Origin: Arcobacter sp. CECT 8983
GTDB lineage: Bacteria; Campylobacterota; Campylobacteria; Campylobacterales; Arcobacteraceae
Direction: 5' to 3'
Assembly: GCF_004118855.1 (NCBI RefSeq)
Contig: NZ_PDKF01000008.1
Span: 372,001 to 436,000 of the forward strand
Length of the DNA stretch: 64,000 nucleotides
How positions within the stretch are numbered: position 1 is the stretch's first letter; each line of letters opens with the position of its first letter. A model generated the notes under the pieces. It made no database searches. It saw only the letters and a list, made by a program, of their open reading frames with translations, and was not told the origin of the DNA. Made by a program: the position numbers and the translations under genes. Shown one piece after another: positions 1 through 64,000 of this stretch.

Positions 1-146
1 TTTTTCATTATAGGTTATTTTAACTAAATATATTAATAAAAGTAAAAAAATAAAAATTAGTATAAAAACTTAATGATACATTCTGTTATATTTAAACTAA
101 TTTTAAGAAATGGAATAATACAATTTAATATTATAAGGAGCTTATT

Positions 147-806
147 ATGGAAGCTGTAGATTTAAAAACTAAAGCATTAGATACTTATTCTAATAATTTT
201 TCTAATCAGAAACAAGGTGGAAAAAGTCTTAGCAATGCTAATCCTTCAGAAGAACAAAAAAATAGTTCTATACATAATTCAGCTGTAAATGTTTCAATTT
301 CAATGGAGAGTATGAAAGTATTTTTAAATATCAAAAGTGTTGAGCTTTCTCAAGCTAATACAAATGCACAAAATGCATTAATGAATATAATAAATAATAC
401 TGAAATCTATGACTTTCTTTCTGGAAAAGAAATAGATGGAGGTTTTAGTCTTGCTTCAATTGGTTATGAGGGTAAACCTATTACTGAATTATCACCAGAT
501 GAAGCAAAAGAATTAGTTGCTGATGAAGGTTTTTTTGGAATAAATAAAACTTCTCAAAGAGTTAGTTCTTTTGTAATTGATCTTGCTGGAAATGATGTAG
601 AAGCATTAAAAGAAGCTAGAAAAGGTATTGTTCAAGGTTTTGAAGAGGCGGAAAAAATGTGGGGAGGAAAACTTCCTGATATCTCTTATGAAACACAAGA
701 AAAAACATTAGATATGATTGATAAGAAAATAGAAGAACTTCTTAAAACTGATACTCAAAAAGAGTTAGAAGAGGGTGATACTTCTAAAAAAGAAGAAGAT
801 CAATAG
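147..806 (+). CDS. Hypothetical protein of the 'hydrogenase-4 component G' / DUF5610-like group
   Basis: A 219-residue soluble protein with no signal peptide or membrane segment. The first ~50 residues are polar and low in complexity. The C-terminal half holds the pattern I recognise from this group: a helix, a phrase like 'DLAGNDVEALKEARKGI' and then 'GGKLPDIS' around residues 155-185. Databases often call such proteins hydrogenase-4 component G, but nothing hydrogenase-related is nearby, so that name should not be taken as function. ATG is preceded by AAGGAG, a good ribosome site. The 3' end overlaps the convergent DTW-domain gene by 7 bp. The tail is lysine/glutamate-rich. Coding is certain; the role is unknown and could be flagellum-related. 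Confidence 0.7.
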   Translation: MEAVDLKTKALDTYSNNFSNQKQGGKSLSNANPSEEQKNSSIHNSAVNVSISMESMKVFLNIKSVELSQANTNAQNALMNIINNTEIYDFLSGKEIDGGFSLASIGYEGKPITELSPDEAKELVADEGFFGINKTSQRVSSFVIDLAGNDVEALKEARKGIVQGFEEAEKMWGGKLPDISYETQEKTLDMIDKKIEELLKTDTQKELEEGDTSKKEEDQ

Positions 807-1453
807 GTTTTGTACCTAGGATCTTTTCTTCTTTCTGCCCATTGTATTTGATACTCAACCATCTTATTAAAAGGTTTAGTCATATTTTCTAAATCTTTGT
901 AAGATATATTTTCTAAACCATATTTATTTAATAAATTTATAATATATTGAGTAGATTCAATAGTAGATAAACAATATTCACTTGGTTGTTTTTTTATTTT
1001 AAACTCTGATATCTTTTTTACATCAAAACTTAACATTTTTAGATTTTGTAAGTTTTTACTCTCTTTAATCATTTTTTTAGAACAAGCCCACGTTGAATCA
1101 ATTATAAAAATAACTATATTCTTGTTTGAAGTGATTTTTTCTTTACTTAGATTTAGGCTTTTTTTACTAGGATATAATAAGTAGCAGTCATTATTTTTAT
1201 TTTCAAGTATTTTATTTATTTTTGTATGATTTGTAAAATCAATACCAATAAATAACTCTGAATTACATAAAGAATTTTTTGTAAATTGACCTGTTCCATT
1301 TTTTGTTTTTCTAAACTCTTTCGGATGCATAAGAATTATAAACTTAGTTTTTGTTTGTAATTTATTTATATATTTACACATGCAAGAACTTTTGGGTCTG
1401 TAGCAAGAATAACAAAATTCTCTTTGCTTAATAATTGTTTTTGCTTTATTCAT
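800..1453 (-). CDS. DTW domain protein, probable tRNA-uridine aminocarboxypropyltransferase
   Basis: A 217-residue protein of the DTW family, whose characterised members (TapT/TuaA) transfer the 3-amino-3-carboxypropyl group of S-adenosylmethionine to uridine in tRNA. An N-terminal cysteine cluster (CYSCYRPKSSCMC, residues ~14-26) should bind zinc. The family motif appears as DSTW near residue 118, preceded by hydrophobic beta-strand residues. A GTGQFTKNSL segment (~53) and a PSEYCLSTIES segment (~155) match the other conserved blocks. It stands alone, convergent with the upstream gene. The substrate position (for example U47 of tRNA) is inferred from the family. Confidence 0.85.
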   Translation of the reverse strand: MNKAKTIIKQREFCYSCYRPKSSCMCKYINKLQTKTKFIILMHPKEFRKTKNGTGQFTKNSLCNSELFIGIDFTNHTKINKILENKNNDCYLLYPSKKSLNLSKEKITSNKNIVIFIIDSTWACSKKMIKESKNLQNLKMLSFDVKKISEFKIKKQPSEYCLSTIESTQYIINLLNKYGLENISYKDLENMTKPFNKMVEYQIQWAERRKDPRYKTY

Positions 1454-1476
1454 TTTGTAATTTTACATAAATTTTA

Positions 1477-1509
1477 CTAAGTTTAGAGTTTTGAATTATT
1501 AAAACTTAG
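1477..1509. repeat. Inverted repeat CTAAGTTT-N17-AAACTTAG
   Basis: A perfect 8-bp inverted repeat with a 17-bp spacer lies in the divergent gap between the DTW gene and the MerR-type regulator gene. The spacing is close to what MerR dimers bind, but it sits more than 130 bp upstream of the regulator's start, so it could equally be a promoter-distal chance repeat. Confidence 0.3.
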
Positions 1510-1643
1510 ATAAAAATATTAAAAACTTGATTTATTAAGTAAAGATTTAATAGTAATGAAATCACTTATTTCTAGGATGTTTTACATCTATTAATTTCTT
1601 TTTAAATAAAATAATTTATAATTCGTTAAAAAAAGGATATTTA

Positions 1644-1982
1644 TTGGCTTTACTTGATAATTCTAAAGATGTTTTACCTTTAAGTAGTATTGCTGAGTTA
1701 TTAACTGCAAAAGTTAGAACACTTAAAATGTATGAAGATAAAGGTTTATTACCTGTTAAAAAAACTCAAAAAAAATTATATTCAATTAGTGATATAAAAA
1801 TTATTGCATTTGTTCATTATTTAGCAAGTGTTAAAAAAATAAATGCAAATGGTATTAAATATATTACTGAAATGTTGGAAAATAACATGGATGAGAAAAA
1901 TAGATCTGATTTCTTAGAATTAATAGAGCAAAGGTTAGAAAAACTTTCAGGAGTTGATATAACAGATGTAGAAGTTATATAA
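1644..1982 (+). CDS. Small MerR-family transcriptional regulator
   Basis: A 112-residue DNA-binding protein. The N-terminal winged helix-turn-helix of the MerR family spans residues ~10-75, with the diagnostic 'VRTLKMYEDKGLLP' stretch and a recognition wing following it. The rest is a short helix without cysteines, so no metal or redox sensing domain is visible. The start is a TTG preceded by AAAGGA at a good distance. It is shorter than classical MerR proteins and closer to HspR-like single-domain members. It is convergent with the HugZ-like gene (3 bp apart). The target is unknown. Confidence 0.8.
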   Translation: MALLDNSKDVLPLSSIAELLTAKVRTLKMYEDKGLLPVKKTQKKLYSISDIKIIAFVHYLASVKKINANGIKYITEMLENNMDEKNRSDFLELIEQRLEKLSGVDITDVEVI

Positions 1983-1985
1983 CTT

Positions 1986-2459
1986 CTACTTTTGATGACC
2001 CTTTAAATCTTTTCTATCAATAAGTTCAAATATATTATTTTTTTCAAGATTAAAAGCTTTTCCAAAACCTAAAATAGCTTCACCTTTTATAACTTCAAAT
2101 TCAAAAAAGCTAAAATCTTTCATATTTTTTAACATTGAAACTGTTTCTCCATGTTTGCTTTCAAATAAAGAGATTAGTTCTTTAAACTCTTCTGTATCAC
2201 GAGCTTGTTTTTTTGTTGTACATTGATAAACAACTCTTTTTCTTGCAAAAATATTTTCACACTCTTGTTCATCTTCAATAAAAAAAATAGAGCTATTTTT
2301 ATTTTTTGTTAGATTATGTGAGTGCTTAGCCATAGAGCTAAGATATACATAAAACTTATTGTCTTTTCGCACAAATGGAGCATAACTTGTAAAAGGTAAG
2401 TTATGCTCATCTAATGAAGAAATTACTAAACTCTGGAAGTTCTCTAGAAACTTTTTTAT
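1986..2459 (-). CDS. HugZ-like haem-binding/pyridoxamine-phosphate-oxidase-fold protein (non-canonical ATA start)
   Basis: A split-barrel protein of the HugZ/ChuZ group, which degrade haem to release iron. 'SSIFFIEDEQECENIFARKR' (~55-75 of the long form) matches this family, and the chain ends GHQK, like the C-terminal histidine that ligates haem in HugZ. The first canonical start is a GTG at 2372 with no ribosome site, but the frame stays open upstream and encodes family N-terminal residues (FLENFQSLVISSLDE, then PFTSYAPFV). The extended frame starts at ATA (2459-2457), which overlaps the TAA of the CNNM gene as ATAA, just behind AAAGGAG. The 157-residue form is therefore preferred; translation is probably coupled to the upstream gene. 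Confidence 0.7.
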   Translation of the reverse strand: MKKFLENFQSLVISSLDEHNLPFTSYAPFVRKDNKFYVYLSSMAKHSHNLTKNKNSSIFFIEDEQECENIFARKRVVYQCTTKKQARDTEEFKELISLFESKHGETVSMLKNMKDFSFFEFEVIKGEAILGFGKAFNLEKNNIFELIDRKDLKGHQK

Positions 2460-3505
2460 GCTCCTTTCGATGCTCTTTCCTTTCTTTTTGCTTTCATTTT
2501 ATTTAGTGCAAGTCTTCTCATATCTGCTGTTGTATCAAGCTCATCCATGATTTCTAAACCAAGAAGTGTTTCGATACAATCTTCTAAGGTAATAATACCT
2601 TCTGTTTGATCATAATTATCAAGAACAATAAACATATGTTCTTTTTTCTGAATAAACTTACTAAGTGCTTTTCCTACAGGAATATTCTCATTTAATGCAA
2701 AAACTGGTTTCATTATAGATTCCATTGTTGCATTTTTATCTCTAATTGCTTGTTTAAAAAGCTTTTTAGTAAGAACTACTCCTACAATGTTGTCAATTGT
2801 TTCATCGTATATTGGAACTCTTGAAAATTTGTAAGTTCTTTTGTCCTCTAATATATCTTTTATAATAGAGTCCTTATTGATTGCATACATAACTGATCTT
2901 GGTGTTAAAATATCTTTGATTTTAATATCATTTAATGATAGAGTATTTTCTATGATATCTGATTCTAAATCTCCAATAACACCTTCTTCTTCACTTAATA
3001 AAGTCGTGTGAATTAACTCTTCTCTTGATATTGAATCACTACTATCTTTTCCTTTTATCTTTTTAGTAACAAACTGAGTTGCTTTGATTATAGGAAAAGT
3101 TAATATTACAAAAAACTTAATAAATCTTGTTGCAAGGGGAGCTAATTGTTTCCAATAAACTGCACCAATTGTTTTAGGAATAATCTCTGCAAAAAATAAA
3201 ATGGCAAAAGTAAGAAGGATAGAAACTATCATCACTAATGTTTTATCACCACTAAATACATTTTGTGCTTGTACACCAATAGCAGTTGCACCTAAAGTAT
3301 TTGCAATAGTATTAAGAATTAAGATTGAAGCGATTGAACTATCTATATCTGTCTTTAGATTTTTAAGAAGTTTACCTGTTTCAGGATTTTTTTCTTCTAA
3401 AACTGAAATATAAGAAAAGTTAGTTGAAAGAATCACAGACTCTAAAACTGAACATAAAAAAGAAACGCCAATTACGGCTATAAAGAGGATTATTAAAAGT
3501 TCCAT
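2456..3505 (-). CDS. CNNM/DUF21 transmembrane protein with paired CBS domains (CorB/CorC-like)
   Basis: An inner-membrane protein of 349 residues. The DUF21/CNNM domain spans ~1-150 with hydrophobic helices at ~2-22, ~58-85, ~88-112 and ~120-140 and the conserved 'FAEIIPKTIG' phrase. A CBS pair (~190-310) opens with the family signature 'IMKP' / 'LTPRSVMYAI' type strands. Family members are linked to magnesium or cobalt homeostasis and haemolysin C-like proteins; here a divalent-cation transport or sensing role is inferred. The usual C-terminal CorC/HlyC domain is absent. ATG has AAAGG six bases upstream. A 20-codon leader ORF overlaps its start and the HugZ-like gene overlaps its stop, giving a coupled cluster. 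Confidence 0.85.
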   Translation of the reverse strand: MELLIILFIAVIGVSFLCSVLESVILSTNFSYISVLEEKNPETGKLLKNLKTDIDSSIASILILNTIANTLGATAIGVQAQNVFSGDKTLVMIVSILLTFAILFFAEIIPKTIGAVYWKQLAPLATRFIKFFVILTFPIIKATQFVTKKIKGKDSSDSISREELIHTTLLSEEEGVIGDLESDIIENTLSLNDIKIKDILTPRSVMYAINKDSIIKDILEDKRTYKFSRVPIYDETIDNIVGVVLTKKLFKQAIRDKNATMESIMKPVFALNENIPVGKALSKFIQKKEHMFIVLDNYDQTEGIITLEDCIETLLGLEIMDELDTTADMRRLALNKMKAKRKERASKGA

Positions 3506-3555
3506 TTTGAACCTTTAAAATGTAGTAAGCTACGCCTCTGGGAACTATCTTCCAA
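3493..3555 (-). CDS. Candidate 20-residue leader peptide overlapping the CNNM gene start
   Basis: A short frame starting TTG at 3555, six bases after a strong AAAGGAG site, runs 20 codons and stops (TAA) 11 bases inside the CNNM coding sequence in another frame. The peptide is basic in the middle (QRRS) and ends KWNF. Two small hairpins (GGAA-GATAG-TTCC and GTAG-CTTA-CTAC) lie within it. The arrangement resembles leader-peptide control of Mg2+ transporters such as MgtL in enteric bacteria, but no sequence homology is claimed. It could be a true regulatory uORF or simply a coupling device. Confidence 0.5.
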   Translation of the reverse strand: MEDSSQRRSLLHFKGSKWNF

Positions 3556-3624
3556 TAATTACTCCTTTGTTTGATTAAAATTAACAACATATAATACCAA
3601 ATTTTATCTTTAAAGTATTCTTTT

Positions 3625-3654
3625 TTGACAAAAATTTAAAAATTTAAGTATAAT
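3625..3654 (+). promoter_or_regulatory. Sigma-70 promoter TTGACA-N18-TATAAT
   Basis: A consensus -35 TTGACA (3625-3630) and -10 TATAAT (3649-3654) with an 18-bp spacer, followed by GAGGAGGT just before the ATG at 3681. This is one of the strongest promoter plus ribosome-site combinations in the window. Confidence 0.8.
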
Positions 3655-3680
3655 TAAATATAAGCAATGAGGAGGTAGTC

Positions 3681-4043
3681 ATGGAATATGGATTAATCCC
3701 GAAAATTGATCAAGCTGCTGAGAATAATCAAATTCTAATTCAGCAAGTTCAACCCTCTAATGAAATTGCAAAACTTAAAGAGGGTCACGAACCTAAAGAG
3801 GTTATTCTCGAAAAGCTTTCAAAAGTTAAAGAGAATGAAGAAGTATCTTCTATAAAAGAAGAAGTTAATGCTACACCTTATCAAGAAGTAGTGCTTACAA
3901 ATTTGAATTTTGGTTTTAATAATAAATCAAAAGATTTTTATGTAAAAGCTATAAGAGGTGAGGCTGAAAATCAGTATCCTACTGATGAAATGATGAGATT
4001 AAAAGCCTATTTAATCTCACAAGCAAAAGAAGAAACAGCATAA
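3681..4043 (+). CDS. Hypothetical protein with a FlaG-like C-terminus
   Basis: A 120-residue soluble, charged protein. The first ~80 residues are predicted flexible and glutamate/lysine-rich. The C-terminal ~40 residues ('LNFGFNNKSKDFYVKAI' followed by 'YPTDEMMRLKAYL') have the layout of FlaG proteins, where a strand pair is followed by an 'R-x-I-P-x-E-x-x-x-L' helix. The match is by eye and weak. A consensus promoter and GAGGAGGT site point to strong expression. It stands alone between a divergent and a convergent gene. A flagellar-filament accessory role is a guess; hypothetical is the safe label. Confidence 0.5.
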   Translation: MEYGLIPKIDQAAENNQILIQQVQPSNEIAKLKEGHEPKEVILEKLSKVKENEEVSSIKEEVNATPYQEVVLTNLNFGFNNKSKDFYVKAIRGEAENQYPTDEMMRLKAYLISQAKEETA

Positions 4044-4072
4044 GAAGCTGTATAAGCTTCAAGCTGTTTATT

Positions 4073-6886
4073 TTAAGAGTTTATCTCTTTATCTAAATAA
4101 TATCCTGTGTATGATTTTGTTTTTTTATGGTTTGCTGCTAACTCTTCAGGCGTACCTTCAGCAACAATTTCTCCACCTTTACTTCCACCTTCAGGACCCA
4201 TATCAATAATCCAATCAGAGTTTTTGATAATATCTAAGTTATGTTCAATAACTAATACAGAGTTTCCTACTTCAACTAAATGGTGTAATACTTTTGTAAG
4301 TCTATCAACATCAGCAAAGTGTAAACCTGTAGTTGGCTCATCTAGTACATAAAGAGTATTTCCTGTATCTTTTTTACTTAACTCTTTTGATAACTTAATT
4401 CTTTGAGCTTCCCCTCCTGAAAGAGTAACTGCATTTTGTCCTAAAGTAATATATCCAAGTCCCACATCTGAAAGTGTTTGTAATTTTGCTTTAATTTTAG
4501 GCACTTTTACAAAGAATTCTAAAGCTTCATCAACACTCATATTAAGTACATCTGAAATATTTTTCCCTTTGTAAAGGATTTCTAAAGTTTGAGCATTATA
4601 TCTTCTACCTTGACAGTCATCACATTTAACCATTATATCTGGTAAGAAGTGCATTTCTATTTTAATTTCACCTTCACCTTGACATTTCTCACATCTTCCA
4701 CCTTTTACGTTAAATGAGAATCTACCAATTTTATAACCTCTAAGGCTTGCTTCTTTAGTTTTAGAAAATAGTGTTCTAATTTCATCCATTAAACCTGTAT
4801 ATGTTGCAGGATTAGATCTTGGAGTTCTTCCAATAGGACTTTGGTCAAGATAAATTACTTTATCAAGTTTTTCTAAGCCTTCAATTTCTACTCCATCTAC
4901 TTTTTTAACTTTTTTTGCATGGTTTAATAACTCTTTTGCCACAGGAAGTAGAGTTTGTAAAATAAGTGAAGATTTACCAGAACCTGAAACCCCTGTAATT
5001 GATACAAGGTTTTTAAGTGGTAATTCTACATCTAGATTTTTAATATTATTGATATTTACATTCTTGATTTTTATAAAATCTTCTTGAGGTCTATTATGTA
5101 GATAATCAATTTTCTTTTTACCACTTACATATTGAGCAGTTAAAGTTTTAGCTTTATTCATTTGTTTTAATGTTCCAGCAAAAACAATTTCACCACCAAA
5201 TTTACCTGCGTTTGGACCAATATCTACAATAAAATCTGCTGCTTCAATAGTCTCTTTATCATGTTCTACAACAATAACAGTATTACCTTTTTCTTGTAAA
5301 GCTTTAAGTGTTTTAATAAGTTTATTTGTATCTCTTTCGTGTAGTCCAATAGATGGTTCATCAAGTACATACATAACTCCTGTAAGACCTGAACCAATTT
5401 GTGAGGCAACTCTAATTCTTTGAGCTTCTCCTCCTGAAATTGTTCTTGCATCTCGTCCAAGAGTAATATATCCTAATCCCACATCATGTAAAAAGAAAAT
5501 TCTTTCACGTATTTCTTTTAAAATAGGGGCTGAAATCATCTTTTCTTGGTCACTAAAATATTCAAAATTTTTGTCATCTTGGAAAAATTTATGTGCTTCT
5601 TCAATAGGTTTATTTATAACATCTGAAATTGTTTTATTTGCAACATATACACTTTGAGATGAAGGTTTAAGTCTATTTCCTCCACAATCAGAGCAAATCT
5701 TTTCTGTCATAAACTCAGCCATTTCTTTTTCATCTTTAATCATGTCATAGGCAATTTTTACAATACCTTCCCATTTTCTTGTTAGACTATGTCTTTTCCA
5801 TGTAAATTTTGCTTCTTCAACTCCACCATGTAAAATTGATTTTTGTTGATGTTCAGGTAATTCTTTAAATGGAATTGTAATATCAATGCCAGCACCTTCA
5901 CAATAGGCCATAAGCATTTTAAAATAGTAACCTTTATTAAAACCATAAATAATTTTAATAGCCCCATCCTCTACAGGTAGTTCCTCATTTATTACTTTTT
6001 TCATATCTAAAGCATATCTAATACCAAGGCCATCACAAGAAGAACAAGCTCCTTTAGGTGAGTTAAATGAAAATGATAAAGGTTCAAGTGGTTCAAAAGA
6101 TATTTTACAATCAAAACAAGCCATATGTTCAGAGTAGTGGATATGCTTATCAACTCCTACTTCTTCATGGTTCATTACTTCAACTTCAAGTTCTCCAAAA
6201 GACTCTTTTAAACCTTTTTCAACATCTTGTGCAATTCTATCTTTGTTTTCATCTTTTACTACAACTCTATCAATTACAACTTTGATTGTATGCATTTTAT
6301 TTTTTTCTAGCTCAATATCTTCATCAAGTCTAGCCATAACACCATCAATCATAGCTCTTACATAACCTTTACCTCTTAAAGATTCTAGTAAGTCTGCAAA
6401 AGTACCTTTTTTTCTGTTAATTAGTGGAGCTAAAATAACAATTTTTGAGTTGTCAGGTAGTTTTAGTACTTGTTCTATTACATCAGTTGCAGACATTTTT
6501 GAAATAGGCTCTCCACATTTATGACAGTGTTGTTTTCCAACTCTTGCATATAAAAGTCTAAAGTAATCATATACTTCAGTAATAGTTCCAACAGTAGACC
6601 TTGGATTTTTAGATGTAGTCTTTTGATCAATAGCAATTGCAGGTGTTAGTCCTTCAATTCTTTCAACATCTGGTTTTCCCACTTTATCTAAGAATTGTCT
6701 TGCATAAGCACTTAAAGATTCTATATATCTTCTTTGTCCTTCTGCATATAAAGTATCAAAAGCTAAAGTAGACTTACCAGAACCAGAAAGCCCTGTAAAA
6801 ACTACAAGTTTATTTTTCGGAATCTCTAAATTTATATTTTTTAAGTTATTTTCTTTGGCATTAAATATTTTGATTGTATCTTGCAT
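4073..6886 (-). CDS. uvrA: Excinuclease ABC subunit A
   Basis: Full-length (937 residues) damage-recognition ATPase of nucleotide excision repair, which loads UvrB on damaged DNA. Two ABC modules are visible: Walker A GLSGSGKS (~32) and GVSGSGKS (~630), signature motifs SGGEAQRIRVA and LSGGEAQRIKL, and Walker B regions ending VLDEPSIGLH and VLDEPTTGLH. Zinc-binding CxxC pairs occur at HCHKCGE (~120), CFDCK/CSSCDG (~255-280), CSDCGG (~405) and CEKCQGEG/CDDCQG (~735-760). It is monocistronic. The ATG at 6886 begins the usual 'IKIFNAKENNLKNI' N-terminus. Confidence 0.97.
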   Translation of the reverse strand: MQDTIKIFNAKENNLKNINLEIPKNKLVVFTGLSGSGKSTLAFDTLYAEGQRRYIESLSAYARQFLDKVGKPDVERIEGLTPAIAIDQKTTSKNPRSTVGTITEVYDYFRLLYARVGKQHCHKCGEPISKMSATDVIEQVLKLPDNSKIVILAPLINRKKGTFADLLESLRGKGYVRAMIDGVMARLDEDIELEKNKMHTIKVVIDRVVVKDENKDRIAQDVEKGLKESFGELEVEVMNHEEVGVDKHIHYSEHMACFDCKISFEPLEPLSFSFNSPKGACSSCDGLGIRYALDMKKVINEELPVEDGAIKIIYGFNKGYYFKMLMAYCEGAGIDITIPFKELPEHQQKSILHGGVEEAKFTWKRHSLTRKWEGIVKIAYDMIKDEKEMAEFMTEKICSDCGGNRLKPSSQSVYVANKTISDVINKPIEEAHKFFQDDKNFEYFSDQEKMISAPILKEIRERIFFLHDVGLGYITLGRDARTISGGEAQRIRVASQIGSGLTGVMYVLDEPSIGLHERDTNKLIKTLKALQEKGNTVIVVEHDKETIEAADFIVDIGPNAGKFGGEIVFAGTLKQMNKAKTLTAQYVSGKKKIDYLHNRPQEDFIKIKNVNINNIKNLDVELPLKNLVSITGVSGSGKSSLILQTLLPVAKELLNHAKKVKKVDGVEIEGLEKLDKVIYLDQSPIGRTPRSNPATYTGLMDEIRTLFSKTKEASLRGYKIGRFSFNVKGGRCEKCQGEGEIKIEMHFLPDIMVKCDDCQGRRYNAQTLEILYKGKNISDVLNMSVDEALEFFVKVPKIKAKLQTLSDVGLGYITLGQNAVTLSGGEAQRIKLSKELSKKDTGNTLYVLDEPTTGLHFADVDRLTKVLHHLVEVGNSVLVIEHNLDIIKNSDWIIDMGPEGGSKGGEIVAEGTPEELAANHKKTKSYTGYYLDKEINS

Positions 6887-6991
6887 AGTATTCCAATATT
6901 CATTAAATTTTAAATGGGCATTATACCAGATAAAGATGAAACTAAATATAGATAAAATATTAGTTTATTAAATTGTAATGTTATTTAATAT

Positions 6992-7546
6992 CTATTGATT
7001 AATAATCTTAATTATATGGTTTCTAATTTTATTAATATTCTTTAGTTTTGTATCTATTCCACCAAAAATATTAAAACTTGACAATTCCATACCACAAAAG
7101 TTTATAATCTGTTCTTTCCACATATTTTTATGTCTTCTATTTGCACCAGTTAATGCATAATAAAATTTTGGAGCTCCAGTTGTTGTAAATATTGTAACTT
7201 TTTTGTTTTTTAATAGTCCCACAGGTCTTGAGTTTTTGTATTTATATGCAAAGTTTGTAGAAAAATTCCAATCTATCCAATTTTTTAATATTGCAGGAAT
7301 TGATCCCCACCAATATGGAAATACAAATACTATTTCATCTGCTTTAGAAATTTTTTCTTGAAAATATGTTTTCTCTTTTGTTTTTTTATCTTCTAGTTGA
7401 TAAAAACCTTGTTGATATTCTGATTTATATAAATCAATAAATTCTACACTATTTTTTTTTGACATCTCCTCTTTGATAAGTGATGCAATGTAGTGGTTTA
7501 ATGATTTCTCATTTGGATGAGCTAGTATTACTAATATATTTTTCAT
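6992..7546 (-). CDS. NAD(P)H quinone dehydrogenase/flavodoxin-fold oxidoreductase (KefF/YwrO type)
   Basis: A 184-residue soluble protein of the flavodoxin_2 family, which uses FMN or FAD to reduce quinones with NAD(P)H. 'ILVILAHPNEKSLNHYIA' at the N-terminus and 'EIVFVFPYWWGSIPAILKNWID' (~90-112) are the flavin-binding blocks; 'TTTGAPKFYYA' (~140) is the third. It is divergent from a TetR regulator gene 90 bp away, with repeated palindromic operators in between, so it is very probably repressed by that regulator and induced by quinone, electrophile or drug stress. The specific substrate is not deducible. Confidence 0.85.
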   Translation of the reverse strand: MKNILVILAHPNEKSLNHYIASLIKEEMSKKNSVEFIDLYKSEYQQGFYQLEDKKTKEKTYFQEKISKADEIVFVFPYWWGSIPAILKNWIDWNFSTNFAYKYKNSRPVGLLKNKKVTIFTTTGAPKFYYALTGANRRHKNMWKEQIINFCGMELSSFNIFGGIDTKLKNINKIRNHIIKIINQ

Positions 7547-7566
7547 AATCGTCCTTTTGAATTTAA

Positions 7567-7607
7567 GTTAACGATGTTAACATAATGATGTTAACATTGT
7601 CAACATT
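7567..7607. promoter_or_regulatory. Repeated operator-like elements (GATGTTAACAT) in the divergent promoter
   Basis: GATGTTAACAT occurs twice, exactly 14 bp apart (7573-7583 and 7587-7597), each centred on the palindrome GTTAAC. A third GTTAAC sits at 7567 and a degenerate copy (TTGTCAACAT) at 7597-7606. Their placement between the oxidoreductase and TetR genes suggests a multi-dimer TetR-family operator regulating both. Confidence 0.65.
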
Positions 7608-7621
7608 GGAAAATAAACTTA

Positions 7622-7630
7622 TGATATAAT
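7622..7630 (+). promoter_or_regulatory. Extended -10 promoter of the TetR gene (TGATATAAT)
   Basis: TGATATAAT is a perfect extended -10 element. A start 7 bp downstream of it would fall on the A of the ATG at 7637, giving a leaderless mRNA; no Shine-Dalgarno-like bases precede that ATG. An alternative pair, TTGTCA (7597-7602) with TATGAT (7620-7625) at 17 bp, would give a leader of only a few bases. Confidence 0.5.
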
Positions 7631-7636
7631 ATCTTT

Positions 7637-8269
7637 ATGAAAAGAAGTAGTAATTTGAAGAAATCGTCAAAATATCACCACGGAAACTTAAAAGAAGAGA
7701 TGTTGCAGTTAGCATTAGAAACTATCTCAAAAGAAGGAATAGAAGTTCTTACTTTAAAATTTTTAAGTGATAAACTAAACACTTCAAGAAGTGCAATATA
7801 TAGACACTTCTCCTCAAAACAAGATTTAATACAAAATGTAATTGCTTATGGATTTAATCTTTTTGAAGAAACATTAATCCCAACATTAAATAAAAATAAT
7901 GGAACAGTTTTAGAAAGATTATCTGCAATGAGTGATTCTTATTTAGATTTTGCAATAAATAATCCAAATTTATATAGAGTTTTATTTGGTGAAAAATACC
8001 AAGATATAAGAGAAAATACTTGTACTCTTGCTGATAAGAATATAGAAGATAGTTTTACACTTTTAATAATGTTATTAGAAGAGGGGAAAGAAAAAGATAT
8101 TTTAAAAATAGAAAACTCTTTTTTACAAGCTCAAACAATACATGCTTTGATTCATGGAATAGCAATTTTATATATAGATGGACATATTAATATTAAGAAT
8201 AATATAAATGAGTTATATAAAATCTCTTTTGATTCATTACTTAATGGTATAAAAAAACAAAAAAATTAA
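7637..8269 (+). CDS. TetR/AcrR-family transcriptional repressor
   Basis: A 210-residue repressor. The N-terminal TetR helix-turn-helix spans ~12-65 and opens with the typical 'YHHGNLKEEMLQLALE', followed by 'LSDKLNTSRSAIYRHFSSKQDLI'. The C-terminal helical part (70-210) resembles the TetR_C 'WHG' ligand-binding group ('YRVLFGEKY', 'IHALIHGIAILYIDGH'). It is divergent from the flavodoxin-fold oxidoreductase and shares repeated GTTAAC operators with it, so local autoregulation is likely. There is no ribosome site before the ATG, suggesting leaderless translation. The ligand is unknown. Confidence 0.88.
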   Translation: MKRSSNLKKSSKYHHGNLKEEMLQLALETISKEGIEVLTLKFLSDKLNTSRSAIYRHFSSKQDLIQNVIAYGFNLFEETLIPTLNKNNGTVLERLSAMSDSYLDFAINNPNLYRVLFGEKYQDIRENTCTLADKNIEDSFTLLIMLLEEGKEKDILKIENSFLQAQTIHALIHGIAILYIDGHINIKNNINELYKISFDSLLNGIKKQKN

Positions 8270-8353
8270 TATAGACTATTAATTAATATATTTTTTCTCT
8301 TCTTTAGTTAAAAGTAATTATTATATAGATTATTATCTCTTTAGGAGAATATT

Positions 8354-9067
8354 ATGACATATATAATTGGTGATGTTCATGGCGAGTATGATGACTTAAT
8401 ATTATTAATAAAAAAAATTCCTACAAATAGTGAAATTATATTTGTTGGGGATATTGTTGATAGAGGAAGTAAATCAAACAAAGTTATAGAAATTATAAAA
8501 GAAAATGGCTATAAATGTGTATTAGGTAATCATGAAAAAATGATGATAGATTTCAGTGAATACTTTATAAAAGATTATCCAAATATTCCTTTTACAGGTT
8601 TTTTAGACGCATGGATAAAAAATGGTGGTAAAGAAACATTAAAGTCTTACGATTTAATAGCAACTGATAAATATGATGGGAAATTAATTTGTAATAAAAA
8701 TAACAAAGGTTTTAAACAATATAAAGAAGATATTGATTGGTTAAAAAGTTTACCTTTATATATTAGATTAGATAAAAAGAAAAATAATAAACCAATAGTT
8801 ATATCCCATGCTTCTTTTGCTGATATTTGGAATCTAGTAGAATCTAAAGAAAATAAGAAGACAGTAGAACAATATGCTTTATGGAATAGAAAGCCTCCAA
8901 AAGAAAATTCTGCTATTTTTAATATATTTGGACATACACCTGTTTCAAGTATAGATACAAGTAAACACTATATAAATGTTGATACAGGATGTTGTTATAA
9001 AAAAGAACAAAACTTGGGTAAATTAAGTGCATATTGTATAGAAACCAATGAAGTTATATCTGTCTAA
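8354..9067 (+). CDS. Metallophosphoesterase (PrpE/ApaH/serine-threonine phosphatase-like)
   Basis: A 237-residue calcineurin-like phosphoesterase. All the dinuclear metal motifs are present in order: GDVHGEYDD (~6), GDIVDRGS (~31), GNHEKMM (~57), SHASFAD (~140) and GHTPVSS (~195). This set is shared by bacterial protein phosphatases of the PP1 type and by diadenosine tetraphosphatases, so the substrate (phosphoprotein or Ap4A) cannot be settled. AGGAG precedes the ATG. It stands alone between the TetR gene and the aconitase-like gene. Confidence 0.85.
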   Translation: MTYIIGDVHGEYDDLILLIKKIPTNSEIIFVGDIVDRGSKSNKVIEIIKENGYKCVLGNHEKMMIDFSEYFIKDYPNIPFTGFLDAWIKNGGKETLKSYDLIATDKYDGKLICNKNNKGFKQYKEDIDWLKSLPLYIRLDKKKNNKPIVISHASFADIWNLVESKENKKTVEQYALWNRKPPKENSAIFNIFGHTPVSSIDTSKHYINVDTGCCYKKEQNLGKLSAYCIETNEVISV

Positions 9068-9131
9068 CTAGTTTTTTAATACTTTTAATTATAATAGTAA
9101 TAAATTAATATTATTATATTAGGGAAAAGAG

Positions 9132-11672
9132 TTGAATAGATATATAAATAGTTTTGAGATACAAGGTGAGATTTTTTATTACTATGACATAAAAGCTGTA
9201 ATGCAAGAGAATAAAGAATTAAAAAAGTTACCTGTTGTTTTAAAAATACTTTTAGAAGCAAACTTACGAAATGCAAGTAATGAAAACGAACTTTATGAAA
9301 TAATCAATATTTTCAAAAATAAACAACGAGTAAATATAAAACTATATCCTTCAAGGGTTATAATGCAAGATTATACAGGGGTATCTGTACTTGTAGATTT
9401 AGCTTCCATGCGAGACTCTTTTTTAGAACTTGGAAAAAATGTTGAAGATGTAAATCCTAAGATAATAGTGGACTTAGTAGTTGATCACTCTTTAGATATA
9501 TATACAAATGAAGAAGAGTATAACTTTGATAGTGATATAGAAAAAGAGTATGAGTTAAATAAAGAGAAATACCAATTTATAAAATGGGCACAAAATAGTT
9601 TTGATAAGTTAAGAGTAGTACCACCTGGTTCTGGTATATGTCATCAAGTAAACTTAGAGTATTTATCAACTATTTTACACCTTAAAAGAGAAGAGAATAA
9701 AAACTTTATTTATCCAGAAACTTTAATTGGAACAGATTCCCATGCTCCTATGATAAACTCCCTTGGAGTATTAGGTTGGAAAGTAAATGAAATCCAAGCA
9801 AAAACATCTATACTTGGAATGCCAGTTTCTTTAACTTTACCACAAGTAGTAGGAGTAAATATCCATGGTAAACTAAAAGAAGGTGTTACTTCTTCTGATT
9901 TAGTATTAACACTAACAAGTAAATTAAAAGAGTGTAATATAAAAGGAAAGCTTGTAGAGTTTCATGGAAATGGATTAAAACATTTAACCTTAGAGGATAG
10001 ATCTACAATTGCAAATATGGCCCCTGAGTATGAAGCAGTATGCTCTTTTTTTACTATAGATGATAAAACAATAGATTATTTTAATAAGACAAGGGACAAT
10101 GAAGATTATGGATATTTATTAAAAGAGTATTTACAAAGACAAGAACTTTTTTATAGTGATGAGGTATTAGAGTTTGATGAAGTAATAAATTTTGATTTAG
10201 AAGAGTTAGAACCTGCAATTGCTGGACCTAATAAAGTACATACACATATAAAAGTAGAAGAGTTAAAAGAACAACAAATTAATAAAAGTGGTTCATATTT
10301 AAAAGACTTAGATGTAGTAATTGCTTCTATTACTTCTTGTACAACAACTTCAAATCCATATTTAATACTACACGCTGCACTTGTGGCAAAAAAAGCTTAT
10401 GAGTTTGGATTACATACTAAAGAGTATGTTAAAACTTCTTTTTCTCCTGGTTCCTTAGCTATTAAAGAGTTTTTAAAAAAATTAGATTTACTTAAATACT
10501 TAGAACACTTAGGTTTTTATATTACTGGATATGCTTGCGAGCTATTTGGTAATTTAGAAGATAAGTATGAGTTTGATATAAAAGATAACAAGTTAGACGT
10601 GTGTTCTTTAACTTCAGGTAGTAAAAACTTTCAAAATAGATTACATCCTTTAATAAACTATAATTATTTATCATCTCCTTCTTTAGTGGTTATATATTCT
10701 ATAGTGGGTACGACAAAGTTTGATTTATTTGAAGATGTAATAAGTACAATTGATGATAAAGATATTTACTTAAAAGATTTATGGTCTAGTTCTAAAGAAG
10801 TAGGGGATTATATGAGTGAATTAGATTATACTTTATATAAAGACATATACAAAGATATCTTCAAAGGAAATGAGTTTTGGCAAAACTTAGAAGTAGAAAA
10901 TACAAAGAATTATAAATGGAATGATAATTCTACGTATATACAAGCATCTATGTTTTATACTGAAAATAAAGAAGAAAAGTTAGATATTCATGGAGCAAGA
11001 TTGTTAGCTTTATTTGATGATAACATAACTACTGAACAAATTTCACCTATGGGGCAAATACCTTTATACTCTACAGCTTCTAAGTATTTAGAAGAAAAAG
11101 GAATAAAATCCTTTGAGTACAATACCTTTGGTAGTAGAAAAGCTAATGCCAAGCTAATGATAAGAGGAATATTTGAACATCCTAAATTAAAAAATAGAAT
11201 GGTATCAAAAGAGTCTGCTTATACTTTTGATTATGAAAATAATGAAATAGTATCTATTTATGAAAAATCACAAAAATTTAAAGATTTAAAAAAGCCTTTA
11301 GTTGTAGTTGCAGGTCATAATTTTGGTATGGGAAAACAAAAAGAGTGGGCAAGTAAGGGAATGAACTTACTTGGTGTAAAAGTAATTATTGCAAAATCAT
11401 TTGATGAAAAATATAGAAAAGACTTAATTGCTTATGGAATATTACCTTTAGAGTTTATTGATGATGATATTGATTCATTAAAATTAAAAGGAGATGAAAA
11501 TCTATCTTTTATTAGTGATAAACTTATAATTGAGGGCAAAATAAAAGCTTATATAAATAGAGGATATGATGAGGTTCAAATAGATTTAAAAGTAAGAATT
11601 GATACAAAAATAGAATTAGAATATTATAAAAATGGAGGAATATTTCCATTTTTATTTAATAGTTTTAAATAG
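9132..11672 (+). CDS. Divergent aconitase A-like protein lacking catalytic and Fe-S residues
   Basis: An 846-residue protein that aligns end to end with aconitase A/IRP proteins: RVIMQDYTG (~77), VDLVVDHS (~112), PPGSGICHQVNLEYL, GTDSHAPMINSLGVLGW, NMAPEYEA, SCTTTSNP with cysteine 403, ISPMGQIP, and GSRKAN (~667). Yet the second cluster motif, GCTTCIGNSG in AcnA, reads ACELFGNLED: Cys469 remains but its CxxC partner is gone. The swivelling-domain GSGSSRDW reads GMGKQKEW (734-739), losing the catalytic serine and substrate arginine, and NRNF reads SKNF (497-500). Aconitase activity is therefore doubtful. TTG start behind GGGAAAAG. The housekeeping aconitase of this phylum is normally AcnB. It may be a pseudoenzyme, an RNA-binding regulator or a hydro-lyase with another substrate. 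Confidence 0.85.
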   Translation: MNRYINSFEIQGEIFYYYDIKAVMQENKELKKLPVVLKILLEANLRNASNENELYEIINIFKNKQRVNIKLYPSRVIMQDYTGVSVLVDLASMRDSFLELGKNVEDVNPKIIVDLVVDHSLDIYTNEEEYNFDSDIEKEYELNKEKYQFIKWAQNSFDKLRVVPPGSGICHQVNLEYLSTILHLKREENKNFIYPETLIGTDSHAPMINSLGVLGWKVNEIQAKTSILGMPVSLTLPQVVGVNIHGKLKEGVTSSDLVLTLTSKLKECNIKGKLVEFHGNGLKHLTLEDRSTIANMAPEYEAVCSFFTIDDKTIDYFNKTRDNEDYGYLLKEYLQRQELFYSDEVLEFDEVINFDLEELEPAIAGPNKVHTHIKVEELKEQQINKSGSYLKDLDVVIASITSCTTTSNPYLILHAALVAKKAYEFGLHTKEYVKTSFSPGSLAIKEFLKKLDLLKYLEHLGFYITGYACELFGNLEDKYEFDIKDNKLDVCSLTSGSKNFQNRLHPLINYNYLSSPSLVVIYSIVGTTKFDLFEDVISTIDDKDIYLKDLWSSSKEVGDYMSELDYTLYKDIYKDIFKGNEFWQNLEVENTKNYKWNDNSTYIQASMFYTENKEEKLDIHGARLLALFDDNITTEQISPMGQIPLYSTASKYLEEKGIKSFEYNTFGSRKANAKLMIRGIFEHPKLKNRMVSKESAYTFDYENNEIVSIYEKSQKFKDLKKPLVVVAGHNFGMGKQKEWASKGMNLLGVKVIIAKSFDEKYRKDLIAYGILPLEFIDDDIDSLKLKGDENLSFISDKLIIEGKIKAYINRGYDEVQIDLKVRIDTKIELEYYKNGGIFPFLFNSFK

Positions 11673-12399
11673 TTTTATAAACCATTGAGATAAAAATTAC
11701 AAGATATAAAAGCAAAATATATTTTTTATATGATGTTGATTTTATACTATTTTTTAATTTTATTCCAAAATATACTCCAATAAGTGAAGCTATACCTACA
11801 GTTGCACCTTCTTTAAAAAGCATTTGATTATGTATTGTTAAAGAAGTAAATCCTGCAATAGATGAAAAGATAACAAAAAATAGTCCTAATGATGTAGCTT
11901 TTTTTAAATCATAATTTAAAAATCTAACAAGTATGGGAGTTAAAAGAATTGAACCACCAACACCAATACTCATTGCAGTAACTCCTATTAATGCACCTAT
12001 AATAAATAAAAAGAATTTACTACTACTCTTTTTTTCATCTTCATGTATTTCTGCTGGAGATTTAAATATTGAGATTATAGAATAAAATAAGATAACTATA
12101 AAAACATATTGTAATGTTTCATTTGAAAAGTTAGTGATAATAAAACCACTTTGTAAACCTCCAAAAAAACCACCAATTCCAATGATTAAACCATCTTTTA
12201 AAACATTTTTAGCTTTTTTAGAGTTAAGAAAAGAACCATAAATTGAAGAAAATATCATTTGCATAATAGATATTGAAACAGCTTCTTTCATAATAAACCC
12301 AGCAAATAAAAGCATAGGAACAAGAACCATTCCTCCTCCAACTCCAAAAAAACCAGAGATAAATCCAGTTAGTGCTCCAAATGCTAATAATTCATACAT
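11665..12399 (-). CDS. TSUP-family permease (TauE/SafE sulfite exporter-like)
   Basis: A 244-residue inner-membrane protein with about eight hydrophobic helices and the two TauE repeats, each opening with a glycine-rich turn: 'GFISGFFGVGGGMVLVPML' (~12) and 'GALIGVTAMSIGVGGSILLTP' (~138). TSUP permeases export or import sulfite, sulfoacetate and other organosulfur anions. It lies 3 bp downstream of cysE, so a link to sulfur metabolism is plausible, though the family is broad. Its 3' end overlaps the aconitase-like gene by 8 bp on the other strand. Confidence 0.85.
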   Translation of the reverse strand: MYELLAFGALTGFISGFFGVGGGMVLVPMLLFAGFIMKEAVSISIMQMIFSSIYGSFLNSKKAKNVLKDGLIIGIGGFFGGLQSGFIITNFSNETLQYVFIVILFYSIISIFKSPAEIHEDEKKSSSKFFLFIIGALIGVTAMSIGVGGSILLTPILVRFLNYDLKKATSLGLFFVIFSSIAGFTSLTIHNQMLFKEGATVGIASLIGVYFGIKLKNSIKSTSYKKYILLLYLVIFISMVYKTI

Positions 12400-12402
12400 G
12401 TT

Positions 12403-13185
12403 TTACTTCTTTATAGAGTTCATTGCATTAATAAATTTATTGTAATCTTCTTCTAATCTTTTGTCTTTGTCACTTACATCAATACCATCTTGTTCTTTTA
12501 AAACTTCTTCTAAAATATGAATTCTTTCAATAAGATATTTAAACATCTCTTTATTTATATCAGGCAAATCATCATGTGCAAGTTTACAATTCTTTTTATC
12601 TTTTTTGATAATTTTAGCAGGAACACCAACTGCAGTTGAGTTTTTAGGTACATCACATACTACAACAGAATTTGCTCCAACTTTAGAGTTTTTATCAATT
12701 ATGATATTTCCTAAAACTTTAGCTCCACTACCAATAACTGCATTTTTTCTAATAGTAGGGTGACGTTTACCCTTATCAAGACTTACTCCACCTAAAGTTA
12801 CCCCTTGATAAATAAGAACATCATCTTCTATAACAGTAGTGGCTCCAATAACAACGCCAATTGCATGGTCTATAAATACTCTTCTTCCAATTGTTGCAGC
12901 TGGATGAATATCAGTTTTAGTAAAAAGTGAACCTATGCCTACTAGAGCTCTAGCAGTTTTTGTCCATCCTTTATTATAAAGTCTATTTGCAATTCTATGA
13001 TTCATAATTGCCCAAACTCCAGGATAGTTAAAAAATAGTTCAAAGCTAGAGTCTAAAGCAGGGTCATTTAATTTTGGAACAGAAAAATCTTCTTTTATCT
13101 GTTGCCATAAAGATATCTTTTTTTGTTCATTTAAAATGTGTGTTTTTATTTTTTCATGTATATTTTGTTCATTTATTTTATTCAT
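12403..13185 (-). CDS. cysE: Serine O-acetyltransferase
   Basis: A 260-residue cytoplasmic enzyme making O-acetylserine from serine and acetyl-CoA, the first step of cysteine synthesis. A helical N-terminal domain (~1-95) is followed by left-handed beta-helix hexapeptide repeats (~95-200): 'DIHPAATIGRRVFIDHAIGV', 'TLGGVSLDKGKRHPTI', 'VGANSVV', 'GVPAKI'. The catalytic histidines in 'FIDHAIGV' and 'GKRHPTI' are present. The C-terminal extension (~200-260) is acidic and helical and longer than in EpsC-type enzymes. It overlaps speA by 8 bp in the same operon. Confidence 0.93.
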   Translation of the reverse strand: MNKINEQNIHEKIKTHILNEQKKISLWQQIKEDFSVPKLNDPALDSSFELFFNYPGVWAIMNHRIANRLYNKGWTKTARALVGIGSLFTKTDIHPAATIGRRVFIDHAIGVVIGATTVIEDDVLIYQGVTLGGVSLDKGKRHPTIRKNAVIGSGAKVLGNIIIDKNSKVGANSVVVCDVPKNSTAVGVPAKIIKKDKKNCKLAHDDLPDINKEMFKYLIERIHILEEVLKEQDGIDVSDKDKRLEEDYNKFINAMNSIKK

Positions 13186-14983
13186 TATAACTCCACGCTG
13201 TTTTTAAATAACTATTTTCATGTAAATACTTCTCTAAAATTTCATAGGTGTTTTTATCTAAATTTTTTTCTAAAATATTTTTTATTTCATCAGTGTCATA
13301 ATCAATATCTTCTAATATATCAATAATTTTTTGTGATTCAAGTATTTTTTCTAATTTCAATTTATTATTTTCAAAAACAACATTAACTTCAGTAGGGTGA
13401 GAAAATAAATTATGTTTCATTCCTAAAGTATCTTGATAAGCACCTACATTAAAAAAGGCAAGATAATATTCTTCTTTTTCTAAGTCAACATCATGTAAAT
13501 ATAGAGGTTTTCTTGCATTAAACTCTATTTCTCCATCACTATCACAAGTTATATCCCATAAAGAGGCACTTCTTGTAGGTTTTTTATCTAAATGTGTAAT
13601 TGGCATTATAGGAAATTCTTGGTCTATTCCCCAAAGATCAGGTAGTGACTGAAAGATTGAAAAGTTTAATAAATATTTTTCTTGTATTTTATTATCAATT
13701 CTTTTTAACTCTGCATAATCTTCTATTTCAAGTAAACTTATAGACTTTTTAATTATTAACTGTGCTAATATCTCTGCATTACTTCTATCTTGTAAATCAA
13801 TATAACCTAAATCAAAAAGTTTTAATAATGATTCTAAATGATCCATACTATCATGCATATATTCTAAAGCAGTTTTTCTATTAATATCTTCATATAATTC
13901 ATTTAATTCTTCTATTAAAGGAGGATTAACTTCTTTTAATCTTAAGTTATTTTCTTCATATTCTGCTGAAAATAATTCAAGTACAGGTGCTATTAACACA
14001 GTACTATTTGCAGAAATAAATCTTCCTGATTCTGTATAGATATCTGGTTCTTCAACACCTTTTTGTTTTGCAATATTTTTAAGTGTAAAAATTACATCAT
14101 TTGCAAACTCTTGTAAATGGTATTGTGTAGTTCTTTGATATTGTGAATATTCAACTGTTAATCCACCACCAATATTAATTGCACTTAAATTTATAGCACC
14201 CATATTTTTAAGTTCAGCATAAATATGACCTGACTCTTTTAAAGCTTTTTTTAGTGGCTTAATAGTTGTCATTGCAGAACCAATATGGAAATGAATCATT
14301 GTTAAACAATCAAGTAAGTTATTTGTTTTAAGTAGTTCATAGGCTTCTAAAATCTCAGTTGAACTAAGCCCAAATTTTGAGTCAATTCCACCTGATTTCG
14401 CCCAAGCTCCACCACCACTATTAAATAGTCTAACTCTAATTCCTACACTAGGAGTTGGTAAAGATGTTTCTTGTTCTACTTCAAGTATTATTTCAAGTTC
14501 AGTTAAACCTTCGATAATAATAGTTATATCATGACCCATTTTTTTAGCAATAAATGCCATATGAATCATTTCTTTATCTTTAAATCCATTAATAGTAATA
14601 GGTGCTCCATACTTATTATAAGTCATAGCAAGAAATAGTTCGGCTTTACTTCCTGCTTCTAAGCCATAACCAAATTCTTCACCTGATTTTACTAATGGTA
14701 ATAAAAAATTTGGTAATTGATTTACCTTTAAAGGAAATACTGCATTAAACTTCCCTTTATAATCATACTCTTTAATAGCATTGTTATATAAAGTAAACAG
14801 TTTTGAAATCTGTTTCTTTGTTAGATGTGGAAACCTAAGCAATAAAGGACCTTTAAAATCTTGAGCCCTAATGTCTTTTACTATATCTATAATTGCAGGC
14901 TTTGATGCATGATTTATTTTAACAAATCCTCCATCAATGAAAAAGTTATCATCAGCCCAAAGATCAATACCATAATTTTCCAA
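13178..14983 (-). CDS. speA: Biosynthetic arginine decarboxylase
   Basis: A 601-residue PLP enzyme converting arginine to agmatine for polyamine synthesis. The pyridoxal lysine lies in 'FPLKVNQ' (Lys86) and the alanine-racemase-like barrel includes 'GYGLEAGSKAEL', 'IHFHIGSAMT' and 'INIGGGLTVEYS'. The decarboxylase C-terminal barrel contains 'CDSDGEIEF' with the catalytic cysteine of the family. It is slightly shorter than the ~630-residue E. coli enzyme. It sits 2 bp after hisS and overlaps cysE, so the operon couples tRNA charging, polyamine and cysteine genes. Confidence 0.95.
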   Translation of the reverse strand: MENYGIDLWADDNFFIDGGFVKINHASKPAIIDIVKDIRAQDFKGPLLLRFPHLTKKQISKLFTLYNNAIKEYDYKGKFNAVFPLKVNQLPNFLLPLVKSGEEFGYGLEAGSKAELFLAMTYNKYGAPITINGFKDKEMIHMAFIAKKMGHDITIIIEGLTELEIILEVEQETSLPTPSVGIRVRLFNSGGGAWAKSGGIDSKFGLSSTEILEAYELLKTNNLLDCLTMIHFHIGSAMTTIKPLKKALKESGHIYAELKNMGAINLSAINIGGGLTVEYSQYQRTTQYHLQEFANDVIFTLKNIAKQKGVEEPDIYTESGRFISANSTVLIAPVLELFSAEYEENNLRLKEVNPPLIEELNELYEDINRKTALEYMHDSMDHLESLLKLFDLGYIDLQDRSNAEILAQLIIKKSISLLEIEDYAELKRIDNKIQEKYLLNFSIFQSLPDLWGIDQEFPIMPITHLDKKPTRSASLWDITCDSDGEIEFNARKPLYLHDVDLEKEEYYLAFFNVGAYQDTLGMKHNLFSHPTEVNVVFENNKLKLEKILESQKIIDILEDIDYDTDEIKNILEKNLDKNTYEILEKYLHENSYLKTAWSYNE

Positions 14984-14985
14984 TG

Positions 14986-16203
14986 TTAAAAGTCCTCTAT
15001 TTTAATAGTTTTTTCTTCTTGTGTTTCAATATTTTTTACATAAATAGTGTTATCATTTAATTCATTTTCACCAATTAAAGCAACAATATTTGCTCCTTGT
15101 TTTTCTGCTAATTTAAAGTGTTTACCAAAACCTCTTGGAGTATATTCCATAATAGTTTTAGAAGTTTTTCTTTTATTATTTACAATTTTAGATACTAAAT
15201 TTAATGCTTTTTCATCCATTGCACCTACATAAATTACATCTTCTTTTTGTTCTTTTATTTTTACAAGCTCTAGTAGTCTTTCAATACCAATTGCAAATCC
15301 AATACCAGGAGTTTCTCTTCCTCCAAGGAATTCAACAAGTTTGTCATATCTTCCTCCACCTGCAATTGCACTTTGTGCTCCAATTTCATTTGAAGTAAAT
15401 TCAAAGGCAGTTTGAGAGTAGTAATCTAACCCTCTAACTAAGTTTGTATCTATCTCATATTTAATACCATTGAAGTCTAAAATTTCTTTTAGTTTTTCAA
15501 AATCAGTATCGCATTTTTCACAAAGATTATTTGTGATCTTAGGAGCATCGTATAATAGTTTTTGACAGTTTTCATTTTTACAATCTAAAACTCTAATAGG
15601 ATTTGTTTCAATCCTTCTATTACAGTCTTCACAAAGTTTATCTTTGAAAGTTGTTAAATGCTTAACTAGGTTTTCTCTATACGTTGGCATGCAGTTTGGA
15701 CAACCAAGTGAATTAAGTTGTAAAGTAAACTTAATTTCAAAGAAATCTAAAATATCTTTTAACATCATAATGATGTTTGCATCTTCATAAACAGAAGCTT
15801 GACCAAATACTTCACAACCAAATTGGTGGAACTGTCTTAGTCTTCCTTTTTGAGGTCTTTCATATCTAAACATTGGTCCATAGTAGAACCATTTATATGT
15901 TCCTCCAGCTCTATCAAATTTATTTTGTACAAAGCTTCTAACAACGCCAGCAGTCCCTTCTGGTCTTAAGCACACATCGTTTTCACCTTTGTCTATAAAT
16001 TGATACATCTCTTTATTTACAATATCAGAGCTTTCGCCTACAGATCTTTTAAAAAGGGCTGTTTCTTCTAGTATAGGAGTTTCAATATACGAAAAACCAT
16101 AGTTCTTTGCAATTTTTGATGCATTTTCAATAAAGTATGTAAAGTATTTACTATCTTCATTTAAAATATCATTCATACCTCTTAAACTTTGAATATTAGC
16201 CAT
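14986..16203 (-). CDS. hisS: Histidyl-tRNA synthetase
   Basis: A class II synthetase (405 residues) attaching histidine to tRNA-His. Motif 2 reads 'FRYERPQKGRLRQFHQFGCE' (~110-130), the histidine-specific 'RGLDYYSQTAFEF' is at ~260, and motif 3 is 'GIGFAIGIERLL' (~295-306). A four-cysteine zinc-like insertion (CPNC, CEDC, CKNENC, CEKC; ~175-235) matches the form found in several Campylobacterota. The C-terminal anticodon-binding domain follows (~320-405). It overlaps tmk by 8 bp upstream. Confidence 0.96.
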   Translation of the reverse strand: MANIQSLRGMNDILNEDSKYFTYFIENASKIAKNYGFSYIETPILEETALFKRSVGESSDIVNKEMYQFIDKGENDVCLRPEGTAGVVRSFVQNKFDRAGGTYKWFYYGPMFRYERPQKGRLRQFHQFGCEVFGQASVYEDANIIMMLKDILDFFEIKFTLQLNSLGCPNCMPTYRENLVKHLTTFKDKLCEDCNRRIETNPIRVLDCKNENCQKLLYDAPKITNNLCEKCDTDFEKLKEILDFNGIKYEIDTNLVRGLDYYSQTAFEFTSNEIGAQSAIAGGGRYDKLVEFLGGRETPGIGFAIGIERLLELVKIKEQKEDVIYVGAMDEKALNLVSKIVNNKRKTSKTIMEYTPRGFGKHFKLAEKQGANIVALIGENELNDNTIYVKNIETQEEKTIKIEDF

Positions 16204-16762
16204 TTATAAATCCTTCTATTTTTTGTGAAATCTCTTCAATGCTTAGGCTTGCATCAATATAAATATGATTTAAATTCAACATCTCAATTGTTTTTTTCAT
16301 TCTATTTTGGATATCAAGTAAATAATCAATACCCCTTGATTCAATAGAGTCATTAGTTTTTCCACTTAATCTTTTTGTTAGCTCTTCTTTTGATAACTCA
16401 AGTAAGATAACGTGGCTAGGTAGTGTATTTTGTGTTGCTATTAAGTTTAAGCTTGTAACAACTTCTAATGGTAACTCTTTGGCATAAGAAATACCACTGA
16501 TTATACTTCTATCACTAATAACCATTTTTTCTTGATTAGGCTTTATAACTTGTTCTATGTGCTCTGCTCGATCTGCAAGAAATAAAAACATTTCTGCTGT
16601 TGTACTTGTTGCTTCGCCATTTAAAGCCATTGCTCTTAGTTTTAAACCTATTTCTGTTCCACCTGGTTCTTTTGTAAAAATCGCTTCTTTATGATTTTTT
16701 TTCAAAATTTCAAGTTGAGTTGATTTACCAGCAGTATCAACTCCTTCAATTACTACATACAT
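16196..16762 (-). CDS. tmk: Thymidylate kinase
   Basis: A 188-residue P-loop kinase phosphorylating dTMP to dTDP. The P-loop reads EGVDTAGKSTQ (~6-16), the DR(S/Y) substrate motif is 'ISDRSIIS' (~83-90), and 'TKEPGGTEIGLKLR' (~30) is the dTMP-site signature. It is somewhat shorter than the ~210-residue typical length, with a reduced LID region. It overlaps coaD by 10 bp and hisS by 8 bp, so translation is coupled through this minus-strand operon. Confidence 0.95.
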   Translation of the reverse strand: MYVVIEGVDTAGKSTQLEILKKNHKEAIFTKEPGGTEIGLKLRAMALNGEATSTTAEMFLFLADRAEHIEQVIKPNQEKMVISDRSIISGISYAKELPLEVVTSLNLIATQNTLPSHVILLELSKEELTKRLSGKTNDSIESRGIDYLLDIQNRMKKTIEMLNLNHIYIDASLSIEEISQKIEGFING

Positions 16763-17259
16763 TTTAATACCTCGTCTGGAACAAGATGACAGAATTTACC
16801 ATTAAACCTGATTATTTCTCTTACTATTGTTGAAGAAACAAAAGCATTTTCTAATGTTGGCATTAAATAAAGTGTTTCTATTTTTTTATTGATTGATGAG
16901 TTTGCATAACCCATTTGTAGTTCATATTCAAAATCAGAAACAGCTCTAAGTCCCCTAATAATAGTATGTATCTCAAGTTCTGTGGCTAAATCAACTAATA
17001 AAGTATCAAATCCAATTACTCTAACTGTTTCCATACCTTTAGTTGCAGCTTTAGCAAATTCAACCCTTTGTTCATGGGAAAACATTGGGCCTTTTGTTTC
17101 ACTTTTTGCAACTGCAATAACAACTTCATCAAAGATATTTGTAGCTCTTCTAATAATGTCCATATGTCCATTTGTAATTGGGTCAAAAGTCCCACTATAA
17201 ATAGCTTTTCTATATGAGTCAATAGGTTTTTTAGTTTTTTCTGCCATCTTTATTCCCAT
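16753..17259 (-). CDS. coaD: Phosphopantetheine adenylyltransferase
   Basis: A 168-residue nucleotidyltransferase forming dephospho-CoA from 4'-phosphopantetheine and ATP. The (T/H)xGH motif occurs in 'GTFDPITNGHMDII' (~20-33) and the second nucleotide motif is 'VSSTIVREI' (~140). An 18-residue N-terminal extension precedes the usual 'KAIYSGTFDP' start, with alternative ATGs at residues 1 and 5. It overlaps both ubiX and tmk by 10 bp. Confidence 0.95.
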   Translation of the reverse strand: MGIKMAEKTKKPIDSYRKAIYSGTFDPITNGHMDIIRRATNIFDEVVIAVAKSETKGPMFSHEQRVEFAKAATKGMETVRVIGFDTLLVDLATELEIHTIIRGLRAVSDFEYELQMGYANSSINKKIETLYLMPTLENAFVSSTIVREIIRFNGKFCHLVPDEVLKCM

Positions 17260-17804
17260 CTTTTATATAAATTGTGGTCAATTTTTAATAAATCAAACCA
17301 TTTCCCTATCATAAAATCTTCCATCATGTCCAATGAATCTTGCTTTGAATAATATGCAAGTGTTGGTGGAGCAATAGTTACACCTAGTTTTGAAAGTTTT
17401 AACATATTCTCTAATGCAATTGAAGAATAAGGCATTTCTCTAGGAGCTAGAATAACGTCTCTATTCTCTTTAATCATAACTGTAAATGCTCTAGTGATTA
17501 AGTTATCACTAATTCCAACAGCACATTTTGCAAGGGTATTCATAGAGCAAGGAAGAATAATCATCTTGTCTGTTTTAAAAGAACCTGACGAGATAGGGGC
17601 TTCTATTTGAGTTTCTTTGTAGATAAACGAGTTTTTTCTTTCATTTATCAAATCTTTTACACTTATATTTTCTTCAAGTTTTAAAGCTTTTTTAGCGCTT
17701 TTAGAAATAACTGCGTGAACTTCTATGTTATTAGGAAGTTTTTGTATGAATTTTAAACCTAGTCTAGAACCACTAGCACCAGTTATAGCAACAACTAATT
17801 TCAT
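17250..17804 (-). CDS. ubiX: Flavin prenyltransferase
   Basis: A 184-residue enzyme attaching dimethylallyl to FMN, making the prenyl-FMN cofactor of UbiD-type decarboxylases. The N-terminal FMN loop 'AITGASGSRLGLKFI' (~6-20) and the later 'PCSMNTLAKCAVGISDNLITRAFTV' block (~85-108) with 'LAPREMPYS' (~120) are characteristic. It is the first gene of the ubiX-coaD-tmk-hisS-speA-cysE operon; the 226-bp gap upstream (17805-18030) is AT-rich and holds the divergent promoters, with no further gene visible. Confidence 0.94.
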   Translation of the reverse strand: MKLVVAITGASGSRLGLKFIQKLPNNIEVHAVISKSAKKALKLEENISVKDLINERKNSFIYKETQIEAPISSGSFKTDKMIILPCSMNTLAKCAVGISDNLITRAFTVMIKENRDVILAPREMPYSSIALENMLKLSKLGVTIAPPTLAYYSKQDSLDMMEDFMIGKWFDLLKIDHNLYKRWE

Positions 17805-18030
17805 TTAAAACCTTTAAAGATTATTTAGAAGAATTAGATGTTATCGAAAAATGACTTTATTTTCAAAAACCAACATAAAAATACAATAAAAAATTATATA
17901 AAAATGTATAAAATTTAATCTAAATTTAAGCAATGTTTATATATCATTTTGTATAACTATTTTATATCTTTTATTTAACAATATGTTAGCTAAAAAATAT
18001 AAAATAATACTTTTTGTTTAAGGAAATAAG

Positions 18031-18672
18031 ATGTCTAGAATTTTAAGTTTTGTAAGAGTTAATAACAACAATGAAGTTTATACGAATTCACAAAGAGAAG
18101 GTATAAAAAATTATGTGGAAAAAAACAATATTTCTATTTCAGAAAATATAGAAATTGAAATTGATACTCCTGTTGAAGAAAGAAATATTTTGGATTTTTT
18201 AAAAAACTGTGAATCTTCATCTACTCTTTTAGTTTATGATTTAAATGTTTTTGGAAGAACAATTGAAACTATTTTAGAAGTGTTAAAGTTTCTTTTATCA
18301 AATAAAATTAGAATAATTGTTGTTAAACAAAATCTTGATTTAATTGATGATAAAGATATGTTAACTCAAATGATACTTGGTGTTGTTTCTATGACAATTG
18401 GATTAGAAAAAGAGTTAATGAGTTTAAGAACAAAAGAAGCATTAACTGCAAAAAAATTAAAAGGTGAACATTTAGGTAAACCAAAAGGAACAATTCAAAA
18501 ATCTAAATTTGATAAACAAAGAGATAAAATTGAAGAGTTATTAGCAGTAGGTTTATCTGTTAGAAAAATTGCAAAACTTTTAGGATATAATAATCATATA
18601 GGTTTAAATAACTATGTTAAAAAAAGAAATATTAGAAATAATCTTCCTAATACTTTAGATATTGCAAGTTAA
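18031..18672 (+). CDS. Degenerate serine recombinase (resolvase/invertase family) without catalytic serine
   Basis: A 213-residue protein with the resolvase layout: N-terminal catalytic fold (~1-110), long E-helix (~115-145), GKPKG linker (~149) and a C-terminal helix-turn-helix ('VGLSVRKIAKLLGY', ~173-186). The motif normally reading RVS reads R9-V-N11, so the nucleophilic serine is replaced. The LDRLGR block reads LNVFGR, losing the Asp and first Arg (72-73). It is therefore unlikely to cut DNA and is probably a DNA-binding regulator. No inverted repeats or cargo flank it. Good AAGGAAA site; 24 bp upstream of the CBS gene, likely co-transcribed. Confidence 0.8.
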   Translation: MSRILSFVRVNNNNEVYTNSQREGIKNYVEKNNISISENIEIEIDTPVEERNILDFLKNCESSSTLLVYDLNVFGRTIETILEVLKFLLSNKIRIIVVKQNLDLIDDKDMLTQMILGVVSMTIGLEKELMSLRTKEALTAKKLKGEHLGKPKGTIQKSKFDKQRDKIEELLAVGLSVRKIAKLLGYNNHIGLNNYVKKRNIRNNLPNTLDIAS

Positions 18673-18696
18673 TTAGGAAGTTGAAAGAAGAGTGAT

Positions 18697-19359
18697 ATGT
18701 TTGCAATTTATAATAAGGGTGGCTTAAACTTTAGAAGTACTATAGATAATCTTTATTCTATGTCTAATGTTGAATCAGTATCTGAAGCAAGAAATAATAC
18801 AGAAGAAGGTTTACCTAAAGATCACAGTGTTAAAGAAAAGAAAAAAGACCAAGGGCAAAATAAAAATTCCTTTGAGCAACTTTTAGAAAAAGATGCAGCA
18901 AACACTTATAAAGAAATTGCAAATATTGATACAAAAGAACCAATCTTCCATATTAGTGATTTAATGAGAACAGATGTTATTACATTAAACACTAATAATA
19001 AAGTCAATGAAGCATATGAAATCATGGAAGAAAATGAAATAAGACAAATTCCTATTTTAGACCCAGAAACTAATAAGATTATTGGAATGGTAACTCACAA
19101 AGTACTTTTAGATTATATCTTCAATGATTTAGAGTATGCAGAACATAATTCAGAAAAAACATTAGACAATTTAGAATTAAGAGAAGTTATTACAGCTCAT
19201 CCTTTGACAGATATAAGAAGAGTTGCAAAAGTAATGGTTGACTTTTCTTTAACGGCAATTCCAGTAGTAGATGAAAACGATATGATCAGAGGAATTGTTT
19301 CAAGAGCTAATATTTTAAAAGCAGTTGCAAATACTCCTCCTTTACAAATTTGGGGTTAA
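18697..19359 (+). CDS. CBS-domain pair protein
   Basis: A 220-residue cytoplasmic protein. Residues 1-85 are polar and disordered-looking, with a lysine-rich patch (~45-55). Two CBS domains follow (~88-145 and ~160-218), starting 'ISDLMRTDVITLNTNNKVNEA' and 'LREVITAHPLTDIRRVAKVM', with 'IRQIPILD' and 'LTAIPVVDE' strands. CBS pairs usually bind adenosine nucleotides and act as energy sensors; no catalytic domain is fused. It follows the degenerate recombinase gene closely. Function unknown. Confidence 0.82.
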   Translation: MFAIYNKGGLNFRSTIDNLYSMSNVESVSEARNNTEEGLPKDHSVKEKKKDQGQNKNSFEQLLEKDAANTYKEIANIDTKEPIFHISDLMRTDVITLNTNNKVNEAYEIMEENEIRQIPILDPETNKIIGMVTHKVLLDYIFNDLEYAEHNSEKTLDNLELREVITAHPLTDIRRVAKVMVDFSLTAIPVVDENDMIRGIVSRANILKAVANTPPLQIWG

Positions 19360-19375
19360 TTATTAAATTTAAAAA

Positions 19376-19404
19376 TTGACAAAATTTTAAATATTTCTTA
19401 TAAT
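19376..19404 (+). promoter_or_regulatory. Consensus sigma-70 promoter TTGACA-N17-TATAAT
   Basis: TTGACA (19376-19381) and TATAAT (19399-19404) with the ideal 17-bp spacer, 27 bp upstream of the ATG at 19431. Both boxes match the consensus completely, unusual among the promoters of this window, and predict strong constitutive transcription of the downstream hypothetical gene. Confidence 0.85.
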
Positions 19405-19430
19405 TAGTAAAAATAAATGAAAGGTAAAAG

Positions 19431-20030
19431 ATGATTAATTCTGTTTCTTCAGTATCAGATGTATCAATGTCAGGTTATGGTGTTAATGATGTTATATCTA
19501 GATTAACTTCTGATGAATATAGTACTGTTCGTTCAGTATTATCAAATTATGACTCTTCAAATCTTTCAAATCAAGATGCAGTAGAAATAACACAAGCTTT
19601 TGATGAAGCAAATATAGAACCATCTAGACAGTTAAATAACTTTATGGATAGCTTAGGTTTTGATGCTCAACAAATAGGTCAGCTTGCAAGTGTTTTACCT
19701 CAAAATATACAAGCTTCAAATCCATCTAATTCTTTAGATGAGTTTAAAAAAGAAGAGGAAGCTTTAACTATTGCATTAAAAGACTTACTTTTAGAAAACA
19801 ATGACAATAATGAAACACCATCTTTTTCTAAAGAACAAGTTGAAGATTTCGCAAGTAAAATTGCAGCTTTAAAAGATGATACAAAAGAGTCAGTAAAACA
19901 GATGATTGAAAATCTAAGTTCACAAAGTTCTTCTTTAACACAAACTCAAACACAAAATATAGTTCAAAACTCATTAAGTCAAGTTTTGAGTGACTCAAAT
20001 AACTATAACTCTTTTTCTATTTACGCATAG
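19431..20030 (+). CDS. Hypothetical serine/glutamine-rich protein
   Basis: A 199-residue protein I do not recognise. It has no signal peptide and no membrane segment; it is rich in Ser, Asn, Gln and Asp. The middle (~35-90) looks like EF-hand-style helices ('DAVEITQAFDEANIEPSRQL', 'LGFDAQQIGQLASVL'). The C-terminus is a Gln/Thr/Ser repeat-like tail (~160-185). It is driven by a full-consensus promoter and has an AAAGGTAAAAG site. The composition resembles flagellar or secreted accessory proteins of this phylum, which is only suggestive. It lies upstream of rplI. Confidence 0.65.
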   Translation: MINSVSSVSDVSMSGYGVNDVISRLTSDEYSTVRSVLSNYDSSNLSNQDAVEITQAFDEANIEPSRQLNNFMDSLGFDAQQIGQLASVLPQNIQASNPSNSLDEFKKEEEALTIALKDLLLENNDNNETPSFSKEQVEDFASKIAALKDDTKESVKQMIENLSSQSSSLTQTQTQNIVQNSLSQVLSDSNNYNSFSIYA

Positions 20031-20113
20031 AATAAATTCTAAAAATTATTAGATTAATTCTCACTTCAAACAACTTATAGTAAAATAATTCACTTTTTGA
20101 AAATGGAGAAATT

Positions 20114-20563
20114 ATGAAAGTATTATTATTAAAAGATGTTAAAGGAACTGGAAAAGAAGGTGATGTAGTTGAAGTTAAAGACGGATATGGTAAGAATTTT
20201 TTAATTGGAAAAGGTCTTGCTCTTCTTGCTACTAATGAAGTTCTTAATAAATATAAAGCTCAACAAAGAAAATTAGCTGAAATCGAAGCTCAAGAGATTG
20301 CTGAAGCTCAAGAGCTTTCAGAAAAGTTAAATTCTACAAAACTAACAGTAAAACATAAAATTGGTGCAAATGGTCATTTAATTGGTTCTGTGACTAATAA
20401 AGAGATTAGTGAAGAGTTAAAAACTCAATTTGATATTGATTTAGATAAAAAAACATTAACTTTAAAATCAAAAATCAAAGCAGAAGGTATTTTTGAAGTT
20501 GATTGTAAACTGGGTCATGGAATTCATGCTACTTTAAAAGTGGATATTATAGGAGTTCAATAG
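20114..20563 (+). CDS. rplI: 50S ribosomal protein L9
   Basis: A 149-residue ribosomal protein. It opens with the L9 signature '[30 protein letters not shown]' region (residues 2-32, described here by its conserved Gly-Lys-x-Gly-Asp and Gly-Tyr-x-x-Asn-x-Leu elements), then a long connecting helix (~40-75) rich in Ala/Glu/Gln and the C-terminal RNA-binding domain (~76-149). Good TGGAGAAATT site before the ATG. Its stop overlaps the GTG of hslV by one base, so the rplI-hslV-hslU genes form a coupled operon. Confidence 0.96.
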
Positions 20564-21099
20564 TGTTTGACGCAACTACAATACTTGCATATAAAGGACA
20601 AGGACAAGCAGTAATTGGTGGAGATGGTCAGGTTACTTTTGGAAATACTGTATTAAAAGGTAATGCTACAAAAATCAGAAGATTATATAAAGACCAAATA
20701 CTAGCAGGTTTTGCAGGAAGTACTGCAGATGCTTTTAATCTTTTTGATATGTTTGAAACGCATCTAGAAACAACAAAAGGTGATCTACTTAAAGCTGTTG
20801 TTGCTTTTTCAAAAGAGTGGAGAAAAGATAAAGTTCTAAGAAGATTAGAAGCAATGATGATTGTTTTAAATAAAGAACATATTTTTATTCTTTCTGGAAC
20901 TGGTGATGTTGTTGAACCAGAAGATGGAAGTATTGCTTCAATTGGAAGTGGTGGAAATTTTGCAATTTCAGCAGCAAGAGCACTTGCAAAACATTCTGAT
21001 CTTAAACCAGTTGATTTAGTAAAAGAGTCATTAATGATTGCTGGAGAACTTTGTATATATACAAATCAAAATATTAAAATATTAGAAATAGAGGATTAA
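20563..21099 (+). CDS. hslV: ATP-dependent protease proteolytic subunit HslV
   Basis: A 178-residue threonine peptidase that forms the double-hexamer core of the HslUV protease. GTG start inside the rplI stop (TAGTG). The N-terminus [12 protein letters not shown] places the catalytic threonine after removal of the first few residues (TTILAYKG); '[11 protein letters not shown]' and '[11 protein letters not shown]' follow as in other HslV. '[15 protein letters not shown]' (~127) is the C-terminal signature. It is 6 bp upstream of hslU, its ATPase partner. Confidence 0.96.
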
Positions 21100-21105
21100 T
21101 ATATA

Positions 21106-22434
21106 ATGGATATGACACCTAAAGAGATTGTTACTTTTTTAGATGATTATGTAATTGGTCAAGATAATGCAAAAAAAACAATCGCATTGGCATTAAGAAA
21201 TAGATATAGAAGAATGAAAGTTGAGCCAGAACTTCAAGAAGAGATTATGCCAAAAAATATTCTAATGATTGGAAGTACTGGTGTAGGTAAAACTGAAATA
21301 GCTAGAAGACTTTCAAAAATGATGGGATTACCATTTATTAAAGTAGAAGCATCAAAATATACAGAAGTTGGTTTTGTGGGACGAGATGTTGAATCTATGG
21401 TTAGGGATTTAGTTTTTGAATCAATTAATTTAGTAACTAAAGAGTTTGAAGAAAAAATTAAAGATAAAATAGATGAAGAGATTAATAAACAAATTATTGA
21501 AATATTAGTTCCTCCTTTACCTGAAACAGCAACTGATAGTGCTAGAGAATCATTTATTAAAACATATAATAAAATGGAAGCAAAATTACTTGCTGGTGAA
21601 TTAGATGATAAAAAAATTGAGATAGAGGTTCCTAAAAAAGCACATGTTGAAATTATTGATTCATCAATGCCTATGGATATGAGTTCTATGCAAGAAAGTT
21701 TAAATAAAATGCTTGGTGGACTAAATAAAGAGAAAGTTAAAAAAGAAGTAACTATAAAAGATGCAAAAGTTTTATTAAAAGATGTTGCAAGCGAAAATCT
21801 TCTTGATCAAGAAGCTATTAAAATTGAAGCTATTAAAAGAGCTGAAAATGGTGGTATTATTTTTTTAGATGAAATTGATAAAATTGCAACTGGTTCTAAA
21901 ACACAAAATCAAGACCCATCAAAAGAGGGTGTTCAAAGAGATTTACTTCCAATTGTTGAAGGAAGTTCAGTTCATACTAAATTTGGGCAAATAAAAACTG
22001 ACCATATTCTTTTTATAGCTGCTGGTGCATTTCATGTTTCTAAACCAAGTGATTTATTGCCAGAGTTACAAGGAAGATTTCCTTTAAGAGTTGAGTTAGA
22101 AAACTTAAATGAAGATGCTCTTTATCAAATCTTAACAAATACAAAAAACTCTTTACTTAGACAATATAAAGCATTACTTGCTGTTGAAGATGTAGAGTTA
22201 GAGTTTGATGATGAAGCAATTCATGCTTTTGCTAAGTATTCAGTAAGTGCAAATGAAAAAACAGAAGATATTGGAGCAAGAAGACTTCATACTGTAATTG
22301 AAAAAGTAATTGAAGATATATCTTTTGAAGCAGATACAAAAGCAGGTGAAAAAATTATTATTACAAAAGAATTAGTTGAAGAAAAACTAGAAGATATTGT
22401 AGATAATGAAGATACGGCGCGGTATATTTTATAA
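21106..22434 (+). CDS. hslU: ATP-dependent protease ATPase subunit HslU
   Basis: A 442-residue AAA+ unfoldase feeding substrates into HslV. 'TPKEIVTFLDDYVIGQDNAKK' begins the protein, Walker A is GSTGVGKTEIA (~57-67), the pore loop region contains 'SKYTEVGFVGRDVES' (~84-98), Walker B is 'IIFLDEIDKIA' (~253), and the C-terminus ends ...ARYIL, the tail that docks in HslV. The intermediate I-domain (~115-230) is moderately long. It ends the rplI-hslV-hslU operon. Confidence 0.97.
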   Translation: MDMTPKEIVTFLDDYVIGQDNAKKTIALALRNRYRRMKVEPELQEEIMPKNILMIGSTGVGKTEIARRLSKMMGLPFIKVEASKYTEVGFVGRDVESMVRDLVFESINLVTKEFEEKIKDKIDEEINKQIIEILVPPLPETATDSARESFIKTYNKMEAKLLAGELDDKKIEIEVPKKAHVEIIDSSMPMDMSSMQESLNKMLGGLNKEKVKKEVTIKDAKVLLKDVASENLLDQEAIKIEAIKRAENGGIIFLDEIDKIATGSKTQNQDPSKEGVQRDLLPIVEGSSVHTKFGQIKTDHILFIAAGAFHVSKPSDLLPELQGRFPLRVELENLNEDALYQILTNTKNSLLRQYKALLAVEDVELEFDDEAIHAFAKYSVSANEKTEDIGARRLHTVIEKVIEDISFEADTKAGEKIIITKELVEEKLEDIVDNEDTARYIL

Positions 22435-22509
22435 AATTTATTAAATATGTTTTAAAAGTTTAACTTTATTTTTGATAAAATGAATTAAATTGTAAATTGG
22501 AGTAAGTCA

Positions 22510-22815
22510 ATGAAAATCGTAACATTTAGAGAAATTGAAGAATCATTAATTGATAATAAACACACAGTTGAGCATTTTCAAAGTGGTTGTAGTGGAGAAG
22601 CTCAAGTAGCAATTTTAGATATAGATACTATATTTGATTTTGAAGAAAATAAACATGAGGCTTGTACTGAAGAGTTTATCTCAATTGCTATAGTTGATGA
22701 TGAAAGTGATTTTGATGCATTTAGGAATTTTGGTATTGATTCTTGGATCAAAGGAAGTGACTTACAAGATTTAAACTCATTATTAAATTTAATTGAAAAA
22801 AGGCATTTCTCATAA
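22510..22815 (+). CDS. Hypothetical small acidic protein upstream of tatD
   Basis: A 101-residue acidic soluble protein that I do not recognise. It has two cysteines (in 'SGCSGEA' and 'HEACTEE') and alternating hydrophobic strands ('VAILDIDTIFDF', 'ISIAIVDDESDF') suggestive of a small alpha/beta fold. ATG follows TTGGAGTAAGTCA. Its TAA stop overlaps, as ATAA, the ATA at which the tatD reading frame begins, implying translational coupling. No function can be assigned. Confidence 0.65.
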   Translation: MKIVTFREIEESLIDNKHTVEHFQSGCSGEAQVAILDIDTIFDFEENKHEACTEEFISIAIVDDESDFDAFRNFGIDSWIKGSDLQDLNSLLNLIEKRHFS

Positions 22816-23600
22816 TTATAGATTCTCACTGTCACTTAGACAATAGCCAGTATTACGATGATATTGATGAAGTAATAATTCGTGCACTAGAAAATGGGAT
22901 TAAAGGTTTTTTAATTCCAGGTGCAGATTTAAATGATCTTCCAAGAGCTCAAAAATTAGCAGAAAAATATGATGAAGTTTTTTTCTCAGCAGGTGTTCAT
23001 CCATATGATATTGAACAATATGATAGAAAAGTTTTAGAAGAGTATATTTCTCATCCTAAATGTATAGCAGTGGGTGAGTGCGGTTTAGACTATTTTAGAC
23101 TTCCAGAAGATGAAATTGAAAAAAAACAAAATATAGAACTTCAAAAAGAAGTATTTATTGATCAAATAGAGTTTGCTAAAAAAGTAAATAAACCTTTGAT
23201 TGTACATATTAGAGAAGCTTCAAATGATTCAAGAATAATTTTAGAAGAGTATGATGCAAAAGAAGTTGGTGGAGTATTACACTGTTTTAATGCAAGTGAA
23301 CATTTACTACCTTTAGCAAAACATAATTTCTATTTTGGAATAGGTGGGGTTCTAACTTTTAAAAATGCAAGGAAGTTAGTAGAAATTTTACCTAAAATTC
23401 CCCTTGATAAATTAATACTAGAAACAGATTGCCCATATTTAACTCCTCATCCTCATAGAGGAAAAAGAAATGAACCTTATTACACAAATTTTGTAGCCGA
23501 AAAAGTTTCAGAACTTTTAGAAATACCATTAGAAGAAGTTCAAAAACTTACTGTAGATAATACTATTAAGTTATTTAAGCAATTTTCTAAAATAATTTAG
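22812..23600 (+). CDS. tatD: TatD-family metal-dependent DNase/hydrolase (non-canonical ATA start)
   Basis: A 262-residue TIM-barrel hydrolase. The metal ligands HCH (in 'IIDSHCHLD', residues ~5-7), GECGLDYFR with the Glu ligand (~88), 'PLIVHIREA', 'HCFNA' (~155) and 'LETDCPYLTP' (~203) are all present. The first canonical start is a GTG at 23070, which would remove the HCH pair and a third of the barrel. The open frame begins ATA ATT ATA GAT at 22812, eight bases after AAAAGG, giving the usual TatD N-terminus M-I-I-D. This ATA overlaps the previous stop as ATAA. The family acts in 3'-5' DNA/RNA processing; the Tat link of the name is historical. Confidence 0.9.
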   Translation: MIIDSHCHLDNSQYYDDIDEVIIRALENGIKGFLIPGADLNDLPRAQKLAEKYDEVFFSAGVHPYDIEQYDRKVLEEYISHPKCIAVGECGLDYFRLPEDEIEKKQNIELQKEVFIDQIEFAKKVNKPLIVHIREASNDSRIILEEYDAKEVGGVLHCFNASEHLLPLAKHNFYFGIGGVLTFKNARKLVEILPKIPLDKLILETDCPYLTPHPHRGKRNEPYYTNFVAEKVSELLEIPLEEVQKLTVDNTIKLFKQFSKII

Positions 23601-23637
23601 ATAAAATATTACCTATTTCATAAAAATAGGATAGTAT

Positions 23638-25038
23638 TTGAATAAAGTTCTTTCTCTCATAATAATTTTCTCACTGTACTCTTATGCCTCATTAATTGGT
23701 TCTAGTTATTCCCAAAGAGATCTACAAATCTTAGAAGAATTGGATATAACACCTTCTTTTATTAGTGATTACAAGCTTCAAAGAGTATATTACCATTATC
23801 AAAGTAAATATAATTCAAGCAACTATATAGACAAGCTAAATGAAGCATCTTTATTTTTACCAAAAATCAAAGAGATTTTAAAAGAAGAAGGTATTCCTGA
23901 TGTATTTATTTATATGGCAATGGCCGAATCAAACTTTACAATGGATGCTAAATCAAGAGTAAGAGCAACTGGTCTTTGGCAGTTCATGAGTGCAACAGGA
24001 AGAAGATATGGATTAGAAAATGATTTATATGTTGATGAAAGAATGGATTTAATAAAATCAACAAAAGCTGCTGCTAATTATTTAAATAGATTGCATAGTT
24101 TATTTGGGAAATGGTATTTAGCAGCAATTGCATATAACTGTGGAGAAGGTAGAGTAATTGAAGCAATAACTAGAGCTACTCTTGACTTATATGTTGAAAA
24201 ACATCCTAAAATGGAACATGATAAAAGAATTAAAAAATATAGAGAAACAATAAGAGATTATCAACAAAGAAGAGTTAGATTTAGAGAAGTACGAAAAATT
24301 TATAATGTTGTTAAAAAATGGGATACAAAACCTGATATAAATGATTTATTAAAAGTTCAAACAAAAATTAGTAGACAATATATTCCAAGTGAAAGTAGAA
24401 GCTACATTAGAAAAATTATATCTTTAGCAATGATGAAGTCACAAAGTTTTATTAGAGATGAAGAGAATTCACATCTTTTAAATATGGGAATATCAACAAC
24501 TGTTACAACTGTTCCTGTAAAGGGTGGTTTACATTTAAGAAATATTGCAAACTCTATTGGTATGAGTTATGAAGAGTTATTAAGTTTAAATAAACATATT
24601 AAACAATCAATTATTCCACCTACAAAAAAAGTATATGAAATTAATATTCCATATAGTAGATTAAGTAGATTTAATGAAGCAAAAGATAGTATCAAAGATA
24701 CAAAATTTTTAGTACATATTGTAAAACGTGGAGATACTTTGTATGGTCTTTCTAAAAAATATAGAATTCCATATAGTCTTATTAAAGATTATAATAACCT
24801 AAAATCAAACATGCTTTCTTTAAAACAGAAAATTATTCTACCTATTCCAACTGATATGCTAGGGAAAATTAAATTTTCAAGTGATAGATATAGAACAGGT
24901 AAAAAATATATTGTTAAAAGTGGAGACTCTTTGTACTCTATTGCAAAAAGATATAAAATAAAAGTAGAAAAATTAAAAAGAGATAATAACTTAAAAACAT
25001 CACTTTTAAGGATTGGAGATAAAATTGTTATTAGGTAA
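23638..25038 (+). CDS. mltD: Membrane-bound lytic murein transglycosylase D with two LysM domains
   Basis: A 466-residue exported enzyme that cleaves peptidoglycan glycan strands to 1,6-anhydro products. Signal peptide (~1-18, ending SYA), SLT goose-lysozyme-like domain (~85-210) with the catalytic glutamate in 'MAESNF' (Glu97), then '[15 protein letters not shown]' and '[12 protein letters not shown]'. Two LysM modules bind glycan near the C-terminus ('[16 protein letters not shown]', ~357; '[16 protein letters not shown]', ~422). No lipobox, so it may be periplasmic rather than lipoprotein. TTG start after AGGA. Its end overlaps rlpA. Confidence 0.93.
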
Positions 25039-25834
25039 GTCATCATTAAAATCAATACTATTTATAAGTTTAAGTGCAACAATCCTTTTTACTGGGTGTT
25101 CAAGAAAATCTACAGTAGGTTCATATATTCCTTATTATGGTGAAACTCAAAAAAAGAAAACTTTTAAACCATTAGGAAGTCAAAAAATTAGAAACTCTAA
25201 AGCTATGCACAAAGCTACTATGAGACCTTATAAAGTTCATGGTAAGTGGTATTATCCAACTTTAGCGAAAGTTGGGGATACTCAAAAAGGTATAGCTTCT
25301 TGGTATGGTCCAAATTTCCATGCAAAGCTTACTTCAAATGGTGAAATGTATGATATGTATGCAATGACAGCGGCGCATAAAACACTTCCTATGAATTCTA
25401 TGGTAAAAGTTGACAATTTAGAAAATGGAAAATCAGTTGTTGTAAGAATTAATGACAGAGGACCTTTTATTACAGGAAGGATTATTGACCTTTCAAATAA
25501 AGCTGCCCATGCAATTGATATGGTAGGAAAAGGTACAGCAAGTGTTAAAATTGAAGTATTAGGCTTTAATGCAAAAATTGCAAGAACTAAAGAAGAGAAA
25601 CAAGAAACTGCAAGTGTTGGAAGATATTATGTTCAAGTTGGAGCATTTAGTAGGCCTGAAGGTGCAAAAATTACAAAAAGAAAATTTGAGTTAATACTTG
25701 AAGATAGATATAATGTTATAATTAAAAAAAGTGATTTAAATAGAGTATGGATTAGTGGATTTAGATCAGAACAAGAAGCACAAGACTTTAAAGAAGCAAA
25801 TGGTCTAAGTGGTGCACTAATTATTGCAAAATAG
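25025..25834 (+). CDS. rlpA: Septal ring lytic transglycosylase RlpA family lipoprotein
   Basis: A 269-residue lipoprotein with a signal peptide and lipobox-like 'LFTGC' (~21-25). The double-psi beta-barrel (~85-185) carries '[22 protein letters not shown]', '[10 protein letters not shown]', '[10 protein letters not shown]' and 'IDLSNKAA'. The C-terminal SPOR domain (~195-269, '[14 protein letters not shown]') targets denuded glycans at the septum. The TTG at 25025 is chosen because GGAG lies six bases before it; another TTG at 25013 has no site. It overlaps mltD by 14 bp, so two peptidoglycan enzymes are co-expressed. Confidence 0.9.
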
Positions 25835-25843
25835 GAATATAGT

Positions 25844-26416
25844 ATGACAGAGATTAATAGAAAAACAAAAGAAACTGATATTAAGTGTAAAGTAGATACT
25901 CAAGGTAATGGAAAATCAAATATAAATACTGGTGTAGGTTTTTTTGACCATATGTTAGAAGCTTTATCAAAGCATAGTGGAATAGATATTGATTTATCTT
26001 GTGATGGTGATTTACATATTGATGCTCACCATACTGTTGAAGATTGTGGAATCGTTTTAGGTAAAGCACTTAAAGATGAAATTTTTCCTATTGAAAATGT
26101 AGAAAGATATGGAAATGCAACTGTTGTTATGGATGAAGCAGCAACTACATGTGCTTTAGACTTATCTAATAGACCTTTTTTAGTATATGAGGTAAATTTA
26201 AGTGGAAAAGTAGGTGAGTTTGATGTTGAACTTGCAGAAGAGTTTTTTCATGCTTTAGTTATGAACTCAGGACTTACTTGTCATATAATAAATGAAAGAG
26301 GAAGAAATAAACACCATATTTTAGAAGCTAGTTTTAAAGCCTTTGCAGTTGCACTTAGACGTGCAATGGCAAAGAATGATAAATTAGGAATTCCTAGTAC
26401 AAAAGGTGTTTTATGA
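25844..26416 (+). CDS. hisB: Imidazoleglycerol-phosphate dehydratase
   Basis: A 190-residue Mn-dependent enzyme of histidine synthesis that dehydrates imidazole-glycerol phosphate. Monofunctional type, lacking the phosphatase domain of enteric HisB. Signatures: 'GVGFFDHMLEALSKHSG' (~32), 'DAHHTVEDCGIVLG' (~62, metal histidines), 'NRPFLVYE' (~117), 'HIINERGRNKHHILEASFKAFAVALR' region (~147). It overlaps kdsC by 4 bp (ATGA), so histidine and LPS genes are in one transcript. Confidence 0.96.
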   Translation: MTEINRKTKETDIKCKVDTQGNGKSNINTGVGFFDHMLEALSKHSGIDIDLSCDGDLHIDAHHTVEDCGIVLGKALKDEIFPIENVERYGNATVVMDEAATTCALDLSNRPFLVYEVNLSGKVGEFDVELAEEFFHALVMNSGLTCHIINERGRNKHHILEASFKAFAVALRRAMAKNDKLGIPSTKGVL

Positions 26417-26910
26417 TTGAGTTAATTGTTCTTGATGTTGATGGCACATTAACAAATGGACAAATAACATATACAAATAGTGGTGATGAACTTAAATCAT
26501 TTGATGTAGCAGATGGTTTAGCAATTGCTACATGGACAAAAAAGCTTGGTAAAAAAGCAGCAATTATTACTGGAAGAAACTCTAAGATAGTTGAAACTAG
26601 AGCAAAAGATTTAAATATTACTCATCTTCATCAAGGTATTCATAATAAAGATGAAGTTTTAGAAAATATTTTAAAAGAAGAGAATCTTTCTTGGAATCAA
26701 GTTGCTGCAATTGGTGATGATTTAAATGATTATAAAATGCTAAAAAAAGTTGGACTTTCTTTTACTCCTGCAAATGGTTCAAAATATATTAATGATGTAG
26801 TTAATATAAGATGTGAAGCATATGGGGGAAGTGGTGCAGTAAAAGAGATGATTGAATATATCATTAAAGAAGATGGTATAGAAGAGGAATATGTAAACTC
26901 ATGGTTATAA
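26413..26910 (+). CDS. kdsC: 3-deoxy-manno-octulosonate-8-phosphatase
   Basis: A 165-residue HAD-superfamily phosphatase releasing KDO from KDO 8-phosphate for lipid A core synthesis. The HAD nucleophile motif is 'LDVDGTLTNG' (~7-16), motif II 'ITGRNS' (~53), and motif III/IV 'AIGDDLNDYKML' (~97). Compact C0-type without a cap, as in KdsC tetramers. It is followed directly by lptC and lptA, so the gene order links KDO synthesis to LPS export. Confidence 0.93.
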   Translation: MIELIVLDVDGTLTNGQITYTNSGDELKSFDVADGLAIATWTKKLGKKAAIITGRNSKIVETRAKDLNITHLHQGIHNKDEVLENILKEENLSWNQVAAIGDDLNDYKMLKKVGLSFTPANGSKYINDVVNIRCEAYGGSGAVKEMIEYIIKEDGIEEEYVNSWL

Positions 26911-27431
26911 GAGTATTTGTTTTAATTCTTTTAGCTTTATCTGTAACTAGTTATTTTATACCTGTTAAAAATCTAATTAAAAAAGATAATCAAACGGAAA
27001 CTCCTTTATTGGTATTTAATGATTCTACAATGTATACACTAACAACAGATAGTATGAATAGAATTCTTTATGCTAAAGAGGTTTATAGATTTGAAAAAAG
27101 AGATGTTATGCATGAAGGTGCATTAACTTTAAAAAGTTATGATTCTAAAAACAATTATGTAACAGATGTATTGTATTCTGATGTAATTGTAAAAAGAGGA
27201 GATATTTATAAATTTTTCAAAAATGTAAGATTTAAAAGAGATAACTTTATATCTTTAAATACAGATGAACTTTTTTATAATGCTAAAGAAGAGATTGCTA
27301 CAAACACTCTTCCTTTTAATGGTACTTATTATAATAATATTATTAATGGAAATAGCTTATATTTAGATATGAAAAGTTATTTTATGAAATCAAATAATAC
27401 ACATTTTGAAATAGATATGAAAAATAAATAA
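26901..27431 (+). CDS. lptC: LPS export periplasmic protein LptC-like
   Basis: A 176-residue protein with one N-terminal membrane helix (~2-19) followed by a periplasmic beta-jellyroll. LptC tethers the LptB2FG transporter to LptA and passes LPS on. Sequence is poorly conserved; the call rests on the single anchor, the repeated strand pattern ('GALTLKSYDSKNNYV', 'VKRGDIYKFFKNVRF') and the order kdsC-lptC-lptA. It overlaps kdsC by 10 bp. Confidence 0.8.
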   Translation: MVIRVFVLILLALSVTSYFIPVKNLIKKDNQTETPLLVFNDSTMYTLTTDSMNRILYAKEVYRFEKRDVMHEGALTLKSYDSKNNYVTDVLYSDVIVKRGDIYKFFKNVRFKRDNFISLNTDELFYNAKEEIATNTLPFNGTYYNNIINGNSLYLDMKSYFMKSNNTHFEIDMKNK

Positions 27432-27445
27432 AGGAATATAATTTA

Positions 27446-27934
27446 ATGAAACTATTATTAAAACTAGCACTTGCTTCAACACTAGTTTTTGCAAATGCAA
27501 ACACTGAAAAACTTATTATTGATGCTAAAAATTTTGAAACTGATGACAGTAAAGGGATATCAATTTTTACAGGAAATGTAAAATTAAAAATGGCAAAAGA
27601 TAGATTGAATTCAAATAAATTAGAAGTTTTTATGAAGCCAAAGTCTCAAGGTAAAAATTTAGAACCTTTAAAGTATATTGCAACGGGAGATGTTAGTTTT
27701 ACAATTTTCTCAAATGGAAAACACTATAAAGGAAAAGGGAATAAAGTAATTTATGACCCTATAAAGCAAGAATATACAGTATTAGGAAAAGGTTACTTAA
27801 ATGAAGTAACTGAAGATAGAAAACTTTATGGTGAAAAGATTTTTATTAATCAAGAAACGGGAAATGCTAAAGTTAGTGGAACAGATAATAAGCCAGTAAG
27901 GTTTATTTTAAATATTGATAGTGGTAAAAAATAA
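27446..27934 (+). CDS. lptA: LPS transport periplasmic protein LptA
   Basis: A 162-residue periplasmic protein of the OstA_N family. Signal peptide (~1-18, 'ALASTLVFANA'). The jelly-roll includes 'GISIFTGNVKLKMAKDRLNSNKLEV'-type strands (~32-56), 'ATGDVSFTI' (~78) and 'IYDPIKQEYTVLGKGYL' (~98). LptA polymerises into the bridge carrying LPS across the periplasm. It abuts engB (TAATG overlap). Confidence 0.87.
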   Translation: MKLLLKLALASTLVFANANTEKLIIDAKNFETDDSKGISIFTGNVKLKMAKDRLNSNKLEVFMKPKSQGKNLEPLKYIATGDVSFTIFSNGKHYKGKGNKVIYDPIKQEYTVLGKGYLNEVTEDRKLYGEKIFINQETGNAKVSGTDNKPVRFILNIDSGKK

Positions 27935-28536
27935 TGAAAATCGTAGATGCACAATTTTTAACATCAGCACAAAGTATAAATGATTCACCCGCTCCTGATA
28001 GAGCAGAAGTGGCTTTTCTAGGAAGATCAAATGTAGGTAAATCTTCTTTATTGAATACATTAACAAATAGAAAAGGATTGGCAAAATCTTCTTCTACGCC
28101 TGGAAAAACTCAACTTATTAACTATTTTGAAATCAAATTTAAAACAGGCAATGAAGAGTTACCATATCTTTATGGAAGATTTGTTGACTTACCTGGATTT
28201 GGTTATGCTAAAGTATCAAAAAGTCTAAAAAAAGAGTGGAACAAAAATTTAACAGGTTATTTAGAAGAAAGACTATGTTTACAAATCTTTGTTCATTTAA
28301 TTGATGCAAGACATACTGATTTAGCTATTGATAAAAATGTTGATGAGTTTTTAAAAACAATTAAAAGAGGGGATCAAATTATAATTCACGCTTTTACAAA
28401 AATTGATAAATTAAAACAAAATGATTTACAAAAACTAAAAAGAGCTTACCCCGATGGAATATTTATTTCAAATTTGAAAAAAAGAGGTTTAGAACAACTT
28501 CAAAATAAAATTACAGGATATCTATTTGGAAATTAA
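27934..28536 (+). CDS. engB: Ribosome biogenesis GTPase EngB/YsxC
   Basis: A 200-residue essential GTPase needed for 50S subunit assembly. Motifs: G1 GRSNVGKSSLLN (~30-41), G2/switch 'SSSTPGKTQLINYF' (~52), G3 'VDLPGFGYAKVS' (~77-88), G4 'FTKIDK' (~148), G5 'ISNLKKRGL' (~180). Length and order of motifs are standard. It overlaps the following acetyltransferase gene by 11 bp. Confidence 0.95.
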   Translation: MKIVDAQFLTSAQSINDSPAPDRAEVAFLGRSNVGKSSLLNTLTNRKGLAKSSSTPGKTQLINYFEIKFKTGNEELPYLYGRFVDLPGFGYAKVSKSLKKEWNKNLTGYLEERLCLQIFVHLIDARHTDLAIDKNVDEFLKTIKRGDQIIIHAFTKIDKLKQNDLQKLKRAYPDGIFISNLKKRGLEQLQNKITGYLFGN

Positions 28537-28987
28537 ATTTTTTAAACCTGATGTTACTCATATTACTACTATGCAAGCTCTTGTAAAAGGAGAAGTTGAA
28601 AATGGTAATATTCTTTTACGAACAGAAGATGAAATGGCAAATACTATTAGAGCTTATACTGTTGTAGAAGTAGATGGAGTAATGGCAGGTTTTACAGCCT
28701 TACATATTCACTCTGCTAGACTAGCAGAAGTTAGAAGCTTAGTTGTATCTAAAAATTTTAGAGGCTTAAAACTAGGGCAAAAACTTGTTCAAGCCTGTAT
28801 AGAAGAGGGTAGAAAATATAAGCTACAACAAATACTTTCTTTAACATATGAAGAAGGATTTTTCAAAAGTTTAGGCTTTGTTACTATTGAAAAAGAGGAC
28901 ATTCCTGAACATAAGATTTGGGCAGATTGTATTCGATGTAAACACTTTCCTGTTTGTAATGAAATAGCAATGGTATATGATTTATGA
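28526..28987 (+). CDS. argA: N-acetyltransferase, probable short-form N-acetylglutamate synthase
   Basis: A 153-residue GNAT-fold enzyme. The acetyl-CoA loop is 'FRGLKLGQKLV' (~78). The C-terminal tail 'KIWADCIRCKHFPVCNEIA' (~129-147) with three cysteines is the pattern seen in stand-alone GNAT N-acetylglutamate synthases that start arginine synthesis in organisms lacking the kinase-fused ArgA. The call is from that pattern; a different amine substrate is possible. TTG start with AGGATATCTAT before it. It overlaps the next gene by ATGA. Confidence 0.75.
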   Translation: MEIKFFKPDVTHITTMQALVKGEVENGNILLRTEDEMANTIRAYTVVEVDGVMAGFTALHIHSARLAEVRSLVVSKNFRGLKLGQKLVQACIEEGRKYKLQQILSLTYEEGFFKSLGFVTIEKEDIPEHKIWADCIRCKHFPVCNEIAMVYDL

Positions 28988-31116
28988 AAAAATTCCTGTT
29001 TTTAATATTTGGCCTTAGTGTTATTTTATTAAAAGCAGACACTTCAATTGAAAATAAAACTAATTTAATAAAACTTACAAAAGAAGAAAAACTTTTTTTA
29101 ATCGAAAAACAGATTAAATGTGTAGTAACTAAAAGTTGGGCACCTTTTAATTTTGAAGAGAATGGTAAACTTGTAGGAATCTCCCATGACTTTTGGCAAT
29201 TAATAAAAAATAAAACTTTAATAGACTCCACTTGTACTTCTGTAGATAGTTTTCAAGAGGCTATGAGGCTTATAAAAGACAAAAGAGCAGATATAACCTT
29301 ATCAGCAGCTATAACTGGAAATAAACTATATTATGGTAGGTTTTCTAAGCCTTATGTCTCTTATCCTATTGCAATTGCTACAACTTTAGATAAACAGTAT
29401 ATTTCAAATACAGAATTCTTAAACAATAAAAAAGTAGCAGTGGGTAAGTTTTATAGTACTTATCAAATTCTAAAAAGTAAATACCCAAAGGTAAAATTTG
29501 TAGAGGTTGAAGATAATATAGAAGCATTAAAACTTTTATCAAGGGGTGATGTTTATGCTGTAATTGATATTTTGCCTGTTTTATCACTTACAATAGCAGA
29601 TCATGGATTTAAAAATATCAAAATAAGTGGAACAACAGAGTTTAATTTTGATCTTAGATTTATGGTTAGAAGCGATTATGAAGAATTGATTCCTATTATA
29701 AATAAAGGTATAGATTCAATTTCTAAAAAAGAATTAAGTGAAATTAAAAATAGGTGGCTTTCAGTTAGGCTAGAGAGTGTAGTTAATTTTTCAAGATTTT
29801 GGGAAATAGGTTTTATAAGTTTTTTAGTTCTTATTATTTTATTTTATAGGCAATATATTTTAAATAGACACAATAAAAAGCTTCAAGAAGCAAATGAAGA
29901 AATTGAAAAGAAGACAAAAGAATTAGAGTATAAAAGTAATCAATTAGCAAAACAAAAAGAGCTTTTTGAAAAGATATACCATGAATCTACTGATGGTATT
30001 TTTTTAATGCATTTAGATACAAAAGAGATAATTGATTGTAATGATGCCACATTAAAAGTATTGAAATATAAAAGTAAACAAGAGTTTTTGGGCTTAGGAA
30101 TTGCTGATTTATTTCCAACAAAACAACCAAGTGGTTTATCTTCTGTTTTTAATATATATAAAATGCTTGATACTGCTATTGAAAAGGGCTCAAACTCTTT
30201 TGAGTTTGTATTTAAAAATAAAAGAAATAAAAATATATGGCTTGAAGTTGTATTAACAACAATTACAATTGATGATAAAAACTTAATTCATGTTGTTTTA
30301 AGAGATATAGATAAAAGAAAAGAAATGGAAGAGGAGTTAAATATATTAACTCATAATCTTGAAGATAAAGTAAAACAAGAAGTTAAAAAGAACGAAGAAA
30401 AAACAAAGCAGTTATTGCAACAAAGTAGATTAGCTCAAATGGGTGAAATGATTTCTATGATAGCCCACCAATGGAGACAACCTTTAACAGCTATTTCTGC
30501 AACTACAAATAATTTATTACTTAGAATGATGATAAAAGATAGACCAAGTGATGAAGAATTAAAAAAGGAAGTCTCTTTAATCTCTGATTATTCTCAACAT
30601 CTATCAAATACAATTGATGATTTTAGAAACTTTTTCAAAACAGATAAGCAAAAAACAAATACAACTTTAGAAAGTATTGTTTCAAACTCTATTAATATCG
30701 TTAAAAACTCTTTAGAAGGAAATAATATTAAACTTATTGTTGATTTTGATTGTTATGAGTCTATAAATGTTTTTGCTTCTGAAGTAAGTCAAGTAATTTT
30801 AAACTTGGTTAAAAATGCGGAAGATGCAATTTTAGAAAATGAAATAACTAATGGAGAAATAAAAATTGCTACTTCATGTGAAGATAAGTTTTGTTATATA
30901 GAAATCAGTGATAATGGAGGAGGTATTCCACCTAATATTATGGAAAAAATATTTGACCCATACTTCTCTACAAAAAAGTCTAAAGAAGGTACAGGTTTAG
31001 GTCTTTATATGAGTAAGATAATTATCAATGACCATTGTAAAGGAGAATTATCTATAAAAAACAACTCTTTAGGAGCTAGTTTTATAGTTAAAATCCCTTT
31101 TAGTACTACTTCTTAA
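28984..31116 (+). CDS. Sensor histidine kinase with periplasmic solute-binding sensor and PAS domain
   Basis: A 710-residue membrane kinase. Order: signal peptide (~1-18), periplasmic SBP_bac_3-like sensor (~35-265, 'FNFEENGKLVGISHDFW', 'DKRADITLSAAITGNKLYYG'), membrane helix (~273-291), coiled coil (~295-325), PAS (~326-445), HisKA with His495 in AHQWRQP, and HATPase (N-box 'NLVKNAEDAIL', G1 'DNGGGIPP', G2 'GTGLGLYMSK'). It presumably senses a small amino-acid-like or organic ligand. No response regulator is adjacent, making it an orphan here. It ends the mltD-argA gene string and is convergent with the RND operon (11-bp overlap). Confidence 0.9.
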   Translation: MKKFLFLIFGLSVILLKADTSIENKTNLIKLTKEEKLFLIEKQIKCVVTKSWAPFNFEENGKLVGISHDFWQLIKNKTLIDSTCTSVDSFQEAMRLIKDKRADITLSAAITGNKLYYGRFSKPYVSYPIAIATTLDKQYISNTEFLNNKKVAVGKFYSTYQILKSKYPKVKFVEVEDNIEALKLLSRGDVYAVIDILPVLSLTIADHGFKNIKISGTTEFNFDLRFMVRSDYEELIPIINKGIDSISKKELSEIKNRWLSVRLESVVNFSRFWEIGFISFLVLIILFYRQYILNRHNKKLQEANEEIEKKTKELEYKSNQLAKQKELFEKIYHESTDGIFLMHLDTKEIIDCNDATLKVLKYKSKQEFLGLGIADLFPTKQPSGLSSVFNIYKMLDTAIEKGSNSFEFVFKNKRNKNIWLEVVLTTITIDDKNLIHVVLRDIDKRKEMEEELNILTHNLEDKVKQEVKKNEEKTKQLLQQSRLAQMGEMISMIAHQWRQPLTAISATTNNLLLRMMIKDRPSDEELKKEVSLISDYSQHLSNTIDDFRNFFKTDKQKTNTTLESIVSNSINIVKNSLEGNNIKLIVDFDCYESINVFASEVSQVILNLVKNAEDAILENEITNGEIKIATSCEDKFCYIEISDNGGGIPPNIMEKIFDPYFSTKKSKEGTGLGLYMSKIIINDHCKGELSIKNNSLGASFIVKIPFSTTS

Positions 31117-32770
31117 TAATCTTTTTTACATGATTTTTAATAATTACAGGAACAAAGAACATTGATACAACATATGACATCAATGTTCCTCCAATAAGTG
31201 CAACACCTAAGCCTCCAAATACTGCATCAGTTGCCAGAAGAGAAGATGCAAAAACCATAGTTAGAACTGTTAAAATAATAGGTTTTGATCTTGTTGCAGT
31301 AGCCCGTGCTATAGCTTCATTTATACTAAGGTTTTTTTCTTCTACTAATTGTTTAGAAAAATCAATTATAAGTGTTGAGTTTCTTGAGTTAATTCCAATA
31401 AGACCAATAAACCCAATCAAAGAAGTTGCGGTTAAATAGAAAGTATCTGTTGTAATAGCATCCATAATAATATGTGCAAAAATAACTCCAATAATAGAGA
31501 CAAAAGAGGCTAATACAATTGCTGCTGAAAGAGCAAAACTTTTATAATAAATAACCATTAGAAAAAAGATTAATACTAAAGCTATAATAAATGCTCCTCC
31601 TAAATCAATAAAAGTATCTATAGTTACTTTTAATTCTCCATCCCAAATAAGCTTGAATTTCTCTTTTGTTAACTTGTGGGTAAATTCAAGGTTTAACATA
31701 TCTGCTTTAGTAACTTCATAATTATCATCAAAATCTTTTAGAAACTCACTTCTTGCATCTAAAAGAGGGTATATTTGACTATCTTTATTTGTTTCAGCAA
31801 TTACATTAATCATTTTTGCAAGATTTTTAGAAGTTAAGGTTGCTTCTTTTTTTACTTTTTTTATATTTACAAGTTCACTAAGTGGTATTTTAAAGCCATG
31901 CTTATTTATTAGCTTTAATTTTGAAAACTGTTCTAAAATAGCTTTTTTACTGTTTTGTTTAAAAATTCTATTATCATCAAGCCTTAAAAATATAGGTATT
32001 TGACTTTGTTTATCTTCTTCATTTACAACAGCAACCTCTAAACCCTCAAAGCTTAGATATAAAGTGTTTTTCACTTGTTCTAATGAAAGAGCACTTTGTA
32101 TTATTTTATTATTGTCTAGTGTTATTTCAAACTTATCATATATATCATCAGCCATAATATCAATATCTACTAAAGTCTCTTGCTTTTCTAAAACTTTAGC
32201 CACTTTTTGTGCAAACTTTCGCCTATTTTCAAAAGAGTTTCCTCCATAGATTTCAGCAACAATAGAAGCCAAAACAGGTGGTCCAGCAGGTAGTTCTATA
32301 AGTTTGATATTTGCATCGTATTTTGAACACCCCTTTTGTAGTTCTTCTCTAATATTACTTACAAAGTTGTAGCTTTGAATATTTCTGTTTGAGGCTTTTT
32401 TTATATTTACCATTATCTCTGCTTGAGATTGCTTATCTTTTAAAGCACTTTGTTTAACAAGTGCTGCAAAATCTAAAGGTTGACCTTCTCCTATAAAAAC
32501 AGAGACATTTGTTACAAGCTCTTTATTTATAAGTATCTTAGAAATACAAGATGTTACTTCTTTAGTCTGTTTTGTTGATGAACCATCTTTTAAATCCACA
32601 TATACTGAAAAGGTATCAGAGTCTTTACTTGGAAGCATTTTAGCTTTAGTAATTTCAGTTGGAAAAGTTAAAATACTTAAAATAAAAAGTACTAATGTTA
32701 TTGCATAAACTATAATAGATTTAGAAGGATTTTCAAGTATATTATAAATAAATTTTTCTAATTTCATCAT
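31106..32770 (-). CDS. RND efflux transporter, C-terminal half (separate gene)
   Basis: A 554-residue inner-membrane protein equal to the second half of an AcrB/CusA-type pump: one membrane helix (~16-35), a large periplasmic porter part (~40-375), then five helices (~385-550) including 'GFIGLIGINSRNSTLIIDF', where TM10 normally carries the proton-relay lysine (here Arg). It begins with its own AAGG-TTTTAG-ATG site 8 bp after the stop of the N-terminal half. Six helices per half is the exact break point of the internal duplication of RND proteins, so the two chains probably assemble into one functional protomer. Confidence 0.85.
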   Translation of the reverse strand: MMKLEKFIYNILENPSKSIIVYAITLVLFILSILTFPTEITKAKMLPSKDSDTFSVYVDLKDGSSTKQTKEVTSCISKILINKELVTNVSVFIGEGQPLDFAALVKQSALKDKQSQAEIMVNIKKASNRNIQSYNFVSNIREELQKGCSKYDANIKLIELPAGPPVLASIVAEIYGGNSFENRRKFAQKVAKVLEKQETLVDIDIMADDIYDKFEITLDNNKIIQSALSLEQVKNTLYLSFEGLEVAVVNEEDKQSQIPIFLRLDDNRIFKQNSKKAILEQFSKLKLINKHGFKIPLSELVNIKKVKKEATLTSKNLAKMINVIAETNKDSQIYPLLDARSEFLKDFDDNYEVTKADMLNLEFTHKLTKEKFKLIWDGELKVTIDTFIDLGGAFIIALVLIFFLMVIYYKSFALSAAIVLASFVSIIGVIFAHIIMDAITTDTFYLTATSLIGFIGLIGINSRNSTLIIDFSKQLVEEKNLSINEAIARATATRSKPIILTVLTMVFASSLLATDAVFGGLGVALIGGTLMSYVVSMFFVPVIIKNHVKKIIKK

Positions 32771-32778
32771 CTAAAACC

Positions 32779-34308
32779 TTAAAGAAACTTTTTAACTAAA
32801 TATGGGGTAAATACATATGCAATAATCAATGACACTACAAGTGCAATAGGAACAAAAACAGGAAGAGGGTGCATAAATTGCCCCATCATTCCTCCAACAA
32901 AAAACATAGGAATAAAAGTCATGATAATAGCTACCGTTGCAATATTTGTAGCATTTCCTATTTCATTTGTAGCATTTATTGATAAGGTTTTTATATCAAG
33001 TTTTTCTTTGTCTTCTTTTTTATGTCTTACTATATTTTCAATCACAATAATAGCTGCATCAACAAGCATCCCAAGACTTACAATCAATGCAAATAGTGTA
33101 ATTCTATTTATGGTTTCATCTAATAAAAAGCCTATAAATAAAGTTAAAGATAGAATCATTGGTACAAGAAGTGAAACTATCATTGCCTCTTTAAGTCCTA
33201 ATGAAAAGATAAGTAAAATAGCAATAATTAAAATAGAGATAAGTAAGTTTTGAACAAGTGAGTTTACGGCATTATTTGCAGTATATCCATCATCTCTTGT
33301 GATAACGTATTTAATACCTTTTTTTGCTAATTCCTCTTTTTTTGTTTCCATGTAAGAAAATATCTTTTCATTTATAGTTACGGAGTTTGTACCTTTTAAT
33401 TTAGATATAGTTAAAGTTGTTTGAGAAATACCATCTTTAAGCTCTTTTGTGTAAAGCATTGCTTCTTTTTTATTTTGTATATCATATGATTTTTCAATAC
33501 TTGCAATATCTTTTAAATAGACTGCAACACCATAATTATATGAGATAATAATATTTTGTAAATCCTCTTTTGACTCTATTGCGTTTTTAATATTTAAAAT
33601 TGTTAAATTATCTTCTAGGTTATCACTTTTAATGCTTGGCATTGTATGAGCTAAAGCTTTTATCCTATTTGCTACTTGCCCTAATGATAAGTTATAAGAA
33701 GAGAGTTTACTTGCATTGATTTGTACATTGTATTGATCTTTTTTCTCTCCTTTTAAATCAACTAAAGCAACATTTTCTATCTTGTTTATTTCATGACTTA
33801 GTTTACTTACTTCATTGTATAGTTCAGCTTGAGTTAGAGTATTGTTTTTAGAATAAAATGCAAGGGTTGCAATAGGAATATCTGTATCAATATCCATTGT
33901 TTTAACTATTGGAGGTAAAGCTCCTTTTGGAAGCAAATCAATATTTCTCATAATTTGGTCATATAGCTTTAAATTTGATTCTTCTTTATCTTCTCCAATA
34001 TAATATTGAACTTGTACTATTCCCATAGAGTCTTTTGCATAGGAATAGATATATTCAACACCTTTGATTTCTCGAATCTTCTTCTCCAATGGTTCTATAA
34101 TTACTTTTTGTATCTCATAGGGTTTTGCTCCAGGAAGTGCAACTATAACTGCTCCTCCGCTAACTTTTATTTGGGGGTTTTCTTCTCTTGGCATAAATTC
34201 TAAAGAGATAAAGCCTAGTATTAATATAAAGATTGCTAAGATAAAAGTTAAAGGGTGCTCTATAAAGTTTCTTGCTAGTTTCCCTGCGATATTTAAATTA
34301 TCATTCAT
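32779..34308 (-). CDS. RND efflux transporter, N-terminal half (separate gene)
   Basis: A 509-residue protein matching the first half of an RND pump: TM1 (~17-37, preceded by 'LARNFIEHPLTF'), periplasmic porter/docking region (~40-335), and TM2-TM6 (~340-505). TM4 has 'SLGMLVDAAIIVIENIVRHK', one proton-relay Asp followed by Ala, the pattern of metal- or small-molecule-type pumps rather than the Asp-Asp of AcrB. The chain stops with a clean TAA after 'TPYLVKKFL', the end of TM6. It overlaps the membrane-fusion gene by 8 bp. Substrate unknown. Confidence 0.85.
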   Translation of the reverse strand: MNDNLNIAGKLARNFIEHPLTFILAIFILILGFISLEFMPREENPQIKVSGGAVIVALPGAKPYEIQKVIIEPLEKKIREIKGVEYIYSYAKDSMGIVQVQYYIGEDKEESNLKLYDQIMRNIDLLPKGALPPIVKTMDIDTDIPIATLAFYSKNNTLTQAELYNEVSKLSHEINKIENVALVDLKGEKKDQYNVQINASKLSSYNLSLGQVANRIKALAHTMPSIKSDNLEDNLTILNIKNAIESKEDLQNIIISYNYGVAVYLKDIASIEKSYDIQNKKEAMLYTKELKDGISQTTLTISKLKGTNSVTINEKIFSYMETKKEELAKKGIKYVITRDDGYTANNAVNSLVQNLLISILIIAILLIFSLGLKEAMIVSLLVPMILSLTLFIGFLLDETINRITLFALIVSLGMLVDAAIIVIENIVRHKKEDKEKLDIKTLSINATNEIGNATNIATVAIIMTFIPMFFVGGMMGQFMHPLPVFVPIALVVSLIIAYVFTPYLVKKFL

Positions 34309-35056
34309 TATTTAGCTCCAAATATACTTTACAGTACATTCCTGGATAAATTTGTTTATCTTTTTTATCAAATGAAAGTTTGATAATAAAAGAGTGAGTC
34401 ATACTGTTTGTATCTGGAATAATTGAACTAATAACACCTGTTGTTTTAAGATTAATTGATTCTATAACAACTTGTGCTTTAGTTCCTATTTTAACTACTT
34501 GTAAAGCCGATTCTGCAATTGAAGATTTTATTTTTAAAGAGTCTAAATCTGTAAGAACAAAAGCTGGCATTGAAGGTACTGCTATTTCTCCTTGTTTAAT
34601 ATTTTTTTTAATAATTAAGCCATTATTTGGAGCTTTTACTTTTAAGTAATCATATTGTTTTAAAACTTCTTTTACCTTTGCATTTGCAATTTTTACTTGA
34701 CTTTTTGTGTTTTTAAATTTAAGTTCTAATTGTTCTAAATCATATTTTGATACTAAATCTTTTTTATATAATCTTTCATATCTTTCATAATTTAGTTTTA
34801 TATTTTCAAGGCTATTTTCTAAAATCTGTTTATTAAAAAGGGCTTCTTTTTTTAGGCTATCAATATTTGAAGAGTCAATTTTATAAAGTATTTGACCTTT
34901 TTTTACAAAATCTCCTTCTTTTACATTCACTTGCTTTATTAATCCCATAAATTTACTAGTGATAATTTTTTCATTGTCTGAAATCACTGTGCCACTTATT
35001 TCAAAAGCTTGTAGATTTATAATCAATAAAATAGTTAAAATTAGTATTTTTTTCAT
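34301..35056 (-). CDS. RND efflux membrane-fusion (periplasmic adaptor) protein
   Basis: A 251-residue HlyD/AcrA-type adaptor linking the inner-membrane pump to the outer-membrane channel. Signal peptide (~1-17, ending LQA, no lipobox), lipoyl half-motifs ('GLIKQVNVKEGDFVKKGQILYKID', described as the first barrel, ~38-60; 'KAPNNGLIIKKNIKQGEI', ~139-156) around a coiled-coil hairpin (~65-130), then a beta-barrel (~165-245). It is short for the family, lacking the membrane-proximal domain. It overlaps the TolC gene by 4 bp and the RND gene by 8 bp. Confidence 0.88.
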   Translation of the reverse strand: MKKILILTILLIINLQAFEISGTVISDNEKIITSKFMGLIKQVNVKEGDFVKKGQILYKIDSSNIDSLKKEALFNKQILENSLENIKLNYERYERLYKKDLVSKYDLEQLELKFKNTKSQVKIANAKVKEVLKQYDYLKVKAPNNGLIIKKNIKQGEIAVPSMPAFVLTDLDSLKIKSSIAESALQVVKIGTKAQVVIESINLKTTGVISSIIPDTNSMTHSFIIKLSFDKKDKQIYPGMYCKVYLELNNE

Positions 35057-36396
35057 TTGTTCCCTTTAAATAAGTCATTGCCTAAAGCTAAATTAAATTT
35101 TGCTAAGGCAAGTGATTTTTCATATTTTGATAATATTAATTCTGCTTCATTTTGCCTATAGATAGCTTCTTGTTTAAGTAGTTCAGACATAGAAATTAAT
35201 TTGTTTTTGTACATTAATTTTGATTGTTCTAATACTTCATATGCTAACTCTTTAGCTTTAAATTTTTCTTCTAAGACTCTTTTTTTTGCTTTAAGGTTTA
35301 GTTTGGCTCTTTTTACTTCAAGCTTGATGCTATCTTCTAACTCTTCTTTTTGAAGTAGTGATTTTTTATATTGAAGTTTACTTTTTTGTAAGTCATGTTC
35401 TCTTGTTTCATCAAAAATTGTAAACTTAACTCCAATAAGTGCCATATAGTAATCTTTTTTATCATTTGTAGTAATTTTATTGTCATTAAATCCATATTCC
35501 ACATAAGAATAAACAGATGGATAATATGCGGCTTTATTTAATTCAATACTTTTTTTATAAAGATTATTAGTAGTTTTTAGTATTTTTATTTCATCTCTTT
35601 TTTCTAAGGCTAATGAAGAAGAATCATCTATGTTTGTTTCATAGTTTTTGAGACTATTTACATCTGTTATATTTTCAATACCCGTTAAAAAGCTAAGATA
35701 AGCAAGAGAAAGTTCAAAATTGTTTTTTGCTTGAATAAAACTACTTTGGGTGTTTAGTCTTTTAACTTGAGCTTGTTTTTTATCAATCTTTGTTACAAGA
35801 CCTTCTTTATAAAACTCATTTGCTGTATCTTCATACTTTTTTACAGCTTTTATTGCATCTTTAGAAGCTTTTAAAAACTCTTTTGCAACAACTGCATTAT
35901 TATAAGCTTTTAGAACCTCTAGTGATAAGTAGTTAATATCAATATTTAATTTTATTTTTTGAGCTTTTTTTTCTAAGGATATAATATCCTCTTGATTTGA
36001 TAATTTAAACCCTGTAAATAAAGGAATAGAGTAGGTAAGTTTTGTATTAAAATTGTTTCTACTATCTGGATAATTTAAATCAACTGGTTCAGTAGTTATT
36101 GCTTGTCCAAATTGAGAAAAACCAAAATCTTCAAAGGTAGCTTCTCTAGATGAAAGCTTTGAATTAAATACATAACCTGCATGATTTGTTTTACTAGCCT
36201 CATGTACTAGATCTATATTTCCATAAGAATAAGACTTTATTTTTTCTAAGTCTTCATTTTTTTCTTTTATTTGAATTTCTTGTTGTTTAATTTTCTTACT
36301 GTATTCAATAGTAGAATTTAATGCTTTTTCAAAACTAATTATTTGTGAAAAAGAAATCGTTGATAGTAATAATAAATATAATATTAACTTATGCAT
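35053..36396 (-). CDS. TolC-family outer-membrane efflux protein
   Basis: A 447-residue outer-membrane channel protein with a signal peptide (~1-18) and the two OEP repeats of long helices ('FEKALNSTIEYSKKIKQQEI', ~22; 'LEKRDEIKILKTTNNLYKKSI', ~268; C-terminal 'SKLMYKNKLISMSELLKQEAIYRQNEAEL', ~392). Trimers form the exit duct for tripartite pumps. It is the first gene of a four-gene tolC-mfp-rndN-rndC operon. Confidence 0.88.
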   Translation of the reverse strand: MHKLILYLLLLSTISFSQIISFEKALNSTIEYSKKIKQQEIQIKEKNEDLEKIKSYSYGNIDLVHEASKTNHAGYVFNSKLSSREATFEDFGFSQFGQAITTEPVDLNYPDSRNNFNTKLTYSIPLFTGFKLSNQEDIISLEKKAQKIKLNIDINYLSLEVLKAYNNAVVAKEFLKASKDAIKAVKKYEDTANEFYKEGLVTKIDKKQAQVKRLNTQSSFIQAKNNFELSLAYLSFLTGIENITDVNSLKNYETNIDDSSSLALEKRDEIKILKTTNNLYKKSIELNKAAYYPSVYSYVEYGFNDNKITTNDKKDYYMALIGVKFTIFDETREHDLQKSKLQYKKSLLQKEELEDSIKLEVKRAKLNLKAKKRVLEEKFKAKELAYEVLEQSKLMYKNKLISMSELLKQEAIYRQNEAELILSKYEKSLALAKFNLALGNDLFKGNK

Positions 36397-36465
36397 ATCT
36401 ACTCCTAATCTTTATTTTAAGGGATTATACATTAAAAAATTAAATAAAACAATTATAAGTAAATA

Positions 36466-36567
36466 TTATTTATATTTATCTTCCATTTTTTTTGTAAATA
36501 GTGCTAGAAGTAACACAACAATAGCAATTGCAATGAAACTAATAATTTCATTTTGTAAGTTTTCCAT
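36466..36567 (-). CDS. Small single-pass membrane protein (33 residues)
   Basis: A 33-codon frame with ATG at 36567 preceded by AAAGGA at a good distance. The peptide has a short acidic/polar N-terminus (MENLQNEI), an 18-residue hydrophobic helix (IISFIAIAIVVLLLALF) and a charged C-terminus (TKKMEDKYK), which fits a membrane-inserted small protein. It lies upstream of the tolC efflux operon on the same strand (about 70 bp). It resembles in design the small accessory subunits of transporters or oxidases; no homologue is recognised. It is too short for most gene finders. Confidence 0.6.
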   Translation of the reverse strand: MENLQNEIISFIAIAIVVLLLALFTKKMEDKYK

Positions 36568-36590
36568 TAATTAAATCCTTTCATTTATAG

Positions 36591-36596
36591 TATAAT
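36591..36596 (+). promoter_or_regulatory. -10 element TATAAT for the cupin gene
   Basis: TATAAT 28 bp before the ATG at 36624, with AAAAGGATAATT as ribosome site. No clear -35 is visible, as is common for the phylum, where the -35 box is poorly conserved. Confidence 0.5.
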
Positions 36597-36623
36597 ATTT
36601 TAGATAAATTTAAAAGGATAATT

Positions 36624-36971
36624 ATGTATTTAAAAGATTCAAATAGTATTGAACAAAATCATATTCCAAAAACTGTTAATGCAAATATTGCAGTTTTAAC
36701 TCCAAAAGATGATAAAGATTTTATTGTTAGAAAAATAGTTCTAAAAGACGGTGGTTCTATGCCAAATCATACAAATATGATTCAACATCAACAATATGTA
36801 TTAAGTGGTGAGGCAAAGGTCGTTGTAGGTAATGAAGAATATAAAGCGAAAAAGGGTGATTTTATTTATATTCCAGCAGGAGTAGAACATTATTATGAAG
36901 CCTGTTATGGAGTTGATTATGAATTTCTATGCATGATTACAACTAAAGAAGACGAAATTTGTTTTAAATAG
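36624..36971 (+). CDS. Cupin-domain protein
   Basis: A 115-residue single-domain cupin. 'GGSMPNHTNMIQHQQYVLSGEAKVVVG' (~46-72, metal histidines in HTN..IQHQQ) and 'KKGDFIYIPAGVEHYYEA' (~78-95) are the two cupin motifs. Such stand-alone cupins bind a divalent metal and act in many ways, from small-molecule isomerisation or dioxygenation to sensing. 'MIQHQQYVLSGEA' resembles those tied to transport or stress proteins. Monocistronic, upstream of a histidine kinase. Function not deducible. Confidence 0.78.
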   Translation: MYLKDSNSIEQNHIPKTVNANIAVLTPKDDKDFIVRKIVLKDGGSMPNHTNMIQHQQYVLSGEAKVVVGNEEYKAKKGDFIYIPAGVEHYYEACYGVDYEFLCMITTKEDEICFK

Positions 36972-37047
36972 TATAGTTTTTTTTTCTTACTAATTTGTAA
37001 GGTATAAAGATATAACATATAATAATTTCATTATTAAAGAATATGTT

Positions 37048-39672
37048 ATGATTAAGTTACTATTTATACTGCTAGTATTATTTCTAAACTTTTTGTATGC
37101 AAATCATAAGTTTACTGAAAAAGAATTAACTTATATAAAAAATAAAAAATATATAACAATATCAAATGAATTTGATTATGAACCCTATGATTTCAATAGA
37201 AATGGTAGGGCTTTAGGATATTCCATTGATTTATTAAATCTCATTCTAAAAGATACAGGACTTAAAATTAAATATTCTACTAAATCTTGGGATGAATTAT
37301 TAAAAGATTTAGATAATGAAAAGCTTGACCTGATACACACTATTTATAAAACTAAAGAAAGAAAAAAATATATGAGTTTTTCTTTAGGTTACTCAAAAGT
37401 TATTCAAAGTTATATAATTAGAGAAAATGAAAAAGAAATCGATAGTGTAAAAGATTTATTTGGTAAAAAAGTTGGAGTATCTGAAGGTTGGGGTGAAGTA
37501 GATTTTTTTAAAAAGTATCCTCAGATTGAGTTAGTTTATTTAAAAAACTTTGAAGAGAAACTAAATGCCCTAAGTTTAGGGAAAATAGATGCAATAATAA
37601 ACAGTACTAATGTAGCAAACTATTATATAAAAAAGTATGGATATATTAATTTAAAAATCTCTAATCCTGTTAAAAAGGTAGAAGAAGTAAAGTTAGATGA
37701 TCATCATTTCGCAACACTAAATAAAAATAAGATTTTAATCTCAATAATAGATAAAGCTTATGATAACACTTCAATTGAAGAAATAGAAAAGTTAAATAAA
37801 AAATGGTTTGGAGTGAATTATACTCCAAGTATAATGTTCAATGATAAACAAAGAAGTTATATAAATACTAAAAGAAGTGTTAATTTATGTATTGATCCTG
37901 ATTGGTTACCCTATGAAAGTTTAGATAAAAAGGGTAATCATATTGGTCTTAGTGCAGACTATTTTAAACTCTTTTCACAAAAATCAGGATTAATATTTGA
38001 CATTGTTAAAACTAACTCTTGGAGTCAATCAATAGAATACATAAAAAATAAAAAGTGTGATATGGTCTCTTTAATTACACATACTAAAGAAAGAGAAAAG
38101 TTTTTTAACTTTACATCTTCATATTTAAAAATACCAATTGTAATAGCAACAAAATTAGATATTTCATTTATAGATGACTTTAACAATTTAAAAAATAGAA
38201 AAATCGCATTAGTAAAAGATTATGGTATTGCAAAAAACTTAAAAGAGAAATATCCTCATTTAAATATAGTATATGTTGATAATATTTCTAAAGGTTTAAA
38301 TTTAGTAGAAAAAGGAGAAGTTTTTGGTTATGTAGATTCTTTTTCAACAATAAGTTATGCACTTCAATCAGAACAAAGAATAAAATTAAAAATAGCTGGT
38401 GAAGCAGATATTTATTGGAACTTAAGTGCTGGTGTAAGAAAAGATGAACCTATTTTAGCAAATATTATTCAAAAACTAATAGATAGTATAAGTCAAGAAC
38501 AAAAACAAAAAATTTTTAATAATTGGATTGTTATAAAATACGAAAAAGGAATAAACTACAGTCTAATATGGAAAATTATATTATTCTTTTCTATTATTTT
38601 TCTTCTTTTTTTATATAAACAGCATCTTATGCGAAAATCAATTAATGAGTTTTCTCAATTGATTGATTCTACAATGGAAGCTATACTAATCTTTAAAGAT
38701 AATAAATTAATAAACTCAAATGAAAGTGCTGTTAAAATATTTTCATTTCTTAATAAAAAGCAGATGAAAGGAGTTTTATTTGAAGAGTTTGTATCTAAAG
38801 AATCAAAAGATTTAATATATAAAGAAATATCAAATTCAGAGGAAACAGTAGAAGTTTTAGCAAAAAGAAAAGATAGTACAACTTTTCATGCGCTATTTAA
38901 AAAGTTTACACTAAAAGATAAAAATATTAATGTAATTAGCTTTATAGATATTACGCATATAAAACAGTTAGAATCACAAACCAAACAAGCTCAAATGGGA
39001 GAGATGATAGAAAATATTGCCCATCAATGGAGACAACCATTAAGTACTATCTCTACAGTTTCTTCAGGAATTAGTCTAAATATTGATTTAGGTGTAAAAC
39101 CTAGTTATGAATCTATTTCTGAAGATATGAATAGAATAGTTAGTACTACCAAGTATTTATCAAATACAATTGAAACTTTTAGGAACTTTTTAAAAGAGAA
39201 AAAAAAGAAAAAAGAGGTTAATTTACAAGATAGATTGAAATTAGTTATAAGTATAGTTTCTGATTCATTAAAAAGCAGGCATATTCTTTTAAAGAATAAT
39301 ATAAAAGATGAAACTTTTATTTTTACTACAATTGTAGGAGAATTAGATCAAGTTTTAATCAATATAATTAATAATGCAAAAGATGCATTAAAAGAGAATG
39401 ATATTAAAGAACCTTGGATAGAACTAAATTTAGTAAAAAACAAAGAGAATTTTTTAATAACTATTGAAGATAATGCAAAGGGAATTCCTGAAAAGATAAT
39501 TGATAAAATCTTTGATCCATATTTTACTACAAAGCATAAATCACAGGGTACAGGCTTAGGATTACATATGAGCTATAAAATTGTTACAGAAAGTCTAAGG
39601 GGAGAACTTTATGTTCGAAATACAGATAGTGGTGCAAAGTTTTTTATAGAAATACCTTACACCTTTGACTAA
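37048..39672 (+). CDS. Sensor histidine kinase with two tandem periplasmic solute-binding sensors
   Basis: An 874-residue kinase of BvgS-like architecture. Order: signal peptide (~1-18), first SBP_bac_3 (~25-252, 'DFNRNGRALGYSIDLL'), second SBP_bac_3 (~272-497, 'LPYESLDKKGNHIGLSADYF'), membrane helix (~507-525), PAS-like region (~535-640), HisKA with His659 in AHQWRQP, and HATPase ('NIINNAKDAL', 'EDNAKGIPEKI', 'GTGLGLHMSY'). Unlike BvgS there is no receiver or HPt domain. No response regulator lies nearby, so the partner is elsewhere. The ligand is probably a small organic acid or amino acid. Confidence 0.9.
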   Translation: MIKLLFILLVLFLNFLYANHKFTEKELTYIKNKKYITISNEFDYEPYDFNRNGRALGYSIDLLNLILKDTGLKIKYSTKSWDELLKDLDNEKLDLIHTIYKTKERKKYMSFSLGYSKVIQSYIIRENEKEIDSVKDLFGKKVGVSEGWGEVDFFKKYPQIELVYLKNFEEKLNALSLGKIDAIINSTNVANYYIKKYGYINLKISNPVKKVEEVKLDDHHFATLNKNKILISIIDKAYDNTSIEEIEKLNKKWFGVNYTPSIMFNDKQRSYINTKRSVNLCIDPDWLPYESLDKKGNHIGLSADYFKLFSQKSGLIFDIVKTNSWSQSIEYIKNKKCDMVSLITHTKEREKFFNFTSSYLKIPIVIATKLDISFIDDFNNLKNRKIALVKDYGIAKNLKEKYPHLNIVYVDNISKGLNLVEKGEVFGYVDSFSTISYALQSEQRIKLKIAGEADIYWNLSAGVRKDEPILANIIQKLIDSISQEQKQKIFNNWIVIKYEKGINYSLIWKIILFFSIIFLLFLYKQHLMRKSINEFSQLIDSTMEAILIFKDNKLINSNESAVKIFSFLNKKQMKGVLFEEFVSKESKDLIYKEISNSEETVEVLAKRKDSTTFHALFKKFTLKDKNINVISFIDITHIKQLESQTKQAQMGEMIENIAHQWRQPLSTISTVSSGISLNIDLGVKPSYESISEDMNRIVSTTKYLSNTIETFRNFLKEKKKKKEVNLQDRLKLVISIVSDSLKSRHILLKNNIKDETFIFTTIVGELDQVLINIINNAKDALKENDIKEPWIELNLVKNKENFLITIEDNAKGIPEKIIDKIFDPYFTTKHKSQGTGLGLHMSYKIVTESLRGELYVRNTDSGAKFFIEIPYTFD

Positions 39673-39673
39673 G

Positions 39674-40411
39674 TCACTTAAAGGATTGAGCTAAGTTTCC
39701 AATAATCAATGACCACCCATCAATTACAATAAAGAAGATTATCTTTATGGGCAGGGATATCATTACAGGTGGAAGCATCATCATACCCAAGGACATTAAA
39801 ATAGATGCTACAATAATATCAATAACTAAAAATGGTAAAAAGATTAAAAAACCTATTTCAAAGGCTGTTTTAAGTTCACTAACAATGAATGAAGGCATTA
39901 AAAGTGTTAAAGGCACATCATCAATATTTTTAGGGTTTTCTTCTTTTTTTATTCTATAAAATAAGGCTAAATCTTTTTCTCTAGTATTTTTTATCATAAA
40001 CTCTTTAAAGGGTTTAACTCCCTTTTCAAAAGCTACTTCATAACCTATTTTTTCATCCATATATGGAACAATAGCATCATCCCAAGATTTTTTAAAATAT
40101 GGTTCCATAATAAAAATTGTTAAAATTAAAGAAAGTGAAATAATAATTTGATTTGGTGGAGTTTGTTGCAGTCCCATAGCCTGTCTAAGTAAAGAAAAAA
40201 CAATAATCAATCTTGTAAAACTCGTAACCATTAAGATAAGTGTAGGAGCTAAAACTAAAAGAGTTAAAATAATAGCAATATTAATTGTTTTAACAAATTG
40301 TGCTGGTTCTTCAAGTGCAGCTATTGAAAGATTAACAACAGGTGGTGCTACTTCTTCTTGGGCAAAAAGTAATGAAATAGAAAAAATCAATAAACTAAAT
40401 ATTAGTTTCAA
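39674..40411 (-). CDS. fliP: Flagellar biosynthetic protein FliP
   Basis: A 245-residue core protein of the flagellar type III export gate (FliPQR pore). A signal peptide (~1-17, ending LFA) is followed by membrane helices at ~42-65, ~86-103, ~186-208 and ~212-235. 'RLIIVFSLLRQAMGLQQTPPNQIIISLSL' and 'ELKTAFEIGFLIFLPFLVID' are highly conserved FliP blocks. It is isolated from other export genes, as is usual in Campylobacterota where flagellar genes are scattered. Convergent with the kinase gene (1 bp apart). Confidence 0.96.
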   Translation of the reverse strand: MKLIFSLLIFSISLLFAQEEVAPPVVNLSIAALEEPAQFVKTINIAIILTLLVLAPTLILMVTSFTRLIIVFSLLRQAMGLQQTPPNQIIISLSLILTIFIMEPYFKKSWDDAIVPYMDEKIGYEVAFEKGVKPFKEFMIKNTREKDLALFYRIKKEENPKNIDDVPLTLLMPSFIVSELKTAFEIGFLIFLPFLVIDIIVASILMSLGMMMLPPVMISLPIKIIFFIVIDGWSLIIGNLAQSFK

Positions 40412-40476
40412 ATATCGTCCTCAAATAAAATAAGAAAATACTATATCTAAAAAGTAATTAAATCTCAAAGATGTAC

Positions 40477-42258
40477 TTATTTAGGGTTTTTTATGTAACC
40501 AAACTCATATAATTTTTTAAAAATATTTTTTACTAATAAACCAGCAGCACTTCCCCCGTGTCCACCATGTTCAATTATAACTGTTACAACATATTTTTTG
40601 TCACCTTTGTATGGACCATAAGCAGTAATCCAAGCATGTGATCTATGATAATACTCTAGTTCACTCTCTTTCATTCTTTTCTTTTCAGACTGAGGAATAG
40701 ATACAACTTGTGCAGTTCCTGTTTTCCCAGCCATAGTAATAATACTATTCCTTGAGTATCTATATAAAGTACCTTTTTTATGGTTATTTACTTCATACAT
40801 ACCTTTTCTTATTAAGTCTAAATGATCTTCATCATGGGGAACTTCAATTGGTTCTTGAAAACTATCTTTTGAGAAGTGAGGTATTGGAAGCTTACCTGTT
40901 GCTAAAAATGCTGTGTATCTTGCAATTTGCATTGGTGTTGTAAGCATTTCACCTTGTCCAATTGATGTAATTACTGTTTCCCCAACATACCAAGGTAAAT
41001 TATGTCTTTTTTGTTTCCAATCCTTATTTGGGTTTGTTCCATAATGTTCATTATCTAAATCAATACCAGTTTTTTGACCAATACCAAATTTAGCTAATGT
41101 TTCTGAGATATTATTTATTCCTACTTTTAGACTTCCTTTATAGAAAAAGTCATCACAACTTTCTCTAATAGCTTTAGTAAATCCAACTTTACCATGTCCT
41201 TCTTGCTTCCAACATCTAAAATTTCTTTTCCCTAAGGTTATAGCACCTGTGTCAAATACTGTATAACTAGGTTTAATTCCATGTTCTAAAAAGGCTAAAG
41301 CTACACCCATTTTTATAACAGAACCTGGAGGATATTTACCATTAATTAATTTATTTGTAAAAGGATGATTAAAATCATTTCTCATTCTGTTCCACTCTTT
41401 TACAGAAATACCATCAACAAAAATATTATTATCAAATTCAGGGAAAGAACTAGCAGTAAGAAGTTCTCCTGTTTGAGCATCCATTACAATAGCTGCTCCA
41501 CCTTTACCTGGGAAGTTTTTTTGGATATATTTTTGTAGTTCAATATCAATTGAAATTGTAAGGTCATTATCACTTGATGGTTTTTTCTCTTCAAGTACTT
41601 CAAGCTCTTTATTTAAAGCATTTACTTTAATATTTTTGTACCCAAGTTCCCCTTGAAGTTTTTTATTATAATACTTTTCTAAACCTATTTTTCCAATGAT
41701 TCCACTATGTTTTGAAAAGGGGTTTCTGTCGATATCTAACCTTGAAGCTTTTCCCACATAACCAATGATATGAGAAGCATCTTGCTTGTAAGGATAAACT
41801 CTTTTTACTTCTGATTTAATTTGAATATCATCTAAAGAATTAAATAGTGTATATTTTTTGAAAAACTTATCATAAGGTATATATTTTACAACTTTTACAA
41901 AATCATGTTTATATGGAGAATCAGCTTTTTTATACTCTTTATATAACTTTTCTTTTTCATATTCAGGGAAGTGTTTATTAATTAAAGCAATTAATTTATT
42001 TAGCCTTTTTTTATTTTTATATGATCTTAAATGTGGTCTTAAATTAATTGAAAAGCCAAGCTTATTCATAGCTAATGCTTTTCCATTTCTATCTTTAATT
42101 ATACCTCTATTTGGTACTTCATAGACTTTTTTAATATAATTTCTTTTAGAAAGTTCTTCATAATAAGTATTTGATTTAATACTAAGGAAATATACCCTTG
42201 CAAGTAGTGTTAATAAAACAAGAATAATAAAAATAAATATTAGTTTTAGTCTAGTCAA
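40477..42258 (-). CDS. mrdA: Penicillin-binding protein 2
   Basis: A 593-residue class B transpeptidase of the elongasome. One N-terminal membrane helix (~5-22), dimerisation domain ('YEVPNRGIIKDRNGKALA', ~48), then the transpeptidase with SxxK 'PGSVIKMG' (Ser ~312), SxN-type 'SCDDFF' (~368) and KTG 'GKTGTAQV' (~515). It overlaps mreD by 4 bp (ATGA). MreD-PBP2 gene order supports a role in rod-shape peptidoglycan synthesis. Confidence 0.95.
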   Translation of the reverse strand: MTRLKLIFIFIILVLLTLLARVYFLSIKSNTYYEELSKRNYIKKVYEVPNRGIIKDRNGKALAMNKLGFSINLRPHLRSYKNKKRLNKLIALINKHFPEYEKEKLYKEYKKADSPYKHDFVKVVKYIPYDKFFKKYTLFNSLDDIQIKSEVKRVYPYKQDASHIIGYVGKASRLDIDRNPFSKHSGIIGKIGLEKYYNKKLQGELGYKNIKVNALNKELEVLEEKKPSSDNDLTISIDIELQKYIQKNFPGKGGAAIVMDAQTGELLTASSFPEFDNNIFVDGISVKEWNRMRNDFNHPFTNKLINGKYPPGSVIKMGVALAFLEHGIKPSYTVFDTGAITLGKRNFRCWKQEGHGKVGFTKAIRESCDDFFYKGSLKVGINNISETLAKFGIGQKTGIDLDNEHYGTNPNKDWKQKRHNLPWYVGETVITSIGQGEMLTTPMQIARYTAFLATGKLPIPHFSKDSFQEPIEVPHDEDHLDLIRKGMYEVNNHKKGTLYRYSRNSIITMAGKTGTAQVVSIPQSEKKRMKESELEYYHRSHAWITAYGPYKGDKKYVVTVIIEHGGHGGSAAGLLVKNIFKKLYEFGYIKNPK

Positions 42259-42695
42259 ATGAAAACTCCAAAGATTATTAAATCAACTATTAAATTTAAA
42301 AGTAAAATGAAATTCAGTTGAAAACTCATTTCATTGTTTATTGTCCATAAAAATAGTAGTCCACAATAAAAAATTATTAGATATACATATAAGTTTATAC
42401 CATCAACAGATAAAACTCTTGCAACATATGGAATAATAAAAGCATATATAAAAAAACAAAGAAGTATTATTGAAAAGGGTTTAAACCCATTATTTATTTC
42501 GATTATTACTGTTGTTATACCCAGAAAAAAAAGTGTGTAATTATAGTTTTTTTCCATACACACATAAAATGCAATAAATACTATACCAAGTAACATTATT
42601 GGGAAAAAGTATATAGATGACATTGTATTAACTATTAATGCAAAAATACAAAATAAAAATATGTAAAAAGGATTATCTAAGTTATTGATTTTCAT
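42255..42695 (-). CDS. mreD: Rod shape-determining protein MreD-like
   Basis: A 146-residue protein of five hydrophobic helices (~12-28, ~30-45, ~55-68, ~74-92, ~98-140). MreD proteins are small, poorly conserved inner-membrane parts of the elongasome; the call relies on hydrophobicity, length and overlap with mrdA. A -10 like TATAAT lies about 25 bp upstream of the ATG on this strand. Confidence 0.7.
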   Translation of the reverse strand: MKINNLDNPFYIFLFCIFALIVNTMSSIYFFPIMLLGIVFIAFYVCMEKNYNYTLFFLGITTVIIEINNGFKPFSIILLCFFIYAFIIPYVARVLSVDGINLYVYLIIFYCGLLFLWTINNEMSFQLNFILLLNLIVDLIIFGVFI

Positions 42696-42752
42696 TAGTT
42701 ATACAGTTCTTCGTTTTTAAGGGATTATATTGAAAGTATACTTACATAAATA

Positions 42753-43058
42753 TCAAATTATATCATTTACTTTTTCAGAGTCTCTTTTTTTTCTTTCAAG
42801 GGCAGTTAAATCATAAATAAATGCAAAAATTTCAGATACTGCTTTATACATGCTTGGAGGGATTTCTTTTTCAATATCAATAGCAGATAAAAGTTCAATA
42901 AGATCTTCGTCTTTTTTTATTGGAATATCATTGTCTTGAGCAATCTTAATAATATTATTAGCAATTTCACCTTTACCTTTAGCTACTACTTTAGGAGCAT
43001 TATCTACTTCAATATCATACTCTAAGGCAACAGCTTTTTTAATATCATTTTTATTCAT
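42753..43058 (-). CDS. flhX: FlhX: stand-alone FlhB C-terminal cytoplasmic domain homologue
   Basis: A 101-residue protein matching the cytosolic piece of FlhB that lies after the NPTH autocleavage site: 'ALEYDIEVDNAPKVVAKGKGEIA' (~11-33), 'NDIPIKKDEDLIELLSAIDIEKEIPPSMYKAV' (~43-75). It has no membrane part and no NPTH. FlhX in Campylobacterota can replace the cleaved FlhB C-terminus in the export switch that controls hook length and filament-substrate specificity. It lies 1 bp downstream of the FliK-like gene, so switch components are co-expressed. Confidence 0.85.
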   Translation of the reverse strand: MNKNDIKKAVALEYDIEVDNAPKVVAKGKGEIANNIIKIAQDNDIPIKKDEDLIELLSAIDIEKEIPPSMYKAVSEIFAFIYDLTALERKKRDSEKVNDII

Positions 43059-43059
43059 A

Positions 43060-44991
43060 TTATGCCTTTATATCTACGCCAAAGCCAAGACTTGTATTTT
43101 GGTTATAAACATCAGCTTTTTTTATTTCTTCTTTTTTCTCTTTATCAAAATCTAAAATATGAATATTCATAGGAATTAACTCAACAGAATTCATAGCTCT
43201 TTTTAGTTTAAAAATATTTTCTTTTATTGCTTGTTTAAAATGATCTTTTGTGGCATAAATTGTTAAGTCAAGTTTATTTTTGTCATAAAGTCCAAGAAGA
43301 AGTCTTGTTTCTCCAAACTCTTTTAAATTTAAATTAATTTCACAATAAAATTTTTCATCTTTTCCTTCTCTCATAGAGATTGAACCATCTTCTAAAATAT
43401 CCCAAATAAAAGGGATATAAACACTATTGCTATTAGATACTACTGATAAAAGTTGATGGTATTCTATTTGTGTTAGTACTTTGTCAATCTGCTTTGATGT
43501 ATCACTAGCTTTTGGATCAGATGTATTTGTTGCTAATTCTTCTTGTACTTTTAATAAAATAGCTTTCATATCATTTTGTAAGTTTGTATTTGCACCTTTG
43601 GGATTTTCACCTCTATTTAAAGTTTGTATAAAGTTTTGAGTAGTTTGTTCAAGTTTTGTTAATGCTTTGTCTATTTTTTCAAAACTTCCTTGGTTTGTAT
43701 TTCCTTGATTTACCTGTGCAATAGTTGTTTTTAGATCTTTTAATAGAGTTTCTATATTTGAAGTTAGATTATTAATTGTAGGTTTTAAATTTAAAGAATC
43801 CATACTTTTATTTTGAAGTAAATTGTCTATTTGGTTTAATAAAGCTTGTTTATTTGGAATATTTTTATCTAAAATAACTTCATTTTTTAAATTTTGTAAG
43901 ATATCTTTTATTTGGCTTAGTACTTCATTTTTTACTTGATTTGTTTGAAGTTGAGTTGTTAAGTTTTGTAAACTATTTGTAATTTTATCAGGATTTACTG
44001 GCTGTTTGTTTTGTAAAGATACAATTACCTCTTTTAATGTAGCTAAGGTTTCACTTGCTTGGTTTGGAGCAGCTTTTAAAGAAGCAGGATTTAAATTTGT
44101 ATTTAGTTCTTTACTTTGAAGTAAGTTATCAATTTGTTTTAAAAGTGTTTGTTTATTTGGCAAATTATTGTTTTGTAAAACTTCATTTTTTAGATTTAAT
44201 AAAACATCTCTTGTACTTGCTAAAGCTTCACTTTTATTATGTATTAGTTTTTCTATTTGTGTTGCAGAGCCATTATCTATTTTTGATTGGGTTAGTTGTA
44301 TTTGATTTGAAATATTCTTTAAATTATTTGTTAATTGCTCTAAATTTGCAGTTTGTTTATTTTGTAAAGATTTACCAAGAGTTTCTAACTGAGAAGTTAA
44401 AGCTTTTAAGTCTTTTAAGTTTTCAGTAGGATTTGCATCTAGTCCTTTAATATTTTGATTTAAAAGTTTATCTATTATTTGTGAAATATTTTTTGCTTGG
44501 GGAGTATCTACTTGCTTTAAAATAGTTTTTATTTGATTTAAAATATTTTCTAATTCTTTTGGTAAAGAGGTTTTTGCTTGGGATTGAGAAAGCATTTTTG
44601 ATTCTAAAAATACTCCTGATTTATCAAGGGAATTTTTTAAAACTTTTTCATCTATATTTCCAAGATTTTTTAATAAAGCTTCTATTTGTGGTTTAAACTT
44701 TTGAAGAGTTTCATTTTGTGAAGCTTGTTTTAAAAGTGTTTCAATATTTTTGCTAAAGTTTCCTAAGTCTTTAAAAATAGTGGAATTTTTTAATAAGCTT
44801 TCTATTGAGGCATTTGTTTTAGTTCCTGTTTTAGCTTGCGTGAAAAGGTCTTTTAATATATCATCTACACTTACATCACCTTTTTTTATATTTACTAAGG
44901 TTTTAATATCTGCTTCTTTTAGTGCATCTTTTAAAACTTTGTTATCATTTGGTAAAAGGATTTTGAGTAGATTATTATTAGAAACTATCAT
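43060..44991 (-). CDS. FliK-like hook-length control protein candidate with internal repeats
   Basis: A 643-residue Gln/Asn/Leu/Lys-rich protein with long low-complexity helical region (~1-500) and a globular C-terminus (~500-640, 'LSVVSNSNSVYIPFIWDILEDG', 'GETRLLLGLYDKNKLDLTIY'), which is the layout of FliK-type rulers, with the C-terminal domain contacting FlhB. Two ~101-residue repeats share 'NKQ(T/A)LL(K/N)QIDNLLQ'. ATG at 44991 is preferred: the TTG at 45051 would overlap the -10 of the divergent fliW promoter. Immediately upstream of flhX. FliK assignment is inferred from layout and neighbour, not clear homology. Confidence 0.6.
   Translation of the reverse strand: MIVSNNNLLKILLPNDNKVLKDALKEADIKTLVNIKKGDVSVDDILKDLFTQAKTGTKTNASIESLLKNSTIFKDLGNFSKNIETLLKQASQNETLQKFKPQIEALLKNLGNIDEKVLKNSLDKSGVFLESKMLSQSQAKTSLPKELENILNQIKTILKQVDTPQAKNISQIIDKLLNQNIKGLDANPTENLKDLKALTSQLETLGKSLQNKQTANLEQLTNNLKNISNQIQLTQSKIDNGSATQIEKLIHNKSEALASTRDVLLNLKNEVLQNNNLPNKQTLLKQIDNLLQSKELNTNLNPASLKAAPNQASETLATLKEVIVSLQNKQPVNPDKITNSLQNLTTQLQTNQVKNEVLSQIKDILQNLKNEVILDKNIPNKQALLNQIDNLLQNKSMDSLNLKPTINNLTSNIETLLKDLKTTIAQVNQGNTNQGSFEKIDKALTKLEQTTQNFIQTLNRGENPKGANTNLQNDMKAILLKVQEELATNTSDPKASDTSKQIDKVLTQIEYHQLLSVVSNSNSVYIPFIWDILEDGSISMREGKDEKFYCEINLNLKEFGETRLLLGLYDKNKLDLTIYATKDHFKQAIKENIFKLKRAMNSVELIPMNIHILDFDKEKKEEIKKADVYNQNTSLGFGVDIKA
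43812..44160. repeat. Two copies of a 303-bp-period repeat within the FliK-like gene
   Basis: The segment coding for NKQxLLxQIDNLLQ occurs at 43812-43855 and again at 44115-44158, 303 bp apart and in frame, with preceding segments ('LKNEV', 'SLQNL') also repeated. This indicates an internal 101-residue tandem duplication in the ruler-like region. Confidence 0.6.
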
Positions 44992-45023
44992 AATTTTAAG
45001 TATATCATAAAATATTATATTTA

Positions 45024-45052
45024 TTGACATCAAATTTTTATTTTTGTACAAT
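45024..45052 (+). promoter_or_regulatory. Sigma-70 promoter TTGACA-N17-TACAAT for fliW
   Basis: TTGACA (45024-45029) and TACAAT (45047-45052) are separated by 17 bp, 25 bp upstream of the fliW ATG with AAAGG in between. This decides against long N-terminal extension of the divergent FliK-like gene. Confidence 0.75.
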
Positions 45053-45076
45053 CAAAATCATTAATAAAGGTTGAAG

Positions 45077-45451
45077 ATGAAATTTGAAGTAGTTACTCCT
45101 ATTGATGGCTTTGAAAGAGAAAAAGAGTTTGAATTATCAAAACTAGATGATTTCTTTTCTATGATAAAGGGTGTTGAAACAGGTGAAACTATTAGACTTA
45201 TGAGTTTTGGAGCACTAAAGTCTTTAGAGTTTGAATTGCCTAAAGATTTTGTGGCAAAGCTAGAAATAGAGAATATTTCAGATATATCAATATTTTATAT
45301 ATTTGTTTTACAAGCTCAAACTTCTGATTCTTCAATGAATATTTTTGCTCCATTAATAATGAACAATAAATCAATGAAAATGGGACAAATACATTTAGAT
45401 TTACATGAGTTAGGCTTAGATAGTCTAAACGATATACTTCCAAAATTTTAA
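45077..45451 (+). CDS. fliW: Flagellar assembly factor FliW
   Basis: A 124-residue beta-barrel protein. 'TPIDGFEREKEFELSKLDDFF' (~8-28), 'FELPKDFVAKLEI' (~51) and 'MNIFAPLIMNNKSMKMGQIHLDL' region (~87-109, beginning with the family's T/M-N-x-x-A-P-x-x-x-N) match FliW. FliW binds CsrA and flagellin, so free flagellin controls flagellin translation. ATG at 45077 is preferred over a TTG at 45071 because AAAGG ends directly at the TTG. Placement next to the FliK-like/flhX pair supports a flagellar context. Confidence 0.82.
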   Translation: MKFEVVTPIDGFEREKEFELSKLDDFFSMIKGVETGETIRLMSFGALKSLEFELPKDFVAKLEIENISDISIFYIFVLQAQTSDSSMNIFAPLIMNNKSMKMGQIHLDLHELGLDSLNDILPKF

Positions 45452-45469
45452 AAAAAGATTCAAATACTT

Positions 45470-45823
45470 ATGCACGAAAAACAACTAAGAGTTAGATATA
45501 TTAGAGTACTGGAAAAGTTCTTTACAAGAACAGTTTCTTTATTAAAACTAGAGAATTTTGATAAAGAACTCTTTAAAGAAAGAACTAAAAAAAATTATGA
45601 AGACATAAAAAGAGTAAAGGCTGTTGAACTAAATTCACCTTATCTTACACAGTTAATTGCATTTATCAATAAAACACTTCAGTATGCAGAGACTTCAAGC
45701 GTAAACTTTGAAGATGAAAGAGCTGATTTACTAAAAGAAGCTAATCATATACAAAGAGAGAAAAAAAGAAGTACTTACAAAAAAGATAAACACAAAAAAT
45801 CTAAATTTGATGATGGGTATTAA
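45470..45823 (+). CDS. Hypothetical basic helical protein
   Basis: A 117-residue, very basic, helical protein with no recognised family. N-terminal 'LRVRYIRVLEKFFTRTVSLLKL' (~6-28) is amphipathic; the C-terminal ~25 residues are Lys/Arg-rich (KKRSTYKKDKHKKS), suggesting nucleic-acid binding. It sits between fliW and the RecD2-like helicase gene with 2 bp to the latter, so the three are probably co-transcribed. Confidence 0.6.
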   Translation: MHEKQLRVRYIRVLEKFFTRTVSLLKLENFDKELFKERTKKNYEDIKRVKAVELNSPYLTQLIAFINKTLQYAETSSVNFEDERADLLKEANHIQREKKRSTYKKDKHKKSKFDDGY

Positions 45824-45825
45824 GA

Positions 45826-48126
45826 TTGTCAAATTCTACTTATGAAGAACATAAAACTTTTAATCTTTCAGGGGTCTTGAAAAAAGTTTTATATAAAAAT
45901 GATGAAAATAACTATGTAATAGCAGTACTTGAAAATAATCAAAAAATCTGTGGTAACTATTATGATACAGAAATTGAAAAGATTGTTGGAGAAGAAGTTT
46001 TATTAAAAGGAAACTGGACAACACATAAAAAATATGGTGTTCAGTTTGAATTTGAAACATTAGAGTTAAAAGAAGCTGAGATGTTTTTCTTTTTAACTAA
46101 GATAGTTAAAGGTGTGGGGAAAAAGTTTGCAAAAGAGCTTTTAGAAAAATATACTGAAGATGAATTAGTAGATATACTAAATGAAAAACCTGGAGAGCTT
46201 TTACAGTTTAAAGGTATAAAAGAGAAAAAACTAGAAAAGATAGTCGCCTCTTGGCAAAAATTTAAACACTTAAGAGAGCTAGGGAAATTTTTATCAAAAT
46301 TTGGTGTAACTTCAAATCTAATTAATAAAATCTATTCTCACTTTAGTGAAGTAGATAATTTAATTGAAAAAATAAAAAATAATCCATATATTCTTATAAA
46401 TATAAAAGGTATTGGTTTTAAAAGAGCAGATGAAATAGCAAAAGCTTTAGGAATAGATCCTAAATCTGATTTTAGAATTAGTGCTTGTGTAAACTATACT
46501 TTAAGAGAGTTTTGTGATAACAATGGAAACTCTTCAATTGACAAATCTCACCTTTATAAACTTTTAGATGAGAGTTTACATTTTAAAGATGAAGAAATTT
46601 TATATGAAAAAGTAGTCTCTGATATGCTTGTTGAAGAAGAAGTATTTCAAACAAGTGAACATAGAATTTCCCCTTCAATGTTATATTTTGCAGAAAGAAG
46701 AATTTTAGAGTTTTTTCAAAGAAGAGAGAATGAAAGAAATAAAAAGATAATTTCTTCTTTTGATGAATATATCGAGAAAAAAGAGAAAACTTTAGGCTTT
46801 GAGTTAAATGAAGAACAAAAAAAAGCAGTAGAACTTATAAATGATGGACATAAAACACTATTTTTAATTGGTTATGCAGGAACTGGTAAATCAACATCTA
46901 GTAGGGCGGTTTTAGAACTACTTGAAGAAATAGTTGCCTATGATGATATTATTGCTATTGCTTTAAGTGGTATTGCTTCTCAAAGAATATCTGATACTAC
47001 AGGATATAATAGTTCGACTATTCAATCACTTTTTGTAAAACATGAAGATAAAGAGTTTTTCCCCCATAAAGTAATTTTACTTGATGAAGCTTCAATGGTT
47101 AATTCTGTGATGTTTTATAATCTTATTAAAAAGATACATGATGATACTATTTTTATTATAGTAGGAGATGATGGGCAGCTTCCAGCTATTGGTGCAGGTA
47201 ATATCTTAGCGGATGCTATTAAATTTGAATTAGCCCCTATATGTAAATTAACTAAAATCTATAGACAAAGTGAAGACCAAGCAATTGCTGTTATTGCAAA
47301 TGATATTAGACAAGGTCAAGTTCCTGAGTATAGGAATGATTATAAAGATTTTGAATTTATTGATGTATCTATAAATAACTACTATGCTGTTAAAAACTCG
47401 ACTTCACAAAATGAGTTTTCTGATGTAAGAACAAAAATAAGTGAATCAATTTTAAATACGATTTTAAATATTTCTAGTCATTATATACGGAAATATTATG
47501 AATATATAAAGAAAAAAGAGATTTCTTCTGCTTTAACACTTTTTCAAGTTATTACTCCAATGAAAGCAGGAATTTTAGGAGTAGAAAACCTTAATATGCA
47601 GCTTCAATCACTCTTTAATCATTCTAAAAAGAAAGGCTATAAAAGTAAACTTTATGAATATAAAATGAGTGATAAAGTAATACATATAAAAAATGAAAAT
47701 ATGAAAGCTCAAACTATGCATATGTATAAAACAGCTTCTACAGAGTTTATGGAAAAAAGAGTTTTTAATGGACAACTTGGACTTATTATAAAACTTGATT
47801 TTGATGAACAAAAATGTATAGTTTTATATCCAAATGATGATATGGTAGTATTTTATGAGTTTGATGAGTTAAGCTCATTATTATCACTTGCTTATTGTTT
47901 AACTATTCATAAAACTCAAGGAATGGAGTATGAAAATGCTTTAATTCCAATGAGTTTTTCTCACTATATTATGCATAATACAAAGCTTTTATATACTGCA
48001 ATTACAAGAGCAAAAGATATGTGTTTTATCGTTGGAGAAGAAGAGGCATTTAAAAGTGCTTGTAAAAGAATAGAAACAACAAAACGAGAATCTGTAATAA
48101 ATGATCTTCTTTCAAAAAAACTTTAA
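45826..48126 (+). CDS. recD2: RecD2-like ATP-dependent DNA helicase
   Basis: A 766-residue superfamily 1B 5'-3' helicase. N-terminal OB-like region (~1-90), helix-hairpin-helix block (~90-215, 'GVGKKFAKELLEKY', 'KGIGFKRADEIAKALG') typical of RecD2, then the motor with Walker A 'GYAGTGKST' (~349), 'ILLDEASMV' (~412), 'GDDGQLPAIGAGN' (~446), 'TIHKTQGMEYENAL' (~692) and 'LYTAITRAK' (~723). RecD2 enzymes act outside RecBCD in repair and fork maintenance. TTG start; gene 2 bp after the basic hypothetical. Confidence 0.9.
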   Translation: MSNSTYEEHKTFNLSGVLKKVLYKNDENNYVIAVLENNQKICGNYYDTEIEKIVGEEVLLKGNWTTHKKYGVQFEFETLELKEAEMFFFLTKIVKGVGKKFAKELLEKYTEDELVDILNEKPGELLQFKGIKEKKLEKIVASWQKFKHLRELGKFLSKFGVTSNLINKIYSHFSEVDNLIEKIKNNPYILINIKGIGFKRADEIAKALGIDPKSDFRISACVNYTLREFCDNNGNSSIDKSHLYKLLDESLHFKDEEILYEKVVSDMLVEEEVFQTSEHRISPSMLYFAERRILEFFQRRENERNKKIISSFDEYIEKKEKTLGFELNEEQKKAVELINDGHKTLFLIGYAGTGKSTSSRAVLELLEEIVAYDDIIAIALSGIASQRISDTTGYNSSTIQSLFVKHEDKEFFPHKVILLDEASMVNSVMFYNLIKKIHDDTIFIIVGDDGQLPAIGAGNILADAIKFELAPICKLTKIYRQSEDQAIAVIANDIRQGQVPEYRNDYKDFEFIDVSINNYYAVKNSTSQNEFSDVRTKISESILNTILNISSHYIRKYYEYIKKKEISSALTLFQVITPMKAGILGVENLNMQLQSLFNHSKKKGYKSKLYEYKMSDKVIHIKNENMKAQTMHMYKTASTEFMEKRVFNGQLGLIIKLDFDEQKCIVLYPNDDMVVFYEFDELSSLLSLAYCLTIHKTQGMEYENALIPMSFSHYIMHNTKLLYTAITRAKDMCFIVGEEEAFKSACKRIETTKRESVINDLLSKKL

Positions 48127-48194
48127 AATAATTTTACCTTTATAAAAGTAATCTTTATGTATTATATCTAAAATTTTTTAGAGGATAATATTTT

Positions 48195-49658
48195 ATGATA
48201 ACTTGGATGCAAAGACACAAAAAGTGGCTTGTTATAACTATTTGGATAAGTACAATAGCTTTCGTAGGAGCTGGTTTTGTAGGATGGGGATCTTACGATT
48301 ATGGTTCAAAAGGTGGTGCAGTAGCTGTTGTTGGTGATAGAGAAGTAACTGTAGAAGAGTATCAAAGAGAATATTCAAGTCTTTATGACCAATATGCAAG
48401 AATGTTTGGAAATCAGTTTAATCAAGAAATGGCTGATAAATTAAAACTAAAAGATGCAGCTTATAAATTAGTTATTCAAAAAAATCTTATTTTATCATTT
48501 GCCGATGAATTAGGTCTTGATGTTACTGATGAAGAAATAGCAAAACAATTAGTTCAAATTCCTGCATTTTTAAAAGATGGTAAGTTTGATAAAGATACAT
48601 ATATCAAAGTATTACAACAAAATAGAACAAATCCAACTGAATTTGAAGCTTCAATAAAAAGAGATATTCTTTTACAAAAAGTTGAATCACTATTTCAAAT
48701 ACAAGCAAATGAAAAAGAGTTAGAAAATCTAAATAAACTTCTATTTGCAGAAGATAAAATTAGTATTAAAGTATTAAATGCAAATAATGTAAAAGTTAAT
48801 GTAACAGAAGATGAATTAAAAAAATATTGGGAAGAGAACAAAAATAGTTATGTTTCAGAACCAACTGTTAAATTAGCAATTGAAGAAATTACTGTAGAAC
48901 CAAAGAATTTTTCTGAAGAAGAATTAAAAAATCATTATAATAGCTTTAAAACTGATTATACAAAAGAAGATGGAAAACTTAAAACATTTGATGAAGCTAA
49001 AGAAGATATGATTCAAACATTAAGTGAAAAAGCTACAAAAAAAGAAGCTTTAAAAAAATACTTAAAACTTAAAAAAGGTGAAGAGAACTTCACAAAAGAA
49101 GTTGAAATAGAAGAGAGCAAATTAGCATATTCACAAGAAGACTTAGAAAAGATTGATGGTTCAGTACCAGGTGATGTATTAAAGCCATTTATTCATGATG
49201 GAAACTATATAGTAGTTAAAGTTTTAAATAAAGGTCTTCCAAAACCATTATCATATGAACAAGCAAAAGAGCAAGTTTCTAAAAACTATGAATCTATTGC
49301 TTTAAATAAAGCTTTAGAAGAATTATCTAAAAAAGAGTTAGAAAACTTTTCAGGTAGAAGTTTAGGTTATGTTGCAAGGGATTCATATTCAAAAATCCCA
49401 GAGCTTCAACCACAAGAGGCTTTAAGCTTTTTAAATAAACTTTTTGAAAGTACTCAAAAGCAAGGAAAAGTTAATTTAGGAAATAAAATTGTATTATATA
49501 AGATAGAAGATTCAAAATTAGCGCAATATGATAAGTCTAAAAATGATGCTGTTAAATCAACAGTAAATAAATTATTAAATCAAGAGTTAATTAACAACTT
49601 AATTAAAAATTTAGAAAATAAGTATGAAGTACAATCTTCAATCTCTTTAGAGGAGTAG
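48195..49658 (+). CDS. ppiD: PpiD/SurA-like periplasmic folding factor, membrane-anchored
   Basis: A 487-residue protein with one N-terminal membrane helix (~12-32, preceded by 'MQRHKKWLV', inside-positive) and a large periplasmic part with the SurA_N chaperone fold (~45-165, 'VAVVGDREVTVEEYQREYSSL'). The C-terminal region (~250-480) contains rotamase-like strands but the parvulin signature is weak. It probably helps outer-membrane proteins fold on leaving the Sec channel. It directly precedes ftsA (3 bp), a conserved gene order in this phylum. Confidence 0.85.
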   Translation: MITWMQRHKKWLVITIWISTIAFVGAGFVGWGSYDYGSKGGAVAVVGDREVTVEEYQREYSSLYDQYARMFGNQFNQEMADKLKLKDAAYKLVIQKNLILSFADELGLDVTDEEIAKQLVQIPAFLKDGKFDKDTYIKVLQQNRTNPTEFEASIKRDILLQKVESLFQIQANEKELENLNKLLFAEDKISIKVLNANNVKVNVTEDELKKYWEENKNSYVSEPTVKLAIEEITVEPKNFSEEELKNHYNSFKTDYTKEDGKLKTFDEAKEDMIQTLSEKATKKEALKKYLKLKKGEENFTKEVEIEESKLAYSQEDLEKIDGSVPGDVLKPFIHDGNYIVVKVLNKGLPKPLSYEQAKEQVSKNYESIALNKALEELSKKELENFSGRSLGYVARDSYSKIPELQPQEALSFLNKLFESTQKQGKVNLGNKIVLYKIEDSKLAQYDKSKNDAVKSTVNKLLNQELINNLIKNLENKYEVQSSISLEE

Positions 49659-49661
49659 TAA

Positions 49662-51068
49662 TTGAATAAAACTCTTTTAGCAATTGACATTGGTTCGTCT
49701 AATATAACAGCAGTAATTGCTAGAAATAACTTAGATTATAAAATAAATATATTGGGAACTGGCTCATCAAAAAGTAGTGGGATAAATAAAGGTGTAATAT
49801 CAAATATTGAGGCTGCTTCAAAGAGCATAAAAGATGCTGTATTGATTGCTAAAAAAAATACAACTGAAGAGTTCGACTCTACAATTGTTTCTATTTCAGG
49901 AGCTTATACAAAAGGTATTAGAAGTTCAGGAAGTGTGAATGTACCAAATGGATTAATCACAGAAAATGAGATTAATCAGGTACTTCAAATGGCACTTTAT
50001 AATGCAACAATAATACCAGAGTATGAAGTAGTTCATGTTATCCCAATCTCATATAAAATTGATGACTCATCAGATGTTGAAAACCCATTAAATATGAATG
50101 GTTCAAGACTTGAAGCATCAGTTTTTGTATTAACTGCAAAAAAAACTGCTTTAACAAATATTAAGTCTGCTATGAAAATTGCAGGACTTTCTGTAAATAA
50201 CTTTATATTAGATGGTTATGCAGCAGCTATTTCTGTTTTAGATGAACAACAAAAGAAATTTGGAGCAACTGTTATTAATATAGGTTCTACAACTACTGAA
50301 TTTGTCTGTTATAGAGGTCATTCTATGATTTATAATGGGTTTATTCCTGTTGGTTCAAATCATATTACAAATGACCTTTCTGTAATGTTACATACACCAC
50401 CATTAGCAGCAGAAAAAATCAAAACTGAATATGGTGATTTATTAAAAACAAGTGAAGAATTAACAAATAAAAAAATCAGAACACCAAGAATTGGAGATGA
50501 AAAAAACTCTTCAGAAGTATCTTTAGAATATGTTCAAACTATTGTTCATGCAAGAGTTGAAGAGACTTTATCTTTAGTTAAAAAAGATTTAAAGAAAAGT
50601 GGAATTCATGAAAATCTTGGTGCGGGAATTGTTCTTACTGGTGGAATGAGTAAATTAAATGGTTTAAAAGAGTTAACATCATTAGTTTTTGATAATTTCC
50701 CTACAAAAGTTTCAAATCCAGTAAATATTGAAAATGGATATTTAAGTTTTGAAGATTCAAAGATGGCAACTATTGTTGGTATTTTACTTTACTCTTTAGA
50801 ACCTAATAGAGGTTTTGAATTAGATTCAAATAAGAATCTAATCAAAAAAAGAAAAACAAATGATAATACAGCTAAAATGGATGATGATATTGCTTTATCT
50901 ACTGCTAAAGAGAAGATTGTTCAAAAAGAACAACCTAAAATTAGAAGAGAACAAAATGCAAATGCTAAAACAAATCCAGATAGTGCAACTACACTTACTA
51001 GGTTGCCTGAAAATAGTAAAAAGAAAGGTGTAGGTAAGATCTGGAATATGATCACGGAGTGGTTCTAA
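49662..51068 (+). CDS. ftsA: Cell division protein FtsA
   Basis: A 468-residue actin-fold protein tethering FtsZ to the membrane. 'LLAIDIGSSNITAVIA' (~4-19) is the phosphate-1 motif, 'GATVINIGSTTTEFVCYRGHSM' (~204) the phosphate-2 and 'GAGIVLTGGMSKL' (~322) the adenosine motif; SHS2 insertion at ~83-160. The C-terminus ends with an amphipathic helix (GKIWNMITEWF) that binds membrane. TTG start behind GAGGAG. Its stop overlaps the ftsZ ATG (TAATG). Confidence 0.95.
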   Translation: MNKTLLAIDIGSSNITAVIARNNLDYKINILGTGSSKSSGINKGVISNIEAASKSIKDAVLIAKKNTTEEFDSTIVSISGAYTKGIRSSGSVNVPNGLITENEINQVLQMALYNATIIPEYEVVHVIPISYKIDDSSDVENPLNMNGSRLEASVFVLTAKKTALTNIKSAMKIAGLSVNNFILDGYAAAISVLDEQQKKFGATVINIGSTTTEFVCYRGHSMIYNGFIPVGSNHITNDLSVMLHTPPLAAEKIKTEYGDLLKTSEELTNKKIRTPRIGDEKNSSEVSLEYVQTIVHARVEETLSLVKKDLKKSGIHENLGAGIVLTGGMSKLNGLKELTSLVFDNFPTKVSNPVNIENGYLSFEDSKMATIVGILLYSLEPNRGFELDSNKNLIKKRKTNDNTAKMDDDIALSTAKEKIVQKEQPKIRREQNANAKTNPDSATTLTRLPENSKKKGVGKIWNMITEWF

Positions 51069-52210
51069 TGGATAATAACTTATTTAAGGTGGATGATATT
51101 AAAGTGGAAATGCCAAACAAAACTCTTTCAGATAATGTAGCCAAAATATCAGTAATTGGTGTTGGTGGTGGTGGTTGTAATATGATCAATCACATGATAA
51201 ACGAAGGTTCTCATAAGATTGATTTAATTGCAGCTAATACTGATTTACAAGTATTACATATATCTAAAGCACCTAAAAAGATTCAATTAGGACTTAAATT
51301 AACAAAAGGTCTTGGTGCAGGTATGAAACCTGAGATTGGAAGAGATTCTGCTGTTGAAAGTTATGAAGATATCAAAACTGCTTTAAAAGGAGCAGATATT
51401 GTATTTATTGCAGCTGGTCTTGGTGGTGGAACTGGAACCGGTGCTGCTGCTATTATTGCTAAAGCTGCAAAAGAGATAGGAGCATTAACAGTTTCTGTTG
51501 TAACTAAACCCTTTACTTGGGAAGGTAAAAAAAGAGCAGGGCTTGCTAATCTTGGTTTAGAAGAGATTAAAAAAGTATCTGATTCAATTATAGTAGTTCC
51601 AAATGATAGACTTTTAGAAATAATTGATGAAAATGTTGGAATGAAAGATGCCTTTAAAATTATTGATAATATTCTTTATCAAGCAGTAAATGGTATGACA
51701 GAAGTAATTCTTACTCCAGGTAACTCTGATATTAATACGGACTTTGCTGATGTAAAAACAATTATGCAGCATAAGGGTATGGCTTTAATGGGTATTGGTA
51801 AAGCAAAAGGTGAACAAGCTGCACAAAGAGCTTTAGAAGATGCTATTGAGTCTCCATTACTTGATAAAGTATCATTAGGTGGAGCTAAAGGTATTTTAAT
51901 ACACTTTAATATTCATCCTCAAGTATCACTGTTTGCTATTAATGATGTAATGTCAAAAATTCATGAAACAATTGATTCAAATGCTGAAATTATTTTTGGT
52001 ACAACCTCAGATAGTACACTAGAAACAGATGAAGTTAAAATTACTATTGTTGCAACAGGTTTTGAGTCTAAAAATGATGAAACAATAGTAGAAACAGAAG
52101 AATCAAGTGATAATAAATCTAAACAATTAAATCCAGATGATGAAAACTATTTAGATATACCACCTTTAATGAGAAACTATAGAATGCAATATAGTTTAAA
52201 TAAAGAGTAG
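51068..52210 (+). CDS. ftsZ: Cell division protein FtsZ
   Basis: A 380-residue tubulin-like GTPase forming the division ring. 'VIGVGGGGCNMINHMI' (~33) and the GTP-binding tubulin signature 'GLGGGTGTGAA' (~119-129) are clear; the T7 catalytic loop lies in 'NTDFADVKTIM' (~222). A short acidic linker leads to the C-terminal peptide ('DIPPLMRNYR', ~363). ATG at 51068 is preferred: GGAG lies eight bases upstream, whereas the in-frame GTG at 51059 overlaps that site. Convergent with hspR. Confidence 0.97.
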   Translation: MDNNLFKVDDIKVEMPNKTLSDNVAKISVIGVGGGGCNMINHMINEGSHKIDLIAANTDLQVLHISKAPKKIQLGLKLTKGLGAGMKPEIGRDSAVESYEDIKTALKGADIVFIAAGLGGGTGTGAAAIIAKAAKEIGALTVSVVTKPFTWEGKKRAGLANLGLEEIKKVSDSIIVVPNDRLLEIIDENVGMKDAFKIIDNILYQAVNGMTEVILTPGNSDINTDFADVKTIMQHKGMALMGIGKAKGEQAAQRALEDAIESPLLDKVSLGGAKGILIHFNIHPQVSLFAINDVMSKIHETIDSNAEIIFGTTSDSTLETDEVKITIVATGFESKNDETIVETEESSDNKSKQLNPDDENYLDIPPLMRNYRMQYSLNKE

Positions 52211-52228
52211 AAAACTTTTTCTACTCTT
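52203..52228. terminator. Bidirectional terminator between ftsZ and hspR
   Basis: An 11-bp inverted repeat (AAGAGTAGAAA / TTTCTACTCTT, loop ACTT) covers both stop codons of the convergent ftsZ and hspR genes. A-T rich stem ends give short U runs on both strands. Confidence 0.65.
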
Positions 52229-52601
52229 CAAATATAACAATATCATAAGAGCTTTTTTTAATAACTAAAGCCTTTGAGTTTGGAACAATCCCAAATTTAT
52301 TTATATCTTTCATTTTTGCTTGATAAGAAGTTATTTCTTTTTCAAGTTTTTCTATTTTTTTATTTAATTGTAAAATAAGATCAACTCCAGCTAGATTTAT
52401 TCCTAATTCTCTAGTTAGTGTAAGTACATACCTTATATGGTCTATATCTTTTTGAGAATAAAGTCTTATTTTTCCATTAGTTCGAGAAGGTTTTATTAAA
52501 CCTTCTCTTTCATATTGTCGTAATGTTTGAGGATGAATATTTAATATCTCTGCAACAGCGGAAATCAAGTATACTGGTTCATTATATGCATTGGTATTCA
52601 T
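52221..52601 (-). CDS. hspR: Heat-shock repressor HspR (MerR family)
   Basis: A 126-residue regulator. The MerR-type HTH (~8-75) contains 'YLISAVAEILNIHPQTLRQYEREGLIKP', the phrase 'HPQTLRQYEREGL' being diagnostic of HspR; a coiled segment (~80-105) follows. HspR represses chaperone operons by binding HAIR sites (CTTGAGT-N7-ACTCAAG). It is 13 bp downstream of cbpA and a HAIR-like element covers the operon promoter, so autorepression is expected, as in Helicobacter and Campylobacter. Confidence 0.93.
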   Translation of the reverse strand: MNTNAYNEPVYLISAVAEILNIHPQTLRQYEREGLIKPSRTNGKIRLYSQKDIDHIRYVLTLTRELGINLAGVDLILQLNKKIEKLEKEITSYQAKMKDINKFGIVPNSKALVIKKSSYDIVIFEE

Positions 52602-52614
52602 GTTATCTCTCCCA

Positions 52615-53502
52615 CTATATAGTTTCAGGTAATTTTTCTTTTAAAACCTCTTGTAAACTCTCATCTAAATCTTCAACTTTAGGTAATACTATATTTGCCT
52701 TTAGATGAAGGTCTCCTTTTGTTGATGTTTTTCTATCTAATACTCCAAGTTCTTTAACTCTAAACTTTTGATACTGTTTAGTATTTTGAGGTACTTTTAG
52801 AGTAATAGTTTTATGAATAGTTTTAATTTCAACTTTACCACCAAATAAGGCAGTTTTTAAAGGAATATCAAACACTTTTGTAAGAGTAGAACCATCTCTT
52901 TCATAATCTGGACTTGGTGCAACATTGATTTTTATAATTAAATCTCCCCTTTGTCCTTGATATGATTTTCCTTTTCCTTTTGCACGTATTTTCTGTCCAT
53001 CATTAATTCCTTCTGGAATTTTGATATCAAAGGAGTCACCATTTAAAGAGATATGTTGTTTTCCTCCTAATACAGCTATGTCAAAGGCAATTGTAATTTG
53101 AGCTTGTGTATCTAAGTCTGGTTCATCAAAACCTTGGTTAAAGCCACCAAATCCTCCAAATCCACCTTGTGAGAATCCAGAAGAACCAAATCCTGCTCCT
53201 TGTGCTCCAAACATTTGTCTTAGAATTTCATCTAAATCAACTCCTTGACCTTGACCTCTTGCAAAATCATGGAAATTTTGACCACCAAACATTGAATCAC
53301 CAAATTGATCATATTGTTGTTTTTTTTCAGGGTCACTTAGAACTTCATAAGCTGCATTAATTTCTTTGAATTTATCTTCTGCTCCTGCATCTTTATTTAC
53401 ATCAGGATGATATTTTCTTGCTAATTTTCTATATGCTTTTTTAATTTCATCAGCGCTAGCATTTTCACTAACTTCTAATGTTTCGTATAAACTTTTTGCC
53501 AT
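52615..53502 (-). CDS. cbpA: DnaJ-family co-chaperone CbpA
   Basis: A 295-residue J-domain protein. J domain (~1-68) with the HPD motif (32-34, 'KYHPDVNK'), Gly/Phe-rich linker (~75-130), and two DnaJ C-terminal substrate-binding domains (~135-290), without the zinc-finger CxxCxGxG repeats of classic DnaJ, so CbpA type. It stimulates DnaK. It is the first gene of the cbpA-hspR operon and has a long structured leader whose last hairpin hides its ribosome site. Confidence 0.93.
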
Positions 53503-53694
53503 TTTTTAACCTTTTAATTGTTCCAATTAAAAAGGACCATTCATATTTAACTTCTTTTAGTAGTGGAGGTAAACTCCACATAAAGGTACCTTAAAAAATT
53601 TATTTTTTGAGGAGACCTTTAAGAAGCAAAACTAAAGAGAGCAACGAGTTGCTCTTTTATCCTTTGTATTAGAACGTAAAATCTTATAAATTAT
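53503..53694 (-). ncRNA. Structured 5' leader of the cbpA-hspR mRNA (four hairpins)
   Basis: About 190 nt of untranslated RNA is predicted between the promoter and cbpA. Four inverted repeats follow each other: 53635-53658 (core GAGCAA/TTGCTC), 53581-53621 (TAAAGGT..ACCTTTA enclosing CCTTAAAAAA/TTTTTTGAGG), 53563-53579 (GTGGAG/CTCCAC) and 53510-53535 (over the ribosome site). This 319-bp intergenic stretch (53503-53821) holds no gene otherwise; the rest contains the promoter and operator. Confidence 0.6.
53510..53535 (-). promoter_or_regulatory. SD-sequestering hairpin, RNA-thermometer candidate
   Basis: On the cbpA mRNA CCTTTTTAATTG pairs with CAATTAAAAGG around a GAA loop (11 bp with one bulged U). 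The 3' arm contains the Shine-Dalgarno AAAAGG, seven bases before the ATG at 53502. Mostly A-U pairs directly over the ribosome site of a heat-shock gene is the layout of simple RNA thermometers. Confidence 0.65.
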
Positions 53695-53701
53695 ATAAGA
53701 T

Positions 53702-53730
53702 ATTTTACCATAAACTTGAGTCAAAGTCAA
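53702..53730 (-). promoter_or_regulatory. Sigma-70 promoter of cbpA-hspR (TTGACT-N17-TAAAAT)
   Basis: Read on the minus strand, TTGACT (53730-53725) and TAAAAT (53707-53702) are 17 bp apart. The predicted start near 53695 leaves a leader of about 190 nt. The -35 lies inside the HAIR-like operator. Confidence 0.7.
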
Positions 53731-53735
53731 TCAAG
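53715..53735. promoter_or_regulatory. HAIR-like HspR operator
   Basis: CTTGAGT-N7-AATCAAG differs by one base from the published HAIR consensus CTTGAGT-N7-ACTCAAG. It overlaps the -35 region of the cbpA promoter. A second perfect half-site CTTGAGT lies at 53757-53763 with a poor partner. Binding here would block RNA polymerase. Confidence 0.82.
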
Positions 53736-53827
53736 TTTAAACTATTATTGATTTAACTTGAGTGATGAGTGCTAAATAAAAAAATTAGCTTTAAGAGATT
53801 TTAATGATATTTTAGTAATCATTGCTT

Positions 53828-54145
53828 ATGTTTGAAAAAGATGAATGGACACAGCAAGAACTGTTTAAATATACAAAAGAATTAGATAAGCAAGGTATTA
53901 AAGTTGTTCTTATAGATACAATTTTAAAGCCTTTAGAGAAGATTGAAACAATAACTTATAATCCTTATGAAATGAAAGAGTATCCAAAAGGAACTGTATT
54001 TGTTTTTTATTGTGATACAGGTAAAACAACTAAAGAAAGACTAAACTATTATAGAAACAAGTTTCCAGAATATAAATGTTTTAGTTTAAGAGGTGGAAGA
54101 GGTTATTGGCGACCAAACTATCAATTACTTGAAGAGATGAATTAA
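53828..54145 (+). CDS. Hypothetical protein, possibly rhodanese-like
   Basis: A 105-residue soluble protein. The core 'KGTVFVFYCDTGKTTKERLNYYRNKF' (~53-78), followed by 'CFSLRGGRGYW', has the strand-loop-helix order of rhodanese domains with the cysteine (in FYCDTGKT) at the active-site loop, but the length and other conserved residues are not a strong match. ATG at 53828 is chosen over a TTG at 53822; neither has a clear ribosome site. It is 4 bp upstream of the FAD oxidoreductase gene, so probably one transcription unit, perhaps concerned with thiolated tRNA. Confidence 0.55.
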   Translation: MFEKDEWTQQELFKYTKELDKQGIKVVLIDTILKPLEKIETITYNPYEMKEYPKGTVFVFYCDTGKTTKERLNYYRNKFPEYKCFSLRGGRGYWRPNYQLLEEMN

Positions 54146-54149
54146 TACA

Positions 54150-55316
54150 ATGAATAAAACTTATGAATATATAATTATCGGTGCAGGAATTGCAGGATGT
54201 AGTACTGCTTATTTTTTATCTAAATATAGTAAATCAATTTTACTTATAGATAGAAATTGTGATTTAGCTCAAGGAGCAAGTGGAGCAGCAGGAGCTTTTC
54301 TCTCTCCACTTTTAGGAAAACCAAATAAATTTAAAGATTTAGTTACAAAAGCTTTAAAGTTTTCAACTGAGTTTTATAAAGAAATTACACCCAAAGAAAT
54401 TACTAATTGTGGTGTAGTTAGAATACCAAAAAATAACGAAGATGAAGAAAAGTTTCAAAGCTATAAACCATATATGGATTTTGAATTTACTCAAGAAGAA
54501 AAAGGGTATTTTTTTGAAATTGGTTCACAAGTTAATTCTTATAACATATGTAAAATTTTAGCAAAAGATGTAGAAAAAAGATTTAAATATGAAGTGAAAT
54601 CTTATAAAAAAGAAGATAGATTTTGGTTAATTAATGATGAAATAAAAGCTAATAATTTGATTATTACTACAGGGGCTGATATATCATTAATAGATGAAAA
54701 GTATTTTAATATAAGAGCAGTTTGGGGACAAAAGATAGATATTGAATCTACAACTTGTATATCAAAAAACTATCATAAGGCTTGTTCACTATCTCACTCG
54801 GTTAAATTAGAAGATAAAGATACTTATTTAACATCAATTGGTGCCACTCATAATAGAATTGATTGTGATTTAAGGGTTTGTAACTGTTGTTTAAGTAAAA
54901 AAGAGTTAAGTGATATAGAACATGATACTTATACAAAAGAGCTTGTAAAAAATAATACTAAAGAGTTATTAGAAAAAGCAAATGACATAAGACTTATACA
55001 TGAACCAAAAGTTGTAGATATTAAGATTGGACCAAGGGCATCTAGCATAGATTATTTTCCTATGGTTGGTAAATTAGTTGATTCAAATAAAACATTAGAC
55101 AAATTTCCTCATTTAAAAAATGGTTCTCATATAAAAGATGAGATGTTAAGTACAATTGATAATTTATATGTATTAAATGGTGTTGGAGGAAGAGGTTATG
55201 TTTTATCTCCTTATTTAGCAAAAGTTTTAGTTGATGAAATACAAAAAAATAATTTTTTAAATGTGGAGATTACTACACATAGATTATTTAAAAGATGGGT
55301 TAAAAAATTATTTTAA
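54150..55316 (+). CDS. FAD-dependent oxidoreductase, DAO family, MnmC2-like
   Basis: A 388-residue flavoprotein. The FAD Rossmann motif is 'YIIIGAGIAGCSTAYFLS' (~7-24) with the acidic end of strand 2 in 'LLIDRN'. 'QGASGAAGAFLSPLLGKPNKF' (~41-61) resembles the MnmC C-terminal oxidase, and 'GVGGRGYVLSPYLAKVL' near the C-terminus is a further MnmC2-like phrase. MnmC2 removes the carboxymethyl group of cmnm5(s2)U in tRNA. The MnmC1 methylase partner is not in the window, so the substrate is only suggested. Cysteine-rich patch 'DCDLRVCNCCLSK' (~243) is unusual. Confidence 0.72.
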   Translation: MNKTYEYIIIGAGIAGCSTAYFLSKYSKSILLIDRNCDLAQGASGAAGAFLSPLLGKPNKFKDLVTKALKFSTEFYKEITPKEITNCGVVRIPKNNEDEEKFQSYKPYMDFEFTQEEKGYFFEIGSQVNSYNICKILAKDVEKRFKYEVKSYKKEDRFWLINDEIKANNLIITTGADISLIDEKYFNIRAVWGQKIDIESTTCISKNYHKACSLSHSVKLEDKDTYLTSIGATHNRIDCDLRVCNCCLSKKELSDIEHDTYTKELVKNNTKELLEKANDIRLIHEPKVVDIKIGPRASSIDYFPMVGKLVDSNKTLDKFPHLKNGSHIKDEMLSTIDNLYVLNGVGGRGYVLSPYLAKVLVDEIQKNNFLNVEITTHRLFKRWVKKLF

Positions 55317-55371
55317 TAAACCATTAATTTTATGTTGATATTATCTTATCAATTTTTTATGAAGGACTAAA

Positions 55372-55965
55372 ATGGCAAATTTATTGAAAGTGATTTTTTT
55401 AGGTTTAGTTGGTTTTGCTCTATTGGTTTTCTTTACTGCTGAGAAACCAAAACAAATTGTAGCAAGTGAAAATGTTGTAAATATAGTAAAGTATGATTCT
55501 TTACCTTCTATTTTTGAAATTGTTGGAAAAGAAGATAAAGTCAAAAAAGAAGACTTAATTAAAAAGGGTGAAAAAACTTTAATTGTTGTTGGTAATCATG
55601 ATTCTTTATCTGTAGTAAAAGAGTTACCAAATTATTTTGAATTAAAAACACCATATGTAATGGTTGCAAATATTTCTGCAGCACCTTGGTTTGTTAAAAA
55701 GATGTTTATTCCTGGTAAACTTGAAGAGTTAAATGAAGGCTCAAATGTTCCTATGATTTATGACTTTGAAGGTAACATGGTAAATGTTTTAAATGTTGTA
55801 GATAACTCTAAAACAAAATTTGTTGCTTTTATTGTTTCAAAAGATGGTGTTATCTCAAAACTTTATGAAGGTCAAGTTAAAGAAGGTGCCTTAGATGGTT
55901 CAATGAGTGATGAAGAGAAAAAGAAAACCTTAGAACCATTATTCAAATTATTAAATAATAAATAA
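55372..55965 (+). CDS. Hypothetical exported/membrane-anchored protein, thioredoxin-like fold
   Basis: A 197-residue protein with one N-terminal hydrophobic segment (~3-22) and a periplasmic part ('TLIVVGNHDSLSVVKELPNYF', 'APWFVKKMFIPGKL', 'GSNVPMIYDFEGNMV', ~73-140) that follows the strand/helix order of thioredoxin-like (YtfJ-type) domains, but no CxxC is present, so it is not a redox thioredoxin. Good GAAGGA site. Monocistronic upstream of sodB. Function unknown. Confidence 0.65.
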   Translation: MANLLKVIFLGLVGFALLVFFTAEKPKQIVASENVVNIVKYDSLPSIFEIVGKEDKVKKEDLIKKGEKTLIVVGNHDSLSVVKELPNYFELKTPYVMVANISAAPWFVKKMFIPGKLEELNEGSNVPMIYDFEGNMVNVLNVVDNSKTKFVAFIVSKDGVISKLYEGQVKEGALDGSMSDEEKKKTLEPLFKLLNNK

Positions 55966-55977
55966 GCTTACATTAAC

Positions 55978-56006
55978 CCAATTAAGACATAAATTGTCTT
56001 AATTGG
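55978..56006. repeat. Perfect 12-bp inverted repeat after the thioredoxin-like gene
   Basis: CCAATTAAGACA / TGTCTTAATTGG around a TAAAT loop, 13 bp past the stop codon of the preceding gene. It lacks a T-run on either strand, so it is either a weak terminator, an RNA-stabilising 3' end or an operator upstream of sodB. Confidence 0.55.
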
Positions 56007-56059
56007 AAAATCTACATTATTTTTATTAATTCACTTTTAAGTTAATTATGTATTATTAT

Positions 56060-56075
56060 ATAGTTAATTAACTAT
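56060..56075. promoter_or_regulatory. 16-bp perfect palindrome in the sodB promoter (operator candidate)
   Basis: ATAGTTAATTAACTAT is a perfect palindrome immediately downstream of a TATTAT -10-like box and 14 bp before the ATG of sodB, placing it across the likely transcription start. Its position suits a repressor of the Fur/PerR type or another regulator; the sequence is not a textbook Fur box. Confidence 0.5.
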
Positions 56076-56089
56076 TTAAAGGATAATAA

Positions 56090-56668
56090 ATGAAACACGA
56101 ATTAATGAAACTACCTTACGAACTTGATGCTTTAGAGCCACAAATGTCAAAAGAGACTTTAGAATTCCACTATGGTAAGCATCACCAAACATATGTAACA
56201 AAATTAAATGGACTTATTGAAGGAACTAAATTTGAAGATCTTTCTTTAGTTGATATTGTAAAGAGTTCTGAAGGTGGTATATTTAATAACGCTGCTCAAG
56301 TATTAAATCATGACTTTTTCTGGAATGGATTAACTCCAAATGGTTCTGATATTCCTTCTGATGTTGAAGCAGCATTAACTGAAGCTTTTGGTTCTGTAGA
56401 TGGATTTAAAGAAGAGTTTACAAATGCAGCAGTTAATAACTTTGGTTCAGGTTGGACTTGGCTTGTTAAAACTACAGAAGGTAAGTTAGAAATCGTTTCT
56501 ACTTCAAATGCAGCTACTCCTGTAACTACTGGATTAACTCCATTATTAACATGTGATGTGTGGGAACACGCATACTACATTGACGTAAGAAATGCAAGAC
56601 CAGCATATTTAGAAAATTTCTGGGCTTTAGTAAACTGGAATTTTGTAGCTGAAAATTTAGCTAAATAA
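56090..56668 (+). CDS. sodB: Superoxide dismutase (Fe type)
   Basis: A 192-residue dismutase removing superoxide in the cytoplasm. Metal ligands are in '[10 protein letters not shown]' (~27), 'QVLNHDFFW' (~74) and '[14 protein letters not shown]' (Asp ~156, His ~160). Residues 'GSGWTWLV' (~124) are shared by Fe/Mn enzymes; Fe specificity is inferred from length and phylum. AAAGGATAATAA precedes the ATG, a palindrome lies on the promoter and a strong terminator follows, so it is a single-gene unit. Confidence 0.94.
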
Positions 56669-56680
56669 GTATAACGGTTA

Positions 56681-56708
56681 AAATAAAAGAGGTTTCCCTC
56701 TTTTATTT
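56681..56708 (+). terminator. Rho-independent terminator of sodB
   Basis: A perfect 12-bp stem (AAATAAAAGAGG / CCTCTTTTATTT, loop TTTC), 12 bp after the sodB stop. The A-rich 5' side and T-rich 3' side allow it to act on both strands, so it may also end transcripts of the convergent mdh gene. Confidence 0.8.
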
Positions 56709-56756
56709 ATTATCAATACTTTTATCTTTGGTTTTTTTATTTGATTATGGGCATTT

Positions 56757-57704
56757 TTAATCTATAAAAAATTTATTCTCTAACGTTTCAATTAGTTCTT
56801 TTACAGATGAGATAGACTTATCAAAAAGCTTTTTTTGTTTATCATCTAATTTTAATTCAAATATCTTTTCAACACCATTGCTTCCAAGCATAACAGGAAC
56901 TCCACCAACAACATCTTTATATCCGTATTCACCATTTAAATATACAGAACAAGGGTATATTTTCTTTTGGTTGTTTAAAATAGCTTCAACCATTAAAGAT
57001 GTTGCATGAGCTGGTGCATAATATGCTGAACCTGTTTCAAGTAGTTTAACTATTTGTAGTCCACCATTTTTTGTTTTATCAACTATTTCTTCTATATCTT
57101 CTTTTGGAAGTAGTTCTGGAATAGGAACACCTGCAACAGTAGAGTAATTAGGAAGTGGAACCATATCATCTCCATGTCCACCCATTACAGATGATTCAAT
57201 TTGTCCAGCACCAAAACCTATCTTTTCTAAAATAAAGTGAGACATTCTAGCACTATCTAAAATACCTGCCATTCCAACAATTTGATTTGCAGGGAAACCA
57301 GATGTTTTAAGTGCAGTATAAACCATTGCATCAAGAGGGTTTGAAACAATAATTACAATTGCATTTGAAGCATAAGTTTTTATATCATCAATTACACTTT
57401 TCATAATCTTTGCATTCGTAAGAAGTAAATCATCTCTGCTCATTCCAGGTTTTCTTGGAAGTCCTGCTGTAATAACTATAACATCACTATTTTCTAAATC
57501 TTTTCCATCTCTTGCAGCATGAACTACAGTGTGGGACTTTGCAGCATTTGCACTTTGAGAAATATCTAATGCCATAGCTTGAACTATATTCTCTCGTATA
57601 TCTTTTAGCACAATTGAAGAGCAAATACCTTTATTTGCTAAAGCATAGGCTAAAGTTGAACCAACATTTCCAACTCCAATAATACTTACTTTTTTAGTTA
57701 TCAA
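56757..57704 (-). CDS. mdh: Malate dehydrogenase (LDH-like type)
   Basis: A 315-residue NAD-dependent enzyme interconverting malate and oxaloacetate. NAD motif 'GVGNVGSTLAYALA' (~10-23), substrate loop 'GLPRKPGMSRDDLL' with the malate-specific Arg (~80-93), 'VSNPLDAMVY' (~119) and the catalytic His in 'VMGGHGDDMVPL' (~175). It follows icd on the same strand after a terminator-like hairpin, grouping two TCA-cycle enzymes. Confidence 0.92.
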   Translation of the reverse strand: MITKKVSIIGVGNVGSTLAYALANKGICSSIVLKDIRENIVQAMALDISQSANAAKSHTVVHAARDGKDLENSDVIVITAGLPRKPGMSRDDLLLTNAKIMKSVIDDIKTYASNAIVIIVSNPLDAMVYTALKTSGFPANQIVGMAGILDSARMSHFILEKIGFGAGQIESSVMGGHGDDMVPLPNYSTVAGVPIPELLPKEDIEEIVDKTKNGGLQIVKLLETGSAYYAPAHATSLMVEAILNNQKKIYPCSVYLNGEYGYKDVVGGVPVMLGSNGVEKIFELKLDDKQKKLFDKSISSVKELIETLENKFFID

Positions 57705-57749
57705 GATATTTCCTTTTTTGTTTTTGAAATTATAACTTTTTAGGCATAA

Positions 57750-57779
57750 AAAAAGGCAAAGCCAAAGCCTTGCCTTTTT
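57750..57779 (-). terminator. Terminator between icd and mdh
   Basis: On the minus strand AAAAAGGCAAGGC pairs with GCTTTGCCTTTTT (one G-U) around TTTG, followed by further Ts. It sits between icd and mdh, so mdh expression likely depends on read-through or its own promoter. Confidence 0.8.
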
Positions 57780-57797
57780 ATTTTAAGAATTCAATTA

Positions 57798-60011
<2,214 letters not shown>

Positions 60012-60108
60012 TTAAAGTAGAGTTATCATATCACTAAATAAATTTATGATAAATGAAATTGTTACTTTAAAACTTAAGGAAATAATCTTTGTTTCAAAAT
60101 TTCACATA

Positions 60109-61218
60109 CTATTTAACATTATCCCATAGAGATTTGATTGATGAAGGCTTTTGTTTAGTAACATCTGTATTCATGATTTTTTTAGCTTCTTTATCAAATT
60201 TATTTTCAACTTTTTTCTCTTTTGTATATGTTTTTGTAACACCTCTATTGGCATTTATATTTTGTATATGTTCTTTATATGAATTTGTAAATTTATGTAG
60301 TCCTGTAGTATTGTCTCTTACAAAATACAAATAACTACTTTTTACAGGAAAAATAGCTGCTTTTATTGCATTTAAGCTAACAGCACAAACAGGATGTTCT
60401 GGTAAACCTCTGTTTTTATAGGTGTTATATGAAGAGTTATCTTCTCTAATTCTTTGTGCAGTTACTTTCACATGAGAATATTCTCCATAATTTAAAGTAC
60501 CATCCATTTGTAAAGCCATACCTCGTCTAAGTCTATTGTAAATAACACTTGAAACAAGTGGCATTTCATCTACACTAGCAGCTTCTTTTTGAATAATAGA
60601 TGCCATTACAATATAGTAGTACCATTTTTTCTTATCATAATAGCCAAAGATTTTTTTTGAGAACTCTTCGTATTGTTTATTTGTATTTGAAAAAAGATAA
60701 AAAAGTAAATGGTCTTCTTTCATACCATATGGTAAAGAATAAGTTTCAGCTAAAATATTTCCATCAGCTTTATAAGCATGTTCATTGTAGATTTTATTTA
60801 ATTTTTCTTCTGAGAGATTAAATTTATTTGCAATATCTTTTAAAAACACATAATATGTTTCTCCAGGTATTAGTGTAATGGTTTTTAAAGCTGCTTTTGA
60901 AGTTGTTAATTTATATAAAAAATCAGCTTTTCTCATATATTGTGTTTTTAAGTCAATCCAACCACTTTGTGGATAACCTAAAAATTTTATAATATATTTA
61001 TCTATAGTATTTAATTCATATCCTGTTTTATTTAAATGTGTTATAATACTATTTGTACTACCTTTAGGAATATGTAATACCTTTGTTGAACTTAGTGGAA
61101 TATTAATATAAAATAGTACTGCAATTGCTGCTAGAAGGATAAACTCAATAATGCTAAAAGTTATTAAACTACTCATAATAACTCTATTAATCTTTTTTTT
61201 ATTTTCCATTTCTCTCAT
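60109..61218 (-). CDS. mltG: Endolytic murein transglycosylase MltG (YceG)
   Basis: A 369-residue membrane-anchored enzyme that cuts nascent glycan strands and sets their length. N-terminal membrane helix (~18-42), LysM-like part, then the catalytic YceG domain with 'ASIIQKEAASVDEMPLVSSVIYNRL' region (~207-231; catalytic Glu in IIQKEA), 'MALQMDGTLNYG' (~236) and 'SSYLYFVRDNTTGLHKFTNSYKEH' region (~298-321). ATG at 61218 is the longest frame; Met4 and Met15 are alternatives. Its 5' end overlaps the divergent AsmA-like gene. Confidence 0.92.
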   Translation of the reverse strand: MREMENKKKINRVIMSSLITFSIIEFILLAAIAVLFYINIPLSSTKVLHIPKGSTNSIITHLNKTGYELNTIDKYIIKFLGYPQSGWIDLKTQYMRKADFLYKLTTSKAALKTITLIPGETYYVFLKDIANKFNLSEEKLNKIYNEHAYKADGNILAETYSLPYGMKEDHLLFYLFSNTNKQYEEFSKKIFGYYDKKKWYYYIVMASIIQKEAASVDEMPLVSSVIYNRLRRGMALQMDGTLNYGEYSHVKVTAQRIREDNSSYNTYKNRGLPEHPVCAVSLNAIKAAIFPVKSSYLYFVRDNTTGLHKFTNSYKEHIQNINANRGVTKTYTKEKKVENKFDKEAKKIMNTDVTKQKPSSIKSLWDNVK

Positions 61219-64000
61219 TTTTTCTGGGATTAAAATTGATTCTTTTTCATTAGGTAATTTTTCAATTTCGAAATTGTATTTAAAATATGATAAAAAACTT
61301 ATTTTAGAACTTGATGAGTTAGTGTTTGATTATGTTTCAAGTAAAAAAGAAGTAAGTGTAGAAGACCTTAAAGAGAGGTTTTTACAGGTACCTAGAATTT
61401 TAAATTATTTTGAAAAAATAGATATTAAAAAACTAAAAATAAAAGATAATGAACTTACTTTATTAATAGATAATCAAGAGTTCTATCTTAATAATAAAGA
61501 TATGAATATTTCTGCAAACTTAAAATTTGTAGATGATGAACTGCACATGCAACTTTATTCCTTTTATGTAAAAAGCTTAAATCTAACACTTTTTGGTGAG
61601 TCTAAAATTGATGCTTCAAAGGGAATAATTAACTTTTTTGGATATTTCAATAAAGATAATATTGATGGAGAATTAAATCTAAATATAAAAGAAGATATTT
61701 TAGATTTTTATGTAAATACAACTCATTCAATTAAATCAATTGCTTTTTTGAAAGAGATGTTTAGGCTTGACAAAGTAGCAGAAGCTTGGATGTATGACAA
61801 TGTAGAAGGTGATATTGATTTAAACTATTTATATGGACAAGTTGACTTAAAAAATAAAGAGGTAATTCTTGATTCTATAAATGGTGAAGCAATAATTACT
61901 GATGCTAAGATTAGATTTCATAAAGATGCAAAAACAGTAAATACTCCTAAGTTAAAAGTTACTTATGAGAATGATACTTTATCTTTTGATTTAGAAAAAC
62001 CAATGTATGGAAATAGTGAAATTTATGGAAGTGAAGTTTATATTCCAAATCTTACAAGCATGCAAAAAGGTTTAGTAGTAGTTGATTTAAAAACAAAATC
62101 TATGTTAAATGATGATATTTTAGAAATTTTAAGAGCTTATAAAATTAAATTGCCATTAAAACAACTCTCAGGAAAAGCAGATTCTAGTTTAATATTAAAA
62201 ATTCCATATATGGCATCTAAAAAGATGGATATAGATGGAAAGTTTATTTTAGAAGATGCAACTTTAAAATTAAATGATTTTGAATTTTATACAAAAAAAG
62301 CAGATGTTGTTTTAAAAGATAATGATGTATTTATCAATAAATCATTAGTAAAACATAAAGACTTAATTGAAGGTGTTCTAGATTTAGATATTGATACAAA
62401 AAACTTAATAGCTAAAGGGCAAGTTGATATTACATCTTTTAATATACTTGCCGATGAAAAGAGCTTAATTAATTTGTCAGGTCAAAAGATACCTTTAATA
62501 ATAGATTTTAAAGAAAAAACAAAATTTTTTTTAGATAGTTTAAACTCAAGTATTTTAATAGATGATGAACTTTTTAGTCTAAAAATTAATGATTTAGGTG
62601 TTTTAAATCCTTATTCTGAACTTTTAAAAGAGCTTGACGTAAAAGTAGGGGACTTAGAAGTTAATATAAAAGGTGAAGAAGATATATCTTTTAAAACCAA
62701 TTTAAAAGAGTTAGATTTTCCTTTTGAAAAGAATGGAAAGAAAATAACTGAATTAAAAGCAAATGGAATTATAAAAGAAGATTCTACTGAAATAAAGACT
62801 AATAACTCTGATATTGACATTATTATTAGTAAAAATGAATTACCTTTACTAAAATTAGATGGAATAGATTTAGTTATAACTCAAGAAGAGAACTCTTTAC
62901 AAGGTAAAATTCCTTCTTTAAATATAGAAATGAAAAATTCAAAAATCAAAATTAATAAAGACACTACTTACAAAGTACAGTGGGCAAAAATTAATTTAGA
63001 AAATAAAGAAATTAAATTTGATGCTAAAGTTCTTGAATTAGACCTGCCTTTTTCAAAAGATGGAAAAATAATAAAAAACTTAGTGTTAAATGGTTTATAT
63101 AAAGATAATGTTGTAAAGTTAAATTCAAAAGATAAAAAACTAGGTATCAAATACCTTTTAGATGAAGAAAAGGTATTTATAGATTTAACAAATTATAATT
63201 TAGTATATAACACTGAAGAAGTGAATAAAGAAGAAACAATTTCTTATTATGTAAAAGGTAAAAACTCAAATATTATTGTAAATAAGGATTATGTAATTAA
63301 AGCAGAAAACTATGATTTTACTTTTGCTGAACACTCAACAAATGTAGAATTAAAATATAAAGATACAAGTTTTCTTTATAATCAAGATTTTAATGGTAAC
63401 TTAAGACTAGAAGCAAAAAATATGAGTGATGAGTTTTTGAATTCTTTATTAAATAAAGACTTGATAAGTGGTGGAAATGTAAACATAAGTGCCTATGGGA
63501 AAGATAAAATAGTAAATGGTACAGCATTTATAAAAGAGAGTAAGATAAAAGATTTAGCAATTTTAAATAACTTACTTATATTTATAAATACTTCTCCTGG
63601 ACTAATTAATCCACTATTAGCTATTCCATCAGTTGTAGGTATGGCTACAAATGGTGGCTTTAATATAAATGGATATAGAGTAACAGATGGAAGAGTTGAT
63701 TTCACTTATAACTTTGATTCAAAAGTTTTAAATATGTTTAAGATATTTACAAAAGGAAATGGAATTGATTTTGATGGAGAAGCAACAATTAATTTTGAAA
63801 ATTCTCAAATAGATTCAAAGTTAAAACTTATTTTCTTAAAAGATTATTCTAAAATAGTTAGTGAAATTCCAGTATTTAACTATTTATTTTTAGGGGATGA
63901 AAAAAGAGTAGATACACAAGTAGAAATTTATGGAACTCTACAAAACCCAGAATACAAAACAAACTTAGCAAAAGATGGAATAAATGCTCCTGTAAACTTC
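61151..64000 (+). CDS. AsmA-like/DUF3971 (YhdP-type) envelope protein, truncated by window edge
   Basis: An open frame of 950 codons to the end of the window with no stop. The ATG at 61151 gives an N-terminal membrane helix (ITLLIFFLFSISLIF), then 'GIKIDSFSLGNFSISKLYLK' and repeated beta-strand segments typical of the DUF3971/AsmA group. Later blocks 'KLPLKQLSGKADSSL' (~336), and near the edge 'GGFNINGYRVTDGRVDFTY' and 'FLGDEKRVDTQVEIYGTLQNPEY', match the AsmA C-terminal domain, so little is missing. Such TAM/AsmA proteins form hydrophobic grooves for phospholipid transport between membranes. Its start overlaps mltG head to head by 68 bp. Confidence 0.85.
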   Translation, partial: MLKVIKLLIITLLIFFLFSISLIFSGIKIDSFSLGNFSISKLYLKYDKKLILELDELVFDYVSSKKEVSVEDLKERFLQVPRILNYFEKIDIKKLKIKDNELTLLIDNQEFYLNNKDMNISANLKFVDDELHMQLYSFYVKSLNLTLFGESKIDASKGIINFFGYFNKDNIDGELNLNIKEDILDFYVNTTHSIKSIAFLKEMFRLDKVAEAWMYDNVEGDIDLNYLYGQVDLKNKEVILDSINGEAIITDAKIRFHKDAKTVNTPKLKVTYENDTLSFDLEKPMYGNSEIYGSEVYIPNLTSMQKGLVVVDLKTKSMLNDDILEILRAYKIKLPLKQLSGKADSSLILKIPYMASKKMDIDGKFILEDATLKLNDFEFYTKKADVVLKDNDVFINKSLVKHKDLIEGVLDLDIDTKNLIAKGQVDITSFNILADEKSLINLSGQKIPLIIDFKEKTKFFLDSLNSSILIDDELFSLKINDLGVLNPYSELLKELDVKVGDLEVNIKGEEDISFKTNLKELDFPFEKNGKKITELKANGIIKEDSTEIKTNNSDIDIIISKNELPLLKLDGIDLVITQEENSLQGKIPSLNIEMKNSKIKINKDTTYKVQWAKINLENKEIKFDAKVLELDLPFSKDGKIIKNLVLNGLYKDNVVKLNSKDKKLGIKYLLDEEKVFIDLTNYNLVYNTEEVNKEETISYYVKGKNSNIIVNKDYVIKAENYDFTFAEHSTNVELKYKDTSFLYNQDFNGNLRLEAKNMSDEFLNSLLNKDLISGGNVNISAYGKDKIVNGTAFIKESKIKDLAILNNLLIFINTSPGLINPLLAIPSVVGMATNGGFNINGYRVTDGRVDFTYNFDSKVLNMFKIFTKGNGIDFDGEATINFENSQIDSKLKLIFLKDYSKIVSEIPVFNYLFLGDEKRVDTQVEIYGTLQNPEYKTNLAKDGINAPVNF

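Follow-up and report, generated by a model that had tools for sequence, protein, structure and literature searches.

An AcnA-type aconitase homolog with a decayed active site in the Arcobacteraceae

Active-site residues of the 9132-11672 protein

Aconitases are a textbook case of moonlighting proteins, in which loss of the Fe-S cluster turns the enzyme into an RNA-binding regulator. An AcnA-derived open reading frame in a 64,000-nucleotide stretch of DNA from Arcobacter sp. CECT 8983 (contig NZ_PDKF01000008.1; hereafter the window) raises the question of what an aconitase homolog does when its catalytic and cluster residues are missing: whether it is an RNA-binding regulator, an enzyme of altered chemistry, a decaying relic, or a protein kept for another non-catalytic function.

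The 9132-11672 product has the full-length AcnA architecture, with matches to both the Pfam Aconitase (E 1e-115) and Aconitase_C domains. Its best solved relative by sequence is human IRP1, to which it aligns over nearly its full length, bearing out the AcnA/IRP homology assigned in the initial annotation. Against the AcnA equivalog model TIGR01341 the protein scores 866.9 bits, below the cut-off of 945, and the intact AcnA of genome G033 scores 1322.9 bits. Its score against the AcnD model TIGR02333 is 565.7 bits, far below the cut-off of 1419.85. The PRK09277 "AcnA" subfamily cut-off of 686 bits is passed with 915.8 bits, so that the gene would receive an aconitate hydratase annotation; an apparently dead AcnA relative can thus slip through this model.

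The features of the locus are listed in Table 1. The window protein is without one of the three Fe-S cysteines, the catalytic Ser, R536, R780, and the Asp-His pair (IRP1 numbering), and it retains 12 of the 20 residues that make up the active and cluster sites of aconitases. The third cluster ligand is missing behind a four-residue gap in the alignment at ACELFGNLED, leaving C403 and C469. In window numbering, the NRNF motif is altered by N497S and R498K, and the catalytic Ser and substrate-binding Arg positions of AcnA carry S735K, R737K, and R498K. R541 (window R503) is retained in the window protein and lost in most relatives. The Arg of GSR is the equivalent of IRP1 R712; in IRP1 the TNRGL arginine is R699. 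The initial annotation had read the loss of one ligand in the second cluster motif, the replacement of GSSRDW by GKQKEW and of NRNF by SKNF, and the preservation of GTDSH and GSR directly from the sequence, and alignment agrees on each.

Table 1. Features of the AcnA-like locus in window coordinates. Motif residues are in IRP1 numbering unless described as window residues; domain limits are presumed, having been transferred from IRP1 by alignment and in part assumed
Feature	Position	Strand	Remarks
uvrA	4073..6886	-	Conserved flank, divergent from the AcnA-like gene
AcnA-derived ORF (putative pseudoenzyme), 846 aa	9132..11672	+	TTG start
N-terminal segment, window residues 30-61	9219..9314	+	Clade-specific invariants L30, K38, N44, F61 (LPxxLKILLExNLR)
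GTDSH	9729..9743	+	Intact in the window copy; decayed in many relatives (D 26/34, S 17/34, H 17/34)
Domain 3 (approximate), window residues ~358-553	10203..10790	+	Bears all Fe-S ligands; missing in frame in the G064 and G066 orthologs
SITSCTTTSNP	10326..10358	+	First Fe-S ligand C403 (window residue) retained; motif comparison
ACELFGNLED	10533..10562	+	Second ligand C469 (window residue) retained, third gone; motif comparison
SKNFQNR	10620..10640	+	Replaces NRNFxxR; N535 and R536 substituted, R541 retained
TTEQIS	11028..11045	+	Replaces TTDHIS; Asp635Glu, His636Gln (window residues); absent from the initial annotation
GSR	11130..11138	+	Window Arg R669 (IRP1 R712) invariant across the clade, 34/34
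Domain-4 hairpin, window residues 693-705	11208..11246	+	Clade-specific invariant D700; K693 and E705 invariant; hairpin from model
GKQKEW	11331..11348	+	Replaces GSSRDW; catalytic Ser and substrate Arg gone, Trp retained
TSUP-family permease gene	11665..12399	-	Conserved convergent flank; 8-base overlap with the 3' end of the AcnA-like gene; cysE, speA, and hisS follow

An AlphaFold2 model of the window protein (pLDDT 75, pTM 0.76), whose best PDB matches are an AcnA model and IRP1, predicts that the aconitase-like fold is retained. The weakest stretches of the model (465-475, 496-503, 639-650, and 664-682) overlap the former active-site loops, which is suggestive and no stronger than that, the predictor's alignment consisting of AcnA enzymes and one close ortholog.

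Distribution and divergence of the clade

Orthologs with 38-95% identity are present in 37 of the 105 family genomes, representing 8 of 20 genera, and none was found outside the family among 299 genomes drawn from the order. Close orthologs at 95, 87, and 72% identity have most of the changes seen in the window protein. The initial annotation had named a sequencing error in a single strain as one outcome that would undo its reading; the orthologs in 37 genomes rule out both a sequencing error and a single-strain oddity.

A maximum likelihood tree of 46 proteins was built in quick mode, with SH-aLRT as the only support measure. The 34 usable members fall into a single clade with an SH-aLRT of 100; this clade adjoins the AcnA proteins of gamma- and betaproteobacteria and is separate from the AcnD paralogs. 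Intact AcnA proteins beyond this clade occur in G033 within the family and in G235, which belongs to another family. The G033 protein (locus L035, C5:116000-131000) is a second, intact AcnA in a genome that also carries a copy of the AcnA-like gene; it sits elsewhere in that genome, within a long co-directional gene run, and is probably a later acquisition.

In most neighborhoods the gene lies between uvrA and a convergent TSUP-cysE-speA-hisS-tmk-coaD block, and no conserved operon partner was detected in the ortholog neighborhoods. Where the gene is absent, uvrA adjoins the TSUP gene or is separated from it by different genes, and no remnant of the gene was found at the empty uvrA-TSUP site of G058, G080, G084, and others. 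The same interval contains unrelated genes that vary by genome (L055-L074, L179-L189), resembling an insertion hot spot. Searches for a phage or plasmid origin returned ordinary AcnA matches only. Two unannotated records of 3-6 kb assigned to Listeria phages LM 4-11-1 and LM 4-14-1 (OR847101.1, OR848887.1) contain an AcnA homolog matching over 99% of the query, and are possibly bacterial DNA deposited as phage.

Start codons in the clade, counted by eye in the full or shortened members, are TTG in 27 of 34, ATG in 5, and GTG in 2, in contrast to uvrA, which starts with ATG in 21/21. Retention of the weak TTG start suggests that translation may be low or controlled. A conserved non-ATG start is also seen in speA, the arginine decarboxylase gene at window positions 13178-14983 (TTG in 17/21 and GTG in 4/21 orthologs).

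To follow the active site across the clade, each protein was scored for these 20 established active-site and cluster-site residues. Intact AcnA has 20/20 and AcnD 19/20, whereas the count in the clade ranges from 1 (G064) to 16 (G061), and no member is complete. The third cysteine is present in only 3 of the 37 clade sequences (G061, G083, and G075), all of which retain all three Cys. The catalytic Ser is kept in 1/34, R536 in 6/34, R541 in 4/34, and R780 in 10/34. Losses vary by lineage, with the same cleft positions carrying D, E, K, N, I, L, or gaps. The idea that the losses might define a conserved clade therefore stands in part: the clade is conserved, but the sets of losses differ per lineage and provide no signature. 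Cleft sites are retained less often than the remaining positions that do not vary in AcnA and AcnD (0.37 versus 0.58, permutation p 0.003), also when only polar and charged sites are compared (0.37 versus 0.54, p 0.02), where the p values serve as guides, neighboring sites and related sequences not being independent. This suggests that the cleft has been specifically released, beyond general divergence. All the cysteines survive in three members that represent both main branches, whereas the catalytic Ser is gone from almost the entire clade. Loss of catalysis therefore probably came first, with the cluster lost afterwards on several occasions. The G061 protein, with three Cys and 16/20 cleft residues, might still bind a cluster.

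In the proteins of G064 (672 aa) and G066 (622 aa), domain 3 is missing as a result of in-frame deletion. The end points differ between the two proteins, and domains 1-2, the linker, and domain 4 have been spared. The two are separate assemblies without N runs. Domain 3 is dispensable in two lineages; its loss may have happened twice, or once with subsequent drift.

The clade evolves under purifying selection. In nine close pairs dN/dS (NG86) is 0.056-0.24, within the range of neighboring genes, with dS approaching saturation in the wider pairs; in most pairs the value exceeds that of AcnD. Open frames are uninterrupted in 34 members, including those with as little as 38% identity, which together with dN/dS disfavors a strict pseudogene. 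Similarity within the clade is higher than among AcnA proteins in residues 1-60 (0.48 versus 0.38) and in linker residues 531-600 (0.43 versus 0.37), whereas similarity in the former core regions is much lower in the clade than among AcnA proteins. Five residues, N44, F61, E196, E288, and D700, hardly vary in the clade and do not occur in any of the AcnA and AcnD proteins compared; the segments 30-44 and 693-705 contain additional invariants gained by the clade. Such gain and subsequent maintenance of sites is difficult to explain for a relic gene, and it points to a newly formed surface on domains 1 and 4.

Candidate functions of the AcnA-like protein

The explanation that we favor, at a probability of roughly 55%, is that the gene encodes a conserved pseudoenzyme, non-catalytic and functioning in binding or regulation, with a partner bound through domains 1 and 4. 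It has the general attributes of a pseudoenzyme, namely a homologous fold (in the model), loss of catalytic residues, and retained purifying selection. The initial annotation had likewise taken the protein for a pseudoenzyme from the window sequence, and this part of the reading is well supported by the lineage-wise decay of the cleft, the deletion of domain 3 in two members, and the purifying selection on the remainder. An AcnA-type aconitase would have been acquired or duplicated before the family diversified, and would then have lost hydro-lyase activity, probably because AcnB, with AcnD for 2-methylisocitrate, covers the chemistry, while a folded, non-catalytic protein was kept. The acnB search proposed in the initial annotation located an AcnB elsewhere in the genome with intact GSSR and CSLC motifs; the genome also encodes a LeuC-like protein and an AcnD scoring 1521.7 against the TIGR02333 cut-off of 1419.85. 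AcnB is present in all family genomes bearing the AcnA-like gene except two drafts (G019 and G096) and, being intact and near universal in the family, is able to supply TCA-cycle activity. The putative binding surface is placed on the N-terminal helices of domain 1 and on domain 4 because most clade-specific invariants lie there. Any regulatory or scaffolding role would operate without iron sensing through a cluster, and candidate partners are a protein such as AcnB, or nucleic acid. A fuller version, in which a family-wide pseudo-aconitase without Fe-S chemistry, its cluster domain gone in two lineages, regulates by way of the new surface on domains 1 and 4, perhaps with AcnB as its target or by contacting nucleic acid in a non-IRP manner, is offered more tentatively, at somewhat short of even odds.

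A dedicated RNA-binding regulator, also proposed in the initial annotation, would be an apo-aconitase that has lost its cluster for good, binds mRNA as apo-IRP1 and apo-AcnA/AcnB do, and cannot return to the enzyme form. Precedent is provided by the apo forms of E. coli AcnB (PMC4150767), mycobacterial AcnA (PMC7527780), and the H. pylori aconitase (PMC8322730), all of which bind RNA, and by IRP1, which becomes a constitutive RNA binder upon mutation of any cluster Cys (PMC7181819). We compared the IRE contacts of IRP1 (R269, S371, K379, T438, N439, S681, P682, R713, R780, D781, and W782; PMC4184891) with the clade, and their retention is mixed. Favorable residues are found at S681 and P682 (27/34 each), W782 (32/34), and R269 (Lys in 23/34), but S681, P682, and W782 are also invariant in ordinary AcnA and so are not evidence of RNA binding. 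Other contacts are lost or variable: R713 is Arg in 9/34, R780 is kept in 10/34, T438 in 11/34, N439 in 7/34, and K379 is Lys or Arg in 11/34; the S371 position is Ala in bacterial AcnA also. Nor is charge raised, the pI of 5.0-5.9 being the same as that of AcnA. Because these contact residues vary and two members have no domain 3, IRP1-like RNA recognition is unlikely as a shared function of the clade, and the RNA regulator as a whole appears rather unlikely.

We regard it as distinctly improbable that the gene is a slowly decaying relic without a remaining selected function. Such a gene would explain the broken or partial copies in G088 (at a contig edge), G089, and G098, the shrinking length in G055, G011, G064, and G066, and an evolution mostly faster than that of AcnD (72% versus 94% identity between G000 and G056, with the pair G086-G087 as an exception). 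The gene is also dispensable, being cleanly absent from many relatives (G058, G080, and G084 among them) and eroded in the three genomes with broken copies. This dispensability counts against the favored reading, as do the missing conserved operon partner and the near-complete cleft of the G061 protein. Set against this decay are the low dN/dS, the unbroken frames, and the sites gained and then held invariant. Least probable by far is an enzyme of altered chemistry, a hydro-lyase using the same cleft either without metal or with a different one; the initial annotation had also entertained a hydro-lyase of altered chemistry. The fold is kept in the model, and the conservative D to E and R to K swaps of the window copy resemble a tuned site, but no set of cleft residues is conserved across the clade, and domain 3 is absent from two members.

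If the preferred reading, a non-catalytic binding or regulatory protein, is correct, the enzyme half of a moonlighting protein has been permanently lost by different routes in different genera, with the cluster domain dropped once or twice, and the clade would be a natural experiment on the parts of the fold that the non-catalytic role requires. We found no description of inactive bacterial aconitases or of the Arcobacter paralog in the open-access literature searched, a scope that leaves most subscription journals outside.

Comparison with known aconitases

The nearest intact relatives in the tree are the AcnA proteins of gamma- and betaproteobacteria (aconitate hydratase 1, TIGR01341), which share domain order, fold, and about 35-41% identity with the clade but possess all 20 cleft residues, including the three Cys, compared with 1-16 in the clade. 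AcnD, the Fe/S-dependent 2-methylisocitrate dehydratase (TIGR02333), is a paralog in the same genomes with ~35% identity, and differs in its intact active site, slower evolution, and separate clade. AcnB belongs to the same superfamily, and its apo form binds RNA in other bacteria; it differs from the AcnA-like protein in domain order, and in being intact and near universal in the family. A functional parallel is offered by IRP2, which is not known to have aconitase activity, and cluster-free IRP1, in which the aconitase fold serves a regulatory rather than an enzymatic role, as is putatively the case for the clade. The IRPs, however, rely on their RNA-binding cleft, whereas the clade varies in several of the contact residues and can drop domain 3 altogether.
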